This document shows, piece after piece, positions 1 to 64,000 of a stretch of DNA of 64,000 nt. Every line of letters begins with the position of its first letter. Positions within the stretch are counted from its first letter, which is position 1. Under the pieces are notes generated by a model. That model searched no databases. It was not told the origin of the DNA and was given only the letters and a program-made list of their open reading frames with translations. This DNA is from Fimbriimonadaceae bacterium (GTDB taxonomy: Bacteria; Armatimonadota; Fimbriimonadia; Fimbriimonadales; Fimbriimonadaceae), in NCBI GenBank assembly GCA_019454105.1, contig CP075364.1, forward strand, positions 1,305,362 to 1,369,361, written 5' to 3'. The position numbers and the translations under genes were made by a program.

Positions 1-847
1 GCCAGATCACGGCACCGAACTGGTTCATCTGCTTGGCGCTCATCACCTTGGCGTGACCGTCGCCGAAGATCACCGGCGTTTGGCCGCCGTTCTTCTTGTC
101 GGCGCCGAGCCTGGCCCAGACCGGCTTGAGGCGACCCGGCGTGAGGTCGGGGCTGTTCGGGTAGTTCGCATCCCCTCGCTCGACGACCAAGTCGCGGTCG
201 CTGATCAAAGGCAGGCCCTTCGCATAGACCCCGTCAGGATCGTTCATGCCGTTGTACGGATTGAAGACGTAGCCCCGGTGCTTGGTCGAGACGTCGCCTT
301 TGCGGGCGTGGGCCGTCAAAGTGAAGAGGCCCGAACGTGCCGGCTCCTCCATCGCGCCCATGCTGAGAACGCTGGTGAAGCCTTCCGTGCCCGGAGGCGC
401 GTTTCCTGGAACCGCCGTGCTCAAGGGGTCGTATCCGGTCGCGTCCGAGTAGCCGACGCCCTGGTGCCGCCGCTCGTCCCAGTTGGACGAGTAGCCGGCT
501 TCAGAGCCGTCCGGAATCAGAATGTCCTTGTTCTTGATGTAGGCTGCCAGGCCCTGAGTCCAGATGATGGGGACGTCGTTGGGGTTGGCCGACCGCATGC
601 TGGCCGGTACAAACTGGTCGTCTTGGTCGCCTGCATACATCATGACCGACAAGGCGAGCTGCCTCATCTGTGAAAGGGACTTGGACTTTTTGGCAGCCTC
701 TTTCGCCTGAGCGAAGACTGGGAACAGGATCGCGGCCAAAATCGCAATGATGGCGATGACCACAAGAAGCTCAATGAGCGTAAACGCCTTTGAGAAGGGC
801 CGGCGAGCGAGGCGCATAACGCGAGTAAGACGCACGAGGCAGACCAT
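1..847 (-). CDS. Prepilin-type N-terminal methylation domain protein (3' end beyond window)
   Basis: A type IV pilin-like or pseudopilin protein, exported through the prepilin peptidase pathway. The N terminus carries the class III leader: basic residues, then A|FTLIELLVVIAIIAILAAI, the methylated helix that anchors pilins in the inner membrane. The visible C-terminal part contains FGDGHAKVMSA, like the 'DGH' end motif of the many DUF1559-like prepilin proteins of Planctomycetes and Armatimonadota. The reading frame is open to base 1, so the C terminus is missing. Starts are possible at 847, 835 (GTG) or 817 (ATG, giving MRLARRPFSKA); none has a good ribosome site, and 817 gives a typical short leader. 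It follows the STN membrane gene by 24 bases and probably belongs to the same transcript. Confidence 0.85.
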   Translation of the reverse strand, partial: MVCLVRLTRVMRLARRPFSKAFTLIELLVVIAIIAILAAILFPVFAQAKEAAKKSKSLSQMRQLALSVMMYAGDQDDQFVPASMRSANPNDVPIIWTQGLAAYIKNKDILIPDGSEAGYSSNWDERRHQGVGYSDATGYDPLSTAVPGNAPPGTEGFTSVLSMGAMEEPARSGLFTLTAHARKGDVSTKHRGYVFNPYNGMNDPDGVYAKGLPLISDRDLVVERGDANYPNSPDLTPGRLKPVWARLGADKKNGGQTPVIFGDGHAKVMSAKQMNQFGAVIW

Positions 848-871
848 TCGTGCAGAAGTAGGCCTAAAGGC

Positions 872-1612
872 CTAGTCCGCAGTTGGCGGCCACTTGTTAC
901 GAGTCTCTGAACGCTCGATCGGTTGCGGTTCGCGGTCCTGATCGACCTCCGGCACCAAGAGGAAAGTTCCTTCCTCCTGCTCAAAGGCTGTGAAGCCGAA
1001 CTCATGCCCCATCCGTTCCAGTGCATGACGATAGTCGGCGTAATGGACTTCGATCTTGACCTGTTCGTCCTTGAATCCTGGTGCGAAGACGAGATTGATC
1101 TTCGAGTCTCTCGCCAAGTTCAGGAGCGTCGCACGAAGGGATGGGCCCGAAGCGATGTTCACAACCAAACGTTGCGGATCCAGGGCCTTGACGCTGATCG
1201 GCCCGTCGACGGAGCGCCCTTCTTTCACCACGGCCTCGCGTCCAATCGCAGGCCCTAGGCCGGCGCTACGGCCAAGCGGGGCGATGTCACTCGTTCGAGA
1301 CTGACTCGATGAAGACAAGCTGACCACGACCTGGCCAACGACGATCGCCGCCAGCGCCAGTCCGGCCAGAGCCATCGGTGCGCCTCGCCACGAGAATGGC
1401 CGTCGAGCCTGGTTTGCGCTGAGAGCAGGTTGGAAGGGTGCGAACGAGGCGGCTGGCTTTGCCGAACGGAAACGGCGTACCATGGCGGCTCGCTTGTCAA
1501 GCTCTGTCACCCATTGTGGGTAACGCTCGGCGAACTCAAGCCTGGCCATCGGGTCGCCCGTTTCGGCGACCTGCCACATCAGTTCATCGATTTCCAATGG
1601 AATCTTCTTCAT
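872..1612 (-). CDS. Single-pass membrane protein with periplasmic STN domain, probable anti-sigma partner
   Basis: A 246-aa protein. It has a cytoplasmic N-terminal region of about 75 residues (MKKIPLEIDELMWQVAETGD...), one membrane segment at about 80-100 (ALAGLALAAIVVGQVVV), a linker, and an STN-like (secretin/TonB short N-terminal) fold at about 145-220, recognised from LRATLLNLARDSKINLVF and the following DYRHALERMG. ATG at 1612 overlaps the TGA of the ECF sigma gene (ATGA), so translation is coupled. By position and topology it is the likely membrane anti-sigma factor that senses something in the periplasm. The N-terminal part has no zinc-finger anti-sigma motif, so this role is inferred from context only. 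Confidence 0.7.
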   Translation of the reverse strand: MKKIPLEIDELMWQVAETGDPMARLEFAERYPQWVTELDKRAAMVRRFRSAKPAASFAPFQPALSANQARRPFSWRGAPMALAGLALAAIVVGQVVVSLSSSSQSRTSDIAPLGRSAGLGPAIGREAVVKEGRSVDGPISVKALDPQRLVVNIASGPSLRATLLNLARDSKINLVFAPGFKDEQVKIEVHYADYRHALERMGHEFGFTAFEQEEGTFLLVPEVDQDREPQPIERSETRNKWPPTAD

Positions 1613-2202
1613 GGACCCTCTGACTCCAAGAGAGCTTTCAGACGCTCTCGTGCGCGGAAAAGTCGAGTCTTCGCCGCGTTCGCCTTGCAACCCAAGGCAT
1701 CCCCGATCTCTTTGAGGCTCTGTTCTTCCCAATAGAATAGAGCCAAGACGGCCCTGTCGTTGGGATCGAGCCTGGCCAATGCCCTGTCGATGCCAGTGTC
1801 AGGCTCCAACTCCCAAGTTTCACCCTGAATTCCGATCGTTTGAGACTCAAGACCGACTTCCAGAAGCCTTTTGGGCCGTAGCTTCCTGGCTTGCTGGATA
1901 CAACGGTTCAAGGCGACTCGGTAGAGCCAAGTGCTGAATTGCGACCGACCATCGAACCTCCCAATGTTCTTGTAGAGAATCAGGAACACTTCCTGGGTCG
2001 CGTCCAATGCCTCGTCGTGATCCAAAAGGACGCCCCTGGCCAGCGTAAAGACCCGGCTGTAATGACGCTCGTACAGGACTTGGAAAGCCCTCGCGTCGCC
2101 ATTCGCTGACAATGAGGCCAGGCGCACGTCGTCGTCGATGCACCATCGGCTCGCGCCCTCTAGAGCCACCGCCATCATCGGAGCCTTTTGACGCTTCTTC
2201 AT
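1609..2202 (-). CDS. RNA polymerase sigma-70 factor, ECF subfamily
   Basis: A 197-aa sigma factor with only regions 2 and 4, as in the ECF family. Region 2 is visible as AFQVLYERHYSRVF, then DATQEVFLILY and STWLYRVALNRC, the core-binding and -10 recognising helices. Region 4 is ALARLDPNDRAVLALFYWEE followed by LKEIGDALGCKANAAKTRL, the helix-turn-helix that reads the -35 box. ATG at 2202 was chosen because it overlaps the stop of the upstream gene as ATGA; the frame also runs further 5' inside that gene. It sits between two STN-like proteins, so it is probably released by a signal sensed across the envelope. Confidence 0.92.
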   Translation of the reverse strand: MKKRQKAPMMAVALEGASRWCIDDDVRLASLSANGDARAFQVLYERHYSRVFTLARGVLLDHDEALDATQEVFLILYKNIGRFDGRSQFSTWLYRVALNRCIQQARKLRPKRLLEVGLESQTIGIQGETWELEPDTGIDRALARLDPNDRAVLALFYWEEQSLKEIGDALGCKANAAKTRLFRARERLKALLESEGP

Positions 2203-4373
2203 TTGTCGATGGTTACTTCCGATGCGAGATCGCCAGAGTTCCACGACTTGATGATTTCAGCACTCTTGGCCTCGACTTCGTCGCGGATCGCTTTCGGAAT
2301 AAGCGCGAACTTGACTTCTGCCGCGGTCGAGGCTGGGGCGCGCTCAGAGAATTTTCTCTCGGCGCTCGGCGGTCTCTCGCCAATGATGACGCGAAAAGTG
2401 TAGGTCGTCTTGTTCGTCAATCGGACTTGGGCAGGAAGTGGCTGTAGCCGGTGGTCTCCCAAGACTTCCTTGGCCTTGACGGGCTCGCGAACGGCCGCGA
2501 GACGAATAGCGAGGTCGTCGGTGCTCACTTCCACCCAAGGCAGATTTTGCGCTGGTCCCGGCTCGAGCATCGTAACCTCCCTCTTGATCTCGACTCTGAT
2601 CACCGTGTTTCCTGGCAGGCCGTCCGGAAATGCGTCCGTCGGCTCGTAGTACTTGGGCGCCCTTGGTGGCGGCGGGGCCTCCTCCATGCCAAAGCCCGGA
2701 CCCGTATCGGCCTCCGATTCGTACTGGAATGGACCGAGGATCGAGCCAAGATAAATCTCTCGCTCGATCTCAGCCTTGATAGCGTTTGGACCGCGACCAA
2801 CGGCGTAAGAGCCTGAGTTCAGAAAGTTCGCCCGCTCTGCCCTGTTAAGCCTCCCATAAACACGGATCGCAGCCTCGCCCAACCGGTTCAGGTCTTGGAA
2901 GTTTTGGAACTGCTCGAAAACCGTGTCACCGTCGGCCACCGTCGCGAACGTGAAGAGTTCAAGGATTGTGGCGCCGACGTTCCGGGGCCGCGCCAGGAGA
3001 TACTCGGCGAATTGGTCTAGCGTCAGACCCGAACCGCCCGAAAGTTGTCTCCAGACCTGAGCCATGGGCCCCCTTGGGATCCGCGTGTCCAACGTGCTGT
3101 CGGTATCGGCGGGCCTGGCCATGAACCAGTCGCCCGAATCTTCGATCCTATCCGTCAAGAGGGAGTCTACGATCCGATCGGCGATCTTGAAGTTTGTTTT
3201 TCCCGATGGGTCAGCAAGGATCAACAGGAACATCATGTCGTCAGTCAGTTCAACCATGAAGTTCTTGTGCCTTTTGGACAGCGAGGCCCGTATGATCTCC
3301 GATGGTACGAGCGACAAAGGTTCGTACCTGTCGGGTTGTCCGCAGACTGACGCTTCTTGTTCCTTTGTGTTCGCCTGCTCGTTCGCCATCAACAGGGCAG
3401 CCACACCTGCCTGGTTCTTCGATAGTTCGCTGAGCTCAACAGGATCGTTCAACTCGGGTTTGGAAGAGATTCCCATCATGATCTCGCTCCCCGATCCGAC
3501 CCATAAGTTGAAGCTGTTGTTCGCAAGAACGTTGTCTTGTCGGTCAAGAACCACGACGCTGCCCATCAACATCGACATGAACACGTGCTCCAGGTGGGAA
3601 ACTGAGAACAGAATTCGATCGATGGGAGCCTTGGGCATCGCAGACACACCAAAGCTGGCGACATTGTCGTCCTCATTGTTCTCAGGCATCTGCTTCAGAG
3701 CTTGAGCCGCGGCGAGAGTGTCGGACCGCCACTGATTCTCAATCTCAGAAACATTGACCGGCAACTTTGACTGTCGGCGGTTTGGCCGCGTCGAGAACAC
3801 GATTCGGTTCCCTTGGCTAAGCCCTAGGTACGACTCCTTTGGAACGCTGCTCACGACCTTGGCTGTCAACCGGCCTACCGGCATTGACCATGGGACCGTG
3901 GCTTGAGTCCGCATCATTTCCATCATTCGGGCCATGGAATTGTCGCCTTGGCCACCCCTGACCGCTTGCAGTTCGTTCCTCAGTGCCGTAGCGACCTTGG
4001 CCGCGTCATAGTCCGCAGAGTTGATCTCGTCCAACTTCTTGAAAAGCGATGAAGAGTCACTGGCTCGAGATGCGATCTTGGCAGACCTCGCTTTCGCTTG
4101 CTTTTCTGCGTCGGGCACCAAAATTCTAGAACCGTCTTGCGCCCTCCAAGTCGCGTTCAACAGGTCGGCCAGGCGCTGGAGCACGTCTTCCGGCTCAGCC
4201 CCGTCCAGGGAGGCCATGACGATCCTGCCTCTGAGCGCACCGTCACACCGAAGGTCTTGCGAGGTCTCAGCCCCGAGGATCTTGACGACCTGGTCCACTG
4301 GCGCGCCCGGGATCCAGACTGAGATCGCCGGTTCAACATGAAGGGCCAAGGCAAGGGCTAAGGACGCGACCAT
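2199..4373 (-). CDS. Secreted 724-aa protein with N-terminal STN-like domain, function unknown
   Basis: Starts with a signal-like segment (MVASLALALALHVEPAIS). Residues about 20-85 resemble an STN-type fold (VDQVVKILGAE..., then LRGRIVMASLDGAEPEDVLQ and ILVPD). The remaining 600 residues match no family I recognise; a proline-rich stretch (EEAPPPPRAPKYYEP) lies at about 575-590. It is the first gene of the sigma-factor cassette and its TGA overlaps the sigma start. The interrupted gene at 42988-44862 has the same order of elements (STN-like N terminus, then a VF-containing strand followed by basic and acidic residues), so I regard the two as one family. The sequence is less GC-rich than the housekeeping genes. 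Confidence 0.6.
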   Translation of the reverse strand: MVASLALALALHVEPAISVWIPGAPVDQVVKILGAETSQDLRCDGALRGRIVMASLDGAEPEDVLQRLADLLNATWRAQDGSRILVPDAEKQAKARSAKIASRASDSSSLFKKLDEINSADYDAAKVATALRNELQAVRGGQGDNSMARMMEMMRTQATVPWSMPVGRLTAKVVSSVPKESYLGLSQGNRIVFSTRPNRRQSKLPVNVSEIENQWRSDTLAAAQALKQMPENNEDDNVASFGVSAMPKAPIDRILFSVSHLEHVFMSMLMGSVVVLDRQDNVLANNSFNLWVGSGSEIMMGISSKPELNDPVELSELSKNQAGVAALLMANEQANTKEQEASVCGQPDRYEPLSLVPSEIIRASLSKRHKNFMVELTDDMMFLLILADPSGKTNFKIADRIVDSLLTDRIEDSGDWFMARPADTDSTLDTRIPRGPMAQVWRQLSGGSGLTLDQFAEYLLARPRNVGATILELFTFATVADGDTVFEQFQNFQDLNRLGEAAIRVYGRLNRAERANFLNSGSYAVGRGPNAIKAEIEREIYLGSILGPFQYESEADTGPGFGMEEAPPPPRAPKYYEPTDAFPDGLPGNTVIRVEIKREVTMLEPGPAQNLPWVEVSTDDLAIRLAAVREPVKAKEVLGDHRLQPLPAQVRLTNKTTYTFRVIIGERPPSAERKFSERAPASTAAEVKFALIPKAIRDEVEAKSAEIIKSWNSGDLASEVTIDK

Positions 4374-4391
4374 GACTTTAGATACTAGACG

Positions 4392-5741
4392 TCAAGATGA
4401 GGGTTGCGTGATCCCGCTGAGACGAATCGCAAACGCAGGTCCCAGCTCCGACCATGCCAACAAGGAGACGCTGAGTAGAACCAAACTCCAGACGATGGCT
4501 CGGACGAGGCCCGCAGGGCTCTTGTCTTGTGGGGAGGCCACGCCCGCAGCCAACAGCCACGCGACCGGTGCCAGGGCCGGATACAGGTAGCGTCCTTGAC
4601 CCTGGAAGTATTGCAGGTTGAAGCGCACGAAAAGCAGTGCGACGATGACCGGCAGGGCCAAGACCGGCACCATCGCGACCTTGAGGCGCGAGTCTTCACG
4701 CGACATCTTACGAACCTGAACAAGCCCGATGACAAGGATCAGTATAAGTAAGCAGACCGCCAGATTATAAAAAACGCCCGATGTGGTTCGCGAGACTTGC
4801 TCGAGCATGAAGATGTCCATGTAACCGAAGACCCCAATCAGACTCCTCGCCGTCCACCAGAGAACAAAGTTGGCCCAGTAAGCCCAAGGGCCAAAGCCTT
4901 CGATGAATGCCGACGCCTGAGGCGATCCTACGAAGGCTTCATTGAACGCCTTCAGGGCGAAAGGATCGCCGTAGAGCCCAAGGTTCCGGAGCCAGAGGGG
5001 CATTGCCAAGACCGCAGGAAGGGCCAAGCATCCGACCCAAACGCGCCAATCTCGGTTCCGACCAGCCAGGAGACCGAGCGCGATGACCGGAAACAGGGCT
5101 AGGGCCGTCGTCTTGGTCAGGAGGGCCAGTCCCGTCGACAATCCAACAATCAGTACTATTTTTAACGAAAAACCTGTTCTTATCCCGAGAATGAGACCGG
5201 TGAGAGACCACGTGCAAAGGGCGATCAGAAGGGGGTCGTTGCTCAAGGCACCATGGAGGGCCAGGTTCATGGGCAGAAGACAGACGGCTGTCGCCGCCAA
5301 AGCAGTGTTGTCGTTCTGGAGCAACACTCGCGCCCCTACGTAGACCCCCAGCAGGGTCGACAGTCCGATCAGCGCGTTCAGCGACCTGAGTTTGAGGCCA
5401 GTCCCTTGGTCTGGCGACGTTGGGTCCGCCCCAAGAAGCGAGCTCCACCCAGCCGCTAGGAGGTAGTAGAGCGGCGGCTGGTGCGCCTGATAGGTTTCGT
5501 ATAAGTCTGTGCTCCCAGGCTTTAATACAGGTAAGCCCTTGCCTTCTCGGATGTGCGCGACATAGTTCGCGTGTTGGCGCTCGTCCGGTGCTCCGATGTC
5601 GGAGATCTTGGCGTGTTGGCCGTCAGGACCTCGTTGGTACAGGAGGTGTCCGGCCTGGCGATAAGGTGTGTCCCAGGCGAACATCAAACAGAGGCAAAAG
5701 AAAGCCCCCATGACTCCCACCAGCCAGTAGCTCGCTCGCAC
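4392..5741 (-). CDS. Polytopic membrane protein, GT39/DUF2142-like glycosyltransferase
   Basis: About 449 residues with roughly ten hydrophobic segments. After the first membrane helix comes a long extracytoplasmic loop with GAPDERQHANYVAH and AHQPPLYYLLAAG, the 'PDE..H' and 'QPPLYY' signatures of polyprenol-phosphate-sugar dependent transferases (GT39/ArnT-like and DUF2142 proteins). These transfer sugars from a lipid carrier on the outer face of the inner membrane; donor and acceptor cannot be told. The frame is open to a GTG at 5840, but those extra 33 codons are weakly biased and would leave only 23 bases before the divergent gene, so GTG 5741 is preferred. It lies 18 bases upstream of the STN-sigma cassette on the same strand. 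Confidence 0.7.
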   Translation of the reverse strand: MRASYWLVGVMGAFFCLCLMFAWDTPYRQAGHLLYQRGPDGQHAKISDIGAPDERQHANYVAHIREGKGLPVLKPGSTDLYETYQAHQPPLYYLLAAGWSSLLGADPTSPDQGTGLKLRSLNALIGLSTLLGVYVGARVLLQNDNTALAATAVCLLPMNLALHGALSNDPLLIALCTWSLTGLILGIRTGFSLKIVLIVGLSTGLALLTKTTALALFPVIALGLLAGRNRDWRVWVGCLALPAVLAMPLWLRNLGLYGDPFALKAFNEAFVGSPQASAFIEGFGPWAYWANFVLWWTARSLIGVFGYMDIFMLEQVSRTTSGVFYNLAVCLLILILVIGLVQVRKMSREDSRLKVAMVPVLALPVIVALLFVRFNLQYFQGQGRYLYPALAPVAWLLAAGVASPQDKSPAGLVRAIVWSLVLLSVSLLAWSELGPAFAIRLSGITQPSS

Positions 5742-5863
5742 TCGGCCCAGTCTAGACCAACGCTGGCCGGCCGAGAAAGGAACCTGGGCGAAATCCAGAG
5801 CGTTACGAGCGATACAGCTCAGAAACCATGTCACAATCACAGGAGTCTCAGAGGAGCCTTTCC

Positions 5864-6859
5864 ATGCGCAAAAACCTCGTTCTCGTCCTAGGAGCCGGAT
5901 CGATCGCGGCTCTGGCGTTCGCCGCGTCTCTCGACAAGTCTTCTCGATTGCAGGCCTTCGTCAAGTCCCTTGAGGCGGCAGAATCAGTCCAGGCGACCTT
6001 GACCATCCAAAAGGTAGGCGGCGGCTCTGAAGAGATCAGCCTGGCCCTCAGCAAGCCCAACAAAGCCAGGATCGAGACCTCGACCAGCTTGACCATCGCC
6101 GACGGCGAGACCGTTACGATTTTCGACAAGTCCGACAACACCTTTGTGAAGCAGCCTCAATCGGGCGCGACTCTCGCCGAACTGCTTCAGCCTGTCGAAC
6201 TCATGCCCTGGCGCCCGTTCTTCGATCCAGCTTCGGTGTCGGCCTTCGGTTCGAGCAAAGACGCAGGCGACCGGCAGCGCTCGGGCAAGACGCTCTCGGT
6301 GGTCGAGATCAAAGGCGCCCCGGCGAGCGGACTGACAGCGACCTTCTACCTCGATAAGGCAGACTCGTCGCTTCATCAAGTCGTCTTCAATGTCACCAAC
6401 GCGGGCAAGACCGAGACCAAAGTGGTCACCGTCGGCAACCAGTCCGGGACGGTTTCCGAGGGCCACTTTGCGTTCGTCCCGCCTGCGGGCGCCAAGGAGA
6501 TCTCAGAAGCCGAGCTGGCTTCTAAGTCGTGGATGACAGACTTTGACCAAGCGGTGCAACTCGCCGCCAAGTTCAACAAGACCCTGGTCGGGGACTTTTA
6601 CGCCGACTGGTGCGGGCCCTGCAAGATGCTCTCTGCCGAAGTCTTCAGCACCGCCGAGTTCAAGAAAGCGGCCAAGGACTTCATCCTGGTGAAGATCAAC
6701 GTCGACCATGAGCCGGAACTGACTCAGAAATATCGAGTTGAAGCCATGCCCACCGTCGTGTTCTGGACGCCAAAGCATCAAGAGATCAAGCGGTTTGTCG
6801 GCTTCAAGCCTCTGAACGAGGTCCTCGCCGAGATGGCTTCCGCCAAGAACGTCCGCTAG
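5864..6859 (+). CDS. Secreted LolA-like domain fused to thioredoxin
   Basis: A 331-aa protein. ATG 5864 is preferred because GAGGAG (5851-5856) lies 7 bases before it; an in-frame ATG at 5828 has no such site. A signal peptide (MRKNLVLVLGAGSIAALAFAAS) is followed by a LolA/DUF2092-like beta domain at about 25-215 (repeated antiparallel strands with FDKSDNTFVKQP and TFYLDKADSSLHQV). A complete thioredoxin domain runs from about 225 to 325 with the catalytic WCGPCK near residues 249-254 and cis-proline EAMPT. It should act in the periplasm as a disulfide oxidoreductase whose N-terminal domain binds a hydrophobic ligand or lipoprotein. The fusion is unusual. Confidence 0.8.
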   Translation: MRKNLVLVLGAGSIAALAFAASLDKSSRLQAFVKSLEAAESVQATLTIQKVGGGSEEISLALSKPNKARIETSTSLTIADGETVTIFDKSDNTFVKQPQSGATLAELLQPVELMPWRPFFDPASVSAFGSSKDAGDRQRSGKTLSVVEIKGAPASGLTATFYLDKADSSLHQVVFNVTNAGKTETKVVTVGNQSGTVSEGHFAFVPPAGAKEISEAELASKSWMTDFDQAVQLAAKFNKTLVGDFYADWCGPCKMLSAEVFSTAEFKKAAKDFILVKINVDHEPELTQKYRVEAMPTVVFWTPKHQEIKRFVGFKPLNEVLAEMASAKNVR

Positions 6860-6874
6860 ATTCGGAGCCGCGCG

Positions 6875-6896
6875 GGCCTGGGGGTCCTCCCGGGCC
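6875..6896 (+). terminator. Hairpin after the thioredoxin fusion gene
   Basis: GGCCTGGG pairs with CCCGGGCC (one G-T pair) around a 6-base loop, followed by TTCT. It is placed 15 bases after the stop codon, as expected of an intrinsic terminator with a poor T run. Confidence 0.45.
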
Positions 6897-6984
6897 TTCT
6901 CGTGATTGGGCCGTTCGCGCCGAGAATCCTATGGGGCCAGGTTCGCCAGGGGTATCCTGAAGGGCCTTCCCCTGGAGCAGACCC

Positions 6985-8115
6985 TTGGCCAGCACCGCGA
7001 CCGAAAGCGACCAAAAGAAGAAGCCTCGCCCCACCTACACGCCCGGGCCTTACAGTGCCAAACTCACCCCGGAAGACCACCGCGAACTGCTCCTTCAGCT
7101 CTATCTTGCCCGGTACTTCGACGTCCGGTTGATTAAAGAGAAGAAGCGGGGCCGCCTTCGGGGCACCTTGTATTCCAGCCACAACCAGGAAGCGATCATT
7201 GTCGGCTCGCTCTTCGGGCTCAAACCGGAAGACTGGATCAGCCCGATCCACCGGGATATGCCCGCCTTCTTCATGAAGGATCTCCGGAGCGGGTGGAGGA
7301 ACCCCGACCGCATGGGGATGACAGTCCAAGAAGTCTGCGCCCAAGTCTGGGGTCGAGCAACGAGTCCCGGCCGGGCCAGGGACAACTGGAGCCACATCGG
7401 CTCCAAGGCCAAACACATCATCCATTCGACTTCGATGCTGGCCGGCACGATCCCGGCCGCTTGCGGAGTGGTCTATGCCGACCGCATGAACGGAGGCGAC
7501 GCGGTCTGCCTCACGTTCAACGGCGAGGGCTCGACCGCACAGGGCGTGTTCCATGAGGCGATCAACTTCGCAGCGGTGCACAAGTTGCCCGTCGTGACCG
7601 TCATCGAGAACAACCAGTGGGCATATGGGACGCCGGCCGAGCTCGAATACTCCTTAGAGGACTTTGCCCGGCGGGCCGACGGCTACGGCATCCCGGGGTT
7701 GATCGCCGACGGCCAGAACGTCTTCGACGTCTATGACAAGATCTCCGAAGCGGTCGAGTGGGCCCGCGCTGGTAAAGGCCCGAGCATCGTGGAGTGCAAG
7801 ACGTTTCGAGCCTACGGCCACGGCGACCATGACGACGACCGGGCAGCCAAGTACCGACCAGCCGACGAGGTCGAAGAGGGCCGGTCGCGCGACCCGATCG
7901 CGGTCATGAAGAAGCTCATGGTCGAGTTCGGAACCCTCAAGCCAGACGAGGCGAAGGAGTTCATGGCGGAAGGCAAAGGGGCTTCGGAGGTCACCAACGA
8001 CGACTTCCCGCCTCAAGTGGTCGACTATCTCAGCGAAGGCGTCGAGTTCGCTGTCAACTCGCCCGAGCCCGCGGCCGAAGAAGGCGGGATGTGGGTCTTC
8101 AAGGAGGGTCACTGA
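6985..8115 (+). CDS. pdhA: Pyruvate (or branched-chain 2-oxoacid) dehydrogenase E1 component, alpha subunit
   Basis: A 376-aa thiamine diphosphate enzyme subunit that, with the beta subunit downstream, decarboxylates pyruvate and acetylates the lipoyl group of E2. The ThDP/Mg site is visible as GEGSTAQGVFHEAINFA near residue 180 and IENNQWAYGTP near 207. RDMPAFFMKDL and SHIGSKAKHIIHSTS fit E1 alpha active-site regions. The start is TTG at 6985 with GGAG 7 bases upstream. The stop overlaps the beta start (TGATG), so the two subunits are made in a 1:1 coupled fashion. No E2 or E3 gene is in the window. A branched-chain 2-oxoacid substrate cannot be excluded. Confidence 0.9.
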   Translation: MASTATESDQKKKPRPTYTPGPYSAKLTPEDHRELLLQLYLARYFDVRLIKEKKRGRLRGTLYSSHNQEAIIVGSLFGLKPEDWISPIHRDMPAFFMKDLRSGWRNPDRMGMTVQEVCAQVWGRATSPGRARDNWSHIGSKAKHIIHSTSMLAGTIPAACGVVYADRMNGGDAVCLTFNGEGSTAQGVFHEAINFAAVHKLPVVTVIENNQWAYGTPAELEYSLEDFARRADGYGIPGLIADGQNVFDVYDKISEAVEWARAGKGPSIVECKTFRAYGHGDHDDDRAAKYRPADEVEEGRSRDPIAVMKKLMVEFGTLKPDEAKEFMAEGKGASEVTNDDFPPQVVDYLSEGVEFAVNSPEPAAEEGGMWVFKEGH

Positions 8116-9122
8116 TGGCCGCGCCAGCCGTATCGACCAAAAAGAACTACCTGACCGCTCTGAAGGAGGCGATCTCTGAGGAGATGGGCTCGAATCCCGA
8201 CATGCTCTGCATCGGAGAGGACATTGGGATCCTCGGGGGGGCGTTCGGAGTGACCGACGGTCTCCAGGCCAAGTTCGGGGCGGAACGGGTCATCGACGCG
8301 CCGATCAGCGAGGCCGCCATCGTCGGCGTGGCCTGCGGCATGTGCCTGAACGGCAAGACGGTCATGGCCGAGATGCAGTTCATCGACTTCATCTCTTGCG
8401 GATTCGACCAGATTGTGAACATGACCGCCACCTATCACTACCGAACGGCAGGCGAGGTGGCGATCCCGATGGTCATCCGCGGGCCGGCGGGCGGCTATGG
8501 CGGAGGCGCCCTCTACCACAGCCAAATGAACGAAGCGTGGTTCGCCAACTCCCCAGGCCTCAAGATCGTTTGTCCGAGCACGCCCAAGGACGCCAAAGGG
8601 CTGCTCAAGGCTTCCTTGCGTGATCCGAACCCGGTCATCTTCTATGAAATGAAGGAGCTTTATCGCCAGAGGGCGATCGAAGAAGACGTGGCCGACGGTG
8701 ACGAAGCCCTGGTGCCTCTGGGTCAAGCGCAAGTTCGGCGCAAAGGTGAGTCGTTGACCATCGTCACCTACGGCAACAACGTTTACCACTGCCTCCAAGC
8801 GGCCGAAAACTTGGACAAAGAAGGGTTCAGCGCCGAAGTCGTCGATCTTCGTACGCTGGTGCCGCTGGACCAGAACACCATCCTAGAATCGGTGAAAAAG
8901 ACGAACAGGCTGCTCGTCGTGAACGAAGCGCCGCGGACGTGCGGCTTCGCGGGCGAGGTGCTGGCCAGGATCGCGGAAGAGGCGTTCGAGCACCTGGACG
9001 CGCCGCCTTCTCGCATCACGCGTCTCGATACGCCGGTGCCGTGGGTCAAACCGCTCGAGAGCTTCGTCCTTCCTTCGGTGGAAAAGATCACAGAAGCGGC
9101 GTTGCGGGTCTGTCGCTACTGA
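8115..9122 (+). CDS. pdhB: Pyruvate dehydrogenase E1 component, beta subunit
   Basis: A 335-aa transketolase-like E1 beta subunit. Visible landmarks are LCIGEDIG, RVIDAPISEAAIVGVACGM (the ThDP pyrimidine-binding face), AEMQFIDFISCGFDQIVN and the C-terminal VDLRTLVPLDQNTI and TRLDTPVPW. ATG 8115 overlaps the alpha-subunit stop and is preceded by AGGAGG (8102-8107), which lies inside the alpha coding sequence. The last 7 bases overlap the end of the convergent serpin gene. Together with pdhA it forms an alpha2beta2 E1 that feeds acetyl-CoA production. Confidence 0.92.
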   Translation: MAAPAVSTKKNYLTALKEAISEEMGSNPDMLCIGEDIGILGGAFGVTDGLQAKFGAERVIDAPISEAAIVGVACGMCLNGKTVMAEMQFIDFISCGFDQIVNMTATYHYRTAGEVAIPMVIRGPAGGYGGGALYHSQMNEAWFANSPGLKIVCPSTPKDAKGLLKASLRDPNPVIFYEMKELYRQRAIEEDVADGDEALVPLGQAQVRRKGESLTIVTYGNNVYHCLQAAENLDKEGFSAEVVDLRTLVPLDQNTILESVKKTNRLLVVNEAPRTCGFAGEVLARIAEEAFEHLDAPPSRITRLDTPVPWVKPLESFVLPSVEKITEAALRVCRY

Positions 9123-10321
9123 GACGGGTCGTTCACGACCCCGGCCAGCAAGACAGAATTGCTGCCGCGCTCGACAACCAAGAACGCGAAGGGTTGATCG
9201 ATGACGAACCGGTCGGCCTCACTCTTGGTGATGCTGAGAGCTGTCCCCGCCCCCGCCCGGGCCCCGCGCTCGTCGATCTCCATCCAGACGCTTTGGACAG
9301 TATCGCTAAGGGAACTGCCCCGGAGCTGGAGCGAGATGTTTCCGAAATCGTTGCCTGGACTGTAGAGAGAGCCGCATCCGAGCGTCGTCATCAACGGCCG
9401 CAAGTCTCGGCGGGCTTGGATCTTGAACTTCGGGAATTGAATTTCGAGCTCTTCCCTTTTGTCCGAGAGCTGAACAACATCGCCAAGGGCTTGGGAGTCC
9501 ATTCCTTCGAACAGACGGGCTGGATCTCCAGCCTTGGGCACCATCAAGACCAGGCTGAGCTCGCCTTCCGTGAAATCGAGCCTCAGTGCGTTGAAAGTCT
9601 TGGTCTCGGCGACCCCGGCGACCACTTTTGCGGATAGCGTGGGTACCGTCTTTTTCCCACCCTGGGCCCGAAACGGCATCATCTTTGCAGGCGGGAATGG
9701 TTTTGCCCAAGTCGCGTCCAGCGTGACCGTGTTCAACAGGACGGCCTCGGCGCTAGGATCCAGTGACTCCAGTAGCCGTGGAACGCGTCCGAGTGTCTTG
9801 GTCTTGACCCATTCGTTGATCTCGCGCAGAGCCGTGATCCGGGCCGTTCCTAGCTTCTTGACCGTCGCCCCATAGAACGTCTTCATATCGGTTTCGTACT
9901 GGTGGTTGACGGGATAAGGCTGGATCATCCATATCGAGTTTGCGATGGCGACAGCCGGGCCTGGGATGTCGCGAACTCGATCGAGGGCCGCCATGCGGGA
10001 ACGGTTGACGTGGTCCAAGCTGGTCTGACCAATCCCCAACGCCTTAGCCAAAATCTCGTAGGTCTGCCCCTCAGACCCGTTTAGGAGCATGACCAAGGCT
10101 TGATCAAGCGAGAACGGGCTCACACAATCGTTCTTCCCATCCTTTCCAAGCTCGGCGGCAGCGGCGATTCTGAACGCGAAGTTGGTGGCCCCACTGATCA
10201 AGGCCGGACGGACGGTAGCGATCTCAACGGGATCGCGGCCCAACGGCTCGTTCGGAGGTGGCACCGGCGTGTCGCACCCGATGACCGCGGCCGCGACCAA
10301 GAGGGCGACGCCCCGCTTCAT
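9116..10321 (-). CDS. Serpin-family protease inhibitor, lipoprotein
   Basis: A 401-aa serpin with a lipoprotein signal (MKRGVALLVAAAVIGC), so it should be lipid-anchored in the envelope. Serpin landmarks are CVSPFSLDQALVMLLNGSEG near the N terminus, ILAKALGIG, IANSIWM, LNTVTLDATWAKPF, and near the C terminus the hinge ERGARAGAGTA (about 351-361) and signature FVIDQPFAFLV (about 372-382). The small-residue hinge, with Gly at P15 and Thr at P8, fits an inhibitory serpin that traps serine or cysteine proteases. The reactive loop is about three residues shorter than in alpha-1-antitrypsin by my count, so the P1 residue is uncertain. Its ATG overlaps the stop of the BON-like gene. Confidence 0.9.
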   Translation of the reverse strand: MKRGVALLVAAAVIGCDTPVPPPNEPLGRDPVEIATVRPALISGATNFAFRIAAAAELGKDGKNDCVSPFSLDQALVMLLNGSEGQTYEILAKALGIGQTSLDHVNRSRMAALDRVRDIPGPAVAIANSIWMIQPYPVNHQYETDMKTFYGATVKKLGTARITALREINEWVKTKTLGRVPRLLESLDPSAEAVLLNTVTLDATWAKPFPPAKMMPFRAQGGKKTVPTLSAKVVAGVAETKTFNALRLDFTEGELSLVLMVPKAGDPARLFEGMDSQALGDVVQLSDKREELEIQFPKFKIQARRDLRPLMTTLGCGSLYSPGNDFGNISLQLRGSSLSDTVQSVWMEIDERGARAGAGTALSITKSEADRFVIDQPFAFLVVERGSNSVLLAGVVNDPSQ

Positions 10322-10560
10322 GTGCGGAAGGCACAGTCCACCACGACGTCACGGACGAGCCCTTTCTGGCGGATCACCTTAATGACCGTGTCGATCGACT
10401 CTTTGACGTTGGGGTTACCGCCCTTGATCGGCTTGACCACGCCCCGGATGTAAGCGACGCCGTGGGAAACTCGCACATCAGCCTGGCCCACGTCCACAAA
10501 CCGGCGACCAAGCTCGCTTCGGAGGGCCTTGGTGGCGGCGACGTCATTCGGATCAGCCAT
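10318..10560 (-). CDS. Small BON-like domain protein
   Basis: An 80-aa protein without signal peptide. The order alpha-beta-beta-alpha-beta (LRSELGRRFVDVGQADVRVSHGVAYIRGVV..., then KESIDTVIKVIRQKGLVRDVVVDCAF) resembles a BON domain, as in osmotically induced and secretin-associated proteins that contact lipids. It is translated upstream of the serpin and overlaps it by ATGA, so the two are co-expressed. A functional link is unknown. The fold assignment is by pattern only. Confidence 0.6.
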   Translation of the reverse strand: MADPNDVAATKALRSELGRRFVDVGQADVRVSHGVAYIRGVVKPIKGGNPNVKESIDTVIKVIRQKGLVRDVVVDCAFRT

Positions 10561-10732
10561 TTGATAAGTTTAGACGGTATGCGACCTTGGTTGTGTCGTT
10601 TCTGGCCCTGGCCCGAGACGGCTTGCCGTTTCCAATCACCTTGTCCACTCGAAAATTGCCAGTGGCTTCAGAGACTCTGAGCGAGTGCCGACAGCGTCCA
10701 GACTCGATTTGAGGACGAGAATCCTGGTAGCA

Positions 10733-10761
10733 CCCCCTCTCATTCGCCGAGGAAGAGGGGG
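10733..10761. terminator. Inverted repeat downstream of dapL
   Basis: CCCCCTCT (10733-10740) and AGAGGGGG (10754-10761) can pair across a 13-base loop. It lies in the 257-base gap between dapL and the BON-like gene, 57 bases past the dapL stop. No T run follows in either direction. The rest of the gap shows no gene. Confidence 0.3.
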
Positions 10762-10817
10762 GCGTCTCTGCCCCGAGTGTCGCCACGCCCAAAAAGGACC
10801 AACACCTGTCACGACGG

Positions 10818-12011
10818 TCAGACCGGGGCCGTCGCCGGGATCAGCCCGCTTGAAGCGATCCTGCGCACCGCCTCGTCGAACCGCTCACCGTTCTTGTCGC
10901 CAGGCAGGGTCAACGACATGCGCACAAACCCCTCGCCGCTTGACCCGTACCCCGTTCCGGGAATCACGAGCACATGCGCCCTCTCCAGCAACGCGCCCGC
11001 GAACTCGGCGCTCGTGAAGCCCTCCGGCACGCGGGCCCAAACGTAAAACGCCGCCTTAGGCTTCCCCACGTGCCATCCGATGCCCCGCAAGCCGTCGACC
11101 AGCCGGTCGCGCCGTTGCTGGTACAGGTCGATCGTTGGCTGGTTCGAGACGTGGTCCAGGGCGTGGGCTCCCGCTTCGGCCACCGCCGGGAAAGCCTTAC
11201 TGTCGATGTTTGACTTGAGCCTTTGCAGAGTGGCCACCGCGTCCGGATTGCCGCACGAAAAGCCCAGCCGCCAACCGGTCATGTTGTACATCTTGCTCAA
11301 TGAATGGAACTCGATCGCCACGTCCTGGCCCCGCTCCGTCTGAAGGATCGTCGGATTCTTGAATCCGTCGTAGCAGACGGTGCCGTAGGCCATGTCGTTG
11401 ACGGCGAGGATGTCGTGGTCTCGACAGAAAGCGACCAGGTCGCCGTAGAATTCAGGCGTGGCCACCGCGCCGGTCGGATTGTTCGGGTAGCAGACGTAGA
11501 AGAGCTTTGCCTTCTTGGCGACGTCGGTCGGGATGTCAGCAAGCCTCGGAAGGAACCCGTCTTCGGCCCGGAGCACCACTTCGTGCACGTCGGCCCCAGC
11601 CATCAAGGCGTTCACCTTGTAAACGGGGTAAGCCGGATCGGGCACGATCACGACGTCACCAGGATCGGCATAGGCCCACACAAGGTGGGCCAGCCCCTCT
11701 TTGCTCCCGATGACCTGGCCGATCTCGGTCTCGGGGTCGAGGGTCACACCGAACTCGCGACCATAAAACCGAGCGGCTGCCTCGAGAAACGGTCTCCACC
11801 CTCGGGCCGTCTCGTCGTAGCGGTGGGTCTCGGGGTTGTCAACCGCTTGCTTGAGCGAACCGATGACGCCTGCCGGTGTCGGCTGATCCGGGTCGCCGAT
11901 CCCTAGGTCGATCACGTCATGGCCGCGGGCCAGCACCTCGCGCTTGATCCGGGCCATCTCGGCAAAGAGGTAAGGCGGGATCTTTTCGAGCCGCTTCGAA
12001 GGGGATGGCAT
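10818..12011 (-). CDS. dapL: LL-diaminopimelate aminotransferase
   Basis: A 397-aa fold-type I PLP aminotransferase. The N terminus SKRLEKIPPYLFAEMARIKRE and VIDLGIGDPDQPTP are characteristic of DapL, which converts tetrahydrodipicolinate to LL-diaminopimelate in one step for lysine and peptidoglycan synthesis. The PLP lysine is in HSLSKMYNMTGWRLGF (about residue 240), with YPNNPTGAVAT and NDMAYGTVCYDG upstream of it. The gene stands alone, divergent from the DUF429 gene with 42 bases between starts. DapL rather than the DapD/E route is typical of several deep bacterial phyla, which supports the Armatimonadota guess. A related aspartate aminotransferase is the main alternative. Confidence 0.88.
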   Translation of the reverse strand: MPSPSKRLEKIPPYLFAEMARIKREVLARGHDVIDLGIGDPDQPTPAGVIGSLKQAVDNPETHRYDETARGWRPFLEAAARFYGREFGVTLDPETEIGQVIGSKEGLAHLVWAYADPGDVVIVPDPAYPVYKVNALMAGADVHEVVLRAEDGFLPRLADIPTDVAKKAKLFYVCYPNNPTGAVATPEFYGDLVAFCRDHDILAVNDMAYGTVCYDGFKNPTILQTERGQDVAIEFHSLSKMYNMTGWRLGFSCGNPDAVATLQRLKSNIDSKAFPAVAEAGAHALDHVSNQPTIDLYQQRRDRLVDGLRGIGWHVGKPKAAFYVWARVPEGFTSAEFAGALLERAHVLVIPGTGYGSSGEGFVRMSLTLPGDKNGERFDEAVRRIASSGLIPATAPV

Positions 12012-12053
12012 GCGTCTGTTCTACCTCTCCCGGATGACTGGTAGCATGACGCC

Positions 12054-12767
12054 GTGGTCATCGGGGCCGACGGTTGCCGGTGTGGGTGGTTCGGGGTGTG
12101 GGAGGACCCGCGGGCGGGACTGGTCGGTCGCATCTTTCCCACGGTGCGCGAGCTTTTCAGCGGGCCCTGGTCAGTGATCGCCATCGATATCCCGATCGGA
12201 CTACGCGGCTGCGGAGACCCCCGGGCCGGCGCCCCCCGCATGGCCGACACCGCCGCCCGCGCCATGTTGCCGCCCAAGCGAAAGTCGAGCGTCTTCCCTG
12301 CTCCGCTCCGTGAGGCCATTCGCATCAAGACGAGGGCCGAAGCCGACGAGGTCTCGCGCAGCGTGATTGGGAAGGGCGTTTCGGCCCAGGCCTTTGGCAT
12401 CTACGGGAAAGTCCAAGAGGTCGACGAGGCCCTCCAGCTTGAACCAAGCCTGAGGAAGCGCGTTTTCGAAGTGCACCCTGAGGTCTCTTTCGCCCTCATG
12501 AACGGTGGGAGGGGGATCGCTGAAAGTAAGCGGGGCGTACCGGGTCGGGCTCAGCGATCAAGCCTGTTGGGCCGGGCCCTCGAGGTCTCAGACACGGTCG
12601 CCCTCCTCAGGAGGAACCTCCGAAAGACCGACGTCGCCGACGACGACATTTTGGACGCCTGCGCAGCGCTCGTGACCGCCAAGAGGATCGTAGCAGGTGA
12701 GGCTCGCTCGTTCCCTGATCCGCCCGAGGTCGATTCTTTGGGCCTGAGAATGGCGATCTGGGCCTGA
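12054..12767 (+). CDS. DUF429 family protein (predicted RNase H-like nuclease)
   Basis: A 237-aa protein starting at GTG 12054 with VIGADGCRCGW, then SVIAIDIPIGL, RAMLPPKRKSSVFPAPLR and VHPEVSFALMNGG, the ordered motifs of DUF429. The family is predicted to adopt an RNase H-like fold with conserved acidic residues; its biological role is not established. The C-terminal DDDILDACAALVTAKRI is also typical. It is divergent from dapL and precedes tRNA-Pro by 25 bases. Confidence 0.85.
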   Translation: MVIGADGCRCGWFGVWEDPRAGLVGRIFPTVRELFSGPWSVIAIDIPIGLRGCGDPRAGAPRMADTAARAMLPPKRKSSVFPAPLREAIRIKTRAEADEVSRSVIGKGVSAQAFGIYGKVQEVDEALQLEPSLRKRVFEVHPEVSFALMNGGRGIAESKRGVPGRAQRSSLLGRALEVSDTVALLRRNLRKTDVADDDILDACAALVTAKRIVAGEARSFPDPPEVDSLGLRMAIWA

Positions 12768-12792
12768 GCGCCAGCAGGTACCATTCGGATGT

Positions 12793-12869
<77 letters not shown>

Positions 12870-12883
12870 GACCGATGTCTTGA

Positions 12884-12911
12884 CGGGCCCTGGCCGAACA
12901 GCCAGGGCCCG
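12884..12911. terminator. Bidirectional hairpin between tRNA-Pro and the thioredoxin-TPR gene
   Basis: CGGGCCCTGGC pairs perfectly with GCCAGGGCCCG (11 bp) over the loop CGAACA. It lies 14 bases after the tRNA and 7 bases beyond the stop of the convergent gene, so it can end both transcripts, although no T run follows. Confidence 0.65.
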
Positions 12912-12918
12912 CTAGTCC

Positions 12919-13740
12919 TTAACCCTCTTCCTTGAGCACTGACTGGGCTAGTTCTTTGTCCTCCTGAGAGGAGTCCTTTGAGTCCATGACCTCTTTGGCG
13001 ACTTTCTTCGCGGCGGCCAAGTCGCCTGCCATCATGTGGCAATACATGATCGAGGTCCGCGCGTAGCTTCGGTCAGAGGACGTCTTCCCTACCGCCATCG
13101 CCTTGGCGAAGTAGCCGATCGCTTTCTTCGGGTCGTTGGCCTCCATTTGGTAGTAGTCGCCAACCGAGTTGTACGCCTTCGCGAGCTTGTCGCCCTGATA
13201 GCCGGCACTGACGGCCTTGTCCAAGAAGGCTTCGGCCTCGCCTCCTTGGCCTCGGATCCCGAGGATCACGGCCATGGAAGCGTTGGCCTCACCGTCTTCC
13301 GGCTTCGACTTCAAAGCTTCTGCGACCTTTGGTGCCTCCTTGTGGGCCCACAGCACCATGTCGACCGTGTCGACCCAGGCGCTTGGAGCCAAGTAGCCGT
13401 TGATCCGACCGACCACGGCTTCCCCGTCAAGGAACAAGATCGTCGGGAAGCCCGAAACCTCGTACTTTTTGGCGAGCTCGACGCCCTCCTTCTCGGCGTC
13501 GACCTTGACGGCGACGTAGGCCTCGGACTGCTTCACGACCTTTCCGTCTTTGAAGGTCGTCGCGTCGAGCCGTTTGCACCACCCGCACCAGTCTGTGTAG
13601 AAATCGACCATGACCAGGCGACCCGACTCTTTCGCCGAAGTGCTCGCATCAGCAAAAGACTTGGACCAGGCGATCTCGTTGGCGTTGGCAAGAGCGGCGA
13701 AAGCTGCGAGAGCGAAGAGGGCAATGGACCGCGTGTTCAT
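12919..13740 (-). CDS. Secreted thioredoxin-fold protein with TPR-like C terminus
   Basis: A 273-aa protein. A signal peptide (MNTRSIALFALAAFAALANA) precedes a thioredoxin domain with the active site DWCGWCKRLD, of the WCGWC type found in DsbD-gamma and DUF255 proteins, and cis-proline SGFPT. Residues about 140-265 form helical repeats (MAVILGIRGQGGEAEAFLDKA, then AKAYNSVGDYYQMEANDPKKA and related units), read as TPR or Sel1-like. It probably reduces or isomerises disulfides in the envelope and docks a partner through the repeats. It is the second periplasmic thioredoxin in the window, after 5864-6859. Confidence 0.85.
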   Translation of the reverse strand: MNTRSIALFALAAFAALANANEIAWSKSFADASTSAKESGRLVMVDFYTDWCGWCKRLDATTFKDGKVVKQSEAYVAVKVDAEKEGVELAKKYEVSGFPTILFLDGEAVVGRINGYLAPSAWVDTVDMVLWAHKEAPKVAEALKSKPEDGEANASMAVILGIRGQGGEAEAFLDKAVSAGYQGDKLAKAYNSVGDYYQMEANDPKKAIGYFAKAMAVGKTSSDRSYARTSIMYCHMMAGDLAAAKKVAKEVMDSKDSSQEDKELAQSVLKEEG

Positions 13741-13893
13741 GTTTTTCCTGAGCCGAATGAAGGTTGGCCCGATTCGACCAGTATACAGTCAATTCTGCTT
13801 ATCGGAGACCCGACCGCAATCAGTTAGCCTGCCGAAAGCATTGCGTGTCCGGGGGCTCAAGAGGAGCCCGGCCAGAAGCTCCACAATGGTCGC

Positions 13894-15267
13894 GTGGTGA
13901 CAGTGGTCGGAGCCGGGTTTGCAGGCGTCGAGGCAGCATGGGCCTGTGCCAGTCGCGGTGTGCCCGTCCGGCTCGTGGAGATGCGGCCCCAGAAGACCAC
14001 GCCTGCCCACACCAGTCCCTGGTTCGCCGAGTTGGTCTGCTCAAACAGCCTCAAATCGAAGGCGCCGACGTCGCCGGCTGGGTTGCTCAAAATCGAGATG
14101 GAGGGGCTGGGTTCGGTCGTGATTCAGACTGCCCGGGAGCATGAGGTGCCCGGGGGCGAAGCCCTCTGTGTCGACAGGAACGCTTTTGGCGAGGCCTTGA
14201 CCAAGAAGGTTTCCTCCCATCCCCTGATCCAGACAGTCCAGGAGGAATGGTCGCCCAGCGATGAGGGGCCCCTGATCATCGCGACCGGGCCGCTTTCGAC
14301 CGATCCAGTCGCTCAATGGCTGGCCCGCCTCACGGGCCGGGAGCGCCTCTACTTTTATGACGCAGTCAGCCCGACTGTCGAAGCCTCAAGCATCGACACG
14401 ACCATCGCCTTCGGAGCCAGCCGCTATGGCAAGGGGGCCGACGACTATCTGAACTGTCCGTTCGACCGTGAAGAGTATTTCGCTTTCGTCCGAGAGCTGG
14501 TGAAAGCCGAGCGGGTTCCCCTTCATGCTTTTGAAGCGGGCGGTGTGAGAGAAGGCGGCGGCGCGGCCCCGGTCGAAGATTTCATCGAGAAGGTCAAGTA
14601 CTTCTCGGGCTGCATGCCGATCGAGGTCATCGCGGAGAGGGGCGAACGATCGCTTGCGTTTGGCAACTTCAAGCCGGTAGGCCTGACCGACCCCCGCTCG
14701 GGCCGCAGGCCCTTCGCGGCTCTGCAGCTTCGACCCGAGAACCGGGAGCGGACGCTCTATTCGCTCGTCGCCTGCCAAAACCGACTGCGGTTCGGGGAGC
14801 AGAAACGTGTCTTCCGCATGGTGCCTGGGCTTCAGAACGCCGAGTTCGTCAGATACGGGGTCATTCACCGGAACACCTATCTGGACGCCCCACGTTGCCT
14901 CGATCCTTGGCTCCGGCTCACAGCGAGGCCGGAGATCCAAGTCGCTGGTCAGTTGACTGGGGTCGAGGGCTATGTCGAGAGCGCGGCGATGGGGATCTGG
15001 GCCGGGATCGCCGCGGCCTGGAACCTTCAGGGCAAGACAGCCCCGCTTCCGCCGAGAAGCACTGCCTTCGGCAGCCTGCTCGCCCACCTTTCAGACAACA
15101 CCGAGCGAGAGTTCGCCCCGATGAACGTCAATTGGGGCCTGCTTCCCGAGCCAGATCCCCGCCAACGGGACAAATCCCAGCGCAAGGCGGCAAAGCTGGA
15201 CGCGGCCCGTCTGGGTTTCGAAGAGTGGTTCAGGGCCTTGGAGAGCGCACCAGTGTCAGCAAGCTGA
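13894..15267 (+). CDS. trmFO: Methylenetetrahydrofolate-tRNA-(uracil-54-C5)-methyltransferase, FAD-dependent
   Basis: A 457-aa flavoprotein that makes ribothymidine 54 in tRNA using methylene-THF. The FAD dinucleotide motif VVGAGFAGVEAAWA sits at the very start, then LVEMRPQKTTPAH, FAELVCSNSLKS, the PGGEALCVDR region, a central NCPFDREEYFAF, and QVAGQLTGVEGYVES near the end, all TrmFO hallmarks. The start is GTG at 13894 or 13897. A small hairpin (13849-13871) lies just upstream. The 3' end overlaps the convergent phosphoesterase gene by 38 bases. Confidence 0.95.
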   Translation: MVTVVGAGFAGVEAAWACASRGVPVRLVEMRPQKTTPAHTSPWFAELVCSNSLKSKAPTSPAGLLKIEMEGLGSVVIQTAREHEVPGGEALCVDRNAFGEALTKKVSSHPLIQTVQEEWSPSDEGPLIIATGPLSTDPVAQWLARLTGRERLYFYDAVSPTVEASSIDTTIAFGASRYGKGADDYLNCPFDREEYFAFVRELVKAERVPLHAFEAGGVREGGGAAPVEDFIEKVKYFSGCMPIEVIAERGERSLAFGNFKPVGLTDPRSGRRPFAALQLRPENRERTLYSLVACQNRLRFGEQKRVFRMVPGLQNAEFVRYGVIHRNTYLDAPRCLDPWLRLTARPEIQVAGQLTGVEGYVESAAMGIWAGIAAAWNLQGKTAPLPPRSTAFGSLLAHLSDNTEREFAPMNVNWGLLPEPDPRQRDKSQRKAAKLDAARLGFEEWFRALESAPVSAS

Positions 15268-16078
15268 CCTCCGGGCGGGCCATGAACCGGGCGAATCTCG
15301 GACTCCCGATGCCTCGGGTGACATAGACCCGATGGCTCAAGCCAGCGGCCAGGCCTTGCCGAAACTTGTCCCCGTACTTCGATGGGGTGAACGAGAGGCC
15401 GGGAACGAGCACCTCGCCGCCGTGCGTATGGCCGGAGATTTGGAGATCGATCCGATAGCGGCCCGGTGCAAGGTCTTCGGCCAGATCCGGGTTGTGGGAA
15501 AGCAAGAGCCGGGGCATCTCATGCGGCACGCCGCCCAGGGACCGCTCCAAATCCACGACTCCGTACCACAGGTCGCCCACGGCGGCCAAGCACAGACTGT
15601 CTCCACCGCGCCGTAAGATCACATGCTCGTTGGCCAGCATCCGGATCGGGGTGTTCCTCGCAATCTCCCGAAGCACCTGTCTCTCGCCCATGGCGACATC
15701 GTGGTTCCCGACGCTCCCCCAAACCCCAAGCGGGGCCCTGAGGCGGTCATAGAGGCCCCGCATGTTGGGAACCCGCTTCGATCGATCGTGGCCATCAACA
15801 AAGTCGCCAGGTAAAACCACGAGGTCGGGCGACTCGCTCATGGCGAGCCCACAGGCCCGGTCGACAAATCCTTTGGAGATGTTCTTCGGATAGTGGACGT
15901 CGGAGATCACCGCCACCTTCGTCCCTTCGAACCCAGGAGGGAGCCCCTCGATCGGGATCTGGAGCCTTTCGAGGGCCAGCCACTTGGGCTCCACACCGAC
16001 CGCATACGCCGGTGGGCCTAGCAATACCGCCCCAATTCCAGTCTGGAGCAGTTTTCGGCGGCTGATCTTGGATTCCAC
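15230..16078 (-). CDS. Tat-exported metallophosphoesterase (YkuE/LpxG-like)
   Basis: A 282-aa calcineurin-like phosphoesterase. The N terminus SRRKLLQTGIGAVLLG is a twin-arginine-type leader, suggesting export of a folded metalloenzyme. Metal-ligand motifs appear in order: VISDVHYP, VLPGDFVDGHD, GSVGNHDV, LLSHNPDL and SGHTHGGE. This subgroup includes membrane-proximal enzymes such as UDP-2,3-diacylglucosamine hydrolases and YkuE; the substrate here is unknown. The start is GTG 16078, the only start that keeps the leader. It overlaps the trmFO end by 38 bases. Confidence 0.88.
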   Translation of the reverse strand: MESKISRRKLLQTGIGAVLLGPPAYAVGVEPKWLALERLQIPIEGLPPGFEGTKVAVISDVHYPKNISKGFVDRACGLAMSESPDLVVLPGDFVDGHDRSKRVPNMRGLYDRLRAPLGVWGSVGNHDVAMGERQVLREIARNTPIRMLANEHVILRRGGDSLCLAAVGDLWYGVVDLERSLGGVPHEMPRLLLSHNPDLAEDLAPGRYRIDLQISGHTHGGEVLVPGLSFTPSKYGDKFRQGLAAGLSHRVYVTRGIGSPRFARFMARPEVSLLTLVRSPRP

Positions 16079-16223
16079 TCAACTCCATTGAACCAGTCTT
16101 GGATGGGAATGGAGCCCAGTGGGGGCTCCTTGGCCCAATACAGGCAATGTGTTCGGGTTGAGCGGCCCTCTCGGTTCCAATGATCCTCTTGTGCCCATGG
16201 ATTGGGCCGAGGGGTCAAAACGG

Positions 16224-16427
16224 ATGGCGCGACGCCAACTCAAAGTAGTCAAGCTCTTGGAACCGGACCTTTGCATCGAGTGCCGGTTCGCCCAAATGGC
16301 GTCTGTCGAACTTCAGGACGGCACGGTCCAGCGCATGGTCCACTGCCGCAGGCTGGATTGCGACAACTGGGACACGACCACGGCCGAGACCGCCAAAGGC
16401 GTGAGGGCTGAGGAAGAAGGCGCCTAA
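16224..16427 (+). CDS. Small cysteine-motif protein
   Basis: A 67-aa basic protein. ATG 16224 has GAGGGG (16210-16215) at a good distance; an in-frame ATG lies at 16197. It contains LCIECRFAQM and HCRRLDCDNWD, two pairs of cysteines (CxxC and CxxxxC) about 25 residues apart plus one histidine, which could form a zinc ribbon. No family is recognised. The end overlaps the convergent aat gene by 4 bases. Confidence 0.6.
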   Translation: MARRQLKVVKLLEPDLCIECRFAQMASVELQDGTVQRMVHCRRLDCDNWDTTTAETAKGVRAEEEGA

Positions 16428-17008
16428 GCCCGCCTCTGGCTCCAGGGCGTCGGCTGGTCGCGCAATTCCTTCAGGAGCCCTAGGAACTCTCTTTCGGTCA
16501 CTTCGTAGGCACCCATAGAGGCCAAGTGCGGGTTCATGATTTGGGCGTCAAAGGCTTTGAACCCGAGCGAGCGGCACTGCTCGACCATGGTCCAAAGGGC
16601 GACTTTTGAGGCGTCCGTCACTCGGTGGAACATCGATTCGGCCGAGAACGATTGCCCCACCGCGAGTCCATAGATTCCGCCGGCTAAGACCCCATCCTTC
16701 CAGACTTCGCACGAGTGGCCCCAACCTTCCTGATGGGCTCTTGTATAAGCAACGACGAAGTCCTCTGTGAGCCAGTTGCCCTGGGGCCGGAAGCATCCCC
16801 GGACCACCGCTTCAAACTCCTGGTCGAAAGTGACTTGAAACCCGCCGTTCCTGAGCCTCCTCGCCAAGCTCCGACTCACCTTGACCCCTGTGATGGGAAA
16901 GAGAGCCCGAACGGGGGCTGTGTACCAATCGACGTCGCCGCCAGGGCCCGCCATCGGGAACCAGCCTTTCCGGTAGCCAATCCACAGTTCGTCTGTCGTC
17001 AGAACCAA
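16424..17008 (-). CDS. aat: Leucyl/phenylalanyl-tRNA-protein transferase
   Basis: A 194-aa N-end-rule enzyme that adds Leu or Phe to proteins with N-terminal Arg or Lys, marking them for ClpS/ClpAP. Family motifs: YRKGWFPMA, VDWYTAPVRALFPI, VRGCF, WLTEDFVVAYTRAHQEGWGHS, GGIYGLAVGQSFSAESMFHR, and DAQIMNPHLASMGA. The TTG start at 17008 has GGGAGG only 2-3 bases upstream; a CTG two codons later would have ideal spacing, so the true start is uncertain. The start overlaps the divergent DinB start. Confidence 0.93.
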   Translation of the reverse strand: MVLTTDELWIGYRKGWFPMAGPGGDVDWYTAPVRALFPITGVKVSRSLARRLRNGGFQVTFDQEFEAVVRGCFRPQGNWLTEDFVVAYTRAHQEGWGHSCEVWKDGVLAGGIYGLAVGQSFSAESMFHRVTDASKVALWTMVEQCRSLGFKAFDAQIMNPHLASMGAYEVTEREFLGLLKELRDQPTPWSQRRA

Positions 17009-17457
17009 TGCCTCCCTTAAGTCATACTCGATCCGTGACTGTCGAGGAGTTTTTTCAGGCCAACGCCGACCACGTCGCTTACCAAATCAGAGTCTTGTTC
17101 GACGAGTTTCAGGACGAGCAATGGGACTCGCGCCTCGTGCCGGGAGCCATGTCACCCAGAGAGACCCTCGTCCACTTGAGCGACTGCTATCAGTGCGCCA
17201 GTCAAAGGATCCGCGGCGAAAAGCCCAACTGGGGGTCGTTCCAAACGGCGGAGTCCGATCCTGTTAGGATCAAGGAAGTGATGCTGGAGATGAGGAACCG
17301 GGCCATCCAAGAGGCCCTGGGAGCAGGCAACCATGAGTTACTGGCTGAAATCTTCGCTTACATTCAAGAGCATGATTCCTATCACGTCGGCCAGCTTTGC
17401 CTCTTGAAGCTTCGACAGGATCCGAATTGGGATCCTTACTCGATCTATCCGCGCTAA
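17008..17457 (+). CDS. DinB-like four-helix protein
   Basis: A 149-aa DinB/YfiT-like bundle protein. Metal ligands are suggested by ETLVHLSDCYQ in helix 2 and EHDSYHVGQLCLLK near the C terminus. Members are metal-dependent thiol transferases or have unknown roles in stress. ATG 17008 shares bases with the start of aat on the other strand; an in-frame GTG at 17035 would give MTVEEFFQANADH and a normal gap, and is equally plausible. The end overlaps the GGDEF/HD-GYP gene by 4 bases. Confidence 0.8.
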   Translation: MPPLSHTRSVTVEEFFQANADHVAYQIRVLFDEFQDEQWDSRLVPGAMSPRETLVHLSDCYQCASQRIRGEKPNWGSFQTAESDPVRIKEVMLEMRNRAIQEALGAGNHELLAEIFAYIQEHDSYHVGQLCLLKLRQDPNWDPYSIYPR

Positions 17458-19862
17458 GCGGCGGACGGCAAGGTCAGAAAGACGCGGTCGCCAAGCTCCT
17501 CATCGGAGTACTCGCCGGCCCGGATGGCTTCCCATTCTTCCAATGGGACGGACAAGAAGGCGCGGACGACCAATGGATCGAACTGCCGGCCATTGTCGCG
17601 CTCGATCTGGGCCCATGCGTTGGCGGGAGACAATTCTGCGCGGTAGGTCCGCACGCTGCGCATCGCCAGGAAAGCGTCGATCAAGGAGAACACCCTCGCC
17701 TCCAAGGGGATCGATTCGCCGGAGAGCCTGTCCGGGTATCCGCCGCCGTCCCATCGTTCGTGGTGGCTTCTCACGAGTCCTGCGGCATTCTTCAATGACG
17801 GCAGCGAGGTCACAAGTTCCGAACCAAGGATCGTGTGGTTCTCCGCCCGCTCCCGCTCATTGTCGGTGAGGACGCCCCGCTTCCTGACGACCCTGTCTTC
17901 GAGCCCGATCTTTCCAATGTCGTGCAGCAACGAGCCAAGCGCGAGCTTGGCAGCCAGTTCGCGCTCGATCCTGACCAGGTTGAGCTCTTGGAACGCCAGG
18001 AGCAACCGCATCGTGGCCCACATGGCAATGTGCGGCCGCGATCCGTCGCCCAAGTGGCGAAGCTCTAGAGTCGCGATCAAGCCCCGCACCAGTTCTGTGG
18101 CACCGTCCGATGGGCTCCAGCCTTGCAAGCGACAAGCGAAGTCGATCGCCGCACGAACCTTGCCATCGACCTCGGCGTGAGCCAGATCGCGGTCCACCTT
18201 GATGTTCGGGCCATCGAGATGAATGGGAGCTTCACTCGCGACCCGCACCTGGTTTCGACCAGCGTTCTTGGAGGCGTAAAGCGCCGCATCGGTCCGGTCA
18301 ATCACGTCCCTCGAGTCGGTGTCGGACTGCATCCATTCGCCGACGCCGAGACTGACTGTGACCCGCATGGCAAGTCCTTCCAAGCTCTGGACGTCCAGCC
18401 TCATCCTTTCGGCGATCTGGGCGGCTTCCTCTTCGGAGGAACCAGGTAGGAGGGCGATGAACTCTTCGCCCCCATACCGCGCGACAAAGTCTGTCGACCT
18501 CAAACCTTGAACCAGGGCGCGGGACACAGCCCGCAACGCGTCGTCTCCGGCAGAGTGTCCGTGTTCGTCGTTCAAGCTCTTGAAGTGGTCAATGTCGGCG
18601 GCCACGCAGCTGAGCTTGGTCCCAAAGCGGTTCGCTCGGGCGATCTCGACTTCCAACCGGTTCAACAGCGCGCGTCGATTGGGCAACCCGGTCAGGTTGT
18701 CGGTCACGGCGATCTCCTCCATCGTGCGGAACGCCTCTTCGGTCTTGATGATCTCGGACTCCAACCGAAGGTTGGCCTCGACCAGGTTGATGGCCAGGGC
18801 CCGTGAATCGCTTAACTCCAGCAACTGACGGACCAGTGCCGCGGCGCCGGCGACCACCGAGAGGACGATCACTCCCCGCAATGTGTGCCGGTCTGTTTCG
18901 AGCCAAACCGCGACGAAGAGCGACACAAGGATCGTCGGCAGGGCCAAATAGGGAAGAGCGAGTCTGACCAGGCTTGGCGCTTCCCTGCTCCGCCCGAGGC
19001 TTCGGGCCCCTCCTCTCGCCACCAACGCGCCCAGCAAGAGCACCATGTAGGCGACCGTGGTGACGATCGAGTGCAGCCCAAAGGGATCTCCCGACGATTG
19101 GCCGATCTGACGCACGCTGACCAAGTCGGCGACGAACAACCCTCCAAACCCAATGAGCAGGTGGATCGCCAGCTTTCGGTTGCTCCTCTCCCAACATCGA
19201 TGCGCCAAAGCGACCGTGAGGCTGACGAGAAGAAAGTCGATGAGCGGGAACCCGATGAGGGCCAGGGCCTCCAACTCGACCCGTTTCCAATTGGCCAGGA
19301 TCGGCCCAAGCCAAATCGTCCACCAGAGGCTCGCGACACCAGCCGTGAGGATCAGACTCTCAAGAAACGCCTGAAGCCGGCCGTCCGCGCTCGACTTGGG
19401 CCACGGCACGGTACCAAGCGCGATGAGAAACAGAACGTACGAGGATGCGTAAAGGGGAACGGTCGCCCAAGCTGTGTGGGCTGGTGATATCTCTTGGGCC
19501 CTCGCCACAAGACCGCAGAAGTCTCCGCCCAAAGACGCAACCACCCCACCCACCAGCCACCATGGGCTCTGGAGGCCGGCCCTGTTCGACGGGACTGCCC
19601 GGCGAATCGAAGAAAGCGCCAGCAGCACTAAGCCGATCGGAGCCATCAAATGGAGCAGCGGGGCCAGCAGGAGACGCTGGTCCCTGGTCAGGCCCGGCGC
19701 CAGAAACACCAAGACCAGCCCCACGGTGATGACGAGGCACAGCAGGGCCAGCGACCTCCAGGCTCTGTCGTGTCCAAGTCGGCCCAACAGACGATGTTGG
19801 ATCTTCTTGCCAACTCGGAGAACCTCGGTCTTGGCCTCCGTTTCAACCCTCCTCCCGTCCAT
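17454..19862 (-). CDS. Membrane GGDEF plus HD-GYP cyclic-di-GMP turnover protein
   Basis: An 802-aa protein with about nine hydrophobic helices in the first 360 residues, a short coiled coil, then a GGDEF domain and an HD-GYP domain. The cyclase site is intact (RYGGEEF), and the inhibitory I-site RSTD is exactly five residues before it. The phosphodiesterase part shows LLHDIGKIGLED, ENHTILGSEL and SHHERWDGGGYPDRL. Both activities, c-di-GMP synthesis and hydrolysis to pGpG/GMP, thus seem possible in one polypeptide, probably switched by the membrane sensor region. TTG 19865 directly precedes ATG 19862. Confidence 0.93.
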   Translation of the reverse strand: MDGRRVETEAKTEVLRVGKKIQHRLLGRLGHDRAWRSLALLCLVITVGLVLVFLAPGLTRDQRLLLAPLLHLMAPIGLVLLALSSIRRAVPSNRAGLQSPWWLVGGVVASLGGDFCGLVARAQEISPAHTAWATVPLYASSYVLFLIALGTVPWPKSSADGRLQAFLESLILTAGVASLWWTIWLGPILANWKRVELEALALIGFPLIDFLLVSLTVALAHRCWERSNRKLAIHLLIGFGGLFVADLVSVRQIGQSSGDPFGLHSIVTTVAYMVLLLGALVARGGARSLGRSREAPSLVRLALPYLALPTILVSLFVAVWLETDRHTLRGVIVLSVVAGAAALVRQLLELSDSRALAINLVEANLRLESEIIKTEEAFRTMEEIAVTDNLTGLPNRRALLNRLEVEIARANRFGTKLSCVAADIDHFKSLNDEHGHSAGDDALRAVSRALVQGLRSTDFVARYGGEEFIALLPGSSEEEAAQIAERMRLDVQSLEGLAMRVTVSLGVGEWMQSDTDSRDVIDRTDAALYASKNAGRNQVRVASEAPIHLDGPNIKVDRDLAHAEVDGKVRAAIDFACRLQGWSPSDGATELVRGLIATLELRHLGDGSRPHIAMWATMRLLLAFQELNLVRIERELAAKLALGSLLHDIGKIGLEDRVVRKRGVLTDNERERAENHTILGSELVTSLPSLKNAAGLVRSHHERWDGGGYPDRLSGESIPLEARVFSLIDAFLAMRSVRTYRAELSPANAWAQIERDNGRQFDPLVVRAFLSVPLEEWEAIRAGEYSDEELGDRVFLTLPSAA

Positions 19863-20064
19863 CAAGCTACGTTAGTTTCGGTTCAATCGAGCCTGATCTT
19901 CCCAGCAGTCCGGTCGGCTTTTTCCAACGCTGGTATCCTCCACCAGGCCCGCAAGGGCTAATTCACACGGCCGACGCTCTGCCCATGGGTGCCGGGAAGC
20001 CATCTTCCTGGTCGCGAAGGGCGGGCCAAAAGCGGCGGTCCGGCGGAAAAACCCAGGAAAACCT

Positions 20065-21060
20065 ATGCCCCAACTCAGCATGAAAGAGTTGCTTGAGGCC
20101 GGCGTTCACTTCGGTCACCAGACTCGGCGCTGGAACCCGAAGATGAAGCGTTATATTTACGGCGCTCGCAACGGTATCTACATTCTCGACTTGCATCAAA
20201 CAATCAAGCTGTTTGAAGATGCACTGAACTTCGTCCAGAGGCGGGTTCAGGACGGAGGAGGAGTCCTCTTCGTCGGCACCAAGAAGCAAGCCCAATCCGC
20301 GGTTCGAGAGGCCGCGATGCGGTCTGGCCAGTATTGGGTCACCGAGCGATGGCTCGGCGGAATGCTGACGAACTGGGACACGATCCAGCAAAGGATTTCC
20401 CGGCTCAACGAGCTTGACCGGATGGAGCAAGAAGGCTACATCTCGAGGCTGCCCAAGAAGGAGCAGCTGAAGCGGCAAGAAGAGCGGCTCAAGCTCCATC
20501 GGTACTTGGAGGGCATTCGGCACATGTCCGAGCCTCCTCGCCTGATGTTCGTCGTCGACTTGAACAAAGAAGGCAACGCCGTCAAAGAAGCCCAAAAGCT
20601 CAAAATCCCGGTCGTGGCCATCGTGGACACGAATTGCGATCCCGACATGGCCGACTACGTGATCCCTGGGAACGACGACGCGATCCGGTCGATCCGACTT
20701 GTCACCCAAAAAGTCAGCGACGCGATCCTCGAAGTCCGGCCCTATGAAGAGGGCGCGTCCGAAGGCGTCGTCTCGGAGACCGTCGGCGACGAGGAGGAGC
20801 CGGCTCCGGTCGCCTTTGGCGAGGTCGAGCAGGAGTTCCTCCGGGCCTTCGGCGAAGCCGACCGTTCGGTTCCAGGGGCCGGGGGCAAGGACGACGACCA
20901 AGGCGGGGACGAGTCCGGCCGGGCCGACGACGCCCCGCACAGGAATCCTGGCACCGTCGTCGTGACCGAAACGACCCAGGCAACTGGCCTACCAGAGTCG
21001 ACTCCTCCCGAAGGTGAGACAGTCCCAGCAGTCACAATCGAGTCTGAGGAGACCCAGTGA
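20065..21060 (+). CDS. rpsB: 30S ribosomal protein S2 with long acidic C-terminal tail
   Basis: A 331-aa S2. The core is unmistakable: [70 protein letters not shown] and [19 protein letters not shown]. The family is usually 230-260 residues; here about 80 more follow, rich in D, E, G and P (for example [13 protein letters not shown]). AGGA precedes ATG 20065. The gene starts the rpsB-tsf pair; tsf begins in its stop codon. About 200 bases precede it with no gene; they presumably hold the operon promoter, which I cannot assign. Confidence 0.97.
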
Positions 21061-21905
21061 TGCCAACGATCAGCGCCACCGACGTCAAGAAGCTTCGAGA
21101 AGAGACTGACGCACCTATGATGGAGTGCAAAGCCGCGCTTGAAGAAGCCGACGGCGACATGGCCCGAGCCAAGGACATCCTTCGCGAGAAAGGCAAAGCC
21201 GCCGCCGCCAAGCGCGCCGACAGAGCCACCAGCGAAGGGATCGCCCGGTTTCTGACCAGTGAGGACGGCAAGACCGCTGTCGGCCTGGTCGTCGAGTGCG
21301 AAACCGACTTCGTCGCCAAGAACGACTCGTTCAAACAATTGGTCGACAAGTTGGCTCATGGCATGCTAGCGGCTGGCGCGGCGGGTGAGGACGTCAAGAT
21401 CGACGGTAAGGCCGTCGCTGAACATGTCCAAGACGCCGTGGCCGTCATCCGAGAGAACATTCAGCTCAAGCAGGCAGTCTTCGTCAAGGCTGCCGAAGGC
21501 GCACTTGTCGCTTACAACCACCACGACGGCAAAAAAGCGTCCGTGGTCGAAGCGGCCGGCCCAGCGAGCAACCTCAAGGACGCCGCTTACCACGTGGCGG
21601 TGCAGACCATTGGATTTGCACCCGTCTACCTCGTCAAGGAAGAAGTGCCACAAGACGTGATCGCCCACGAGATCAAGATCGAGATGGAACGGGCGATCAA
21701 CGAAGGCAAGGATGCCGCGATCGCGGAAAAGGCGGCCCAGGGCCGGGTGAACAAAGAGTTCTACCAGTCCAGGGTGCTGATGGAGCAGCCGATCTACATC
21801 GACCAAAAGAAGTCCGTGCGCCAGTACCTTGAAGAAGAAGGCAAGGTCGGCGGCGGCCCGATCACGATCAAGCAGTTCGTCCGACTTTTCGTCGGAATGG
21901 AGTGA
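21060..21905 (+). CDS. tsf: Elongation factor Ts
   Basis: A 281-aa nucleotide exchange factor for EF-Tu. N-terminal UBA-like domain ISATDVKKLREETDAPMMEC with ALEEADGDMARAKDILREKG, then the core motif VGLVVECETDFVAKNDSF, and C-terminal HVAVQTIGFAPVYL. ATG 21060 overlaps the S2 stop (TGATG). Two core repeats are present, so this is the full-length type. A strong hairpin follows the stop. Confidence 0.97.
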   Translation: MPTISATDVKKLREETDAPMMECKAALEEADGDMARAKDILREKGKAAAAKRADRATSEGIARFLTSEDGKTAVGLVVECETDFVAKNDSFKQLVDKLAHGMLAAGAAGEDVKIDGKAVAEHVQDAVAVIRENIQLKQAVFVKAAEGALVAYNHHDGKKASVVEAAGPASNLKDAAYHVAVQTIGFAPVYLVKEEVPQDVIAHEIKIEMERAINEGKDAAIAEKAAQGRVNKEFYQSRVLMEQPIYIDQKKSVRQYLEEEGKVGGGPITIKQFVRLFVGME

Positions 21906-21912
21906 GGCCTCT

Positions 21913-21944
21913 CGGGTCGGCCCAGGTCATCCTGGGCCGACCCG
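21913..21944 (+). terminator. Strong hairpin between tsf and pyrH
   Basis: CGGGTCGGCCCAGG pairs perfectly with CCTGGGCCGACCCG (14 bp) over a TCAT tetraloop, 8 bases after the tsf stop. No T run follows. It probably terminates or attenuates rpsB-tsf before pyrH. Confidence 0.7.
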
Positions 21945-22039
21945 CCTGGCGTGAACCACTTCTTGCCCCTTGAACCGGCCCGCACAGTTCCCACTCCTGT
22001 TGCCTTTCGCCCCAGAAGGCGTCACAATGCTGATCTAGA

Positions 22040-22762
22040 GTGGCCGGCCCCCAATACAATCGCGTCCTTCTCAAAATCAGTGGCGAGGCCCTCGGTGGTC
22101 CGACTGGGACGGGGCTCCATGCGGAGACCTTGGCCTATCTGGCCCGTGAGGTCATTGCGGTCCACGAGCTCGGCGTCCAGGTCGCCATCGTGGTCGGAGG
22201 AGGCAACTTCATCCGCGGAGAGGTCTTCTCAGTCCAAGGCGGCATCGACCGAACCGTCGCCGACCAAATGGGCATGCTCGGCACCATCATGAACGGGCTC
22301 GCGATCCAATCAGCGATCGAAAAGCTCGGAGTGCCGACCCGCGTCCAAAGCGCCATCAACGTGAGCGCGGTCTGCGAGCCGTTCATCAAGCGACGAGCCG
22401 AGCGGCACCTGGAGAAGCAGCGCGTCGTGGTCTTCGCGGCCGGAACCGGCAATCCCTACTTTTCGACCGACACCGCCGCTGCCCTCCGGGCCCTCGAGAT
22501 CCAGGCTGGTTGCCTCATCAAGGCGACCAAGGTCGATGGAGTGTACGACAAGGACCCGAAGAAGCACGACGACGCTGTCAAATATCGGACGCTCGGCTAT
22601 AACGAGGCCCTCAGCAAGCGCCTGGCGGTGATGGATCCCACCGCCTTTACGCTCTGCCGGGAACACAATCTCCCTGTCATCGTGTTAGACTTGCACGAGC
22701 AAGGCAGCATGGTGCGGGCCGTGAAAGGCGAGCCGGTCGGCACCCTGGTCGAAGGAGAATAA
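22040..22762 (+). CDS. pyrH: UMP kinase
   Basis: A 240-aa amino-acid-kinase-fold enzyme phosphorylating UMP to UDP. Motifs: RVLLKISGEALGG at the N terminus, VAIVVGGGNFIRGE, DQMGMLGTIMNGLAIQSAIE, VFAAGTGNPYFSTDTAAALRA and CLIKATKVDGVYDKDPKK. The start is GTG 22040. It leads the pyrH-frr-uppS part of the cluster, one base from frr. Confidence 0.97.
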   Translation: MAGPQYNRVLLKISGEALGGPTGTGLHAETLAYLAREVIAVHELGVQVAIVVGGGNFIRGEVFSVQGGIDRTVADQMGMLGTIMNGLAIQSAIEKLGVPTRVQSAINVSAVCEPFIKRRAERHLEKQRVVVFAAGTGNPYFSTDTAAALRALEIQAGCLIKATKVDGVYDKDPKKHDDAVKYRTLGYNEALSKRLAVMDPTAFTLCREHNLPVIVLDLHEQGSMVRAVKGEPVGTLVEGE

Positions 22763-22763
22763 G

Positions 22764-23324
22764 ATGACCGTACAAGAGATCGTCAAAGACGCCGAACAAC
22801 GCATGAAGCACGCGGTCGAGGTCACCGCTCACGACTTTCAACGCATCCGAACTGGACGAGCCAACCCGATCATGCTCGAGAAAGTGGTCGTCGATTATTA
22901 CGGGACCGAAACGCCCGTCAATCAGGTGGCCAACATTTCTGTCCCAGAACCCAGGCAGCTCCTGATCAACCCCTACGAAAAGTCGATGCTGGGTGCTATC
23001 GAAAAGGCCATCATCAAGAGCGACCTCGGGGTCAACCCGAACAACGACGGCACGTGCATCCGGCTTAACTTTCCGCAGATGACGGAGGATCGGCGCAAGG
23101 AACTGATCAAACAAGTCCACCATAGGGCCGAAGAGGGTTGCGTGGCCGTGCGGAACGTCCGGCGCGACGCCCTCCACCATCTCACGGCCGCGCAGAAGAA
23201 CAAAGAGATCTCAGAAGACGACCTGAAGGGTCTCGAGAAGAAGATCCAGGAACTCACGGACAAGTTCGTCAACGAGGTCCACGAAGTCCAAAAGAAGAAA
23301 GACCACGAGCTGATGGAGATTTGA
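22764..23324 (+). CDS. frr: Ribosome recycling factor
   Basis: A 186-aa factor that splits post-termination ribosomes with EF-G. Typical RTGRANPIMLEKVVVDYYGTE, VNQVANISVPEPRQLLI and LIKQVHHRAEEGCVAVRNVRRDA are seen. GGAG lies 8 bases before ATG. Length is standard. Confidence 0.97.
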   Translation: MTVQEIVKDAEQRMKHAVEVTAHDFQRIRTGRANPIMLEKVVVDYYGTETPVNQVANISVPEPRQLLINPYEKSMLGAIEKAIIKSDLGVNPNNDGTCIRLNFPQMTEDRRKELIKQVHHRAEEGCVAVRNVRRDALHHLTAAQKNKEISEDDLKGLEKKIQELTDKFVNEVHEVQKKKDHELMEI

Positions 23325-23335
23325 TCCAGGAGCGC

Positions 23336-24082
23336 ATGGCTCCCGGCCAGCCGACAGCCGTCCAAGAGCGGGCCCTCAAGGCGGGGGTCGATTTGGAGCG
23401 GCTCCCTAGGCACATGGCCGTCATCATGGACGGCAATGGGCGCTGGGCCACGCAGAACGGCCAGCACCGCCTAGTCGGTCACCGCGAGGGCTACTTGGCC
23501 CTCAAACGCAACCTTCAGACGGCCCAAGAACTCGGAATCGGCTATCTGACCGTCTATGGGTTCTCAGTCGAAAACTGGCGGCGGCCCGAAACGGAAGTGG
23601 CCGGGCTCATGACGCTGATCGAGGAAGCGGCGCGGACCGAACTGCGGGGCCTGATCGAGAACAACGTTCGCGTGCTGGTCGCGGGCCGGCTCCATGAACT
23701 GCCGACTTCGCTCCAAGAAGCCCTTAGTGACCTGATGGAATCGACGAGCCAGAACTCAGGCATCGTCTTCACGCTGGCCATCAACTATGGCGGCCGTGCC
23801 GAGATCGTTGACGCGGTCAAGGCCCTGATCGCTGAGGGCCACGGTGCCAGCGCGGTTACCGAAGAAGCGATCTCCGCCAGGCTCTACCGCCCGGAGTTGC
23901 CAGAGCCCGACCTCATGGTGCGCACTGCCGGCGAAATGCGGTGGAGCAACTATCTACTTTGGCAGTCGGCGTACACCGAGCTCTTTGTCACCGAGAGGGC
24001 CTGGCCCGATTTCGGAGAGCCGGAACTGTTCGAAGCCGTCTTGGCATACCAGGCCCGTTATCGAAAGTTCGGCGGGCTCTAA
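23336..24082 (+). CDS. uppS: Undecaprenyl diphosphate synthase (cis-prenyltransferase)
   Basis: A 248-aa enzyme that extends farnesyl diphosphate to the C55 carrier lipid used for peptidoglycan and glycan export. Motifs: [54 protein letters not shown] and the C-terminal [26 protein letters not shown] region (canonical RTSGE is RTAGE here). ATG 23336 lies just after frr with AGGAG close upstream. In many bacteria cdsA and dxr follow; here the cluster ends and meets mscL head-on with a 4-base overlap. Confidence 0.96.
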
Positions 24083-24504
24083 AGCTTCTGGGCTTTGAGA
24101 ATGTCCCGGATCTCTTCGAGGATCGGCACATCCGGCGGAGGTGGAGGGGCTTCGGCGGCCGTCGAGACCTTCATCCGGTTCAATGCCTTGACCATCATAA
24201 AGACGGCGAACGCCAAGATCACGAACTGGATGATTGTATTGACAAAATTGCCATATGCAAACACGTTGGCCCCTGCGTCTTGGGCGGCTTTGAGGCTCGC
24301 ATAGGGGCCGGGCGTGGAACCTTCCTTCAGCACGGCAAAGGCGTTGGCGAAATCGACCCCGCCCATCAACAGGCCGATTGGCGGCATGATCACGTCCTTG
24401 ACCAGCGAGTCGACGATCTTGCCGAAAGCGGCACCAATGATGACGCCGATCGCGAGGTCCATCACGTTCCCCCGCATGACAAAGGTTTTGAACTCGTTCA
24501 ACAT
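24079..24504 (-). CDS. mscL: Large-conductance mechanosensitive channel
   Basis: A 141-aa pressure-release channel. [40 protein letters not shown], a periplasmic loop, [20 protein letters not shown] (TM2) and the C-terminal helix [15 protein letters not shown] are all present. The frame extends to a TTG at 24534, but ATG 24504 gives the standard N terminus. It overlaps the end of uppS by 4 bases. Confidence 0.96.
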
Positions 24505-24651
24505 CTCGTCCGTCCGTTTCTCCCTGAGCCTCAATTCTGGCCGCGACGCAGAGCCGAGATCTACGCACAGATACAGTCGTCGGCCTCAATCTTCAGTCAG
24601 CGTCGTTGGGAGCTCGCCGAACTGAGAACCTGTTGCAAAGGACAAGAACCC

Positions 24652-25002
24652 ATGATCGGCAGGAGGATGGTTCCGTTCTTGGTCGCTGCAAGTCTGGTCG
24701 TTGCCCAGACTTGGGCGGCCTACTGTGCCCCTTCTTGTCAGCCAGCCCTCGCGGAGCCGTGCTGCCGCAATGAACAGGCAGACAAGAGCTGTTGCTGCAC
24801 TCTCCAAGCCAAAGCCACGGACAGATCGCCCGCGGTGCTGGCTCAGGTCGCCGGCGAAGCCCCAGCTGTCCTCTCCCACGGGTTAGAGGCACCGATCCGT
24901 TCTTTCGCTCTTCGCCTGGTGGAGATCGGTCGACCTAGTTCCCCCCTTGCACTCCGAATCGAGCTAGGCGCGGAATCTCCCAGGGGACCGCCCAGCGCTT
25001 GA
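24652..25002 (+). CDS. Small secreted cysteine-rich protein
   Basis: A 116-aa protein starting at ATG 24652 with AAGGAC upstream. A signal peptide (MIGRRMVPFLVAASLVVAQTWA) is followed by a cluster of eight cysteines in about 28 residues (YCAPSCQ, EPCCRNE, KSCCCTLQ). The rest is low in cysteine and ends in a proline-rich RGPPSA. The cluster suggests binding of a soft metal such as copper. It lies 71 bases before the YHS-like gene and the two are probably co-transcribed. No family recognised. Confidence 0.65.
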   Translation: MIGRRMVPFLVAASLVVAQTWAAYCAPSCQPALAEPCCRNEQADKSCCCTLQAKATDRSPAVLAQVAGEAPAVLSHGLEAPIRSFALRLVEIGRPSSPLALRIELGAESPRGPPSA

Positions 25003-25073
25003 ACAAGCGCCGTGTGCCCGTTGGCGCGTCGTGCCAAGGGCCCTGATTCAGATTCCAAAGAAACACAAAGAAC

Positions 25074-25748
25074 ATGCTGTTCACGACATTGATCGCCATC
25101 ACTACCTTGGCTCCTGCCAAGGTCGACCTCAACACCGTCTGCCCGGTCATGAAGGAACCGGTGCCGGCCAAAGCCAAAGCCGTCGAGTACGCAGGAGGCC
25201 GATATGCCTTCTGTTGCGCAGGATGCGACGTTACCTTCTCCAAGGATCCTGAGAAGTTCGTCAACGGGGCCAAGTCGGACACGTCTCCGATCGGCCTCTT
25301 CCTTTTCGACCCGGTTACCGGCCAGAGGATCCTGGCCGATGAAGCGAAGGGCGCTTCAGTCTTCCAGGGCATGCGGTATCTCTTCGCGACTCAAGAGAAC
25401 TTGACGAAGTTCGAGGCCGAACCCGCCAAGTATGCGGCGCGGCCCGAACGCGAGAGCCTCACTTGCCCGGTCGAGGGTGAGAAGATCAGTAGCCACTCGG
25501 CAGCAGCCGGATATGTGGACTATGAAGGAGTCCGCTACTACGTCTGTTGCTCGAACTGCTTCCCAACGCTTGAGAAGGATCTGGCGAGGACGATCGCCGT
25601 CGGGCGCGCGAAGCCGGTCAGCCCAAAGGCGGCGGCTGCCAAGGACGCCAAGCCGTATGACCACGTCAGCAACCTGACCACCAAGGCCAACGACTGCTGT
25701 CAAAGTCTGGGCGCTTGCTGCGCGCCCGGTTCCGGTTGCTGCGGCTAA
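25074..25748 (+). CDS. Protein with two YHS-like metal-site domains and cysteine-rich tail
   Basis: A 224-aa, probably exported protein. Two YHS-type units are visible: CPVMKEPVPAKAKAVEYAGG with YAFCCAGCDVTFSKDPEKF (about 20-65), and CPVEGEKISS with YYVCCSNCFPTLEKD (about 130-170). YHS domains occur in copper and heavy-metal proteins. The last 20 residues add CCQSLGACCAPGSGCCG. The start is uncertain: ATG 25074 lacks a clear ribosome site. With the preceding gene it looks like a small metal-handling pair. Confidence 0.75.
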   Translation: MLFTTLIAITTLAPAKVDLNTVCPVMKEPVPAKAKAVEYAGGRYAFCCAGCDVTFSKDPEKFVNGAKSDTSPIGLFLFDPVTGQRILADEAKGASVFQGMRYLFATQENLTKFEAEPAKYAARPERESLTCPVEGEKISSHSAAAGYVDYEGVRYYVCCSNCFPTLEKDLARTIAVGRAKPVSPKAAAAKDAKPYDHVSNLTTKANDCCQSLGACCAPGSGCCG

Positions 25749-25771
25749 GCCCAGACTGACGTCGTCGCTCG

Positions 25772-25795
25772 GGGGCCCTTGTCTTCAAGGGCCCC
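25772..25795. terminator. Bidirectional terminator hairpin
   Basis: GGGGCCCTTG pairs perfectly with CAAGGGCCCC over TCTT, between the convergent YHS-like gene and rfbD; the 3' arm touches the rfbD stop codon. Confidence 0.65.
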
Positions 25796-26682
25796 TACAT
25801 CTTGGCGACGAACTCGGCCAGCGCCTCGTCAAGGGGTCGAACAGGCGCGATCCCCATGGACCACAGCTTGGAACTGTCCAGGGCCGTGTTCGCCGGGCGG
25901 GGGGCGTCTGTCGGCCAGTCCTCGGTCTTGACCGGTTCAACCTCAATAGGACGGTCGAGCCCGTGGTGCGAGCGGTAGGCCTCCAAGGCTTTGACCGCGA
26001 ACTCCCGCCATGTCACGGTGTCCGGCCCGGCCGCATGATACAGGCCACCGGGCAGGCCCGCCTCGCAAACGTCGGCGATGACCCGGGCCAGGTCGACAGT
26101 CGAAGTCGGGCTGCCCGTTTGGTCGTCTACGACACGAAGCGGCTGCCCTTGAAGCCAGGCTTGGACGATGGTCCGGGGGAACGACTTCCCGACCTTGCCG
26201 AAGAGCCAAGCCGTCCGGAGGATGACCGCGTCCGGGTTCGTCTCCATGACTTGCTTGTCTCCGAAGAGCTTCGTCCTCCCGTAGGTATTGACCGGATTGG
26301 CTTCGTCGGACTCTATGTAAGGGGTTCCCTTCTTGCCGTCATAGACGTAGTCGGTCGAGATGTGGAGAAACCGCCAGTGCATTTCGGCGCATAAAGCCGC
26401 CAAAGCCCCGGCGGCCGTCCCGTTCACGGCCAGGGATGCCATCGTCTCCTGTTCCGCTTGGTCGACTCGCGTGTAGGCGGCGCAGTTCACGACCCAGTCG
26501 AAATCTCCGTACTTGCCTCTTCGAAGTTCCTCAAGCCTGGCTCGGTCGCACACGTCGAAATCGACTCGGACCGGGGCGCGCAAGTCCCACCCTCGGTCTC
26601 CGAAAACGATGTCGACGTCGGTAGCAAGCATGCCCCCGCCTCCTGTCACCAGGACGCGGGGGGCGACGAGCAGACTAGACAA
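25795..26682 (-). CDS. rfbD: dTDP-4-dehydrorhamnose reductase
   Basis: A 295-aa SDR enzyme making dTDP-L-rhamnose, the donor for cell-surface rhamnans. NAD(P) motif VTGGGGMLATDV, VVNCAAYTRVDQAE, LHISTDYVYDGKKGTPY, and catalytic YGRTKLFGDK, followed by LRTAWLFGKVG. The start is TTG 26682 as the only start before the cofactor motif. No other rfb genes are nearby, but an alpha-L-rhamnosidase-like gene lies at 36.6 kb. Confidence 0.93.
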   Translation of the reverse strand: MSSLLVAPRVLVTGGGGMLATDVDIVFGDRGWDLRAPVRVDFDVCDRARLEELRRGKYGDFDWVVNCAAYTRVDQAEQETMASLAVNGTAAGALAALCAEMHWRFLHISTDYVYDGKKGTPYIESDEANPVNTYGRTKLFGDKQVMETNPDAVILRTAWLFGKVGKSFPRTIVQAWLQGQPLRVVDDQTGSPTSTVDLARVIADVCEAGLPGGLYHAAGPDTVTWREFAVKALEAYRSHHGLDRPIEVEPVKTEDWPTDAPRPANTALDSSKLWSMGIAPVRPLDEALAEFVAKM

Positions 26683-26710
26683 AACGGGGTTATTTCACCC
26701 GGTCCGGATG

Positions 26711-27745
26711 TCAGTCGCGCCGACTCGACTTGAAATACTCGATCTCGTAGCCTCGGCGGCCCCGTTCCAACCCGAACGTGTGCCACTGCATGGACGATCC
26801 GCCCCAGGGGTTTGCGAATCGGTGCCGCGCCACAATCGTGGCTCGATCTCGGTCGGCCCATACCCTTTCGATTTCGTAGCTGAGGGTGCGGGTGCTCTCG
26901 ACGGCATCGCGCAAGAGATCATAGAAGTCGTCCGCCTCGATCCGATAGCGGCCCTCGCAATCGAGTTCGACCAAAACAGAGCCTCTGGCCGGCACCAAGT
27001 CTGACATGGAGCGAATCCGGCCCCTGCGGAAAGAGTCCTCAATGGACCTCACCGCGTCGTCGAGGTCTCGGTCGCGGTAGTCCCTGCTCCACCGACCGTT
27101 GTCGCGCCGCCAATCATAAGAGGTCGTGCAGGCCGACCACGAAAAGCTGCCCAAGCTGACTCGGAACACCTGGATGTACGGCGGCAGGTGGCCGTAATAG
27201 TAGAACGGCGACGGGACGCACCGGTCCGACGACCACTGGAACCCGTAGTGCGGGTACCAGAAGTTGTCGTCCCGCCATCGAGAGTCATAGCCGAAGTAGC
27301 CGTCGCGATAACCGGAGTGGCCCCTTTGCACCCGGTTCTCCCGGTCGGCATCGATCACGATCTTGCGGTTGGAGGCCACGACGGGGGCGTCTGTGATGAC
27401 GACGCCCTGAGTCCGGCCCCGGGCCGCCTGGTTGTGGACGGTGCCATAAGAGACCGATCCGCTCCGAGAAGCCCCGTCGCGCTTGCCCGTCAGAGAGCCG
27501 GAGTTCGGTACCGGTTGGTCTTGTCGACGCGGCGGCTCGGCGCGACCCGAATTGTCGTTCTTGCGACCATCATCCTGCTTCCTGGGCGGGGCCTCCTTTC
27601 TGGGGGGAGATCCCTTTGAGCCGACTTGGGGGTTGCCTTTCGGTTCGCCCCCTTTTTTACCGGTGATGCTGCCCTGGGCCAGGGCGAAGAGGCTTAGGCC
27701 GAAAGAGAGGGACAAGACCGCTGCGATCCGATGGATGGACTTCAT
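26711..27745 (-). CDS. Secreted protein with basic disordered region, unknown
   Basis: A 344-aa protein with a signal peptide (MKSIHRIAAVLSLSFGLSLFALAQ), then about 90 residues of Lys/Arg/Pro/Gly/Asp-rich low complexity, then a region full of Tyr, Trp, Arg and Asp (HSGYRDGYFGYDSRW, FWYPHYGFQW) and a C-terminal alpha/beta part (SDLVPARGSVLVELDCEGRY). No family recognised. It is divergent from the MFS gene, 66 bases apart, so both promoters lie in that gap. Confidence 0.7.
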   Translation of the reverse strand: MKSIHRIAAVLSLSFGLSLFALAQGSITGKKGGEPKGNPQVGSKGSPPRKEAPPRKQDDGRKNDNSGRAEPPRRQDQPVPNSGSLTGKRDGASRSGSVSYGTVHNQAARGRTQGVVITDAPVVASNRKIVIDADRENRVQRGHSGYRDGYFGYDSRWRDDNFWYPHYGFQWSSDRCVPSPFYYYGHLPPYIQVFRVSLGSFSWSACTTSYDWRRDNGRWSRDYRDRDLDDAVRSIEDSFRRGRIRSMSDLVPARGSVLVELDCEGRYRIEADDFYDLLRDAVESTRTLSYEIERVWADRDRATIVARHRFANPWGGSSMQWHTFGLERGRRGYEIEYFKSSRRD

Positions 27746-27811
27746 TGTCTACTGCTGGTTCGACGCCTGGCCGCCGGGCATCGTTTCAAGCGAACGGGAG
27801 ATAATGGCCCG

Positions 27812-29068
27812 GTGAACCCTCGGCCCGCTGTCTATCGGGATTCGCTCTGGTGGAACCTTGGGTTCAGTTCGTATTGGTTCGCCACGAGCTACAAGTGGTT
27901 CATCCTGCTCTTCATCGCGATCCCCGACCAAGTGGCGCGGATCGTGGGGGCCGAACAGAAGAACGCCGCTTGGGGCGGCGTCTATGCTTTGGGGGCCATC
28001 TGGGCTGTGTTCGGCCCCACCATCTTCGGAGCCTGGAGCGACCGAGCCCGCTCCCCTTGGGGCCATCGTCAGCCGTTCATCGCAGTCGGGGCGGGCCTGA
28101 CCGTCATCGGTCTGTTCGCGGTCTATCAAGCCCCCAATATCGCCCTCTTGACCGCGGCCTATCTGTTGCTTCAAGTTGCCGACGACGTGGGGACAGGCCC
28201 CTACGGCGGCATGGTGCCCGAGATCGTGCCAGAAGCCAAGCGGGGTCGAGCCAGCGCCGTCCTTACGCTGGTCCAACGCATAGGGGAACTGGCGTCAGCC
28301 GGGGCCGGGATCTTGCTCCAGCGCACGGAGCTGATCTTCATCGGGATCGGGGTTGTGAACGTGCTTTGCGCAGCATGGACGATCTGGACTGTTAGAGGGA
28401 TCGAGCCTCTGCCCGAGGCTTCGAGGAAGGTTGAGTCGTCGTTTTGGTCCGTCTGGATCGCGCCCTGGAAGAGCCACGACTTCCGCACTTTGTGGTTCAG
28501 CCGCTTCCTGACGATGGCGGCAGCCTATCTGGTGACCAACTATATCCTCTACTTCCTCCAGGACATGTTCTCGAGCTATCGTCTTCTTTCTTGGGACCTG
28601 AAGAACGCGAACACAGGAGTCATGGTCCTGGCCCTCACGGTCTCGGTGGCTGCGAGCCTGGGAGCCCTCTTCGCGGTGCGCGTCGCCGATGCTTGGGGGC
28701 GAAAGCGACTGGTCTATCTCTCGACAGCGATCATCGTCACGGTGCTCGTGCCCTTCGCTGTGACGCGCGATTTCACGCTGCTTTGGCTCATGGCTTGGCC
28801 GTTTGGCTTCGGTCAAGGGATCCGTGCCTCGGTCGATTGGGCGATGGCGGCCGACATTCTTCCAAAGAAGGAGGAATCTGGAGCCCAAATGGGTCTGTGG
28901 TCGTCGAGCCAGACCGCTGTGCAAGTCTTGGTCGGTGGCAGTGGAGCCCTGATCCAGCAGCTCAACAGCCGGGCCTTGGGACTTGGTTACATGACCGCCA
29001 TCTGGACCGCTGGCGGTCTATTTTTGGTCGGATCATGGCTCGTCCGCCAAGTGCGCGGCAGCCGTTGA
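27812..29068 (+). CDS. MFS transporter
   Basis: A 418-aa permease with about 12 hydrophobic helices. The loop 2-3 motif is WSDRARSPWGHRQPFI, the form seen in the sucrose/glycoside-pentoside-hexuronide branch, and PEIVPEAKRGRASAV follows helix 4. The C-terminal half repeats the pattern. GTG 27812 has GGGAG about 10 bases upstream. The transported substrate is probably a sugar or glycoside but is not determined by the sequence. Confidence 0.88.
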   Translation: MNPRPAVYRDSLWWNLGFSSYWFATSYKWFILLFIAIPDQVARIVGAEQKNAAWGGVYALGAIWAVFGPTIFGAWSDRARSPWGHRQPFIAVGAGLTVIGLFAVYQAPNIALLTAAYLLLQVADDVGTGPYGGMVPEIVPEAKRGRASAVLTLVQRIGELASAGAGILLQRTELIFIGIGVVNVLCAAWTIWTVRGIEPLPEASRKVESSFWSVWIAPWKSHDFRTLWFSRFLTMAAAYLVTNYILYFLQDMFSSYRLLSWDLKNANTGVMVLALTVSVAASLGALFAVRVADAWGRKRLVYLSTAIIVTVLVPFAVTRDFTLLWLMAWPFGFGQGIRASVDWAMAADILPKKEESGAQMGLWSSSQTAVQVLVGGSGALIQQLNSRALGLGYMTAIWTAGGLFLVGSWLVRQVRGSR

Positions 29069-29109
29069 CCCAAAGGGCCGGTATCGGGTCGGTATCCTCC
29101 CTGCCGTCC

Positions 29110-30939
29110 ATGAGCTTTCCGATGCGCTCCGTTTGGTGCGGCGAGATCCGGGCCGAACACGAAGGCCAAGAAGTGACCCTGAACGGTTGGGCCCACAAGG
29201 TCCGCGACCTGGGGGGCTTGCTGTTCATCGATTTGCGCGACCGCACCGGGCTCGTCCAGCTCATGATCGACCCCGAGACTCAAGGCAAGCCGGACATCAA
29301 GCCGGAGTCGTCGCTCTCTGTCACCGGACGAGTCTCGCTGCGGGACGAGGCGGCCAGAAATCCGAAGATGACCACCGGCGACATCGAGGTGGTCGTCAGC
29401 GGCCTGACGGTGCTCAACCCCTGCGGCGTGCTTCCCTTCCCCTTGAGCGACGAAGACCAAATGGCGCGGGTCAACGAGGAGCTGAGGGTCAAGTATCGGT
29501 ATCTCGACCTGCGGCGGCCGACGATGTACCAGCGGTTGGCAGTCCGAGCCGATTGTGTCCGGAGAATGCGACAGTTCCTGGACGAGCGGGGATTCCTTGA
29601 GATCGAGACACCGATCTTCACCCGGTCTACCCCGGAGGGAGCCCGGGACTACTTGGTTCCCTATCGACTTGAACCGGGCCACTTCTATGCCCTTCCCCAG
29701 AGCCCGCAGCAGTACAAGCAACTGCTCATGGTCGCTGGGATCGAGCGGTACTACCAGATCGCGAAGTGTTTCCGCGACGAGGCGCAGAGGTCCGACCGGC
29801 AACCCGAGTTCACCCAGCTCGACTTGGAGATGTCTTATATCCAGCAAGAGGACGTCCTCGAGTTGATCGAGGGGTTGACGCTGGAGGTGGTCAATGGGGT
29901 GATCGAAAAGTTTGGGCTGGCGAAGGACAAGATCGGCCCGTTCAAACGCATGACTTATGACGAGTCGATGCGTCTTTTCGGGAACGACAAGCCCGACGTC
30001 CGGTTCGGCTTGAACCTGTTCGACATCGAGGAGGTGGCCCGAGGGTGCGGGTTCGGAGTATTCAAGTCCACGATCGAGAGCGGCGGCTGCGTGCGGGGCG
30101 TGCGTTACCCGGGCGGGGCCTCGCTCAGTCGCAAAGAGGTCGGCGAGCTGGAGGAGTTCTGCAAAGGCTTCGGCGCCAAGGGGATGGCGAGCCTGGGCTT
30201 GGTCGCCGAGCCCGGAGAGGGGACGGTCGACCTGGGCGACGGCCGCCACGCCAAAGGTTCGGTCGCCAAGTTCTTCAGTCTTGAGGAGCTTCACGCCATT
30301 TTCCTGGCGGGGAAGGCTGAGCCTGGGGATCTATTGTGCTTTATTGCTGATTCTTGGACAGTTTCTTGCGAAGTCCTGTCTCGACTGCGTTTGTTGGTTG
30401 GCGACCGGTGCGGCCTGCGCGACCCGCGAAAGCTCGCTTTCGTCTTCGTGGTCGATTTTCCCCTCGTGCATTGGGAACCGGAGACGGGATTATGGGAACC
30501 CTCTCATCACCCGTTCACTTCGCCCAAAGCCGAGGACCTGGTCTATCTGGACACGGATCCGGGACGGATCCGTGCCGACTGCTACGACGTGGTCTGCAAC
30601 GGGGTCGAATGGGCCTCGGGATCGATCCGGATCAACCGGCCGGACATCCAGGCCCGGATCTTCCAACTCATCGGGATCAGCGAAGAGGAGCAACAGTCGC
30701 GCTTCGGGCACATCTTGGAAGCTTTCACCTTTGGGGCGCCGCCGCACGGTGGGATCGCGCCGGGTATCGACCGCCTCGTCATGTTCCTCATGGACGACGA
30801 GAACATCCGCGAAGTCATCGCCTTCCCGAAGCTAGGCGGCGGCTACGACCCGATGATGGGCGCCCCCAGCGACATCGACGCCAAACAGTGGGAAGAAATG
30901 GGACTGACTGTGCGATCAGTTTCAGCCAGGCTCCAATGA
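29110..30939 (+). CDS. aspS: Aspartyl-tRNA synthetase
   Basis: A 609-aa class IIb synthetase of the bacterial type. OB-fold anticodon domain (VTLNGWAHKVRDLGGLLFIDLRD...), motif 1 region ending in FLEIETPIFTRSTPEGARDY, motif 2 CFRDEAQRSDRQPEFTQLD, the GAD insertion (VARGCGFGVFKSTIESGG), and motif 3 GGIAPGIDRLVMFLMD. ATG 29110; MRSVWCG at 29122 is an alternative. Whether it also charges tRNA-Asn cannot be told here. It ends 4 bases from the convergent unknown gene. Confidence 0.97.
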   Translation: MSFPMRSVWCGEIRAEHEGQEVTLNGWAHKVRDLGGLLFIDLRDRTGLVQLMIDPETQGKPDIKPESSLSVTGRVSLRDEAARNPKMTTGDIEVVVSGLTVLNPCGVLPFPLSDEDQMARVNEELRVKYRYLDLRRPTMYQRLAVRADCVRRMRQFLDERGFLEIETPIFTRSTPEGARDYLVPYRLEPGHFYALPQSPQQYKQLLMVAGIERYYQIAKCFRDEAQRSDRQPEFTQLDLEMSYIQQEDVLELIEGLTLEVVNGVIEKFGLAKDKIGPFKRMTYDESMRLFGNDKPDVRFGLNLFDIEEVARGCGFGVFKSTIESGGCVRGVRYPGGASLSRKEVGELEEFCKGFGAKGMASLGLVAEPGEGTVDLGDGRHAKGSVAKFFSLEELHAIFLAGKAEPGDLLCFIADSWTVSCEVLSRLRLLVGDRCGLRDPRKLAFVFVVDFPLVHWEPETGLWEPSHHPFTSPKAEDLVYLDTDPGRIRADCYDVVCNGVEWASGSIRINRPDIQARIFQLIGISEEEQQSRFGHILEAFTFGAPPHGGIAPGIDRLVMFLMDDENIREVIAFPKLGGGYDPMMGAPSDIDAKQWEEMGLTVRSVSARLQ

Positions 30940-30943
30940 AGTT

Positions 30944-31924
30944 TCAGGGAGGGGTCAGACCAAAAACAATGGCATTGAACAAGCCATCGGGTGACAGTCG
31001 CCCGACGACCAAGATGGGAATCTTGGCGACGCTCTCGATCCGGGCATTGCCGAGGAACTTAGAGACCGCCTCAGCACCACCCAGGCTTGCCGTTTGTCCT
31101 TCGATCTTGGCCCGAATCTGATCTCGAATCTTCGGATCCAGATCGCCTACGTTCTTACCAATTTGATTGTCGAGACCCGGACTTGGACTGGTTCCTTCAG
31201 TTGACACGAAGAACCTTTGAATGGCGTCGCCCGCTTCTTCTCTTGCTTCCTTATGCCAGTTGTACAACTGGTCGACAACGGCCTTGAGATCTTCCATCCG
31301 CTGAAAGCGATTGTTCGCGCCTTTACCAAAGGACATGATCTCGACACCTCGAACAGGATCGAAGAAAGGTTCACTATCCTTGGGTTGACTGGAATTAGGG
31401 CCGCTAGTTCGAGCAAGCTTTACCGGCGACTCAAGTAGCCGCGACTTAACGCCTTCAGGAAACTCCGGTTCAATGTTCACTGTGATCGACCTATCGCCAT
31501 CGGTCAGTCTGACCATAGTCGAAGGCAAAATCGTGACGTTGGCGTTATCAAGCTCTTCTAGTCGCATCACCGCATTCATTGTCAGCGATACCAAGAGCCT
31601 CACGCTAGGTGATTTCGAGACTGCGACGACACCATGATCATCGGACGCTATAATTTCTCTCAGTGCTCCGTTGAGGGCCGTGTACGCCAAGTCAGCTCGA
31701 AGGCTCTTATCGAAGATATAGCCACGACGATGAAGGACGACAAGCGTCGAGCCGTGTTGTTTCACCGCCAGGCTAAGGGCTTCCTGACCACGTATAGCTT
31801 CTAGTTCCTTAACGTACTTTGGTTGGTCTCCTTGGTAAGCAAAGACGACCGCCTCCAAGTCAGCCCGGGCCGAACTAGCAACGAGGAGACTGACCGCCGT
31901 CAACAAAGGCTTAGACCAATCCAT
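30944..31924 (-). CDS. Secreted protein, unknown function
   Basis: A 326-aa protein with a signal peptide (MDWSKPLLTAVSLLVASSARA). It begins ADLEAVVFAYQGDQPKYVKELEAIRG, followed by alternating helices and strands and a KIPILVVGRLSPDGLFNAIV end. No catalytic motif or family is recognised. The base composition is visibly lower in GC than the flanking aspS gene. It follows the 151-aa gene by 4 bases, so the two form an operon. Confidence 0.65.
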   Translation of the reverse strand: MDWSKPLLTAVSLLVASSARADLEAVVFAYQGDQPKYVKELEAIRGQEALSLAVKQHGSTLVVLHRRGYIFDKSLRADLAYTALNGALREIIASDDHGVVAVSKSPSVRLLVSLTMNAVMRLEELDNANVTILPSTMVRLTDGDRSITVNIEPEFPEGVKSRLLESPVKLARTSGPNSSQPKDSEPFFDPVRGVEIMSFGKGANNRFQRMEDLKAVVDQLYNWHKEAREEAGDAIQRFFVSTEGTSPSPGLDNQIGKNVGDLDPKIRDQIRAKIEGQTASLGGAEAVSKFLGNARIESVAKIPILVVGRLSPDGLFNAIVFGLTPP

Positions 31925-31928
31925 ACGG

Positions 31929-32384
31929 TCACTCCGGAACGTCTAGCGGGAACACGCCCCAAAATGTATGTGGCAGGTTCGTAGTGCCAGATGCGATGAC
32001 GCTCGACCGTAAAGACACCGATGTCCCCTTCGAACCATGTCCATTTCTCGATTCGAGACTCGCGTATCCAGCGGATTTCACCTGTGGAACAGTGACGAGT
32101 CGCAGAGAGTGATCCTGGTAGTCCCAGGATCTCGAAGCCCACTCCTGTTGCAACGGCATGAACTTCGCCGACCAGTTGTCAGGACCGCCCGGAGAACCTA
32201 CGATGAACTGCTCGCGATCAAGAACACCCTCGGCTGCGGGAACCGTATAGGATGGCCCATAGTTGACGAGGTTAATGACGTAGTCATACCGAATTGTGCT
32301 GACCAGTGTCGTGCCAGCATGACGCCACTCGGTTGGAGGCGATGTCATCAGTAGAAGCGGAACGAGGCAAAGCTCGCTTACCAT
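31929..32384 (-). CDS. Small secreted protein, unknown function
   Basis: A 151-aa protein with a short hydrophobic N terminus (MVSELCLVPLLLMTSPP). The rest is mostly beta-like with Trp and Tyr residues (STIRYDYVINLVNYGPSY, DNWSAKFMPLQQEWASRSWD). No family recognised. Lower GC than average; probably acquired together with the downstream gene. Confidence 0.6.
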   Translation of the reverse strand: MVSELCLVPLLLMTSPPTEWRHAGTTLVSTIRYDYVINLVNYGPSYTVPAAEGVLDREQFIVGSPGGPDNWSAKFMPLQQEWASRSWDYQDHSLRLVTVPQVKSAGYASLESRNGHGSKGTSVSLRSSVIASGTTNLPHTFWGVFPLDVPE

Positions 32385-32469
32385 GTTACGATACTAGACC
32401 GGATCGACGATGACAATGGTTAATTCGGTGTTAATCTTGCAAATTTTCTTGGAAGGGCTCTATCGCTCA

Positions 32470-33264
32470 TCAGACGTACAGCGAGCCACTCATGGCGGTC
32501 GCCGCCCTACCCCTGAGGGTGACACGGCTGTCCGAGAGTTCCGTCTCGATCACGCCGCGGCGCGGCGAGAGCTGAAGAGCGCGCATGGACGTTTTGTTCA
32601 GCTTCTCGCCCCAAAATGGGGCCAAAGCGCAGTGGGCCGAGCCGGTGGCGTGATCTTCGGGCACGCCGGACTGTGGCGCGAAGAAGCGGCTCACGAAGTC
32701 ATAGCCCTCGGTGTCGGCCTTGGCGGTCACGGCGAGGCCGACCAAGCCGAGGGTCTTGACCGCCGCCATGTCGGGGCGCATGGTTCGGACGGCTTGCTCG
32801 CGGCTCATCATCGCGACCCAGATCCGGTCGTTCTTGCCCATCCAGACGGGATCGAAACCCAGGAGCGGGGCGATGTCGTAGGGCGGGTCGGCCTCAATCG
32901 GCTCTTCTGAAGGAAAGTCCATCGCCACAAGGCCGTCTTCGGCCTGGCAGACGAGTTCGCCCGCCTGAGTAGCGAATAGGATCGGATCCTGGCGGGGAAC
33001 CTGGTCTGACTCCCAAAGCGCGTGGGCGGCAGCGAGCGTCGCATGACCGCAAAGTCCCACCTCGACCGTCGGTGTGAACCAGCGCAGGCCCCACCTTCCG
33101 CCGCTCTCAGGCCAAACGAACGCCGTCTCGGCCTGGTTGACCTCCATCGCGACGTCCTGCATCCAGTTCGGATCCAGCTCCTGGTTCAGCACGACGACCC
33201 CGGCCGGGTTCCCGGTGAAGGGCCCGTTTCCAAAAGCGTCGACGATGAAGAGAGGCCGCGCCAT
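32470..33264 (-). CDS. PhzF-family isomerase
   Basis: A 264-aa protein with the diaminopimelate-epimerase-like fold of PhzF. FIVDAFGNGPFTGNPAGVVVL at the N terminus and catalytic glutamate in NQAETAFVWPE are typical, as are RWFTPTVEVGLCGHATLAAAHALW and the second-half SRFFAPQSGVPEDHATGSAHCALAPFW. Substrate unknown; most such proteins are not in phenazine pathways. ATG 33264 is preferred over TTG 33273. A TATATT lies just upstream, so the mRNA may have a very short leader. Confidence 0.92.
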   Translation of the reverse strand: MARPLFIVDAFGNGPFTGNPAGVVVLNQELDPNWMQDVAMEVNQAETAFVWPESGGRWGLRWFTPTVEVGLCGHATLAAAHALWESDQVPRQDPILFATQAGELVCQAEDGLVAMDFPSEEPIEADPPYDIAPLLGFDPVWMGKNDRIWVAMMSREQAVRTMRPDMAAVKTLGLVGLAVTAKADTEGYDFVSRFFAPQSGVPEDHATGSAHCALAPFWGEKLNKTSMRALQLSPRRGVIETELSDSRVTLRGRAATAMSGSLYV

Positions 33265-33311
33265 CCCCGCCAATATACTTGGCCGCCTCCCTCGTCAACT
33301 TAAGAGCAGAG

Positions 33312-34523
33312 TCAGTGGGAAGCGCGGCCTTTGAACCGACCGTGTCTCGCAAAGTGAACCAGAGCGGCGGCAAGGACAACGAGGCATGCTCCAGCGAGGC
33401 ACCATGCAACGAGAAGGTCAGTCGCGCTGGCTCTTCTGGCACCCGGACTCCTCACATCCAGTGACACAGGACTTTTACCGGAGTCTTGAGCGCTCTCCAA
33501 CTCTGGGTCACGAAGAACTGACACCTGAGAATTTCCGCTTAGCTTCTCGCTATAAGAAGGACTTCCTTTCTTGACAGTCAATGCGATTGGCGCACCCGAC
33601 TCCGCATCGATGGCGAGTGACACCTCACTATCTTCGTAAAACCAACACACCCTTGCCCGGTGCTCTTCGGCCAGCCGTGCTCCCTCGGTAACACCATAAG
33701 CTGAATTGCCGCCCTTGAGAACCTCCAATCGGAGCTTGTCTAAGACTGCATCGTTTCCCGGCCAGGTCCACGCATCGGTCTGTCCCCTGGCTCCTCTCAG
33801 TCGAGCGTTTGCCAAACATTGAGAGAAGACTCCCTGCATCGCTTGGAGCGCCTCTCCCCTCTCCATAACCCGCCCGGGAGGATCGAACCTCCACTGGTCA
33901 GAGCCCGATAAGAGCATCAAACCGCCGGTGACGGCGTCAAACGTCAGAGTCGCGGAATTGAGGTGACCTTTCCATCCTTGTACTGGTTCTTCGAACCTGG
34001 TCACGACGGTAAAACCATCGAACGCGCTTTTCCATCTGCCGTCTGGAGGTGAGTTGTGTGTCACGCCCTTTCGAACCATAGATAACTTGTCCAAGCCCGC
34101 GGCCCTCAAGACGCCTTCTGCCCTTGCCCAGACCAAGCCGTCTTCCCGAAGCACCAAATCGTCATGCTTTCTAGTCCGGTCGGTCACGAGATCAGACACT
34201 TTGAAGTCTGAGTATCCTGTGACCACGCCGCTTTGGGGATTGATGCTGACTGAGACAGATCCGTTATCAAGGTCAACGTTCCATAGTCGATAAGTTGTTC
34301 CTGGTCTGTTGATCATCTCGGCGCGGCCATTCACAGAAGCTTCTCGGGCTCCGATCGCTCTCACAAAACTCACCGCGCGGTGTACGGCCGCCTCATCTGT
34401 ACGAATTTCCTGGCCCGTCGCCAGATTCACGGTAAGAACCGAGAGCGAGGAAATGACTACGAGTCGGGAGTAAAGAACTGACGATTGCAGACTCCCATTG
34501 CGGCGATGCCCAAAGATGTTCAT
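33312..34523 (-). CDS. Membrane-anchored protein with PepSY/YPEB-like repeats
   Basis: A 403-aa protein. The N terminus has a signal-like helix (LYSRLVVISSLSVLTVNLATG); a C-terminal helix at about 370-392 (LLVAWCLAGACLVVLAAALV) is followed by a basic tail, which suits anchoring with the bulk outside. Three stretches resemble PepSY/YPEB strands: VSVSINPQSGVVTGYSD, ATLTFDAVTGGLMLLSG and VSLAIDAESGAPIALT. PepSY domains inhibit or chaperone proteases. ATG 34523 overlaps the stop of the caspase-like gene (ATGA). The role as that protein's inhibitor or anchor is inference. Lower GC than average. Confidence 0.6.
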   Translation of the reverse strand: MNIFGHRRNGSLQSSVLYSRLVVISSLSVLTVNLATGQEIRTDEAAVHRAVSFVRAIGAREASVNGRAEMINRPGTTYRLWNVDLDNGSVSVSINPQSGVVTGYSDFKVSDLVTDRTRKHDDLVLREDGLVWARAEGVLRAAGLDKLSMVRKGVTHNSPPDGRWKSAFDGFTVVTRFEEPVQGWKGHLNSATLTFDAVTGGLMLLSGSDQWRFDPPGRVMERGEALQAMQGVFSQCLANARLRGARGQTDAWTWPGNDAVLDKLRLEVLKGGNSAYGVTEGARLAEEHRARVCWFYEDSEVSLAIDAESGAPIALTVKKGSPSYSEKLSGNSQVSVLRDPELESAQDSGKSPVSLDVRSPGARRASATDLLVAWCLAGACLVVLAAALVHFARHGRFKGRASH

Positions 34524-35641
34524 TGAATTGACCTGAACCATGTATTTACGCTAGTCATCGAATTGCCCGTGTAGACCCCTTTGATCCGGGTGTGGGGGTC
34601 ACCCAACAAAGTGATCTCGTCCAGGCTATCGACGAGGTTTGTCATTGAGTGGATATGGACAGGACGATTATTGCCGGGGTTGTTATGAATCAAGTGCATG
34701 ATGGCTTGCGTCGCGGTAGAGCCCGTGGCCAATCGGTGAAAAATCCACCACGATGTGTTCTCGCGCTCAACATCGAATGCACAGCCGGGCCACCCTAAGA
34801 CTGACTGGTCTTTGCAGTACGTCAAGTCGTATCCATCATAGTACGGAAACATGATCCGATCGAAGAGGGTGGTCGATCCGCTATGGCAAGAATCAAACAT
34901 CGCGAAGGCCATTTGGGGACGGCCAGGGAGGTTAAAAGGTGGAAATCTAGCTCCGTTGTGATATTCTCTGCCTGCCTCGTAGCTGTTGGCTTCAGGGCCA
35001 GCGGTTCCCATCCTGTCGCCGTACTCTAAGCCGACAGGCGGATCGGGGTCACTCGCATCCGTGTCGTGGTAGGCAGAGGTTCCATGAGTGGCCACGTACC
35101 ACACACCTGAATTCGCCATGTAGCCAAGGCAATTGACTGGAGACCAGCCTTGGTACTCATAAACCTGGTCATAACCTTTGCCCCCCATCAAAACCGTTAC
35201 GGTCCCAGCACCGCTGCCACCAGGCGTTTCCCAGAACTCACGCAGATTGAGGGCGACACACCGGTTACGAACTATGATTTGCCTCGTCGCCTCCGCACTT
35301 TCGTTAGGACTGTTGAACCCGACCACCTTGACGGTCACAAGAGAACCAGGAGCGAAATGACTGCTATCGAACATGACTCGCAGGCTACCGTTGTACTGAA
35401 CGACGTTCCCTGGAACCCAGTCCCAACTTGAGACTAAGTTGTTGTTCAAGTATAAGCGCATCGAGACGAGGATCCCAGCGTTCGTCGACACACTTCCTGA
35501 AGCAATGCTTTTTGTTCCTGAAAAGTAGAACGGGACGGACTCACCTTGGGCAGGGCACCATGCGGTGATTCCTGCAGAAGCCGAAACCACCATCATGATA
35601 GTTAGCACTGTGGCAGAGCACCTAATTAGCACAGGTACCAA
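34520..35641 (-). CDS. Secreted caspase-like (clan CD) peptidase candidate
   Basis: A 373-aa protein with a signal peptide (to about residue 24), a beta-rich domain at about 25-125 (VSMRLYLNNNLVSSWDW, VTVKVVGF: Ig-like), then an alpha/beta domain. The latter has hydrophobic-strand motifs VWYVATHGTSA (His186-Gly187) and MAFAMFDSCHSGSTT (Cys252), spaced as the His-Cys dyad of caspase-like peptidases; DSCHSG is close to the metacaspase DCCHSG. TTG 35641 is the only start giving the full signal peptide, and a G9 tract lies five bases upstream of it. It is coupled to the PepSY-like gene. CHAT or gingipain-like members of the same clan are alternatives. Confidence 0.6.
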   Translation of the reverse strand: MVPVLIRCSATVLTIMMVVSASAGITAWCPAQGESVPFYFSGTKSIASGSVSTNAGILVSMRLYLNNNLVSSWDWVPGNVVQYNGSLRVMFDSSHFAPGSLVTVKVVGFNSPNESAEATRQIIVRNRCVALNLREFWETPGGSGAGTVTVLMGGKGYDQVYEYQGWSPVNCLGYMANSGVWYVATHGTSAYHDTDASDPDPPVGLEYGDRMGTAGPEANSYEAGREYHNGARFPPFNLPGRPQMAFAMFDSCHSGSTTLFDRIMFPYYDGYDLTYCKDQSVLGWPGCAFDVERENTSWWIFHRLATGSTATQAIMHLIHNNPGNNRPVHIHSMTNLVDSLDEITLLGDPHTRIKGVYTGNSMTSVNTWFRSIQ

Positions 35642-35646
35642 TGGTA

Positions 35647-35655
35647 CCCCCCCCC
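35647..35655. repeat. C9/G9 homopolymer before the caspase-like gene
   Basis: Nine C on the plus strand, nine G on the coding strand, five bases upstream of the TTG start. It occupies the Shine-Dalgarno position, so length changes could alter translation. Confidence 0.7.
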
Positions 35656-35750
35656 TAGAGATTTAGGCCATAAGACCTACCCGATTGCTGACGCTGATCT
35701 CAAGGATCGAAGCAACGGTGAGCCCGTCCTTAGGGTACATCCTTCTGTCA

Positions 35751-36596
35751 ATGCCCCGCAAGGTTTTTCCTGGCCTCAAGTACGACCAGTTCGCCGCCGA
35801 CACCGACCGTAAGGCCCTAGAGGCCCTGGAACGCGTGCCGCTCCTCCCGCAGGTCGTCAAGAAGTTCCACGAAGTCGGCTGGGACCGCTGGGTGTACTGC
35901 TGGAACATGGCCACCAGCGTCCGGTGCGGGCCGAAACAGTATCCGACCCTGTACCGGATCATGCGTGAGTGCTGTGAGGTGCTCGACATGCCCGAGCCGG
36001 AGCTCTATTTGACCTCCAACCCATTCCCGAACGCATTTGCGGGCGGAGTGGAAAGGCCTTACATCACGGTGAGGAGCGGCATGGTCGATGCCCTCAATGA
36101 CGACCAACTGTATCACCTTATAGGCCATGAACTTGGACACATCAAGAGCGGCCACCTTCTCTACCACACGATTGGTCGACTGCTCATCCCGCTTCTCGAA
36201 CTCATCGGCCGTCGCACTTTCGGCGTCGGCGACGCCTTGGGGATGGGACTCGCCCTCGCGTTCCTCGAATGGTCGCGTCAGTCGGAACTCTCCGCCGACC
36301 GGGCCGGGCTTCTGTGTACCCAGGAGTTTGAAATCAGCGCTTCGGCCAACCTCAAGCTTTGTTCGGGCCCGACCCGCTTCAACCACGAGGCGAGCGTCGA
36401 CGCTTTCCTCGACCAAAGCCGGGCGTACCAGGACATCAGCGGACTGGACGCCGTCGGCAAGGCCCTCGTGTTCGTGTTCTACGGCGCCCAAACGACGCAC
36501 CCCATGCCGGTGCACCGCACCAAAGAACTCGAGAAATGGTATCTGGACGGCGGGTACCAGCGGGTCATGAACGAGGCGCTCAAGGAACTGAACTGA
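35751..36596 (+). CDS. M48-family zinc metallopeptidase
   Basis: A 281-aa peptidase. HELGH at about residues 126-130 (YHLIGHELGHIKSGH) and the third zinc ligand in SELSADRAG (Glu about 179) define M48. One or two hydrophobic helices lie between them (IGRLLIPLLELIG, LGMGLALAFLEW). There is no N-terminal membrane bundle as in HtpX. The end HPMPVHRTKELEKWY is also typical. ATG 35751 gives the family-like PRKVFPGLKYDQF start; the frame is open to 35685. It faces away from the caspase-like gene. Confidence 0.9.
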   Translation: MPRKVFPGLKYDQFAADTDRKALEALERVPLLPQVVKKFHEVGWDRWVYCWNMATSVRCGPKQYPTLYRIMRECCEVLDMPEPELYLTSNPFPNAFAGGVERPYITVRSGMVDALNDDQLYHLIGHELGHIKSGHLLYHTIGRLLIPLLELIGRRTFGVGDALGMGLALAFLEWSRQSELSADRAGLLCTQEFEISASANLKLCSGPTRFNHEASVDAFLDQSRAYQDISGLDAVGKALVFVFYGAQTTHPMPVHRTKELEKWYLDGGYQRVMNEALKELN

Positions 36597-36610
36597 CTAT
36601 CCTTGAGGGC

Positions 36611-38650
36611 GTGCCGCATTCTTGGAACGCCCAGTGGATCAGCTTCGGGGAAGACCCCCGGGACGACTTCGGAGCTTTCGTCTTTCGAAGAGAGTTCGAG
36701 TCAGACGGGCTTCCTATCAACGTCCGCGTGAGCGCGGACCAGCGGTACAGACTGAGCTTGAACGATGAGTTCGTCGGCGAGGGACCGGCAAGAGGGGACT
36801 TGGCCCATTGGCCATTCGAGGCCTATACGCTCCGCCCGAAACCCGGGCCGAACCGGTTGGAGGCTCTCGTTTGGAGCTTTGGACGCTACGCGCCGATGGC
36901 GCAGATGACGTACAGGCTGGCCTTCGTGCTAGACGGCAATGGTCTCTCGACCCCGGACTCGTGGCAGGTCGGCCGGGTTGAAGGACGAGAGTTCAAGATG
37001 CTCAACTCTGAAATTGGACCGTTCTACATCGACGTCGGGCCGGGCGAGATCATCGATTTGGACAATTTGAAGCCTGCATCTTGGTCAGTTCCCAACGTCA
37101 TAAGTCACGCGCTCGAACGAGGCGAGTGGCACAGCGACTCGCCTTGGCGGCTTGTGCCCCGCTCGATCCCGACGATGGTAAGACACATTCGGGAAACCGG
37201 GCCAGCGATCGTCGACAGGGTCTCTGGGCTGCGACGGGCGTTCGAGCCGTTCACTCTGACTCCTGGCCAGCCCGCCCTGCTCGACTTTGGCGAGTTGCTG
37301 TGCGGCTATCCGATCGTGCATGCCCATGGCCCGGGTCATCTGACTGCGACTTACGCCGAGTCCCTGTTCCTTCCAGACGGCTCCAAGGGGCACCGCGATG
37401 AAGTCATCGGAAAAGCGGTGAAGGGTTATCAAGACATCTTCGAGGTTCCAGCCAGGACCGTGAAAGATAGCCCGACCCTCTGGTGGAGAACTTTCAGATA
37501 CATACAATTAGAATCAATCCAGCCTATACAGATCGAGACATTCAATATCGTCGAGACGGGATATCCGTATGCAGTGGAGTCGAGCTTCGAGGCGAACGAC
37601 CCTTGGGTCGAACAGATCTGGGTCGTGGCCGTCCGCACGGCGCGGCGGTGCGCGGGCGAGACCTACTTCGACTGTCCCTACTACGAGCAGCTCCAATACC
37701 TTGGAGACACCAGGATCCAAGCCCTCATCCATTGCTATTTGAGCCGCGACCGACGTTTGGCCCGCCAAGCGCTGGAGCAGTTCGAGGCGTCGATCCTCCC
37801 TGAGGGTCTCACTCAAAGCCGATATCCGAGCAGGCTCACCCAGATCATTCCAGGCTTTAGTCTCTGGTGGGTCATCGCTCTGTTGGACCAAGCCTGGTAC
37901 GACACCGGCTTTGAAGACGCCGAAACTTGGGAGCGGCGGAGAAAGCTGGTCGACAGCATTCTTGAAGCCTACGGGCGTCTCGACCATTGGCCCTTCCTGG
38001 ATTGGGTCGACTCTTGGCCCTTAGGGATCCCGCCGGGCGGGCTTCGGCATCCGGCTGCCCTCGCCCTGTTCGAACTCGCCAAGCTCGCCCGCGCCCAGTT
38101 CCCAGGCCCGCCACGTCCGTTCGAAAACAGCCCGGTCTCTGGGTCCGTGCCACCTTCTGAGCACGCAGAGGCTCTTCAGCGACTCGTTGCCCTCGAGTCG
38201 GGCCAGCCCGCTGAGCCTTGGCCGACGAGCCCAGTGGGCGACCGTTGCTCGCTTTATTTCCAGTTCTACAAACACCTTGCGATGAGGCCAAATGACTACA
38301 TGGCCGAACTAGGGCCGTGGAAGAGGATGATCGAGCAAGGGCTCACGACCTTCGCAGAAACCGAAGATCCGACGCGCAGCGACTGCCACGCTTGGAGCGC
38401 CCACCCGATCCTCGGGTTCCTCCAGACGGTGGCTGGGGTCACGAGCGCGGCACCGGCCTGGAAGCGGGCGAGGATCGAACCAAGGCCTGGCTTGCTCACA
38501 TGGTTCCGCGCGAGGATCGCCCACCCCGACGGCGACCTTACCGTCGAGTTCGAACAGGGCCGTCTCGCGCTCGATTCGCCGGTTCCGTTCAACCTGATCT
38601 GGAAGGGTCAAGAAGCCTCGTACGAGGCGGGCCGTCACTCGGTCGGCTGA
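36611..38650 (+). CDS. GH78-like alpha-L-rhamnosidase
   Basis: A 679-aa protein without signal peptide. An N-terminal beta domain (WNAQWISFGEDP..., FVFRREFE) is followed by an (alpha/alpha)6 barrel recognised by TYFDCPYYEQLQYLGDTRIQAL, the GH78 acid region (usually DCPxRxExxGWxGD). The catalytic Glu is kept. The C-terminal part (PRPGLLTWFRARIAHPDGDL) matches the closing beta domain. It would release L-rhamnose from glycosides; rfbD for dTDP-rhamnose lies 10 kb away. GTG 36611 was chosen as the first start after the M48 gene, but a ribosome site is not convincing. The end overlaps PP2C by 16 bases. Confidence 0.82.
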   Translation: MPHSWNAQWISFGEDPRDDFGAFVFRREFESDGLPINVRVSADQRYRLSLNDEFVGEGPARGDLAHWPFEAYTLRPKPGPNRLEALVWSFGRYAPMAQMTYRLAFVLDGNGLSTPDSWQVGRVEGREFKMLNSEIGPFYIDVGPGEIIDLDNLKPASWSVPNVISHALERGEWHSDSPWRLVPRSIPTMVRHIRETGPAIVDRVSGLRRAFEPFTLTPGQPALLDFGELLCGYPIVHAHGPGHLTATYAESLFLPDGSKGHRDEVIGKAVKGYQDIFEVPARTVKDSPTLWWRTFRYIQLESIQPIQIETFNIVETGYPYAVESSFEANDPWVEQIWVVAVRTARRCAGETYFDCPYYEQLQYLGDTRIQALIHCYLSRDRRLARQALEQFEASILPEGLTQSRYPSRLTQIIPGFSLWWVIALLDQAWYDTGFEDAETWERRRKLVDSILEAYGRLDHWPFLDWVDSWPLGIPPGGLRHPAALALFELAKLARAQFPGPPRPFENSPVSGSVPPSEHAEALQRLVALESGQPAEPWPTSPVGDRCSLYFQFYKHLAMRPNDYMAELGPWKRMIEQGLTTFAETEDPTRSDCHAWSAHPILGFLQTVAGVTSAAPAWKRARIEPRPGLLTWFRARIAHPDGDLTVEFEQGRLALDSPVPFNLIWKGQEASYEAGRHSVG

Positions 38651-39468
38651 ACCGGCTGGAGCCCGTCGATCCGTACCACGATGCAGGTGGCGTTGTCGCT
38701 GCCCCCGCCCATGAGAGCCGAGCCTACGAGCCTCCAAGCCGCATCGCTGGGGCCATGCTCGCTCAGCACCGATTCGATCTCCAGGTCCGAGACATGGTTG
38801 GTCAGGCCGTCAGAACAGACGAGAAAGACGTCACCCGGCTCAAGCGCGAAAGTAAAGAGGTCGGGCGTCCATTCGTTCTCGGTGCCGATCGCCCGCATCA
38901 GCATATGCCGCCGCTCGTGCCGTTCGGCCTCGTCTCGCGACATGACCCCGCCCCGCACCATCTCTTCGACCCAAGTGTGGTCGACGGTCAACATTTCGAG
39001 CGAACTGTCCCTCAGCCTGTAGATCCGGGAGTCGCCGACCTGGGCGATGAAACCCTGGTCTTGGATCAGAACGAGAGCGCTCAGGGTCGTGCCCATGCCC
39101 CGACGGCTCGGTACGGTCCGCGCCACGTCAAGGACGAAGCGGTTCGCGGCCGCCACCGCCGCTTGGAGGGCCGCCTCCGTCTCCTGGGAAGGATGATGGA
39201 GGTACACATCGACGAAGGTCTTGAGCGCCAGTTCGCTCGCGATCTGGCCCGCCTCGTGGCCACCCATTCCGTCGCAGACGACGAAGACTAGGCCCCGCCT
39301 TGCGAGAACGCCCTGATCCTCAGGCAAGTAGAACTCCGCCTTGTCCTCGTTGTTCTCTCGCACTCGGCCCATGTCCGTCTTCATCGCGACCGTCACCACA
39401 GGGCGGACGCGCAACTCGACCGGCTCGATGAGATCGGCGACCAGATATTCAGCGGTGACCTCTTCCAT
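38635..39468 (-). CDS. PP2C-type serine/threonine phosphatase
   Basis: A 277-aa Stp1/PrpC-like metal-dependent phosphatase. Motifs: TDMGRVRENNEDKAEFY, VVCDGMGGHEAGQIAS, GMGTTLSALVLI, AQVGDSRIYRLRD, LVCSDGLTNHV and GGGSDNATCIVVRI, with all metal-binding aspartates visible. ATG 39468 overlaps the stop of the FHA gene (TGATG); GTG 39471 is possible. Coupling with an FHA protein indicates a Thr-phosphorylation circuit; no kinase gene is in the window. Confidence 0.95.
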   Translation of the reverse strand: MEEVTAEYLVADLIEPVELRVRPVVTVAMKTDMGRVRENNEDKAEFYLPEDQGVLARRGLVFVVCDGMGGHEAGQIASELALKTFVDVYLHHPSQETEAALQAAVAAANRFVLDVARTVPSRRGMGTTLSALVLIQDQGFIAQVGDSRIYRLRDSSLEMLTVDHTWVEEMVRGGVMSRDEAERHERRHMLMRAIGTENEWTPDLFTFALEPGDVFLVCSDGLTNHVSDLEIESVLSEHGPSDAAWRLVGSALMGGGSDNATCIVVRIDGLQPVQPTE

Positions 39469-40334
39469 CACGAGTCCTTCAACCGGATCTTGATCTCCAG
39501 GCTTCCAAGCCGGATCGTGTCGTCTGGCGACACTTTCGTGCGCATGTTCGGGGCGATCTTCGCTTCGTTCAGCAAGGTGCCGTTCGTGGAGCCCGTATCG
39601 GTGAGGTAGACCCCATCGTCGGCCACTTCGATCACGCCGTGGGAACCGCTGACATAGGGGTCAGCAATGACGATTGAGTTCCCGTCCCTTCGCCCAAAGG
39701 TGTTCTGTCCTGGCCGGAGGGGTTCCTCTCGGTCGGGCAGGACAAGCCAGACCGGTGCGTCGCTCGTGGTCGGGGGAGCGGCCATGGCGGAGGTGCGCCC
39801 GCTCATTGCCTGGAGGGTCTTGTTCGCCTCGCCAGGGAGGCTCAAGGTCAGCTCAAACCCACCGAGACTGACCCGCTCGGCGTTGCCCAGTGTCCTGGAC
39901 TCGCCCGCCCCGAGCCTTTGCCCGGCGACGGTCGTGCCGTTCGTCGATCCAAGGTCCAAGACCGTGACCGCCCCATCGTTCAGGTCGATCTGGCAGTGCC
40001 TTCGGCTGACGCGGGTGTCGTCGATGACAATGTCGCCAGCCCGACCCACGACGTTGGCCCCCGGGCGTAGTTGGTGCTCGCGACCGGTGGCCTCGACGAG
40101 CACCGGCAATTGGACCGCGGGTGCCCCGAACGCGTCGCCGGGCAGCGCCATCTCAAAGATGAGCCCGCAATCGTTGCACCAAGCGACCCCAGGCGGGTTG
40201 AACGCCTTACACACGGGGCATTGCACAGGCTTGATCGTCGTCGTGACGTTCAAGCTGGGAGCCGACCCCATCATCGTCTTGTTGGGGTCGGCGGTCGGGG
40301 GCGACCCCATTTGCGTGCGGTTCGGGTCTTGCAT
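39468..40334 (-). CDS. Zinc-ribbon protein with two FHA domains
   Basis: A 288-aa protein. A short N-terminal tail contains two copies of an NxTxMG motif (NRTQMG and NKTMMG). A zinc ribbon follows (VQCPVCKAFNPPGVAWCNDCG), then FHA-1 (about 90-165: NVVGRAGDIVIDDTRVSRRHC, LGSTNGTTV) and FHA-2 (about 200-288: NTFGRRDGNSIVIADPYVSGSHG, TGSTNGTLLNE). FHA domains bind phosphothreonine. The tail threonines may be phosphorylation sites bound by FHA, in cis or in trans. Cotranslated with PP2C. Confidence 0.92.
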   Translation of the reverse strand: MQDPNRTQMGSPPTADPNKTMMGSAPSLNVTTTIKPVQCPVCKAFNPPGVAWCNDCGLIFEMALPGDAFGAPAVQLPVLVEATGREHQLRPGANVVGRAGDIVIDDTRVSRRHCQIDLNDGAVTVLDLGSTNGTTVAGQRLGAGESRTLGNAERVSLGGFELTLSLPGEANKTLQAMSGRTSAMAAPPTTSDAPVWLVLPDREEPLRPGQNTFGRRDGNSIVIADPYVSGSHGVIEVADDGVYLTDTGSTNGTLLNEAKIAPNMRTKVSPDDTIRLGSLEIKIRLKDS

Positions 40335-40413
40335 CTCGCCTCATTCTGCACGACGGAACAAGCCCTTCGTGCGGTTCGCCGTTCGACAGGTCTGACTGGG
40401 TAAAACCGAGCAA

Positions 40414-40992
40414 ATGGATTCAGCCCTCATCGCCAAGCAGTTGGGCGGCGTCCTGGCCGACACCTACTCCCTCCTGCTCAAGACTCAAAACTACCACTGG
40501 AACGTCACGGGGCCGAACTTCCACAGCCTCCACGAGATGTTCGAAGAGCAGTACACCGAGCTCTTCATGGCCGTCGACGAAATCGCCGAGCGGATCCGCA
40601 AACTCGGACATCCCTCGCCCGGCAGCTTCGCCGACTTCGCAAAGCTGGCGTCGATCCCAGAAGCCAAGTCAGGAATCGACTCGAACGGAATGGTCGCCGA
40701 CCTTCTCGCGAGCCACAAATCCGTGCTCGACCGGGTCCATGCCTGTGCACATGTCGCCGACGAGCAGGACGACGAAGGCACCGAGGACCTCATGACGCAG
40801 CGGATCGAGGCCCATCAGAAGGCGGTCTGGATGCTTTCGGCTACCATGGGCGGGTCAATGGCGGCAACACAGAAGGCGGCTTCGGCCCCGGTCGCCGAGG
40901 TGAAAAAGGCCAAGAACAACAAACCGGCCGCCAAGGCGGAAAAACCCGCCTCCAAAGCCGACAAGAAGAAGGCGCCGAAGGCGCTGGGCTGA
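40414..40992 (+). CDS. dps: Dps-family ferritin-like protein with lysine-rich tail
   Basis: A 192-aa protein. The ferroxidase-site pattern is visible in LKTQNYHWNVTGPNFHSLHEMFEEQYTEL and MAVDEIAERIRKLG. The last 45 residues are mostly Lys, Ala and Pro (VKKAKNNKPAAKAEK...), a tail like those by which some Dps proteins bind DNA. It would store iron, consume peroxide and compact DNA in stress. It is a single gene with an 80-base upstream gap to the divergent FHA gene. Confidence 0.93.
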   Translation: MDSALIAKQLGGVLADTYSLLLKTQNYHWNVTGPNFHSLHEMFEEQYTELFMAVDEIAERIRKLGHPSPGSFADFAKLASIPEAKSGIDSNGMVADLLASHKSVLDRVHACAHVADEQDDEGTEDLMTQRIEAHQKAVWMLSATMGGSMAATQKAASAPVAEVKKAKNNKPAAKAEKPASKADKKKAPKALG

Positions 40993-41021
40993 TCCTGTCA
41001 GGGACCGGCTAAGCTAGCGGC

Positions 41022-42719
41022 GTGCCCGACGTCCGGTTCGACCGCTACTACCGCTATGACGCTCTGACCGACCTGCTTCGAGCTTACGAGAGCGAGAACC
41101 CCGGCAAGGTCCGGCTTGAGTCGATCGGGAAGAGCCACGAAGGGCGGGACATCTGGCTCGTGAAGGTGACCGACCTATCGACAGGCTCACCAGAGGACAA
41201 ACCCGGCTTTTGGTGCGACGGGAACATCCATGCGAGCGAGGTCAGCGCGTCGACCGCCGTCCTCATGATCCTGCACAAGCTCGTGACCGAGGATCACGGC
41301 AGCCTCCTCGCCGAGCGGACGTTCTATCTCGTGCCTCGGCTCAACCCCGACGGCGCGGAGTGGGCCTTGGCCGACGTGCCCCGCATCATCCGGAGCTCGA
41401 CGCGGCCGTATCCCTATGACGAGGACGACCTCTACGGGCTCGAGCGGCGCGACGTGGACGGCGACGGGAGGATCCTCAGCATCCGGATCCCCGACGAGAA
41501 CGGCCCCTGGAAGGTCGCCGACGAAGACTCACGGCTCCTGAAGCTGCGCGAACCGGGCGAGACGGGCGGCGCTTACTTCCGCGTGATCCCCGAGGGGCTC
41601 CTCCACCACTATGACGGGGTCTCGATCAAGCCCCGCCGGGTGAAAGAAGGGCTCGACTTCAACCGGAACTTCCCCAGCGCCTGGCGCCTGGAGCACGAGC
41701 AACACGGGGCCGGGCCTTATCCCACCAGCGAGCCCGAGATTCGGGCTGCCGTCCAAGCGATCGTCGACCGCCCGAACATCTGCGGCGCCATCACCTTCCA
41801 CACTTTCAGCGGCGTCTTGCTCCGCCCTCCGAGCCGGATGCCCGACGACGACATCCCACCGGAAGACCTCTGGACGTACCAGTCCCTTGGCGAGACAGGA
41901 AAGAAAATGACGGGCTATCCGCCGGTCAGCAACTACCATGAGTTCAAATACCACCCCAAGGAGGTCATCACCGGGGTGTTCGACGACTGGATGTACGAGC
42001 ATCAGGGCGTCCACGCATGGACGGTGGAAATCTGGTCGCCCCAGCGCCAGGCCGGGATCAGCGACTACAAGTACATCGATTGGTTCCGGAGCCATCCGTT
42101 CGAGGACGACCTCAAGCTGCTCAAGTGGAGCGACGAGAACCTCGACGGGGCGGGCTATGTCGAGTGGTACCCGTTCGACCATCCGCAACTCGGTCGGGTG
42201 GAGATCGGCGGGTGGGATCCGCAACTCATGTTCCGCAACCCACCGCCAAAGTTCTTGGAGAAGGAGGTCGCGCCGCTGGCCGAGTGGGCGCTGTGGCACG
42301 CGTCGACCGGGCCGCGCCTCACTGTCCGCGAACTGCGCACCGAACCGGTCGGGGAGCACGTGCGGTTGCGGCTTGTGGTGCAGAACTCGGGGTGGCTGCC
42401 GACGAACGTGACGAAGCTCGCGGCCGACAAGAAGCTGTGCCGCGGGGTGGTGGGCGAGATCGAACGGCTGGCCGACGGCAAGCCCTTGCCTTTCGAGCCC
42501 CTCGCCGGAACGCCGCCCTGGCTGGTCAGCGGCCAGTTGCGAGAAGAGAAGGGACAGCTCGTCGGCTGGAGCCACACTCCCGTGAGCGGGTTTGGGTGGC
42601 ACATGGACGCGACCGACGATGTGGCCGTCTTCGAGTGGGTGGTCGGGCGCGGAGCGACCTATCGTCTCACCGCGCGGCACGAGCGGGCTGGTGCCATCCA
42701 TGTTGAGGCGTCGGTCTAA
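41022..42719 (+). CDS. M14-family zinc carboxypeptidase-like protein
   Basis: A 565-aa protein without signal peptide. The metallocarboxypeptidase motifs are in order: GNIHASEVS (zinc His and Glu near 69-72), DFNRNFP (substrate Arg), AITFHTFSG (zinc His near 259) and AWTVEIWSP (catalytic Glu near 334). A C-terminal domain of about 160 residues follows (LTVRELRTEPVGEHVRLRL), probably a beta sandwich. GTG 41022 starts it 29 bases after dps. The C-terminal residue preference is unknown. Confidence 0.9.
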   Translation: MPDVRFDRYYRYDALTDLLRAYESENPGKVRLESIGKSHEGRDIWLVKVTDLSTGSPEDKPGFWCDGNIHASEVSASTAVLMILHKLVTEDHGSLLAERTFYLVPRLNPDGAEWALADVPRIIRSSTRPYPYDEDDLYGLERRDVDGDGRILSIRIPDENGPWKVADEDSRLLKLREPGETGGAYFRVIPEGLLHHYDGVSIKPRRVKEGLDFNRNFPSAWRLEHEQHGAGPYPTSEPEIRAAVQAIVDRPNICGAITFHTFSGVLLRPPSRMPDDDIPPEDLWTYQSLGETGKKMTGYPPVSNYHEFKYHPKEVITGVFDDWMYEHQGVHAWTVEIWSPQRQAGISDYKYIDWFRSHPFEDDLKLLKWSDENLDGAGYVEWYPFDHPQLGRVEIGGWDPQLMFRNPPPKFLEKEVAPLAEWALWHASTGPRLTVRELRTEPVGEHVRLRLVVQNSGWLPTNVTKLAADKKLCRGVVGEIERLADGKPLPFEPLAGTPPWLVSGQLREEKGQLVGWSHTPVSGFGWHMDATDDVAVFEWVVGRGATYRLTARHERAGAIHVEASV

Positions 42720-42987
42720 GCTTGGCTCCCAAATCCCGGCCTTCGCGCCTGGCGACTCAGGACATAGAATAGGGTCGCCAACATGCCAGGTCGTCTCTCA
42801 TGATCCTGACCTATTGGGCGAGTAGGCCCTTTGGATCATTTTCTGACGCCAGAATGCGCAAAAAATAAAGTGACGCATAGTGACTTATCATGACACTCAT
42901 GCGGAACCTACCCTGACTGCGGTTGCCAACAGAACTGCCCAGAATGAAGGTCACGAGAGATAGCGGTCAATTGTCGGAGCTGGCACC
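42720..42987. other. Intergenic, AT-richer stretch
   Basis: Between the M14 gene and the interrupted gene. Bases about 42830-42900 are distinctly AT-rich and contain AGTGAC twice within 20 bases (around 42870-42890). GGAG (42976-42979) lies 8 bases before the next ATG. A promoter is likely but I cannot place it. No gene seen. Confidence 0.4.
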
Positions 42988-44862
42988 ATGTATGCGCTCG
43001 TTGTCAGTTTGATTTTGGCTCCCTCCCTCGGCGCGTACCGCCAGGATCGGCCACAGGTCGAAGTTCGCAACGTCTCGGAAGCCGTTGGACTCTTAAGTTC
43101 GAGACTTGGCCAAGAACACCGAACGGTTTCTCGGTATCGCGACCGCCCGTTGATCGTGAGCGGGCTTGACAATCTGACCGCGAAAGACTTAAAGGAAGCC
43201 CTGGCCACCGCGACGGCGGGCAAGTGGGTCGACAGCCAAGATGTGTGGACTCTCGCCGACGACGAGGAGGCCTTCCAGACTTTGAGGAAGACGGACGACG
43301 CGCGCGTTGAGTCCACCCTAGAAACGTTCCTGGATACCGCCTTATCAAACGGCACTTTGAGTGAAAGAACCTCGGAGACAAGGGTCAAAGACCTTCTCGC
43401 TTCGATCGCTTAAGGGCCGAGGAACTTCAACGACACGCAAGAGGCCGCAAGCCTTCCCCGATTCTCAGACCGGCTCTTGGCCCAGACGTTGCGATGGATC
43501 GGCCCCCGAAGGCTGTCTGGGATGGCTCCGGGAACCTTCCAAGTGTTCGGCCCGGCTCCGTCTGACTCCAAGCGGGACCGTGATCTGAGCCGGTTCGTCC
43601 GAGAGTTTGAAGACGATCGGCATTCTCTCGGTCTCTACCTGTCGGAAGTCGTACCCAAGTTTCCTCTCGACGCCCATGCCGAGATCGACACAGTCCGGCC
43701 CCGCCCCGATGCGGGCGACCAGGCCGAGCGCCTCTTCCTCACGGTTCACCGGCTGCCGAGGTCCGTCCATGTGAGCTTTCAGGTCTACGCCAAGTCAGGC
43801 AGAAGGCTTGCTGACAACGATAGATCTTTGCCCGTCCTTCCCCACCCAGCAGACCGCGGACGCGCGGAACGTTTTTTGAACCGCGTCGCCGCGCTCAGCC
43901 TTCATCGGCCCCCGGTTTCCTTGCCAGACTCCTTACTTGAGGCCGGGCCTCACCCGAGAGACGGCCTGCTTCGGGCCGACAGGTTGGTCAGCGCCTACCG
44001 CACGGCTCTCGTGGAGTCTTTGGCCGAGTCGTTGGGCAGGCCGGTCGTGGCCCTGTTGCCTGACAGCCTCGAGCACGACTTGATCGATCTCGACCGAAGC
44101 GGCCGGTTTTCAGGAAAGCAGCTGGCGAAACTCCTCTTGTCGTCACCCGCATCGTGTCCCGTTCAGATCGATCTCAAAAGCGTCAGCATCCTGCGTCCGC
44201 TCATGGAGGAAGCGTTCGAAGCCGAGCCGATCGACTGGGAAGCGGCGCTGCGCGAGGCGGAAAAGGCCTTCACAACAAAGTGGTGGGCGCCATCGTCGAT
44301 GGCTTCGATCGCCTTGACCGGTCCCAGACCGACGACCGGCAACCGATTGTTCGGACTCGTCCGAAAGGCGGCCAGGAGCGCGCGCGTGGACGGGCTCGAC
44401 CCGTTGCTGTCCGACGACCAGCTGGCCGTGATTGGGGCCGTGGCCCGACTCGTGCCACAGCTGTCAGAAGGCCAGTCCCCTTCTGGACCGATGGAGCTGG
44501 AGATCCAGCTGACGGGTGCCGCCGCGGCGAGGTTTTTGAAGCACGTCGATTCTTTGCCGGAAGCGTTCATGGTGGGCCAGGGCGGGGTCGAGACCGACCT
44601 GGAGGCCCGGCCCGGCCCTCGGATCGCTTCGAAGCTCCGCGTGACGGTCGTCTCCCAGCCCGTCGTCGCGCTCCGCAAGCCAGGCGCAGACTGGAGCCGA
44701 TGGTACGCGGAGCCTGAGGCGGCCTGGCTGGCCGACCCCGGACTCGAGGGTCTCGAGCGGAGGCGAGGACGCCGCGCGTTGCTCACGATCGATCTCGCCG
44801 GGCCGGTCAAGCTGGCCTCCCCCTGGACCGTCCCTTGGAGCCCGGTCAGCCTCGACGACTGA
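42988..44862 (+). pseudogene. STN-like secreted protein interrupted by an in-frame TAA
   Basis: ATG 42988 has a good GGAG and opens a 141-aa frame (signal MYALVVSLILAPSLGAY, then STN-like residues with YRDRPLIVSGLDNLTAKDLKE) that stops at TAA 43411-43413. The same frame stays open after it to 44862. The codons directly after the stop keep a strong G/C third-position bias, and the only later start is a weak TTG at 43477. Overall order matches the 724-aa protein at 2199-4373, including a GTFQVFGPAPSDSKRDRD segment like its GNRIVFSTRPNRRQSK. I read this as one 624-codon gene with a nonsense mutation. Two adjacent genes, readthrough, or a sequencing error are the alternatives. Confidence 0.6.
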
Positions 44863-44963
44863 CAATTCTGCTGGGAAATTGCGTGAATATTCGCAATTCT
44901 CGGCGTGGCTCGGCCATACTTCTCGGATCGGCTGGCCGTCGACGGCTGGCCCATGGTGTGTCT

Positions 44964-47546
44964 ATGAACGCGATCTTCACTGCCTTGATCGTCCTCGGCC
45001 CCAATGGTTCGATGGATGTCGTCGTCGAGCGGGCCAACGGCCTTTCATCACTCAAGTTTGGAGACGGAGCTGCTTTCCATTCGACCCGAACGCCGGTGCA
45101 GGGGGTCAAGGAGATCTCCGTTCCTGGCAGCCAAGTCCGAGTCGTCACCTGGAACGAAGGCCCCAAGGGCTTCTATGCCGTCTCTCTCAACGGCCAGAAA
45201 GTCGACCGAGTCGCTGAATCCTCCACCGTGATCCGAACGATCTGGGGCGAGTTCGACCCGCTCAAGGGCAAGGCCCTCACGCCGACGAGCATCCCGGCCA
45301 GCCCGACCAACCGGATGTTCCTCGTCCAGTTCGGCACTCAGCCACTCGAGCAGTACAAGAGGGCCATCGAGAAGCTCGGAGCGACGTTCCACCTCTCGAT
45401 TCCTGACCACACCGTGATCGTCGACATCCCGGCCGACAAAGTCCAGGCTGTGCGCGAGATGCCTTTCGTCCGATGGGTCGGCAAGTTCGAGCCGTCGATG
45501 CGGATCGAGCAGGAAATTCAGCGAGGGATGATCAATAAGACCCTGCGCGAGCAGTCCTATTACGTCCAGACCAGCCTTGACAGCCCCGAGCTCAAGAACA
45601 CGGTCGCCGCCCAAATCCAACTCGCGGGCGGACAGGTCGTCGTCAACACCCCGCAAGGCACCCTGATGGAAGTCGTCCTCAAGCCCGAGGTCGTGGCCGA
45701 GGTCGCCAAGATCAACGGTGTCCTCTGGCTCGAAAGGAAGACCGAGCCCAGCAACGACATGGACAACGCTCGCATCACCGGTGGGGCCAACACCGTCCAG
45801 TCTGGCGGAGTCTTCGAGGGGCAAGACTTGAACGTCCACGTCATCGACGGCGGCATTCGCCGCACCCACGTTGACTATGCGAGCCGACTGACCGTCCGCA
45901 ACAATCCGGCAGTGGACAGCCACGGAACCGCGACATCGGGCATCGTCACCGGCGACGGCACCGGCAACCCGGCCGGCAAGGGCATGCTCCCAAAGGCGGG
46001 CCTCGTCATGACCCCCTATCAGACGAACTGGAGCGCCGCCGCCCGGCTCGCCCTCACCCAGGATACTGTCAACGTCTTCAAGTGCGTCCTGGAGAGCAAC
46101 TCGTGGGGCGACGCCCTGACCGGAAGCTATACGGCGATCTCCTCCTACATGGACGAGATCGTCTACAAGACGGATTTGCTCATCCTCAACTCGATGAGCA
46201 ACTGGGGCACCAACACACAGGTTCGACCGCAAGCCTGGGCGAAGAACGTGTTCTCGATCGGTGGGTTCAACCACTTCAACAACACGAACGACGCTGACGA
46301 CCGGTGGCAGAGCGGGGCGAGCATCGGCCCGGCAGCCGACGGACGCATCAAGCCCGAACTAGCCCACTATTACGACAGCATCTTCTGCACGACCAGTTCG
46401 AGCGACACAGCCTATACCAGCAGCTTCGGAGGCACCAGCGCCGCGACCCCGATCACGGCCGGCCACGCCGGCATCGTGACCGACATGTGGACACAGGGCC
46501 ACTTCGGCAACTCCGTTTTCGGAGCCACCAAGTTCGACCGGCGCGCGGCGAGCACGACGATCAAGGCGATCATGATGAACCAAGCGTTCCTGTATCAGAA
46601 CGTCGGCGACATCGTCCGAAACGTCCAGGGCTGGGGCCGCGCCCACGTCGGCAACGTCAACAACAACCGTGAGCGGATGCTGATCGTCAATGAGACGGAC
46701 GTTTTGACCAACCTGGCCACCAAGACGTACCAGTTCTATGTCGACGGCACGCAACCATTCCGGGCCACGATGACTTACAACGATTACTGGGCAGCGGCCT
46801 TCGCCTCGGTCACCCGGCAGAACGAGATCAGCTTGAAGGTGACCTCGCCTGGCGGAACCGTCTACTGGGGCAACAACGGCATGACTGGCACCCAGAACTG
46901 GACTCAACCTGGAGGATCGCGTGACGCTCGCAACAACACCCAGAACGTGTTCGTGCAGAACCCGACTGTCGGCCTTTGGACAGTCGAAGTCACCGCCGAC
47001 AACCTCGTCCAGGACGGTCGCCCGAGCACTCCGGAGCTCGACGCCGACTACGCCCTCGTGATCAGCGGTGGCCCGGTCAGCACGGCCCCGACCTCATTGT
47101 CGCCCTACAAGCCGGGCTCGATCAAGTCGGGTGGTCTGACCCAGGTGCAGACCTCGAACAACGACTACGTCGTCCTCCAGACCCCATTGGCGGCAGGCGG
47201 TGGCGGCATTGTTCAAAGCGGCGTGATCGTCAACGGCGTCTCGCCGCTGGCTAGTCCGAGCACCTTCAAAGTGGCAGTGGAGTCCTTCACCAACCTTGGC
47301 AACGTCCAAATGAAGGTCGATCTGTGGAACTGGCAGACCAGCTCCTATGAGACGGTCAACGCGGGCAACGCGTCGCTCAACAGCAAGGCGCTTTTCGTTG
47401 CCGTGCCTCCGGGAGACCCGAGCCGGTTCGTCGAGACGGGCACCAACGCGGTCCGTGCCGCTGTGTACTTTGAAAGGAACACGGCCCTCCCCGCCGTCCA
47501 GCTTTGGGCGACGAACCTCGACCACGTCCGCTGGTTCTTCCAGTAA
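44964..47546 (+). CDS. Subtilisin-like (S8) serine peptidase with shared C-terminal domain
   Basis: About 860 aa. Residues up to about 270 look like inhibitor-type prodomain repeats (MFLVQFGTQPLEQYKRAIEK, HTVIVDIPADKVQAVREMP). The catalytic triad is visible: Asp in LNVHVIDGGIRRTH (about 293), His in DSHGTATSGIVTGDG (about 319) and Ser in FGGTSAATPITAGHAG (about 491). A P-domain-like beta region follows (TYQFYVDGTQPFRATMTY). The last 150 residues (from about 47090) match the ends of the two HAF proteins downstream. ATG 44964 is the likely start; the frame is open to 44835. The signal peptide is not clear-cut. Confidence 0.9.
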   Translation: MNAIFTALIVLGPNGSMDVVVERANGLSSLKFGDGAAFHSTRTPVQGVKEISVPGSQVRVVTWNEGPKGFYAVSLNGQKVDRVAESSTVIRTIWGEFDPLKGKALTPTSIPASPTNRMFLVQFGTQPLEQYKRAIEKLGATFHLSIPDHTVIVDIPADKVQAVREMPFVRWVGKFEPSMRIEQEIQRGMINKTLREQSYYVQTSLDSPELKNTVAAQIQLAGGQVVVNTPQGTLMEVVLKPEVVAEVAKINGVLWLERKTEPSNDMDNARITGGANTVQSGGVFEGQDLNVHVIDGGIRRTHVDYASRLTVRNNPAVDSHGTATSGIVTGDGTGNPAGKGMLPKAGLVMTPYQTNWSAAARLALTQDTVNVFKCVLESNSWGDALTGSYTAISSYMDEIVYKTDLLILNSMSNWGTNTQVRPQAWAKNVFSIGGFNHFNNTNDADDRWQSGASIGPAADGRIKPELAHYYDSIFCTTSSSDTAYTSSFGGTSAATPITAGHAGIVTDMWTQGHFGNSVFGATKFDRRAASTTIKAIMMNQAFLYQNVGDIVRNVQGWGRAHVGNVNNNRERMLIVNETDVLTNLATKTYQFYVDGTQPFRATMTYNDYWAAAFASVTRQNEISLKVTSPGGTVYWGNNGMTGTQNWTQPGGSRDARNNTQNVFVQNPTVGLWTVEVTADNLVQDGRPSTPELDADYALVISGGPVSTAPTSLSPYKPGSIKSGGLTQVQTSNNDYVVLQTPLAAGGGGIVQSGVIVNGVSPLASPSTFKVAVESFTNLGNVQMKVDLWNWQTSSYETVNAGNASLNSKALFVAVPPGDPSRFVETGTNAVRAAVYFERNTALPAVQLWATNLDHVRWFFQ

Positions 47547-47571
47547 GGCTCCTCTCGACCTGACCTTTCCG

Positions 47572-47597
47572 GGGCGCGCACCGACTGGTGCGCGCCC
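47572..47597 (+). terminator. Terminator hairpin after the subtilase gene
   Basis: GGGCGCGCACC pairs perfectly with GGTGCGCGCCC (11 bp) over GACT, 25 bases after the stop codon. No T run. Confidence 0.65.
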
Positions 47598-47637
47598 TAT
47601 CTGTGCCAACCCTGCCTGGGGCCATAATGCTCCGATC

Positions 47638-48372
47638 ATGAGACGGTTGCTCGTTCTGTTGGCTCTCGGCGCGCTGGGGTTGGCTGGTTGCTCCCCCAGC
47701 GAGTCTGGCGGCTCGGCTACGTCTGGTTCTTCCGACGGCACGACTTCGTCCCAATCGAAGACCGAGACTCTGACCGAAGAACCCAAAGACGCGACGCCAG
47801 ACGGGGCCACAGGCAAGGCGGACGACGCGCCGTTGCCCACCAAACCAAAGGACGGCGACGAGGTCGGCGTATTGGACACCGACGCCGGGCAGATCGTGGT
47901 CATGTTCTATCCGCAAAGGGCTCCCAACCATGTGGAGCGCTTCAAGAAGCTCGCCAAAGAAGGGTTCTATGACGGGACGCGCTTCCACCGGTGCATGCCC
48001 GGCTTCATGATCCAAGGCGGCGACCCCAAGACCAAGAGCATGAACCTCTCCAACGAGTGGGGGACCGGCGGTTACGAGGAGAACGGGCAGCCGTCGAACC
48101 TCAACGCCGAGTTCAACGACATCAAGCACGTCAAAGGCGTGCTCAGTGCGGCCCGGTCGATGGATCCCAATTCAGCCAGCAGCCAGTTCTTCTTGATGGA
48201 CGCCGACGCCCCGAGCCTGGACGGGCAGTACTCAGCGTACGGCATGATCGTGAAAGGCCAAGACGTGGTGAGCAAGATTGTGGTCAGCGGCCAAGGTCGC
48301 GACAACGGGGTGGTCGAGCCCTCCAAGGCGCACGTGCTCAAGAAAGTCACGATCCGCAAGTGGCCGCTGTAA
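47638..48372 (+). CDS. Cyclophilin-type peptidyl-prolyl isomerase, lipoprotein
   Basis: A 244-aa protein. Lipoprotein leader LLVLLALGALGLAGC, a Ser/Thr/Glu-rich linker to about residue 75, then a cyclophilin domain: MFYPQRAPNHVERFKKLAKEGFYDGTRFHR, FMIQGGDP, GVLSAARSMDPNSASSQFFLM, and AYGMIVKGQDVVSKI. It catalyses cis-trans proline isomerisation in the envelope. A second cyclophilin (51660-52298) shares the arrangement and the same end (I-K/R-x-W-P-L). A CATAAT at 47623-47628 could be a -10 box. Confidence 0.93.
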   Translation: MRRLLVLLALGALGLAGCSPSESGGSATSGSSDGTTSSQSKTETLTEEPKDATPDGATGKADDAPLPTKPKDGDEVGVLDTDAGQIVVMFYPQRAPNHVERFKKLAKEGFYDGTRFHRCMPGFMIQGGDPKTKSMNLSNEWGTGGYEENGQPSNLNAEFNDIKHVKGVLSAARSMDPNSASSQFFLMDADAPSLDGQYSAYGMIVKGQDVVSKIVVSGQGRDNGVVEPSKAHVLKKVTIRKWPL

Positions 48373-48397
48373 AAGGTTGGCACTCGGAGTGATCGAT

Positions 48398-48420
48398 GTC
48401 CCTTCCGAAGCGGAGGGGAC
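48398..48420 (+). terminator. Hairpin after the first cyclophilin gene
   Basis: GTCCCTTCCG pairs with CGGAGGGGAC (one T-G pair) over the loop AAG, 25 bases after the stop. No T run follows. Confidence 0.5.
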
Positions 48421-48453
48421 GAAGAAACTCAGAATCTGATATCGCTTCTGTAG

Positions 48454-48476
48454 GTCAGAGTGGAGTATACTCTGAC
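48454..48476. promoter_or_regulatory. Perfect inverted repeat spanning a -10-like TATACT
   Basis: GTCAGAGT and ACTCTGAC are exact 8-base inverted copies 7 bases apart. TATACT (48466-48471) lies across the spacer and right arm. It stands 48 bases before the TTG start of the HAF gene, a suitable place for an operator. No matching -35 box is seen. Confidence 0.4.
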
Positions 48477-48523
48477 GGTGCGGCATGGGACGTGGGCGTC
48501 ACGTCGCAAGCTCAGGAGACCTC

Positions 48524-50076
48524 TTGACTCGCACAAAGATTCTCACCTTGATTTTCGTTCTCGTCACCCCCCCCCGGTGACCGCGCAGTCTGACACGCTC
48601 TACGAAGTGACATACTTCCCAGAGTTCCCTCCAACTTGGAGTGGAGCCCTTCCATTCAATCTTGGCGATGATGACGTCTTAGCCACGCGCATAACTGCGG
48701 GTCCAGACAATCGCAATCGGGCCGGGTTTGCCGCGCTCTCTGACGGCAATAAGTTGGAGGCCCAGCCGCAATTCACTAACTTCTCCAAGTCCGTTGATCG
48801 TAACGTGAATGGAGTCGCCGTCGGTGGGACTGACTGGGGACCTGCCAACTTCAATGCCTGCCGCTGGACAGGCCCCCTGAACAGCAGGGTGCTTGAGTTG
48901 CTCGCCGCACAGGACGATCGGTACTCGGAGGCCACGGGCGTGGCCGATAGCGGACGGATCGTCGGATGGCTTCGGACTGGCGGGGTTGGCACTCCGGAGC
49001 ACGGATGGTACTGGGCGCCAGGGGGCCAAGAGCTGAGGTTACTTAGCAATCAAGTTCCAATTCCCCAAAGCCGAGCGCTAGCTGTCTCGCCAAACGGCTC
49101 CTACGTTGGAGACTACACGGTTTCGGGATCGGTGAACATTCCTGGATACTGGGACATGACTCTGTCCAGAACCTACGTCAGCGTATCAGGATGGGATCTG
49201 AGCCGAGACGGGTTCGTCGTCGCGATTACGGACAACCCGTTAGGGCAAGAGGCCCCGTTCCTGACCGGCTTTGCGATCGGCTCTTCGACCAGCCCGGCGC
49301 AGGCCTTCGCGCACGATTCGAACACCGGTCTGACCCGGTTCCTCCCGGCAGGGTACGGAGAGCCGGCGGACATGAACAACAACCGGGTCATCGTGGGCAA
49401 TGGTCACATGCCTTGGGTCTGGCTCGGTTCCGACCAACCTGACGGAGGGGCGGCCATCGACTTTGGGGCTTTCGTCGTGCCTGGAACGCCGGTCTCGGGC
49501 CTCGTCATGTCGGGAGTGAACGGTGGGATCCAAGCGAACCCGACGGTCAATTTCGGCGGAGCCCGTTTCATCGAGACTGAGAACAGCACATTCCTCACCG
49601 AACCGAGCACGGTTTGGTCGAGAATCGAGCCAGGAACATTGACTGTGTCCACAGGAACGCTCAACTTTGGTCAAGTGGCCGACGTCAGACGGCCTGACGC
49701 CACCAGACTGAACGTCACGCGCTCAGGTTCGATCCTCCCGACGAACTTCAAGGTGATCGCGGAGTTCACGGCCAGCGGAGTCTCTACGGTGCCGCAAGAG
49801 CTTTGGCTCCGCACTACTGCCCGGGTTAACGTAGGAGGTGGATTTGAGCTGAACCTCCAGTTCTGGGACTATCAGGCCTCCGATTGGGTCAATGGGACGG
49901 TCGCCACCGGTCCGCTCTCGACACACTACCGATCCGTCGACTCGAAGGCGATTGGGGATCTGGCTAGGTTCGTGCAGGGCGGACTGGTACGGGCCCGATT
50001 GCAGGTCGCCGAAGTCGGGCCTGTGACCGGGGTCTGGTCGGTGGACATTGAACAGGCTAACTGGATGAAGAGGTAG
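48524..50076 (+). CDS. Secreted HAF-repeat protein, out of frame across a C9 tract
   Basis: TTG 48524, with AGGAG five bases upstream, opens a proper signal peptide (MTRTKILTLIFVLVT), but with nine C at 48567-48575 this frame stops at 48578-48580. The remaining 490 codons are in another frame that continues ...VTAQ|SDTLYEVTYF as a typical cleavage site; one C more (or two fewer) would join them. The mature part has HAF-like repeats of about 50 residues (SEATGVADSGRIVGWLR, RALAVSPNGSYVGDY, PADMNNNRVIVGNG) and the C-terminal domain shared with the subtilase. In the mature frame alone a GTG at 48460 exists but gives no signal peptide. Confidence 0.7.
48567..48575 (+). repeat. C9 homopolymer in the signal-peptide region
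   Basis: Nine consecutive C within the leader of the HAF gene; its length sets whether the signal peptide and mature protein are in one frame. Confidence 0.85.
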
Positions 50077-50086
50077 AGCGGCACTC

Positions 50087-51616
50087 ATGACCGAAAAACC
50101 ACCCGCCTTCAATCGGATCACGAAGAGCTTCCGAAATGTGCCGTGCTACTGGCTCGCCACGGTCGCCATGGTGGGTGGTTTAGTTCCTCAAACTTCCGTT
50201 GGAAAAACTCCGCTATATAGGGTCGACGATCTCTCAGGGATCGCTGCCTTTCCCGGTTCACACGGACTTGCCATCAACGACTTCGGGCAGGTCGCGGGAC
50301 GGACGGACGGGCACGGGGCGTGGTTGTGGGACGAGGACGCTGGCGCGACCGGCTTCGACGAGCCCGGCACGCAGCACTTGCAACCGATCGACGTCAACAA
50401 CCTTGGCGTGATCACGGGAAGGACGACGCGCGTCCCCCGGGTGCTCCGTGGATTCATTTGGAGGCGCGAAACTGGCCTCCATGAGTTCGCCCCACCTGAA
50501 GGCAACTTCGCAGTCGAGCCCCAAGCCGTCAACGACTTTGGACAAGTGGTCGGTTACTACTACGGACCCGGACGACATACTGCCTTTCAATATGTCCAGG
50601 ATAACTATACCTATCTTGGCGGTAAGCTCCCGTACGTAAACTCGCTTGGAGATGTAACCCAAACCGGCTTAATGGTCGGCAACTGGGCGAGAAGTACAAA
50701 CCAGGTAACTCAGCGAATGGGCTACCTCTTAGATTCTAATCTTAATTTATGGCTCTTTGAGCCTCCGTCGCCCAGTCAAGAAACGGCCCTCACTAGTGCC
50801 AACTTGTCGGGATTGGCTGTTGGGGTCATTAGCTTTGGCGGGACGAGGCCCGTATTCTGGCGGCCCGACATCGGCTACGAGTACATCTCGCTTCCCTTCG
50901 GGAAGTTTGCGGCAGCGCCCGTGGCCCTGAACGACCATAACGACGTGCTCTTGAGAATCTCTGACACGTACCGAGTCGTCGTCACACGACACGACCTCGG
51001 GCCCATCTACGTCGACGAGCATTTGGACGGATCGGGCGCGGGCTGGGACTTCAGTTGGGGCCAAAGCGACATGAACAACAAGGGCCAGATCGTGGGAACA
51101 GGGTCTAAGGACGGGCAGAGTCGGGCGTTCCTCATCTCGCCCATCTCAACCGTCTTCCCCACCACCCGCCTTCGTGTCCTTAATGGCCGGTTGCTCGCTG
51201 GCACGGTCGAGGACCTCGCCGAGCGTGACGGGCGGGCGGTCAAGATCGGGAGCTTCCCCACCCCGAACCAGCCCCAAACCGCCGTCTCCTGGGAGGTCGA
51301 GGCGACACTCCCCTCCAAGCCCGTCTACCTATGGCTCAAGACCTACGCCCGCACCGACCAGGCCCAGGCGGCCGAGCAGACCCTCGAACTCTGGCGACCG
51401 ACCCTCGCCGACTACCCCGAGCACGGCCGCAACACCATGCCCCTCGGCCCCGGCTGGATCCGCCGCGAGACCGTCGCCCGGGGCGGCACCGGCGGGTTCG
51501 TTGCCGACGATGGCACCGTCCGCGCCCGCGTCACCGTCCGCCCCACAGCCCCCACCGCCACCCCCTTCTGGGCCGTCGAGCACGACCAGGTCGTCTTCGA
51601 GGCCGTCCTCCGCTGA
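50087..51616 (+). CDS. Secreted HAF-repeat protein with shared C-terminal domain
   Basis: A 509-aa protein starting 10 bases after the previous gene. The signal helix is at about 20-38 (CYWLATVAMVGGLVPQTSVG). HAF-type repeats follow: LAINDFGQVAGRTDGHGAWL, DVNNLGVITGRTTRVPRVLR, AVNDFGQVVGYYY and DMNNKGQIVGTGSKDGQSRA; these 'N-xx-G-x-(I/V)-x-G' units predict a beta-propeller or related fold. The final 150 residues (from about 51160) match those of the upstream HAF protein and the subtilase. Bases about 50590-50770 are notably AT-rich compared with the rest, suggesting a mosaic gene. Confidence 0.8.
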   Translation: MTEKPPAFNRITKSFRNVPCYWLATVAMVGGLVPQTSVGKTPLYRVDDLSGIAAFPGSHGLAINDFGQVAGRTDGHGAWLWDEDAGATGFDEPGTQHLQPIDVNNLGVITGRTTRVPRVLRGFIWRRETGLHEFAPPEGNFAVEPQAVNDFGQVVGYYYGPGRHTAFQYVQDNYTYLGGKLPYVNSLGDVTQTGLMVGNWARSTNQVTQRMGYLLDSNLNLWLFEPPSPSQETALTSANLSGLAVGVISFGGTRPVFWRPDIGYEYISLPFGKFAAAPVALNDHNDVLLRISDTYRVVVTRHDLGPIYVDEHLDGSGAGWDFSWGQSDMNNKGQIVGTGSKDGQSRAFLISPISTVFPTTRLRVLNGRLLAGTVEDLAERDGRAVKIGSFPTPNQPQTAVSWEVEATLPSKPVYLWLKTYARTDQAQAAEQTLELWRPTLADYPEHGRNTMPLGPGWIRRETVARGGTGGFVADDGTVRARVTVRPTAPTATPFWAVEHDQVVFEAVLR

Positions 51617-51659
51617 AGCCCACGGCCCCTGTCGCCGAACCTGCCAAGATGGAGTAACC

Positions 51660-52298
51660 ATGACGACCGCTTTGCTCTTGGCCGTGGCCGGTGCCGCTGT
51701 CGCCTCGATGGGATCGGACACGACCATGACCCAAGACACCGCCCTCGGACCGACCGCCGCCCCCGGCGCCACCGCCCCCGCCACTGGCGAAGAGGTCGCC
51801 GTGCTCGAGACCACCGCTGGAAAGATCGTCCTCCGCTTCTATCCGGACAAAGCCCCGAACCATGTCGCCAACTTCAAGAAACTCGCCACCGAAGGGTTCT
51901 ATGACGGCACCCGGTTCCACCGGTGCATCCCAGGGTTTATGGTCCAAGGCGGCGACCCGAACTCCAAGGATCTTGGCCAAGCCGACCTTTGGGGGACCGG
52001 CGGCCCGCCCACCCGCGTGAAGGCCGAGTTCAACGACCAAAAGCACACCCGAGGGATCCTCAGCATGGCCCGCTCCAGCGACCCCGACTCGGCCGGAAGC
52101 CAGTTCTTCCTCATGGTGGCCGACTCGCCTTTCTTGGACGGCAAGTACTCCGCCTTCGGCATCGTGATCGAAGGCATGGACGTCGTTGACAAGATCGTGG
52201 CCACGGGCCCCACTGCCCAGAACGAGAACGGACGAGTGGAACCGGACAAGGCCATCGTCCTCAACAAAGCCACGATCAAGACCTGGCCCTTGGACTAA
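51660..52298 (+). CDS. Cyclophilin-type peptidyl-prolyl isomerase, secreted
   Basis: A 212-aa paralogue of the lipoprotein cyclophilin at 47.6 kb. Short hydrophobic leader (MTTALLLAVAGAAVASMG) without lipobox cysteine, Thr/Ala/Pro-rich linker, then the cyclophilin domain with FYPDKAPNHVANFKKLATEGFYDGTRFHR, FMVQGGDP, GILSMARSSDPDSAGSQFFLM and AFGIVIEGMDVVDKI. GGAG lies 5 bases before ATG 51660. It is probably cotranscribed with the HAF gene 43 bases upstream. Confidence 0.93.
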   Translation: MTTALLLAVAGAAVASMGSDTTMTQDTALGPTAAPGATAPATGEEVAVLETTAGKIVLRFYPDKAPNHVANFKKLATEGFYDGTRFHRCIPGFMVQGGDPNSKDLGQADLWGTGGPPTRVKAEFNDQKHTRGILSMARSSDPDSAGSQFFLMVADSPFLDGKYSAFGIVIEGMDVVDKIVATGPTAQNENGRVEPDKAIVLNKATIKTWPLD

Positions 52299-52356
52299 CC
52301 CGAGAGCGCCCTGCCCGTCAAACTACCGACAATACCAAGCACCGGCCCGGAGTAAC

Positions 52357-53010
52357 ATGAACGCCACCCTCGCCCTCGCAACCCTCGTTTTCGCTGCCCC
52401 TCTGGCCCAGGACAAAGTCCAGTTCAGCCATCGAATCTCCTCGGGCACGACCTTGAGCACCGAGTTCACCATGACCGGAAGCAACAGCGAGTCCGAGATG
52501 GTGCTCGAATATGCCTGGAACCTGATCGTCAAGAGCGTGAGCGACTCGAAGAAAGAGGTCGAGGTCAAGCCGTCCAAAATGAAAATGTCGTTCATGGGCA
52601 ACTCCATGGATGACCCCGACCTGGCCACCGTGAACTACACGCTGGACGAAAACGGCCTCCCGACGACTGGCAACTTCGCCAGCCGCGAGGCTCTCATCGT
52701 CGTCGGCCTCGCCTTGGGCTATGTCCCAAACGGGGAGCTCTCGGAAGGATCCAAGTTCAAGGCCTCATGGAAGGGCCAGGGAGCCAGCATGCAGCTCGAG
52801 GGCCACTTCGCGGGCATGGTCGAGCACGAAGGCCGCCAGCTGCCCAAGCTTCAGGTCAAGACGACTTTCACCCCCGACGGCCAAGAGGACGGGACGATCT
52901 CTTACGAGGCAGTCTATGACCCCGAGCTCGGAGTGATCATTAAGGCAGACGGCACCGCGACGGTCGACCGTCAGCCCTTCACCGTGAAGCTCGTCACCAA
53001 GAAAGCGTAG
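52357..53010 (+). CDS. Secreted beta-rich protein, unknown function
   Basis: A 217-aa protein with a signal peptide (MNATLALATLVFAAPLAQ). The remainder alternates strands (VQFSHRISSGTTLSTEFTM, LIVKSVSDSKKEVEVKPSKM, LQVKTTFTPDGQEDGTISYE), like lipid-binding or DUF6263-type beta domains. GGAG is 4-5 bases upstream of ATG 52357. It lies 58 bases after the cyclophilin, probably in one transcript, and ends 6 bases from the convergent SDR gene. Confidence 0.7.
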   Translation: MNATLALATLVFAAPLAQDKVQFSHRISSGTTLSTEFTMTGSNSESEMVLEYAWNLIVKSVSDSKKEVEVKPSKMKMSFMGNSMDDPDLATVNYTLDENGLPTTGNFASREALIVVGLALGYVPNGELSEGSKFKASWKGQGASMQLEGHFAGMVEHEGRQLPKLQVKTTFTPDGQEDGTISYEAVYDPELGVIIKADGTATVDRQPFTVKLVTKKA

Positions 53011-53016
53011 ATCGGG

Positions 53017-53730
53017 CTAAAGCAGCCCCTGAGGCGGAGTCAGCACCAGGTCGTCGACCACGGCCCTGTCGTCGGTCTCGATCACACCGAGGATGGCTTC
53101 GGCGACGGCCCGGGCCGGGATCATGTCCTCACGCGGCGGGCTTTGGCCAACTGCCTCCCAAATCGGGGTGTTGGTCGCCCCGGGGTGGACGTGGCTCACC
53201 CGCACACCCTTGCGGCGCACTTCCGCTGAAAGCGCCTTCCCGAAGGCGTACAGCCCGCCTTTGGCGGCAGAATAGGCGGCCGACCCGGGCAGGGCGACCT
53301 GCGTGGTGATGCTGAGCACGTTCACGATGTGGCCGTCGCGGGCATCGAGCATGAGCGGCAAGAGCTCTCGAGTCGCCGCCATCGCCCCCAGCAAGAGCAC
53401 CTGGACATGGGCCGCCACTGTCTCCCATGGCGTCTCGTGATACGGCCCGAACAGCCCGAAACCGGCGTTGTTGACCAGCACGACCCGGCCCAGACCCAGG
53501 CTCTGCACCGCCGACCGGAGCCGAGCCGCCTCTCCGACATGGCCGATGTCGAAGGCTTCCACTTCCACCTGCGGTGAACCCAAGCGGTGACACTCTTCCG
53601 CCACTTCGCGCAAGAGGACCTCCCGCCGGGCAGACAGCACCAACCGATGGCCCCGGGAAGCACAAAGAAGGGACAACTCTCGCCCGATCCCACTGCTCGC
53701 TCCAGTCACGACCACGCGCTTCGCACTCAT
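53017..53730 (-). CDS. Short-chain dehydrogenase/reductase, possible sepiapterin reductase role
   Basis: A 237-aa classical SDR. Cofactor motif VVTGASSGIGRELSLL with an Arg-rich second strand (LVLSARREVLL) favouring NADP, VLVNNAGFGLFGP, catalytic Ser in NVLSITTQVALPGS and YSAAKGG (Tyr and Lys). ATG 53730 overlaps the stop of the PTPS fusion gene (ATGA). In tetrahydrobiopterin synthesis the step after PTPS is an SDR, sepiapterin reductase; the coupling makes a pteridine substrate likely, but this is inference. Confidence 0.88.
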   Translation of the reverse strand: MSAKRVVVTGASSGIGRELSLLCASRGHRLVLSARREVLLREVAEECHRLGSPQVEVEAFDIGHVGEAARLRSAVQSLGLGRVVLVNNAGFGLFGPYHETPWETVAAHVQVLLLGAMAATRELLPLMLDARDGHIVNVLSITTQVALPGSAAYSAAKGGLYAFGKALSAEVRRKGVRVSHVHPGATNTPIWEAVGQSPPREDMIPARAVAEAILGVIETDDRAVVDDLVLTPPQGLL

Positions 53731-54539
53731 CGGACGACCTCGAACACGTTGCGCGCTGTCTCGTGCAGGCGGACACGTTCGAGCCGCGCCGGGAGCTTGC
53801 CTTCCAGCCGGTCGAAGATCGCTTGGGCCACCACCTCGCTGGTGCTCACCCGTCCTTGGAGCTCGGGCACGTCCACGTCAAGGTTCCGGTGGTCGTAACG
53901 GTCCAGGATCTCTCGCTTGACGACCTCGTCCATCTCGTCGATCGGTGCGAGCATGCCGGTCGCCAGGTCGACCGGGCCCCCGACCGTCACCTCGAGCACA
54001 TAGTTGTGCCCGTGACCGGCTGGATGGTTGCACTTGCCGTAGAGCCGCAGGTTTTCGGCCTCGTCAAGCTGGGCGCTGTTCAGCCGGTGGGAGGCGGCGA
54101 ACTCATAGACTCGGGTGATCGTGACCATTTCGGGTTCCTTGACCCACTCCCCATACAGGAGCGGGGTCTCTTCGAGCCTGAGCCCTGTGAGGGCGGCTCC
54201 ATCGGGAAGGTCGGCGAGAGAACTGGACAAGACAAGGAGAAAGTTCTCGAGCGACGGGGGCCGCCCTTCGAACTCGGGCGCCTCATCGTTCAGGCTCCGC
54301 TGGTCGTACTGGCCCACGACCCGCTCTTGGAGCACGTCGTCGATCCGCTTGATGTTGACGACCATGCCCGTGACCGGATCGGTCGGGCCCCTCGCCATGA
54401 CCCAGAGGACGTAGTTGTGGCCGTGGTTGAACGGCGAGGCCCAACGGCCAAAGAGCCGCTTGTTCTCCTCCTCGCTCCGGTCCGGGAGCCAATATCGGTG
54501 CCCCGAACTGAACGACACCCGCCGCGCGAGCGTGACCAC
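53727..54539 (-). CDS. Tandem 6-pyruvoyltetrahydropterin synthase-like fusion
   Basis: A 270-aa protein made of two PTPS/QueD domains (1-137 and 138-270). Domain 2 is complete: zinc His in FAASHRLN and GHGHNY, catalytic Cys170 in YGKCNHPAGHGHNY, Asp216-His217 in YDHRNLD, and Glu in LHETARNVFEV. This GKCNxPxGHGHNY form is that of true PTPS rather than QueD. Domain 1 keeps the zinc histidines (SSGHRYW, NHGHNY) but has Trp33 for the Cys and DQ for DH, so it should be inactive. GTG start; it lies 39 bases after the ABC permease and overlaps the SDR gene. Confidence 0.92.
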   Translation of the reverse strand: MVTLARRVSFSSGHRYWLPDRSEEENKRLFGRWASPFNHGHNYVLWVMARGPTDPVTGMVVNIKRIDDVLQERVVGQYDQRSLNDEAPEFEGRPPSLENFLLVLSSSLADLPDGAALTGLRLEETPLLYGEWVKEPEMVTITRVYEFAASHRLNSAQLDEAENLRLYGKCNHPAGHGHNYVLEVTVGGPVDLATGMLAPIDEMDEVVKREILDRYDHRNLDVDVPELQGRVSTSEVVAQAIFDRLEGKLPARLERVRLHETARNVFEVVR

Positions 54540-54578
54540 AGTCTGAGACTACGGGACGACGACCCGGCCCGCTGGGCC

Positions 54579-55451
54579 CTATCGTGCTCGCTCATAGGGC
54601 TGGCCCAGTGCCGCTGGGGCCCCTCCGCCCTTTCCGACTACGACCAGGACGACCAAAGCCACGACATAGGGCAGAGCGATCAGGGCTTGGTGCGGCAGGC
54701 CAACACCTCTTGCCTGGAACTCAAATTGGAGAGCCTCGAGACCCCCCACGAGCACGCTCGCGGCGAACACCCCCCATGGCCGCCATCGGCCGAACGTCAC
54801 CATGGCGATCGCTACAAACCCCCGGCCCGCCGTCATGCTTTCAGCGAAGGATCCCGCCACCCCGATCGACAAGTAGGCCCCGGCAAGACCGGCGAACAAC
54901 CCCCCGATGACCGCCGCCAACCAGCGCACCCGCTGGGCTGAGAAACCGGCCGCTTCCGCCGCCGAGGGATATTCCCCGCAAGCCCGCAACACAAGACCGA
55001 ACTTGGTTCTAGCCATCACCCAGGCCACAAGCGCCACCAGAGGCACCACGGCCAGGACTACCAAGTCCAATCCCGGCCCGAAACGAGGCAAGGCCGGGAC
55101 GCTGAGCAACTGGCCCGAAGACCCAAACTGGGCGCGGAAAAGCGTGCTCGTCGCACCCAGCGCGACCAAGTTCACCGATGTCCCGACGACGACCTGATCC
55201 AAGGCCAGCCGGATCACGAACAGACCTTGCAGGAGGCCAAGCCCCAAGGAGGCCCCGACACCGGCCAAAAGCCCAATATAAGGCGACCCGGTGGCCAGGG
55301 ACGCCAGCACCCCCGCATACGCTCCTGCCAGCATCTGACCTTCCAGGCCAATGTTGATCAGGCCCGACTTTTGCCCGACCGATTCGCCCAAGCTGGCCAG
55401 TCCCACCGGGGCTCCGAACCGGAGCAACTGCACCAGGAAGCTAAGGTCCAC
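54579..55451 (-). CDS. BMP-type nucleoside ABC transporter, permease 2
   Basis: A 290-aa membrane protein of the BPD_transp_2 (branched-chain/nucleoside) family with about eight or nine helices. LASLGESVGQKSGLINIGLEGQML and LFVIRLALDQVVVGTSVNLVALG are typical of NupQ/BmpC-like permeases. GTG 55451 overlaps the end of the preceding permease gene by 11 bases. It pairs with permease 1 to form the channel. Confidence 0.9.
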   Translation of the reverse strand: MDLSFLVQLLRFGAPVGLASLGESVGQKSGLINIGLEGQMLAGAYAGVLASLATGSPYIGLLAGVGASLGLGLLQGLFVIRLALDQVVVGTSVNLVALGATSTLFRAQFGSSGQLLSVPALPRFGPGLDLVVLAVVPLVALVAWVMARTKFGLVLRACGEYPSAAEAAGFSAQRVRWLAAVIGGLFAGLAGAYLSIGVAGSFAESMTAGRGFVAIAMVTFGRWRPWGVFAASVLVGGLEALQFEFQARGVGLPHQALIALPYVVALVVLVVVGKGGGAPAALGQPYERAR

Positions 55452-56430
55452 CCGCGCCTCCTGCCCGCCGCCACCTGAAAGCGGCCAAGACCCCGAGGAC
55501 GCTCAGACCCTGGATCACATACACCACTGTCGGCCCGACCGCACTGAACCGGGACAAGTTCTCGGAACCGGCCAACAGCGCCCCGAACAGAAGAGACGCC
55601 GCCAAAACGCCCCATGCCTCCAGCCCCCCAAGGAGCGCGACGGGGATCGCCAGGAAGCCCCAACCCTCGGCGAAGCCGTCACCGATCTGTCCCGAGACAC
55701 CCGCGTACGTCACGCCCCCCGCGAGCCCGCACAAAGCGCCCGACAGGGCCATGGCCAGCTTCTTCGTTCGCCCCGTGTCGGTCCGGTTCGCCCGCGCCAC
55801 CCGCGGGTTCTCCCCCACCAGCCGCACCAAAAATCCGGCATGGCTGTACCGGAAGAACGCCCAGATGGCCGCGACCGCCGCCACAGCGACGAACACGCCC
55901 GCGTGCAGGTCGGTCTGTGGATCGAACCTGGGCAACATCGACTCGCTCGGAAGCCGCGCCGAAAGAGGCCTCTGGCGGGTCGGCTCTTGCAAGGGCCCCC
56001 GCACCGCCCAGTCAAGGGCCTGCAGGGACACGAAGTTAAGCAGGATCGTGGTGATCACAGCAGGCACCCGTCGGTGAACCTCCAACCAGCCCGCCAGCCA
56101 CGCCAGGCAAGCTCCACCCAAAGCAGCTGCCGCCAGAAAGCTGACCATGGCCAACGGCCCCACAAGCGGCAGGGCCGCCGCCAGCCAAGCCGCTGCGAGC
56201 CCGCCGACAACATACTGCCCCTCGCCCCCGATGTTGAAGACCCCCGCACGCCATGCCACCACCACACCGAGCCCGACCAAGACGAGCGGTACTGCCCGCA
56301 CGAGTGTCCTCGCCACGCCGAACTTGTCGCCGAACGCCCCCTTGGCGATGAGCGACACGCCAGACACCGGATCCACCCCGAACACCCACAGCGCGACCAA
56401 CACCGACGCCAGCACGATCGCCGCCGTCAC
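55441..56430 (-). CDS. BMP-type nucleoside ABC transporter, permease 1
   Basis: A 329-aa permease of the same family (NupP/BmpB-like). The family motif VVAWRAGVFNIGGEGQYVVGG is clear, followed by several helices and AVITTILLNFVSLQALDW. The start is GTG 56430, 11 bases after the ATPase gene. Confidence 0.9.
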   Translation of the reverse strand: MTAAIVLASVLVALWVFGVDPVSGVSLIAKGAFGDKFGVARTLVRAVPLVLVGLGVVVAWRAGVFNIGGEGQYVVGGLAAAWLAAALPLVGPLAMVSFLAAAALGGACLAWLAGWLEVHRRVPAVITTILLNFVSLQALDWAVRGPLQEPTRQRPLSARLPSESMLPRFDPQTDLHAGVFVAVAAVAAIWAFFRYSHAGFLVRLVGENPRVARANRTDTGRTKKLAMALSGALCGLAGGVTYAGVSGQIGDGFAEGWGFLAIPVALLGGLEAWGVLAASLLFGALLAGSENLSRFSAVGPTVVYVIQGLSVLGVLAAFRWRRAGGAGGP

Positions 56431-56441
56431 AACGACGCGGG

Positions 56442-57860
56442 TCAGGCCGCACCCCCGACCAATCGGTCGGTCAACCGGCCCGACTGGAGGAACACCGTCC
56501 GGTCCGCCAAGGCCTCGAGCTCGTCCAAGTCGGTGCTGATCAGCACGATCCCCGATCCCGCCCGGGCCGCTTCGCGCAACTGCCCATGGACAAAGTCGAC
56601 CGCCTTGAGGTCCAAGCCACGGGTCGGATTCACCGCCACCAGGAGGTCAGGCCGTTGCGACAAGACCCGCGCCACCACCACCTTCTGCTGGTTCCCGCCG
56701 CTCAGGCTCCCGACCAGACTGGTCGCGCCCGCCGAACGGACGTCGAACCGCTCCCTCAGAGCGTCCGCCCAAGACCGGACCGCCCGAGGCCGCCAGAATC
56801 GACCCACCGACAGCCCCGGGTCGCCCTCGTGCCCAATCCGCAAGTTGTCCTCCACGCTCATCGTCAGAGCGAGGCCGTCCGTCTGGCGGTCTTGAGGAAT
56901 GTAGCCCACCCGGGCCGCGCCAGGAACCTCCAACCCGCCAGAGAACGGGCGCACGCCCGCCAGGGCTTCGGCCAGCTCGACCTGCCCGTTGCCGTCCACT
57001 CCGCCGATCCCCAGCACTTCGCCTTCGGCCAGGTCCAGGTCGATCCCGCGCACCGCCTCGTTCCCGCGGTCGCCCCAGACCCTAAGTCCGATGGCCTTCA
57101 AAAGAGGACGCCCCGGGGCCCGCGAAGCAGACACCGGCACCGGATCGCGGTCGCCCACCATCCAGTGCGCCATCTGGTCGGTCGTCGTCCCGCTCACCAA
57201 GGCGGTGGCGACATGGCGTCCTCGCCGGAGCACGGTCACCCGGTCGGCGGCCCGCGCCACCTCGCTCAGTTTGTGGGCGATGAGCACCACCGTCTTCCCT
57301 TCTGCCGCCAGGCCCCTGACGACGCGGATGAGGTCGTCCGCCTCCTCGGGGCTCAAGACGGCGGTGGGCTCGTCGAGCACGATCGTCCTCGCCCCCCCGC
57401 ACAGGGCCTTCAAGACCTCGGCCCGTTGCTGCGCTCCCACCGGCAGGTCGCCAGCCCGGGCCTCGAAGTCGATCTCCCAGCCGAGAGCCGCCGCCCTGTC
57501 CCTCGCCTCGGAGGTCGCCTCGGCCAGATCGAGCCTCCCTCGCAAGCTTCCCGCCCGGTCCAGGGCCACGTTCTCCGCCACCGTGAAGGCGGGCACCAGG
57601 GTGAAGTGCTGGTGGACCATCGCCAGACCCCGTGCCCGGGCCGCAACTGGGTCGCCCAGTGGGAATGGCTCCCCATCGATCTCAAGGGAGCCTTCGTCGG
57701 GCACGATGAAACCGGCCAAGACCTGCACCAAGGTCGACTTCCCCGCCCCGTTCTCGCCAAGAACGGCATGGACCTCGCCAGGAAGGAACTCCACCGACAC
57801 CGAGTCCAGTGCTGGCACCCGGCCGAACCGCTTCGAGACCCCACGGACGACGACGCTCAA
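56442..57860 (-). CDS. Nucleoside ABC transporter, double ATP-binding protein
   Basis: A 472-aa protein with two fused ABC ATPase domains. Domain 1 has Walker A GENGAGKS and Walker B TIVLDEPTAVL, with PVGAQQRAEVLKAL in signature position. Domain 2 begins near 245, has a degenerate Walker A (GIGGVDGNGQVELAEAL) and the signature SLSGGNQQKVVVAR. This asymmetric pairing is normal for RbsA/BmpA-type importers. TTG 57860; 7 bases after the binding-protein gene. Confidence 0.95.
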   Translation of the reverse strand: MSVVVRGVSKRFGRVPALDSVSVEFLPGEVHAVLGENGAGKSTLVQVLAGFIVPDEGSLEIDGEPFPLGDPVAARARGLAMVHQHFTLVPAFTVAENVALDRAGSLRGRLDLAEATSEARDRAAALGWEIDFEARAGDLPVGAQQRAEVLKALCGGARTIVLDEPTAVLSPEEADDLIRVVRGLAAEGKTVVLIAHKLSEVARAADRVTVLRRGRHVATALVSGTTTDQMAHWMVGDRDPVPVSASRAPGRPLLKAIGLRVWGDRGNEAVRGIDLDLAEGEVLGIGGVDGNGQVELAEALAGVRPFSGGLEVPGAARVGYIPQDRQTDGLALTMSVEDNLRIGHEGDPGLSVGRFWRPRAVRSWADALRERFDVRSAGATSLVGSLSGGNQQKVVVARVLSQRPDLLVAVNPTRGLDLKAVDFVHGQLREAARAGSGIVLISTDLDELEALADRTVFLQSGRLTDRLVGGAA

Positions 57861-57867
57861 GACGCCC

Positions 57868-58863
57868 CTAGAACTGGTCCATCGGCACGCTCAGCTTGCC
57901 GCTCGTGATGTCGCCTTTGAGCCTCTCGACCATCTCCTGCACCATCGCCGGTACCTTGGAAGCCAGGTTCGGGTTCCAAACGAAGTCGATGGCCCCTTGC
58001 TTCATCCCATAGACCTCGATGCCGCCCTGGTAAGTCCCCTCTTTCACGCTCTTGGCCAGCCCAAGGAAGGCGGGCTCCGCATTGATGACGGCAGATCCGA
58101 GCACGACCCCGCTTGCGTTGTCGTTTTGGTCCAGGTTGGCCCCGAAGGCGGCCACGCCTTTCTCTTTGCAGGCGTCGAACACGCCCTGTGCGGCGGCGTT
58201 CGCCTGGTGAACGACAAAGTCTGCCCCCTGTCCGATCGCGGCCAAAGTCGCCTGCTTCGCAGCAGCAACGTCCGCGTCCTTCCCGGTGAAGGTCTCAATG
58301 ACCTGCACCCCAGGCTTGGCCCGCTCGGCCCCTGCCCGGAAAGCCTTGAACGTCGACCGGATCGACGGCACGTCAGGCCCCCCGATCATGGCCACCTTTC
58401 CGGTCTTGGTCATCATCCCAGACACGTAGCCAGCCACATAAAACCCCTCCTCCAGGGCGAAGCGGAACGCGCCCGCGTTCGGGGCGGTCTTGCCACCCGA
58501 ACTCGAGACGAACACCGTCTTCGGGAAGTCTTTGGCCACTTCGACCGCGGGCTCGTTGTACTCAAAGCCGTGGCCGAAGACGAGATCATAACCCTCCTGG
58601 GCGTAGCTCCGCATCGCGTCCCGAATCTTCGTCTCGCTCGTCTCCTGGTTGTTCACGGTCGCCCCCAAATCCTTCTGGATAGCCTGCAGGCCACGAAAGG
58701 CCATAGCGTTCCAGCCGGCGTCGCTCACCGGGCCGGGCGTGAGGAGTGCGACACGGAACGATCTTTGGAGATCGCCCTGGGCGACCCGGGCCTCCGGGGC
58801 GCTCGGTTCGCAGCCCCAGGCAAGGAAGGCAAGGGCAGCCCCCGCCAGCGCAACTGTCTTCAT
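57868..58863 (-). CDS. BMP-family substrate-binding lipoprotein
   Basis: A 331-aa periplasmic binding protein of the basic-membrane-protein/PnrA type. Lipoprotein signal VALAGAALAFLAWGC; then FRVALLTPGPVSDAGWNAMAF, DLVFGHGFEYNEPAVEVAKDFP, AGYVSGMMTKTGKVAMIGG and GADFVVHQANAAAQGVFDA, all typical. BMP proteins bind purine nucleosides such as guanosine and inosine. ATG 58863; an in-frame ATG at 58872 is possible. It is the first gene of the importer operon that continues into the PTPS and SDR genes. Confidence 0.93.
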   Translation of the reverse strand: MKTVALAGAALAFLAWGCEPSAPEARVAQGDLQRSFRVALLTPGPVSDAGWNAMAFRGLQAIQKDLGATVNNQETSETKIRDAMRSYAQEGYDLVFGHGFEYNEPAVEVAKDFPKTVFVSSSGGKTAPNAGAFRFALEEGFYVAGYVSGMMTKTGKVAMIGGPDVPSIRSTFKAFRAGAERAKPGVQVIETFTGKDADVAAAKQATLAAIGQGADFVVHQANAAAQGVFDACKEKGVAAFGANLDQNDNASGVVLGSAVINAEPAFLGLAKSVKEGTYQGGIEVYGMKQGAIDFVWNPNLASKVPAMVQEMVERLKGDITSGKLSVPMDQF

Positions 58864-59119
58864 CGTGCGCATTCTACGTGAACGCCCGCCGACCGGCGCT
58901 CGCGCCGCGCGCAAGAGCGGACTTCAGTCTGACGCCTGTCCCATCCTTGCCTCGGGCAGGCGCGGCCTCATCGTCGGCGGGGTTCAGTCCGGGTCCGCGC
59001 AATCGGGCTTCTGTCCGAGGCGAAAAAATTCTGTAGCGACGATCATATTCGGAAGAGAGCCGCGCGGTACGATCCGCGTGGCTTTAGCCTTCACCGTCAC
59101 TCACTGTTAGGAAAGGAAC

Positions 59120-60172
59120 ATGAACATCAACATCCAGACCGTCCTTGCCTCGGTCACCGCCAGCGCCGTCACCTCCGGCGTCGTCCTCGCCGGGTTCGTC
59201 AATCTGCAGGACACCACTCCCGGCACGCCCCAAACCGGCCACATTAACGTCACCGGCACCGTCCGCGCCGGGGCCGTGGGCGTCGGTGTCGCCCCCACCT
59301 CGCACCGGGTCCAGGTGACGTCCACCGGCGCCCAAGGAGCCCTCCGGGGCGACTCGACCACGGCGGCGGCCGTGCTCGGCGTGAGCGACGCCACCGGCGG
59401 CAACTTCATCGCCAAGGGCGCCAACGGCCGTGGGCTCGTCGGAGACTCACAAGCGTCCACAGGAAACGGCTTCGGGGGAGTGTTCGCCACCCGGACCACC
59501 GGCGGCGGGGCCGGGGCCTTCGCCCGCGCCATCGGGGCCAATAACACCAGCACAGGCCTCATCGCCGAGAACACAGCCGCGACCGGCAAGGCCCTCGTCG
59601 CCAGGAACACCGCCAACAACAACACCCTGGAGGCTGGCACCAGCAACGATTCCCTCCTGGCCAGCGGAGCGGTTCCCAGGTATCGATACACTCCAACCAC
59701 ACCCGCCTCAATGGTTCCGATCGCTTATGGGAATGTTCTTTCGGACGCCAGCATCTCGACAGGAAGTGCGAACTTCACCGTGACCAACCCAGCGGTTGGA
59801 AGCTACGAAATCAACATCCAAGGGCTCGACGATCAAATCTTCTCGATGATCATTCTGGCGACTCCACAAGAGTCTGACGGCAGCGAGTTTTGCTCGTATA
59901 CCCTCGCGAACAACGGCGAGGTGAAGATCCAAGTGTTCGACGCTGTCACCAACGCCCTCATCAACAGCGCCTTCTCGTTCGTCATCTTCCGCACGACCGG
60001 TTTCACTGCCTCACCCGCTTCCTTGACCAGGCCTGACATGGGCTCAGCCAAGGACTTCGAGGAGTGGCACCGGCAAGACCCCGTCGGGTTCGAGAGGTTC
60101 CGCCGCGCCTACCAAGACTGGGAGCGCCAGACCCTCTCCACGCAGCAAGCGAGCGTCCCTTCGACCCCGTAA
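59120..60172 (+). CDS. 350-aa surface protein, tandem family copy 1
   Basis: Starts MNINIQTVLASVTASAVTSG, a hydrophobic N-terminal segment that could be a signal or anchor, then VNLQDTTPGTPQTGHINVTG. Residues about 95-190 form short glycine-rich repeats (GRGLVGDSQAS, GFGGVFATRT, STGLIAENTA, GKALVARN), like the beta-helical parts of tail fibres and adhesins. A beta domain follows, and a charged helical end (MGSAKDFEEWHRQDP). AGGAAAGGAAC precedes ATG. The upstream 256 bases contain an AT-rich CATATT but no clear promoter. Two paralogues of exactly the same length follow. Confidence 0.85.
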   Translation: MNINIQTVLASVTASAVTSGVVLAGFVNLQDTTPGTPQTGHINVTGTVRAGAVGVGVAPTSHRVQVTSTGAQGALRGDSTTAAAVLGVSDATGGNFIAKGANGRGLVGDSQASTGNGFGGVFATRTTGGGAGAFARAIGANNTSTGLIAENTAATGKALVARNTANNNTLEAGTSNDSLLASGAVPRYRYTPTTPASMVPIAYGNVLSDASISTGSANFTVTNPAVGSYEINIQGLDDQIFSMIILATPQESDGSEFCSYTLANNGEVKIQVFDAVTNALINSAFSFVIFRTTGFTASPASLTRPDMGSAKDFEEWHRQDPVGFERFRRAYQDWERQTLSTQQASVPSTP

Positions 60173-60244
60173 GCCGGCGGGGCCTTCTGTCCCGCCCCTC
60201 GGCTCCCTCTTCGTAATCGTGGCCTCTGGAGAGTGGGAGCGTCG

Positions 60245-60329
60245 CCCCCTCCCCTGGACTTGCCCGAAAGGGCAGGTCTGGGGGAGGGGGTTGGGGGTGG
60301 GGGAAGTCCGCTCGACGCCGCTAAGCGGC
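60245..60329. repeat. G-rich intergenic repeat, copy A
   Basis: About 85 bases: CCCCCTCCCCTGGACT..., an inverted repeat TGCCCGAAAGGGCA, a run GGGGGAGGGGGTTGGGGGTG and a closing hairpin GCCGCTAAGCGGC. Copies B, C and D match almost base for base. Confidence 0.9.
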
Positions 60330-60357
60330 AAACCCCCGCCCCTGGCCCGGCCCGACA

Positions 60358-60498
60358 GGGCAGGTCTAAGGCCAGAAGCTGACGTTGGGCGACGGGCGCC
60401 CCCTCCCCTGGACTGGCCCGAAAGGGCAGGTCTGGGGGAGGGGGTTGGGGGTGGGGGAAGTCCGCTCGACGCCGCAAAGCGGCGACCCAGAGACCCCG
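60358..60498. repeat. G-rich intergenic repeat, copy B (long form)
   Basis: The core is 60399-60498. A 41-base extension (AGGGCAGGTCTAAGGCCAGA...) precedes it and is also present in copy D. It ends GCCGCAAAGCGGC then GACCCAGAGACCCCG. Confidence 0.9.
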
Positions 60499-60568
60499 AT
60501 CCAATCACTTCCCGCCCTATCAGGGCCGTCGGTCGCTGGTCGCCTCCGCCCGCCCCCTCCCCCTACTT

Positions 60569-60589
60569 CCTCCCCCGTAACGGGGGAGG
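60569..60589. repeat. 10-bp-arm palindrome in C/G-rich context
   Basis: CCTCCCCCGT, one A, then ACGGGGGAGG: a near-perfect palindrome between the repeats and the second surface gene. The one-base centre makes a stable RNA hairpin less likely. Confidence 0.5.
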
Positions 60590-60715
60590 GGGATCCGCCC
60601 ACACCAGAGCGACAGGCAATCCTGGTGTAGTGGCGTGATTCCTGCCTGCTTCTCTCGGCCCGATTGCCCCGTCCCTAGTTTGACAATGGCCATCGGGGGC
60701 CAATAAAGAGAAACT

Positions 60716-61768
60716 ATGAACATCAATATCCAGACAGTCATCGTGTCGCTCGTCGGCGGCGCGGTCGCTGGCGGAGCCGCCGCGTCCAGCTTCGTCAACC
60801 TGCAATCCGCCACCCCAGGCACAGCCCAAACCGGCAACATCCACGTCAGTGGCACCGTCCGGGCCGGGGCTGTCGGCCTCGGAGGCATCACCGGAGCCAA
60901 CCGCATGCAAGTCACCAGCGCTGGCAACGGCGGAGGCATCAAGGTCAATACGGACAACGGCACCGGGGTCCTCTCGATCGGCAAACTCACCGCGGGCAAC
61001 TTCATCGCCACCGCTCCCGAGGGCCGGGGCATTGTCGGAGACAACCAAGCGACCTCTGGAGCCGGGTTCGGCGGGGTCTTCGCCGCCCGCTCGACCCAAA
61101 ACCCCATCGCCCTCTATGGCAGGGCCATCGGGGCGGGCAACTCCGGCGTCGGCGTGATGGCCGAGAACACTTCGGCCGGGGGCAGGGCCCTCGTCGCCTC
61201 CAACACGGCCAGCGGCAATGGGCTCGTCTCAGGCACTGCCAACGACTCGCTCCGCACCACCGGCCGCATCCCCAGGCACGTCTACACCGATCCCACCCCT
61301 GCCGCCATGGTGCCGCTCGCCTATGGATGCGTCGAATCTGACGGCACGATCACCAGCGGCAGTGGCAACTTCACCGTCACGAGAGCGTCCGCTGGAGTCT
61401 ACGACATCGACATCCAAGGCGTGACGACGTACGACCTTGAGTGCGCGACGGTCGCCATGGCCCTGCAGTCGGCCGGTGACGAGATCTGCACCATGGCGTT
61501 CCCGGACACAGGCGACCTCCGGATCCAGGTCTACAACTTGTTCTCCTCAAGCATCGTCGACAGCGTCTTCTACTTCGTGACCTTCCGGGCCATGGGCTCC
61601 GCCCCCATGCCAGGCAACATCACCAAGCCGAACATGGGCCGCGCCAAAGACCGCGAAGAATGGAGCAAGACCGACCCCGCCGCATACCGCCGCTGGATCG
61701 AGGCGAGCCGGAAGCGCCAACTTGAGGCCATGCGCGCCGAAGACCCGGCCTCACCGCCCGCGCCATAG
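60716..61768 (+). CDS. 350-aa surface protein, tandem family copy 2
   Basis: Same length and order as copy 1: MNINIQTVIVSLVGGAVAGG, SATPGTAQTGNIHVSGTVRAG, glycine repeats (GRGIVGDNQAT, GFGGVFAARS, SGVGVMAENTS, GRALVASNTA), a middle beta domain and an acidic helical end (MGRAKDREEWSKTDP). It is the most diverged of the three; the N-terminal and glycine-repeat parts are closest to the others. Cysteines in LECATVAM and EICTMAF are in the positions of similar ones in copies 1 and 3. Probably exported; function unknown. Confidence 0.85.
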   Translation: MNINIQTVIVSLVGGAVAGGAAASSFVNLQSATPGTAQTGNIHVSGTVRAGAVGLGGITGANRMQVTSAGNGGGIKVNTDNGTGVLSIGKLTAGNFIATAPEGRGIVGDNQATSGAGFGGVFAARSTQNPIALYGRAIGAGNSGVGVMAENTSAGGRALVASNTASGNGLVSGTANDSLRTTGRIPRHVYTDPTPAAMVPLAYGCVESDGTITSGSGNFTVTRASAGVYDIDIQGVTTYDLECATVAMALQSAGDEICTMAFPDTGDLRIQVYNLFSSSIVDSVFYFVTFRAMGSAPMPGNITKPNMGRAKDREEWSKTDPAAYRRWIEASRKRQLEAMRAEDPASPPAP

Positions 61769-62180
61769 CGGCGCCCCGCGCCCAAGCCACCTCCCCTTGA
61801 TCGGCGCTCGAGGGGGAGTCTGGCGTCTCTTCCCTCCCCCGGTCCGGGCCGCTCGGCACGGTCTGGGGGGTGGACGAAAAGAGCCCCCTCCCCTGGACTG
61901 GCCCGAAAGGGCAGGTCTGGGGGAGGGGGTTGGGGGTGGGGGAAGTCCGCCCGACGCCGCAAAGCGGCGACCCCGAGACCCCACTCCGGGTACGCCCCGC
62001 AATGTAGGGGCCGTCTGATCCGACCAAGCGACAGGCGGGCGGAAGGCGAAGCAAACGGGACGGAAGAAACAGGGGCTAGGGCACCCCCGCCGAGAAGGCC
62101 GAGACCGACCCAATGGCCGCCGCCCACTTCATCGGTCTAGAATCCAACCAAGCGTGCGCTCCGCGCCTGGATTCCAGACC
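61769..62180. other. 412-base intergenic region with repeat copy C
   Basis: Holds copy C in the middle. Flanks are C/G-rich without recognisable genes. A GTG at 62154 is in frame with the third surface gene, but its ATG at 62181 matches the other family members. Confidence 0.7.
61884..61982. repeat. G-rich intergenic repeat, copy C
   Basis: CCCCCTCCCCTGGACTGG through GCCGCAAAGCGGC and GAGACCCC; matches copy B with few changes (for example CCCGACG for CTCGACG). Confidence 0.9.
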
Positions 62181-63233
62181 ATGAACCTCAATCTTCAGAC
62201 CATCCTCGCTTCCGTCACCGCCAGTGCCGTCACTTCGGGCGTCGTCCTCGCCGGGTTCGTCAACCTTCAAGAGGCCACTCCTGGCACGCCCCAAACCGGC
62301 CATATCAACGTCACCGGCACCGTCCGCGCCGGGGCCGTCGGCATCGGCGCCGCCCCAGGGACGAACAAGCTCCAGGTCACAGGCACCGGAGCCACAGGCG
62401 GGGTCCGCGTCAACACCCAAAACGGCACCGGATTCTTCGTCTCCAGCAACCTCACAGGAGCCAACTTCATCACCACAGGCCCCGCGGGCAGGGGTGTCGT
62501 CGGAGACTCCCAAGCCACCACTGGCAACGGCTATGGCGGGGTTTTCGCCACCCGCACCACCGGCGGAGGGGCCGGTGCCTTCGCCCGCGCCATCGGGGCC
62601 AACAACACCAGCACCGGGCTCATCGCCGAGAACACCTCAACCACAGGCATCGCCCTGGTCGCCAGCAACTCGGGCAACAACAACGGCCTCGAGTCCGGCA
62701 CCGGCAGCGACTCCCTCCTCACCAAAGGGGCCATCCCCCGCCACGCCTACGTCCCATCTACCCCCGCCGCCCTCGCCCCGCTCGCCTATGGATCTGTCGG
62801 CACGTCGGGAGCCATCGCATCAGGGAGCGGCAACTTCACCGTCGCCCGGGTTTCCAACGGCCGTTACGACATCGACGTCCAGGGCGTCTCGACCATCGGA
62901 ACGTCCGTCGCCATCGTCGCCATGCCCTTTGAAACGACCGGCGACGAGGTCTGCACGCTCGGCACGCCGACTACCGGGGACTTCAGGATCCAGGTCTACA
63001 ACATCACCGGGGCCGCCTTGACCGACAGCAACTTCTCCTTCATCGTCTTCAAGCCCACCGGCCTCCTCTCGCCACCGGCCGGCCTGATCACGCCCGACAT
63101 GGGCTCAGCCAGCGACATGGAGGATTGGCAAAGGCGCGATCCGGCCGCTTTCGAGCGCTATCGGCGCTCCTTCCAACAGTGGGAGGCGCGCGCGATGGCC
63201 TCGGCCCCGCGAACTCTCCCGCTGGCTCCCTAA
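62181..63233 (+). CDS. 350-aa surface protein, tandem family copy 3
   Basis: Starts MNLNLQTILASVTASAVTSG and is nearly identical to copy 1 over the first 65 residues and over GYGGVFATRTTGGGAGAFAR and the segment after it, but differs in the middle and C-terminal beta domain. This patchwork points to gene conversion or recent duplication followed by divergence of the distal part. It ends with MGSASDMEDWQRRDP and a charged helix, as in copy 1. Function unknown; a fibre or adhesin-like structural role is my best guess. Confidence 0.85.
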   Translation: MNLNLQTILASVTASAVTSGVVLAGFVNLQEATPGTPQTGHINVTGTVRAGAVGIGAAPGTNKLQVTGTGATGGVRVNTQNGTGFFVSSNLTGANFITTGPAGRGVVGDSQATTGNGYGGVFATRTTGGGAGAFARAIGANNTSTGLIAENTSTTGIALVASNSGNNNGLESGTGSDSLLTKGAIPRHAYVPSTPAALAPLAYGSVGTSGAIASGSGNFTVARVSNGRYDIDVQGVSTIGTSVAIVAMPFETTGDEVCTLGTPTTGDFRIQVYNITGAALTDSNFSFIVFKPTGLLSPPAGLITPDMGSASDMEDWQRRDPAAFERYRRSFQQWEARAMASAPRTLPLAP

Positions 63234-63283
63234 GCCAGCGGGCGGCCCTCCAGCCCTGTCCCGCACGGTCAGGAGGCCCGAAT

Positions 63284-63424
63284 GGGCAGGTCTAAGGCCA
63301 GAAGCTGACGGTAGGCGACGGGCGCCCCCTCCCCTGGACTGGCCCGAAAGGGCAGGTCTGGGGGAGGGGGTTGCGGGTGGGGGAAGTCCGCTCGACGCCG
63401 CTAAGCGGCGACCCAGAGACCCCG
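63284..63424. repeat. G-rich intergenic repeat, copy D (long form)
   Basis: Same long form as copy B, including the GGGCAGGTCTAAGGCCAGA extension; core 63325-63424. One G in the G-run is replaced (TTGCGGGTGG). Confidence 0.9.
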
Positions 63425-63567
63425 CTCCGGGCAATTCCCGTTCTTCCCGGGCGACCCGCCCCCGGATCCTTCCATCTTCTCCCCCCTTCCCCCCTCCCCT
63501 TGACCCAAGGGAAGGGGGGTGGCGCGAGCCGCCAGCCAGGGTGAAACGAGGTTCGACCAAGCTGTGA

Positions 63568-63611
63568 CCCTGGGGTGGTCATGGGGTGGCCCTGGGGTGG
63601 CCCTGGGGTCG
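63568..63611 (+). repeat. Four 11-bp tandem repeats
   Basis: CCCTGGGGTGG, TCATGGGGTGG, CCCTGGGGTGG, CCCTGGGGTCG in direct succession, 73 bases before the last gene. Confidence 0.85.
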
Positions 63612-63619
63612 ACCCCAGG
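63602..63619. repeat. 18-base perfect palindrome
   Basis: CCTGGGGTCGACCCCAGG overlaps the last tandem unit; it could be a protein-binding site or a short hairpin. Confidence 0.7.
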
Positions 63620-63683
63620 AACAACCCGCACTGGGGGCAGGCCGACCCTGGGGAGACCAGGGGTTTCTCCCGAAAATCCCCTT

Positions 63684-64000
63684 ATGGCCAAGATCCGTAC
63701 CGGCATCATTGCCCCGGGGCTCGCCGGTTCGGCGGGCAACGTGACCTTTGTGCGCACCCGCGAGGGCGTCTCCGTCCGATCGCGCGACGTGCCCTTTGAC
63801 CCCCGGACGCCCACCCAGGCCAACGCCAGGGATCGGATGCGGCGCGTGGGCTTGGCCTGGAGGGCCCTCTCGCTCGAACAGGCCGCGGCCTGGCGCCGGT
63901 ACGCGCTCGACCTGCACGAGGCGGGCGGAGGCCTCATGGTCGGGCCGTGCCCGACTGGACAAGAGGTCTTTACAAGATATGGGCTGAAAGTTTTACAGAT
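63684..64000 (+). CDS. DUF6266-like protein, partial at window end
   Basis: ATG 63684 opens a frame that runs to the end of the window without a stop (105 codons visible). It begins MAKIRTGIIAPGLAGSAGNV, then TFVRTREGVSVRSRD, FDPRTPTQANARDRMRRV and LSLEQAAAWRRYA. The start MAKIxxGxxxxxxGxxGNV and a TPxQxxxR motif recall DUF6266-type and phage-associated small proteins; the match is by eye. It follows the three surface proteins and may belong with them. Confidence 0.65.
   Translation, partial: MAKIRTGIIAPGLAGSAGNVTFVRTREGVSVRSRDVPFDPRTPTQANARDRMRRVGLAWRALSLEQAAAWRRYALDLHEAGGGLMVGPCPTGQEVFTRYGLKVLQ

Follow-up and report, generated by a model that had tools for sequence, protein, structure and literature searches.

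A predicted secreted clan CD peptidase family of Armatimonadota, its PepSY/YpeB-like partner and candidate phase-variation tracts

We describe two genes, P0001 and P0002, that lie end to end on the minus strand within a complete 2.74 Mb genome. Both fall in the 64,000-nucleotide stretch of DNA that was analysed (the window). P0001 encodes a predicted secreted, caspase-like cysteine peptidase and P0002 encodes an exported protein with PepSY/YpeB-like repeats. We propose, with a probability of roughly 0.55, that the pair represents a multi-copy, probably phase-variable exported protease, restrained or stabilised by a YpeB-like partner. The components are of known kinds, namely a clan CD peptidase, a PepSY guardian and tract-based switching. 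Their combination, the protease family and the Armatimonadota setting were absent from the family libraries and the literature searched.

The role of the widespread PepSY domains has mostly been inferred from propeptides and from YpeB/SleB. Here the pairing with a caspase-like peptidase is conserved and one-to-one, which makes it possible to test cleanly whether PepSY proteins guard unrelated enzymes. An unnamed secreted family is also added beside the gingipains and CHAT proteases. Furthermore, poly-G tracts hint at phase variation in the Armatimonadota, a phylum for which the literature searched held no such report.

The predicted protease and its catalytic domain

The features of P0001 are listed below.

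34520..35641, minus strand: P0001, predicted secreted caspase-like (clan CD) cysteine peptidase (open reading frame; profile matches to CHAT and C25)
35573..35641, minus strand: signal-peptide-like N-terminus of P0001 (hydrophobic residues 1-26; N-termini of relatives are alike)
35264..35569, minus strand: N-terminal Ig-like beta-sandwich domain of P0001 (residues ~25-126; model and alignment)
35084..35086, minus strand: His186 of P0001, predicted catalytic histidine in the THG motif, VWYVATHG (invariant; aligned by hhalign)
34886..34888, minus strand: Cys252 of P0001, predicted catalytic cysteine in the DSCHSG motif, FDSCHSGS (invariant; aligned by hhalign)
34598..34603, minus strand: Gly347-Asp348 of P0001, invariant GD near the C-terminus (falls on the C25 'GDP' motif in hhalign alignments)

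The protein is 373 amino acids long when read from TTG 35641, and 370 amino acids long when read from an alternative, leaderless-type GTG at 35632, which may be the true start. A preliminary description of this DNA had proposed a signal peptide, an Ig-like N-terminal domain and a His186-Cys252 dyad. VWYVATHG does contain His186, FDSCHSGS does contain Cys252, and both are encoded on the minus strand. A hydrophobic, signal-like segment is present at the N-terminus. The following domain was modelled as a beta-sandwich resembling Ig/FN3-like folds, with strands at residues 45-123 (pLDDT 50-75 in that part). The motifs YFSGT and MFDSSHF are conserved within it in the alignment, and the domain probably serves binding. 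The AlphaFold2 model of the whole protein, made from an alignment of four sequences, had a pLDDT of 36, too low for a caspase fold to be recognised, and its Foldseek matches (SoxY, FN3 and Ig folds, E ~1e-3) concern the Ig-like part only.

We then have the conservation of the catalytic residues. Thirty-five relatives were aligned, with ~19-45% identity to P0001. Across the 35 intact members only H186, C252, G347, D348 and Y357 are strictly invariant. Since His186 and Cys252 persist in 35 relatives down to ~20% identity, they are not chance occurrences. The pattern is that expected of a putative catalytic dyad accompanied by structural residues.

The profile of the P0001-family catalytic domain was compared, using hhalign, with profiles of CHAT, C25 and C14 domains taken from Armatimonadota. 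The best match was to CHAT (E 3.9e-5, score 39.8), with His186 and Cys252 falling on the catalytic residues. The match to C25 was similar (E 1e-4, score 38.3), and placed the His, the Cys and the GDP motif in register. In these alignments the THG of the P0001 family falls on THG/GHG, and DSC falls on SAC/ISC. For C14 the match was weak (E 0.024) and extended over 23 columns only. For 60 column shuffles the maximum scores were 15.2 (CHAT) and 14.8 (C25), and reversed profiles scored 11-12; all are less than half of the real scores. The order of the residues is also that of clan CD: the histidine (H186-G187) precedes the cysteine, and the cysteine closes a hydrophobic strand (FAMFDSC252).

Family libraries did not recover these similarities. 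Searches of Pfam, NCBIfam and PDB sequences with P0001 alone returned nothing significant, and an NCBIfam scan of 35 protease family members gave no match. In the Pfam scan the C25 model (PF01364) matched none of the 35 members. The CHAT model (PF12770) matched one of 35, weakly (E 0.09) and below the family cut-off. Membership of the metacaspase family C14 (PF00656) was considered and rejected, there being no Pfam match to this model in P0001 or in the 35 members, and only the partial, weak profile match above. The window genome does have two C14 matches, both to genes other than P0001, and a search of that genome found no true C25. Since the CHAT and C25 scores stand far above those of shuffled and reversed controls, the C-terminal domain of P0001, judged by profile comparison, is a divergent clan CD domain outside every Pfam family tested. 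This agrees with the clan CD assignment made in the preliminary description. The remote profile matches also favour a caspase-type alpha/beta fold that would bring the dyad together. We consider it highly probable that the family has peptidase activity.

Three known groups invite comparison. Members of C25 carry the catalytic His in an HG motif, the Cys in S/A-C-x-[ST]-G, a C-terminal GDP and an Ig-like domain. Like P0001, the C25 gingipains are secreted and have an Ig-like domain in the same protein. Conversely, this domain is N-terminal in P0001 and C-terminal in C25, and the P0001 family has a near-obligate PepSY partner. CHAT proteins (PF12770), the best profile match, share THG, S-x-C-x-[ST]-G and a C-terminal 'fw..L..G.tv..A' helix with the P0001 family. 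Most familiar CHAT proteins are cytoplasmic fusions to TPR repeats, whereas P0001 is predicted to be secreted and has an Ig-like domain. Metacaspases and orthocaspases (PF00656) share the local motifs HG and D-x-C-H-S-G.

The PepSY/YpeB-like partner and the gene pair

The features of the second gene, and its junction with the first, are as follows.

34520..34523, minus strand: ATGA overlap of the P0001 stop and P0002 start (sequence; P0001 stop TGA 34522-34520, P0002 ATG at 34523)
33312..34541, minus strand: P0002, exported three-repeat PepSY/YpeB-like protein with a C-terminal anchor (open reading frame, PepSY matches of relatives, model)
34206..34397, minus strand: PepSY-like repeat 1 of P0002 (residues ~49-112; helix and strands, pLDDT mostly 60-88)
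33900..34142, minus strand: PepSY-like repeat 2 of P0002 (residues ~134-214; helix and four strands; YpeB, YpmB and YycH matches)
33576..33860, minus strand: PepSY-like repeat 3 of P0002 (residues ~228-322, SLAIDAESG; sequence motif, low model confidence)
33357..33413, minus strand: C-terminal transmembrane segment of P0002 (residues 377-395, hydropathy 2.65, then a basic tail)

The ATGA overlap had been noted before and is present exactly, the TGA at 34522-34520 overlapping the ATG that starts at 34523. P0002 is 403 amino acids long from this ATG, and 409 amino acids long from a longer in-frame start at 34541. Its N-terminus is signal-like. Each repeat consists of a helix and strands that end in a D-x-x-[ST]-G-like motif (SINPQSG, TFDAVTG and AIDAESG). 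In repeat 3, the columns D312, A313, E314 and G316 are invariant across six partners. A long low-complexity linker (residues ~325-372) is followed by a C-terminal helix, modelled at residues 373-400 with a pLDDT of ~75.

The PepSY identity of P0002 is supported by its relatives and by its structure model. A Pfam scan of P0002 itself gave no PepSY match, and direct searches of NCBIfam and PDB sequences with this protein alone were no more informative. Among 30 partner proteins, 10 matched Pfam PepSY (PF03413; best 2.9e-6) and five matched DUF4901 of YcdB/YcdC. Searched against the PDB, the partner profile matched the PepSY protein of an M4 peptidase (9vy3, E 0.009). Residues 43-214 of the P0002 model are of fair quality, and among solved structures the model comes closest to the C-terminal domain of YpeB (5boi, Z 11.8, 145 aligned, rmsd 4.4). 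Lower matches were to 5coz (Z 8.1), then 4pw1 and YycH (7.2) and, lower still, YpmB. Thus, the earlier view of P0002 as a PepSY/YpeB-like protein is upheld by the family matches and the likeness to YpeB; what it lacks is a direct Pfam match for P0002. The C-terminal anchor is not general. More distant partners (L044-L047, L041 and L042) have an N-terminal signal-like segment and no C-terminal anchor.

Using a profile of 15 members, the protease family was found in 39 of 291 Armatimonadota genomes. The nearest named relatives of the window genome in this family are the Armatimonadota MAGs CP054189 (labelled Chthonomonadaceae bacterium) and Chthonomonas sp. UBA2362. A broader contig scan with P0001 alone gave no match, and a second broader scan found two loci only, both from Armatimonadota. 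No family member was found in the viral contigs and plasmids scanned. In the window, the divergent neighbour at 35685 encodes an M48 peptidase, and the gene that follows P0002 encodes a PhzF-type protein. Further downstream, at window 30944-32384, are two minus-strand ORFs that had no confident family match.

The preliminary description had named conservation of the pair in other genomes as one of two points on which it could fail. The pair is conserved, and its gene order recurs across genera. Of 37 intact protease genes, 32 are directly followed on the same strand by a partner, which in most cases overlaps the protease gene or begins within 60 nt of it; this count is partly by construction, as many of these partners went into the larger partner profile used for it. 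An HMM made from six close partner sequences also picked up partners in other genera, and nearly all of these adjoin the downstream end of a protease gene. Two of the remaining proteases (L087 and L089) have larger overlaps with their partner, outside the cut-off. At two further loci (L043:10134-13325 and L096:9101-11983) a protein of ~1000 amino acids directly upstream of the protease contains the PepSY-like partner region, which is a rearranged version of the pair. By genome, a partner is present in 34 of 39 with the protease and in 16 of 252 without (Fisher p 8e-27).

The association is asymmetric. The window genome has three intact proteases, at least two remnants and five intact partners. 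Decayed proteases adjoin intact partners at L035:10823-12385, where the remnant reads into the partner in one frame, and at L034:10225-10539. A PepSY partner without an adjoining protease also occurs in this genome (L037; L199:4876-6174, G000:2068963). Some orphan partners are divergent copies in genomes without a protease match. Hence, the protease almost never occurs without the partner, and the converse does not hold. That proteases are rarely alone, while partners do occur alone, fits a protease that needs its partner.

The proposed role of the partner and its alternatives

P0001 and P0002 are probably translated from one message. P0001 would be exported as an Ig-like domain followed by a CHAT/C25-like catalytic domain with the predicted His186-Cys252 dyad. 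The PepSY repeats of P0002 may bind the protease during or after export. P0002 would then hold the protease at the membrane in a folded but inactive state, until P0002 itself is displaced or degraded. Restraint or chaperoning of the protease by its partner is argued by analogy, and we place the odds of it at about even. The system could serve to remodel the cell's own surface, to scavenge or to antagonise other cells; each of these candidate roles would fit.

The closest analogue is YpeB of Bacillus. Like P0002, YpeB is an exported PepSY-repeat protein, and it is the YpeB C-terminal domain that the P0002 model fits. YpeB is encoded with, and probably controls, the lytic enzyme SleB; P0002 is encoded with a predicted peptidase. 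The two systems differ in that the P0002 anchor is C-terminal and the enzyme is a caspase-like peptidase in place of a transglycosylase. YpeB interacts with SleB and may keep it inactive; on germination YpeB is degraded (PMC13393411). In vitro SleB is inhibited by the N-terminal domain of YpeB and it is this domain, not the PepSY domains, that is most effective (PMC6660665). Hence, the PepSY repeats need not be inhibitory. The PepSY propeptides of M4 metallopeptidases provide a second parallel, again linking PepSY repeats to an exported peptidase. Conversely, P0002 is a separate polypeptide with several repeats, and its peptidase belongs to an unrelated class.

Other readings of the pair were weighed. 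The protease could be a toxin-like effector directed at neighbouring cells, with the partner as its immunity protein and decay of the protease leaving partners behind. The asymmetry described above suits such a system: proteases rarely lack a partner, partners occur alone, the window genome has five intact partners to three intact proteases, and at L034 and L035 an intact partner adjoins a decayed protease. Genes that are multi-copy, patchy, fast-decaying and tract-regulated suit antagonism too. However, we found no delivery domain, no match to a toxin or immunity family and no match in PADLOC; both proteins simply have signal-like N-termini. To our knowledge, PepSY proteins are not known as immunity proteins. 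Furthermore, the divergent orphan partners in genomes without a protease match need not be leftovers. We therefore regard this explanation as unlikely. The absence of a PADLOC match for either protein also led us to discard the idea of an anti-phage defence system.

A different relationship would make the partner a substrate or sensor, with cleavage by the protease releasing or activating this membrane-anchored PepSY protein in a signalling cascade. The C-terminal anchor and the low-complexity linker (~325-372) of the partner are suited to cleavage, and YycH, a regulator, is among the best structural matches beside YpeB. Divergence of the two families co-varies (Mantel r 0.70), as this model would have it, although species relatedness alone could give the same value. 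The distant partners that have no anchor argue that release by cleavage is not a general role, and we think this scheme rather improbable. Finally, P0001 could have a clan CD-like fold and yet be no peptidase, acting as a pseudo-enzyme or binding protein. Its similarity to peptidases is remote, Pfam finds nothing, and the four-sequence model has a pLDDT of 36. Against this, the dyad and almost nothing else is invariant across 35 sequences, which is hard to explain if there is no catalysis; the chances of a non-peptidase appear slim. An exported protease restrained or stabilised by its YpeB-like partner is the reading that we prefer. No caspase-PepSY or gingipain-PepSY pair is described in those parts of the literature on PepSY with caspase or gingipain that our search covered.

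Candidate phase-variation tracts at the 5' ends

One feature lies just outside the P0001 open reading frame.

35647..35655, minus strand: G9 homopolymer tract, candidate phase-variation tract (14 nt before GTG 35632; same position at paralogues and homologues)

The preliminary description had made no mention of 5' tracts. Runs of this type are scarce: no more than 15 G/C runs of at least 9 occur in the 2.74 Mb window genome, yet such a run is found at the start of two of its three intact protease genes. For a wider comparison, a tract was defined as a G/C run of at least 8, or a dinucleotide repeat of at least 7, within -150/+170 of the ORF start. Random windows satisfy this definition in 0.4% of cases. 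Tracts occur at the 5' end of 12 of 46 protease genes and 2 of 305 other genes at the same loci (Fisher p 5e-10), a statistic that treats related genes as independent, the 12 genes coming from seven species and six genera. The other 34 protease genes have no tract by this definition. In seven genes, from several genera, 13-18 nt separate the end of the tract from the start codon.

The clearest arrangement is in genome G255. All three of its protease genes have the sequence TTGACA-N9-polyG-TAGNNT, with G8, G8 and G9 tracts and spacers of 17, 17 and 18, and no other TTGACA-polyG-TAGNNT promoter is found in that genome. Tract lengths were read from one assembly per species, such that differences in length were seen among paralogues only (the G8, G8 and G9 of G255). 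Elsewhere the tract is at the start of the signal peptide. At L042 a (CT)18 repeat lies between the Shine-Dalgarno sequence with its ATG and the signal peptide, which is out of frame as assembled. At L040 a poly-C tract containing two N occupies the equivalent place. The region upstream of P0001 has no recognisable -35 element. Runs of T9/T10 upstream of the G011 copies were rejected as tracts; they sit upstream of clear TTGACA promoters and resemble AT-rich upstream elements.

Phase variation by homopolymers in promoter spacers is known from porA and opc of Neisseria and fim of Bordetella. In these systems, as in several protease promoters, a G/C run lies within a 17-18 nt spacer between the -35 and -10 elements. 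The present case differs in being from Armatimonadota and in concerning an exported protease, and its switching is predicted from sequence. Tracts placed in a promoter spacer, or early in the coding sequence, are the layout of phase-variable genes, and the protease family shows it. Because in several species the promoters or signal-peptide starts carry slippage-prone G/C runs or CT repeats, slippage during replication would probably switch each copy on or off at random between cells. That phase variation is active in at least some of the species seems to us somewhat favoured.

Chance, or a local mutation bias with no regulatory meaning, could also generate G/C tracts. The window genome does contain 15 runs of at least 9, and other secreted genes carry such runs too. 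Neither process readily accounts for 12 of 46 against 2 of 305 gene starts, for the recurrent placement 13-18 nt from the start in seven genes, or for the fact that the three TTGACA-polyG-TAGNNT promoters of G255 all belong to proteases. We consider that chance is a poor explanation. More tentatively, and with the balance slightly against it, the pair may typify an undescribed class of secreted clan CD proteases that are multi-copy and phase-variable, and each of which is controlled by its own YpeB/PepSY guardian. Such proteases would form a surface or antagonism system that Armatimonadota switch at random, and poly-G promoter spacers would be a contingency mechanism used generally for the exported proteins of the phylum.

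Tracts were also seen at genes outside the protease family. In the window, a C9 run (48567-48575) lies at the signal-peptide region of ORF 48460-50076 (538 amino acids, no Pfam match). The hydrophobic stretch TKILTLIFVLVT and the remainder of the protein are in frames that differ by one, like a contingency gene in the OFF phase. At L107, L108 and L109, runs of 9-10 G/C mark the 5' ends of genes whose products are secreted or unknown, one with a PA14 domain, which suggests a wider set of tract-regulated exported proteins. The longest G run of the window genome, a G16, is just upstream of a gene for a small secreted protein of 118 amino acids (L111:2034; G000:1909534). Two apparently paralogous genes of the same genome (L103:1567 and L104:1923; G000:303567 and 1190423) encode small secreted proteins of the NWQLDY type, and have a G9 inside the spacer of a TTGACA-N17-TAGNNT promoter. 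In G239, two small secreted-protein genes (L179:3326 and L179:10360) are preceded by TTGACA-N10-G8-TAGNNT, with the start codon 13 nt past the tract.
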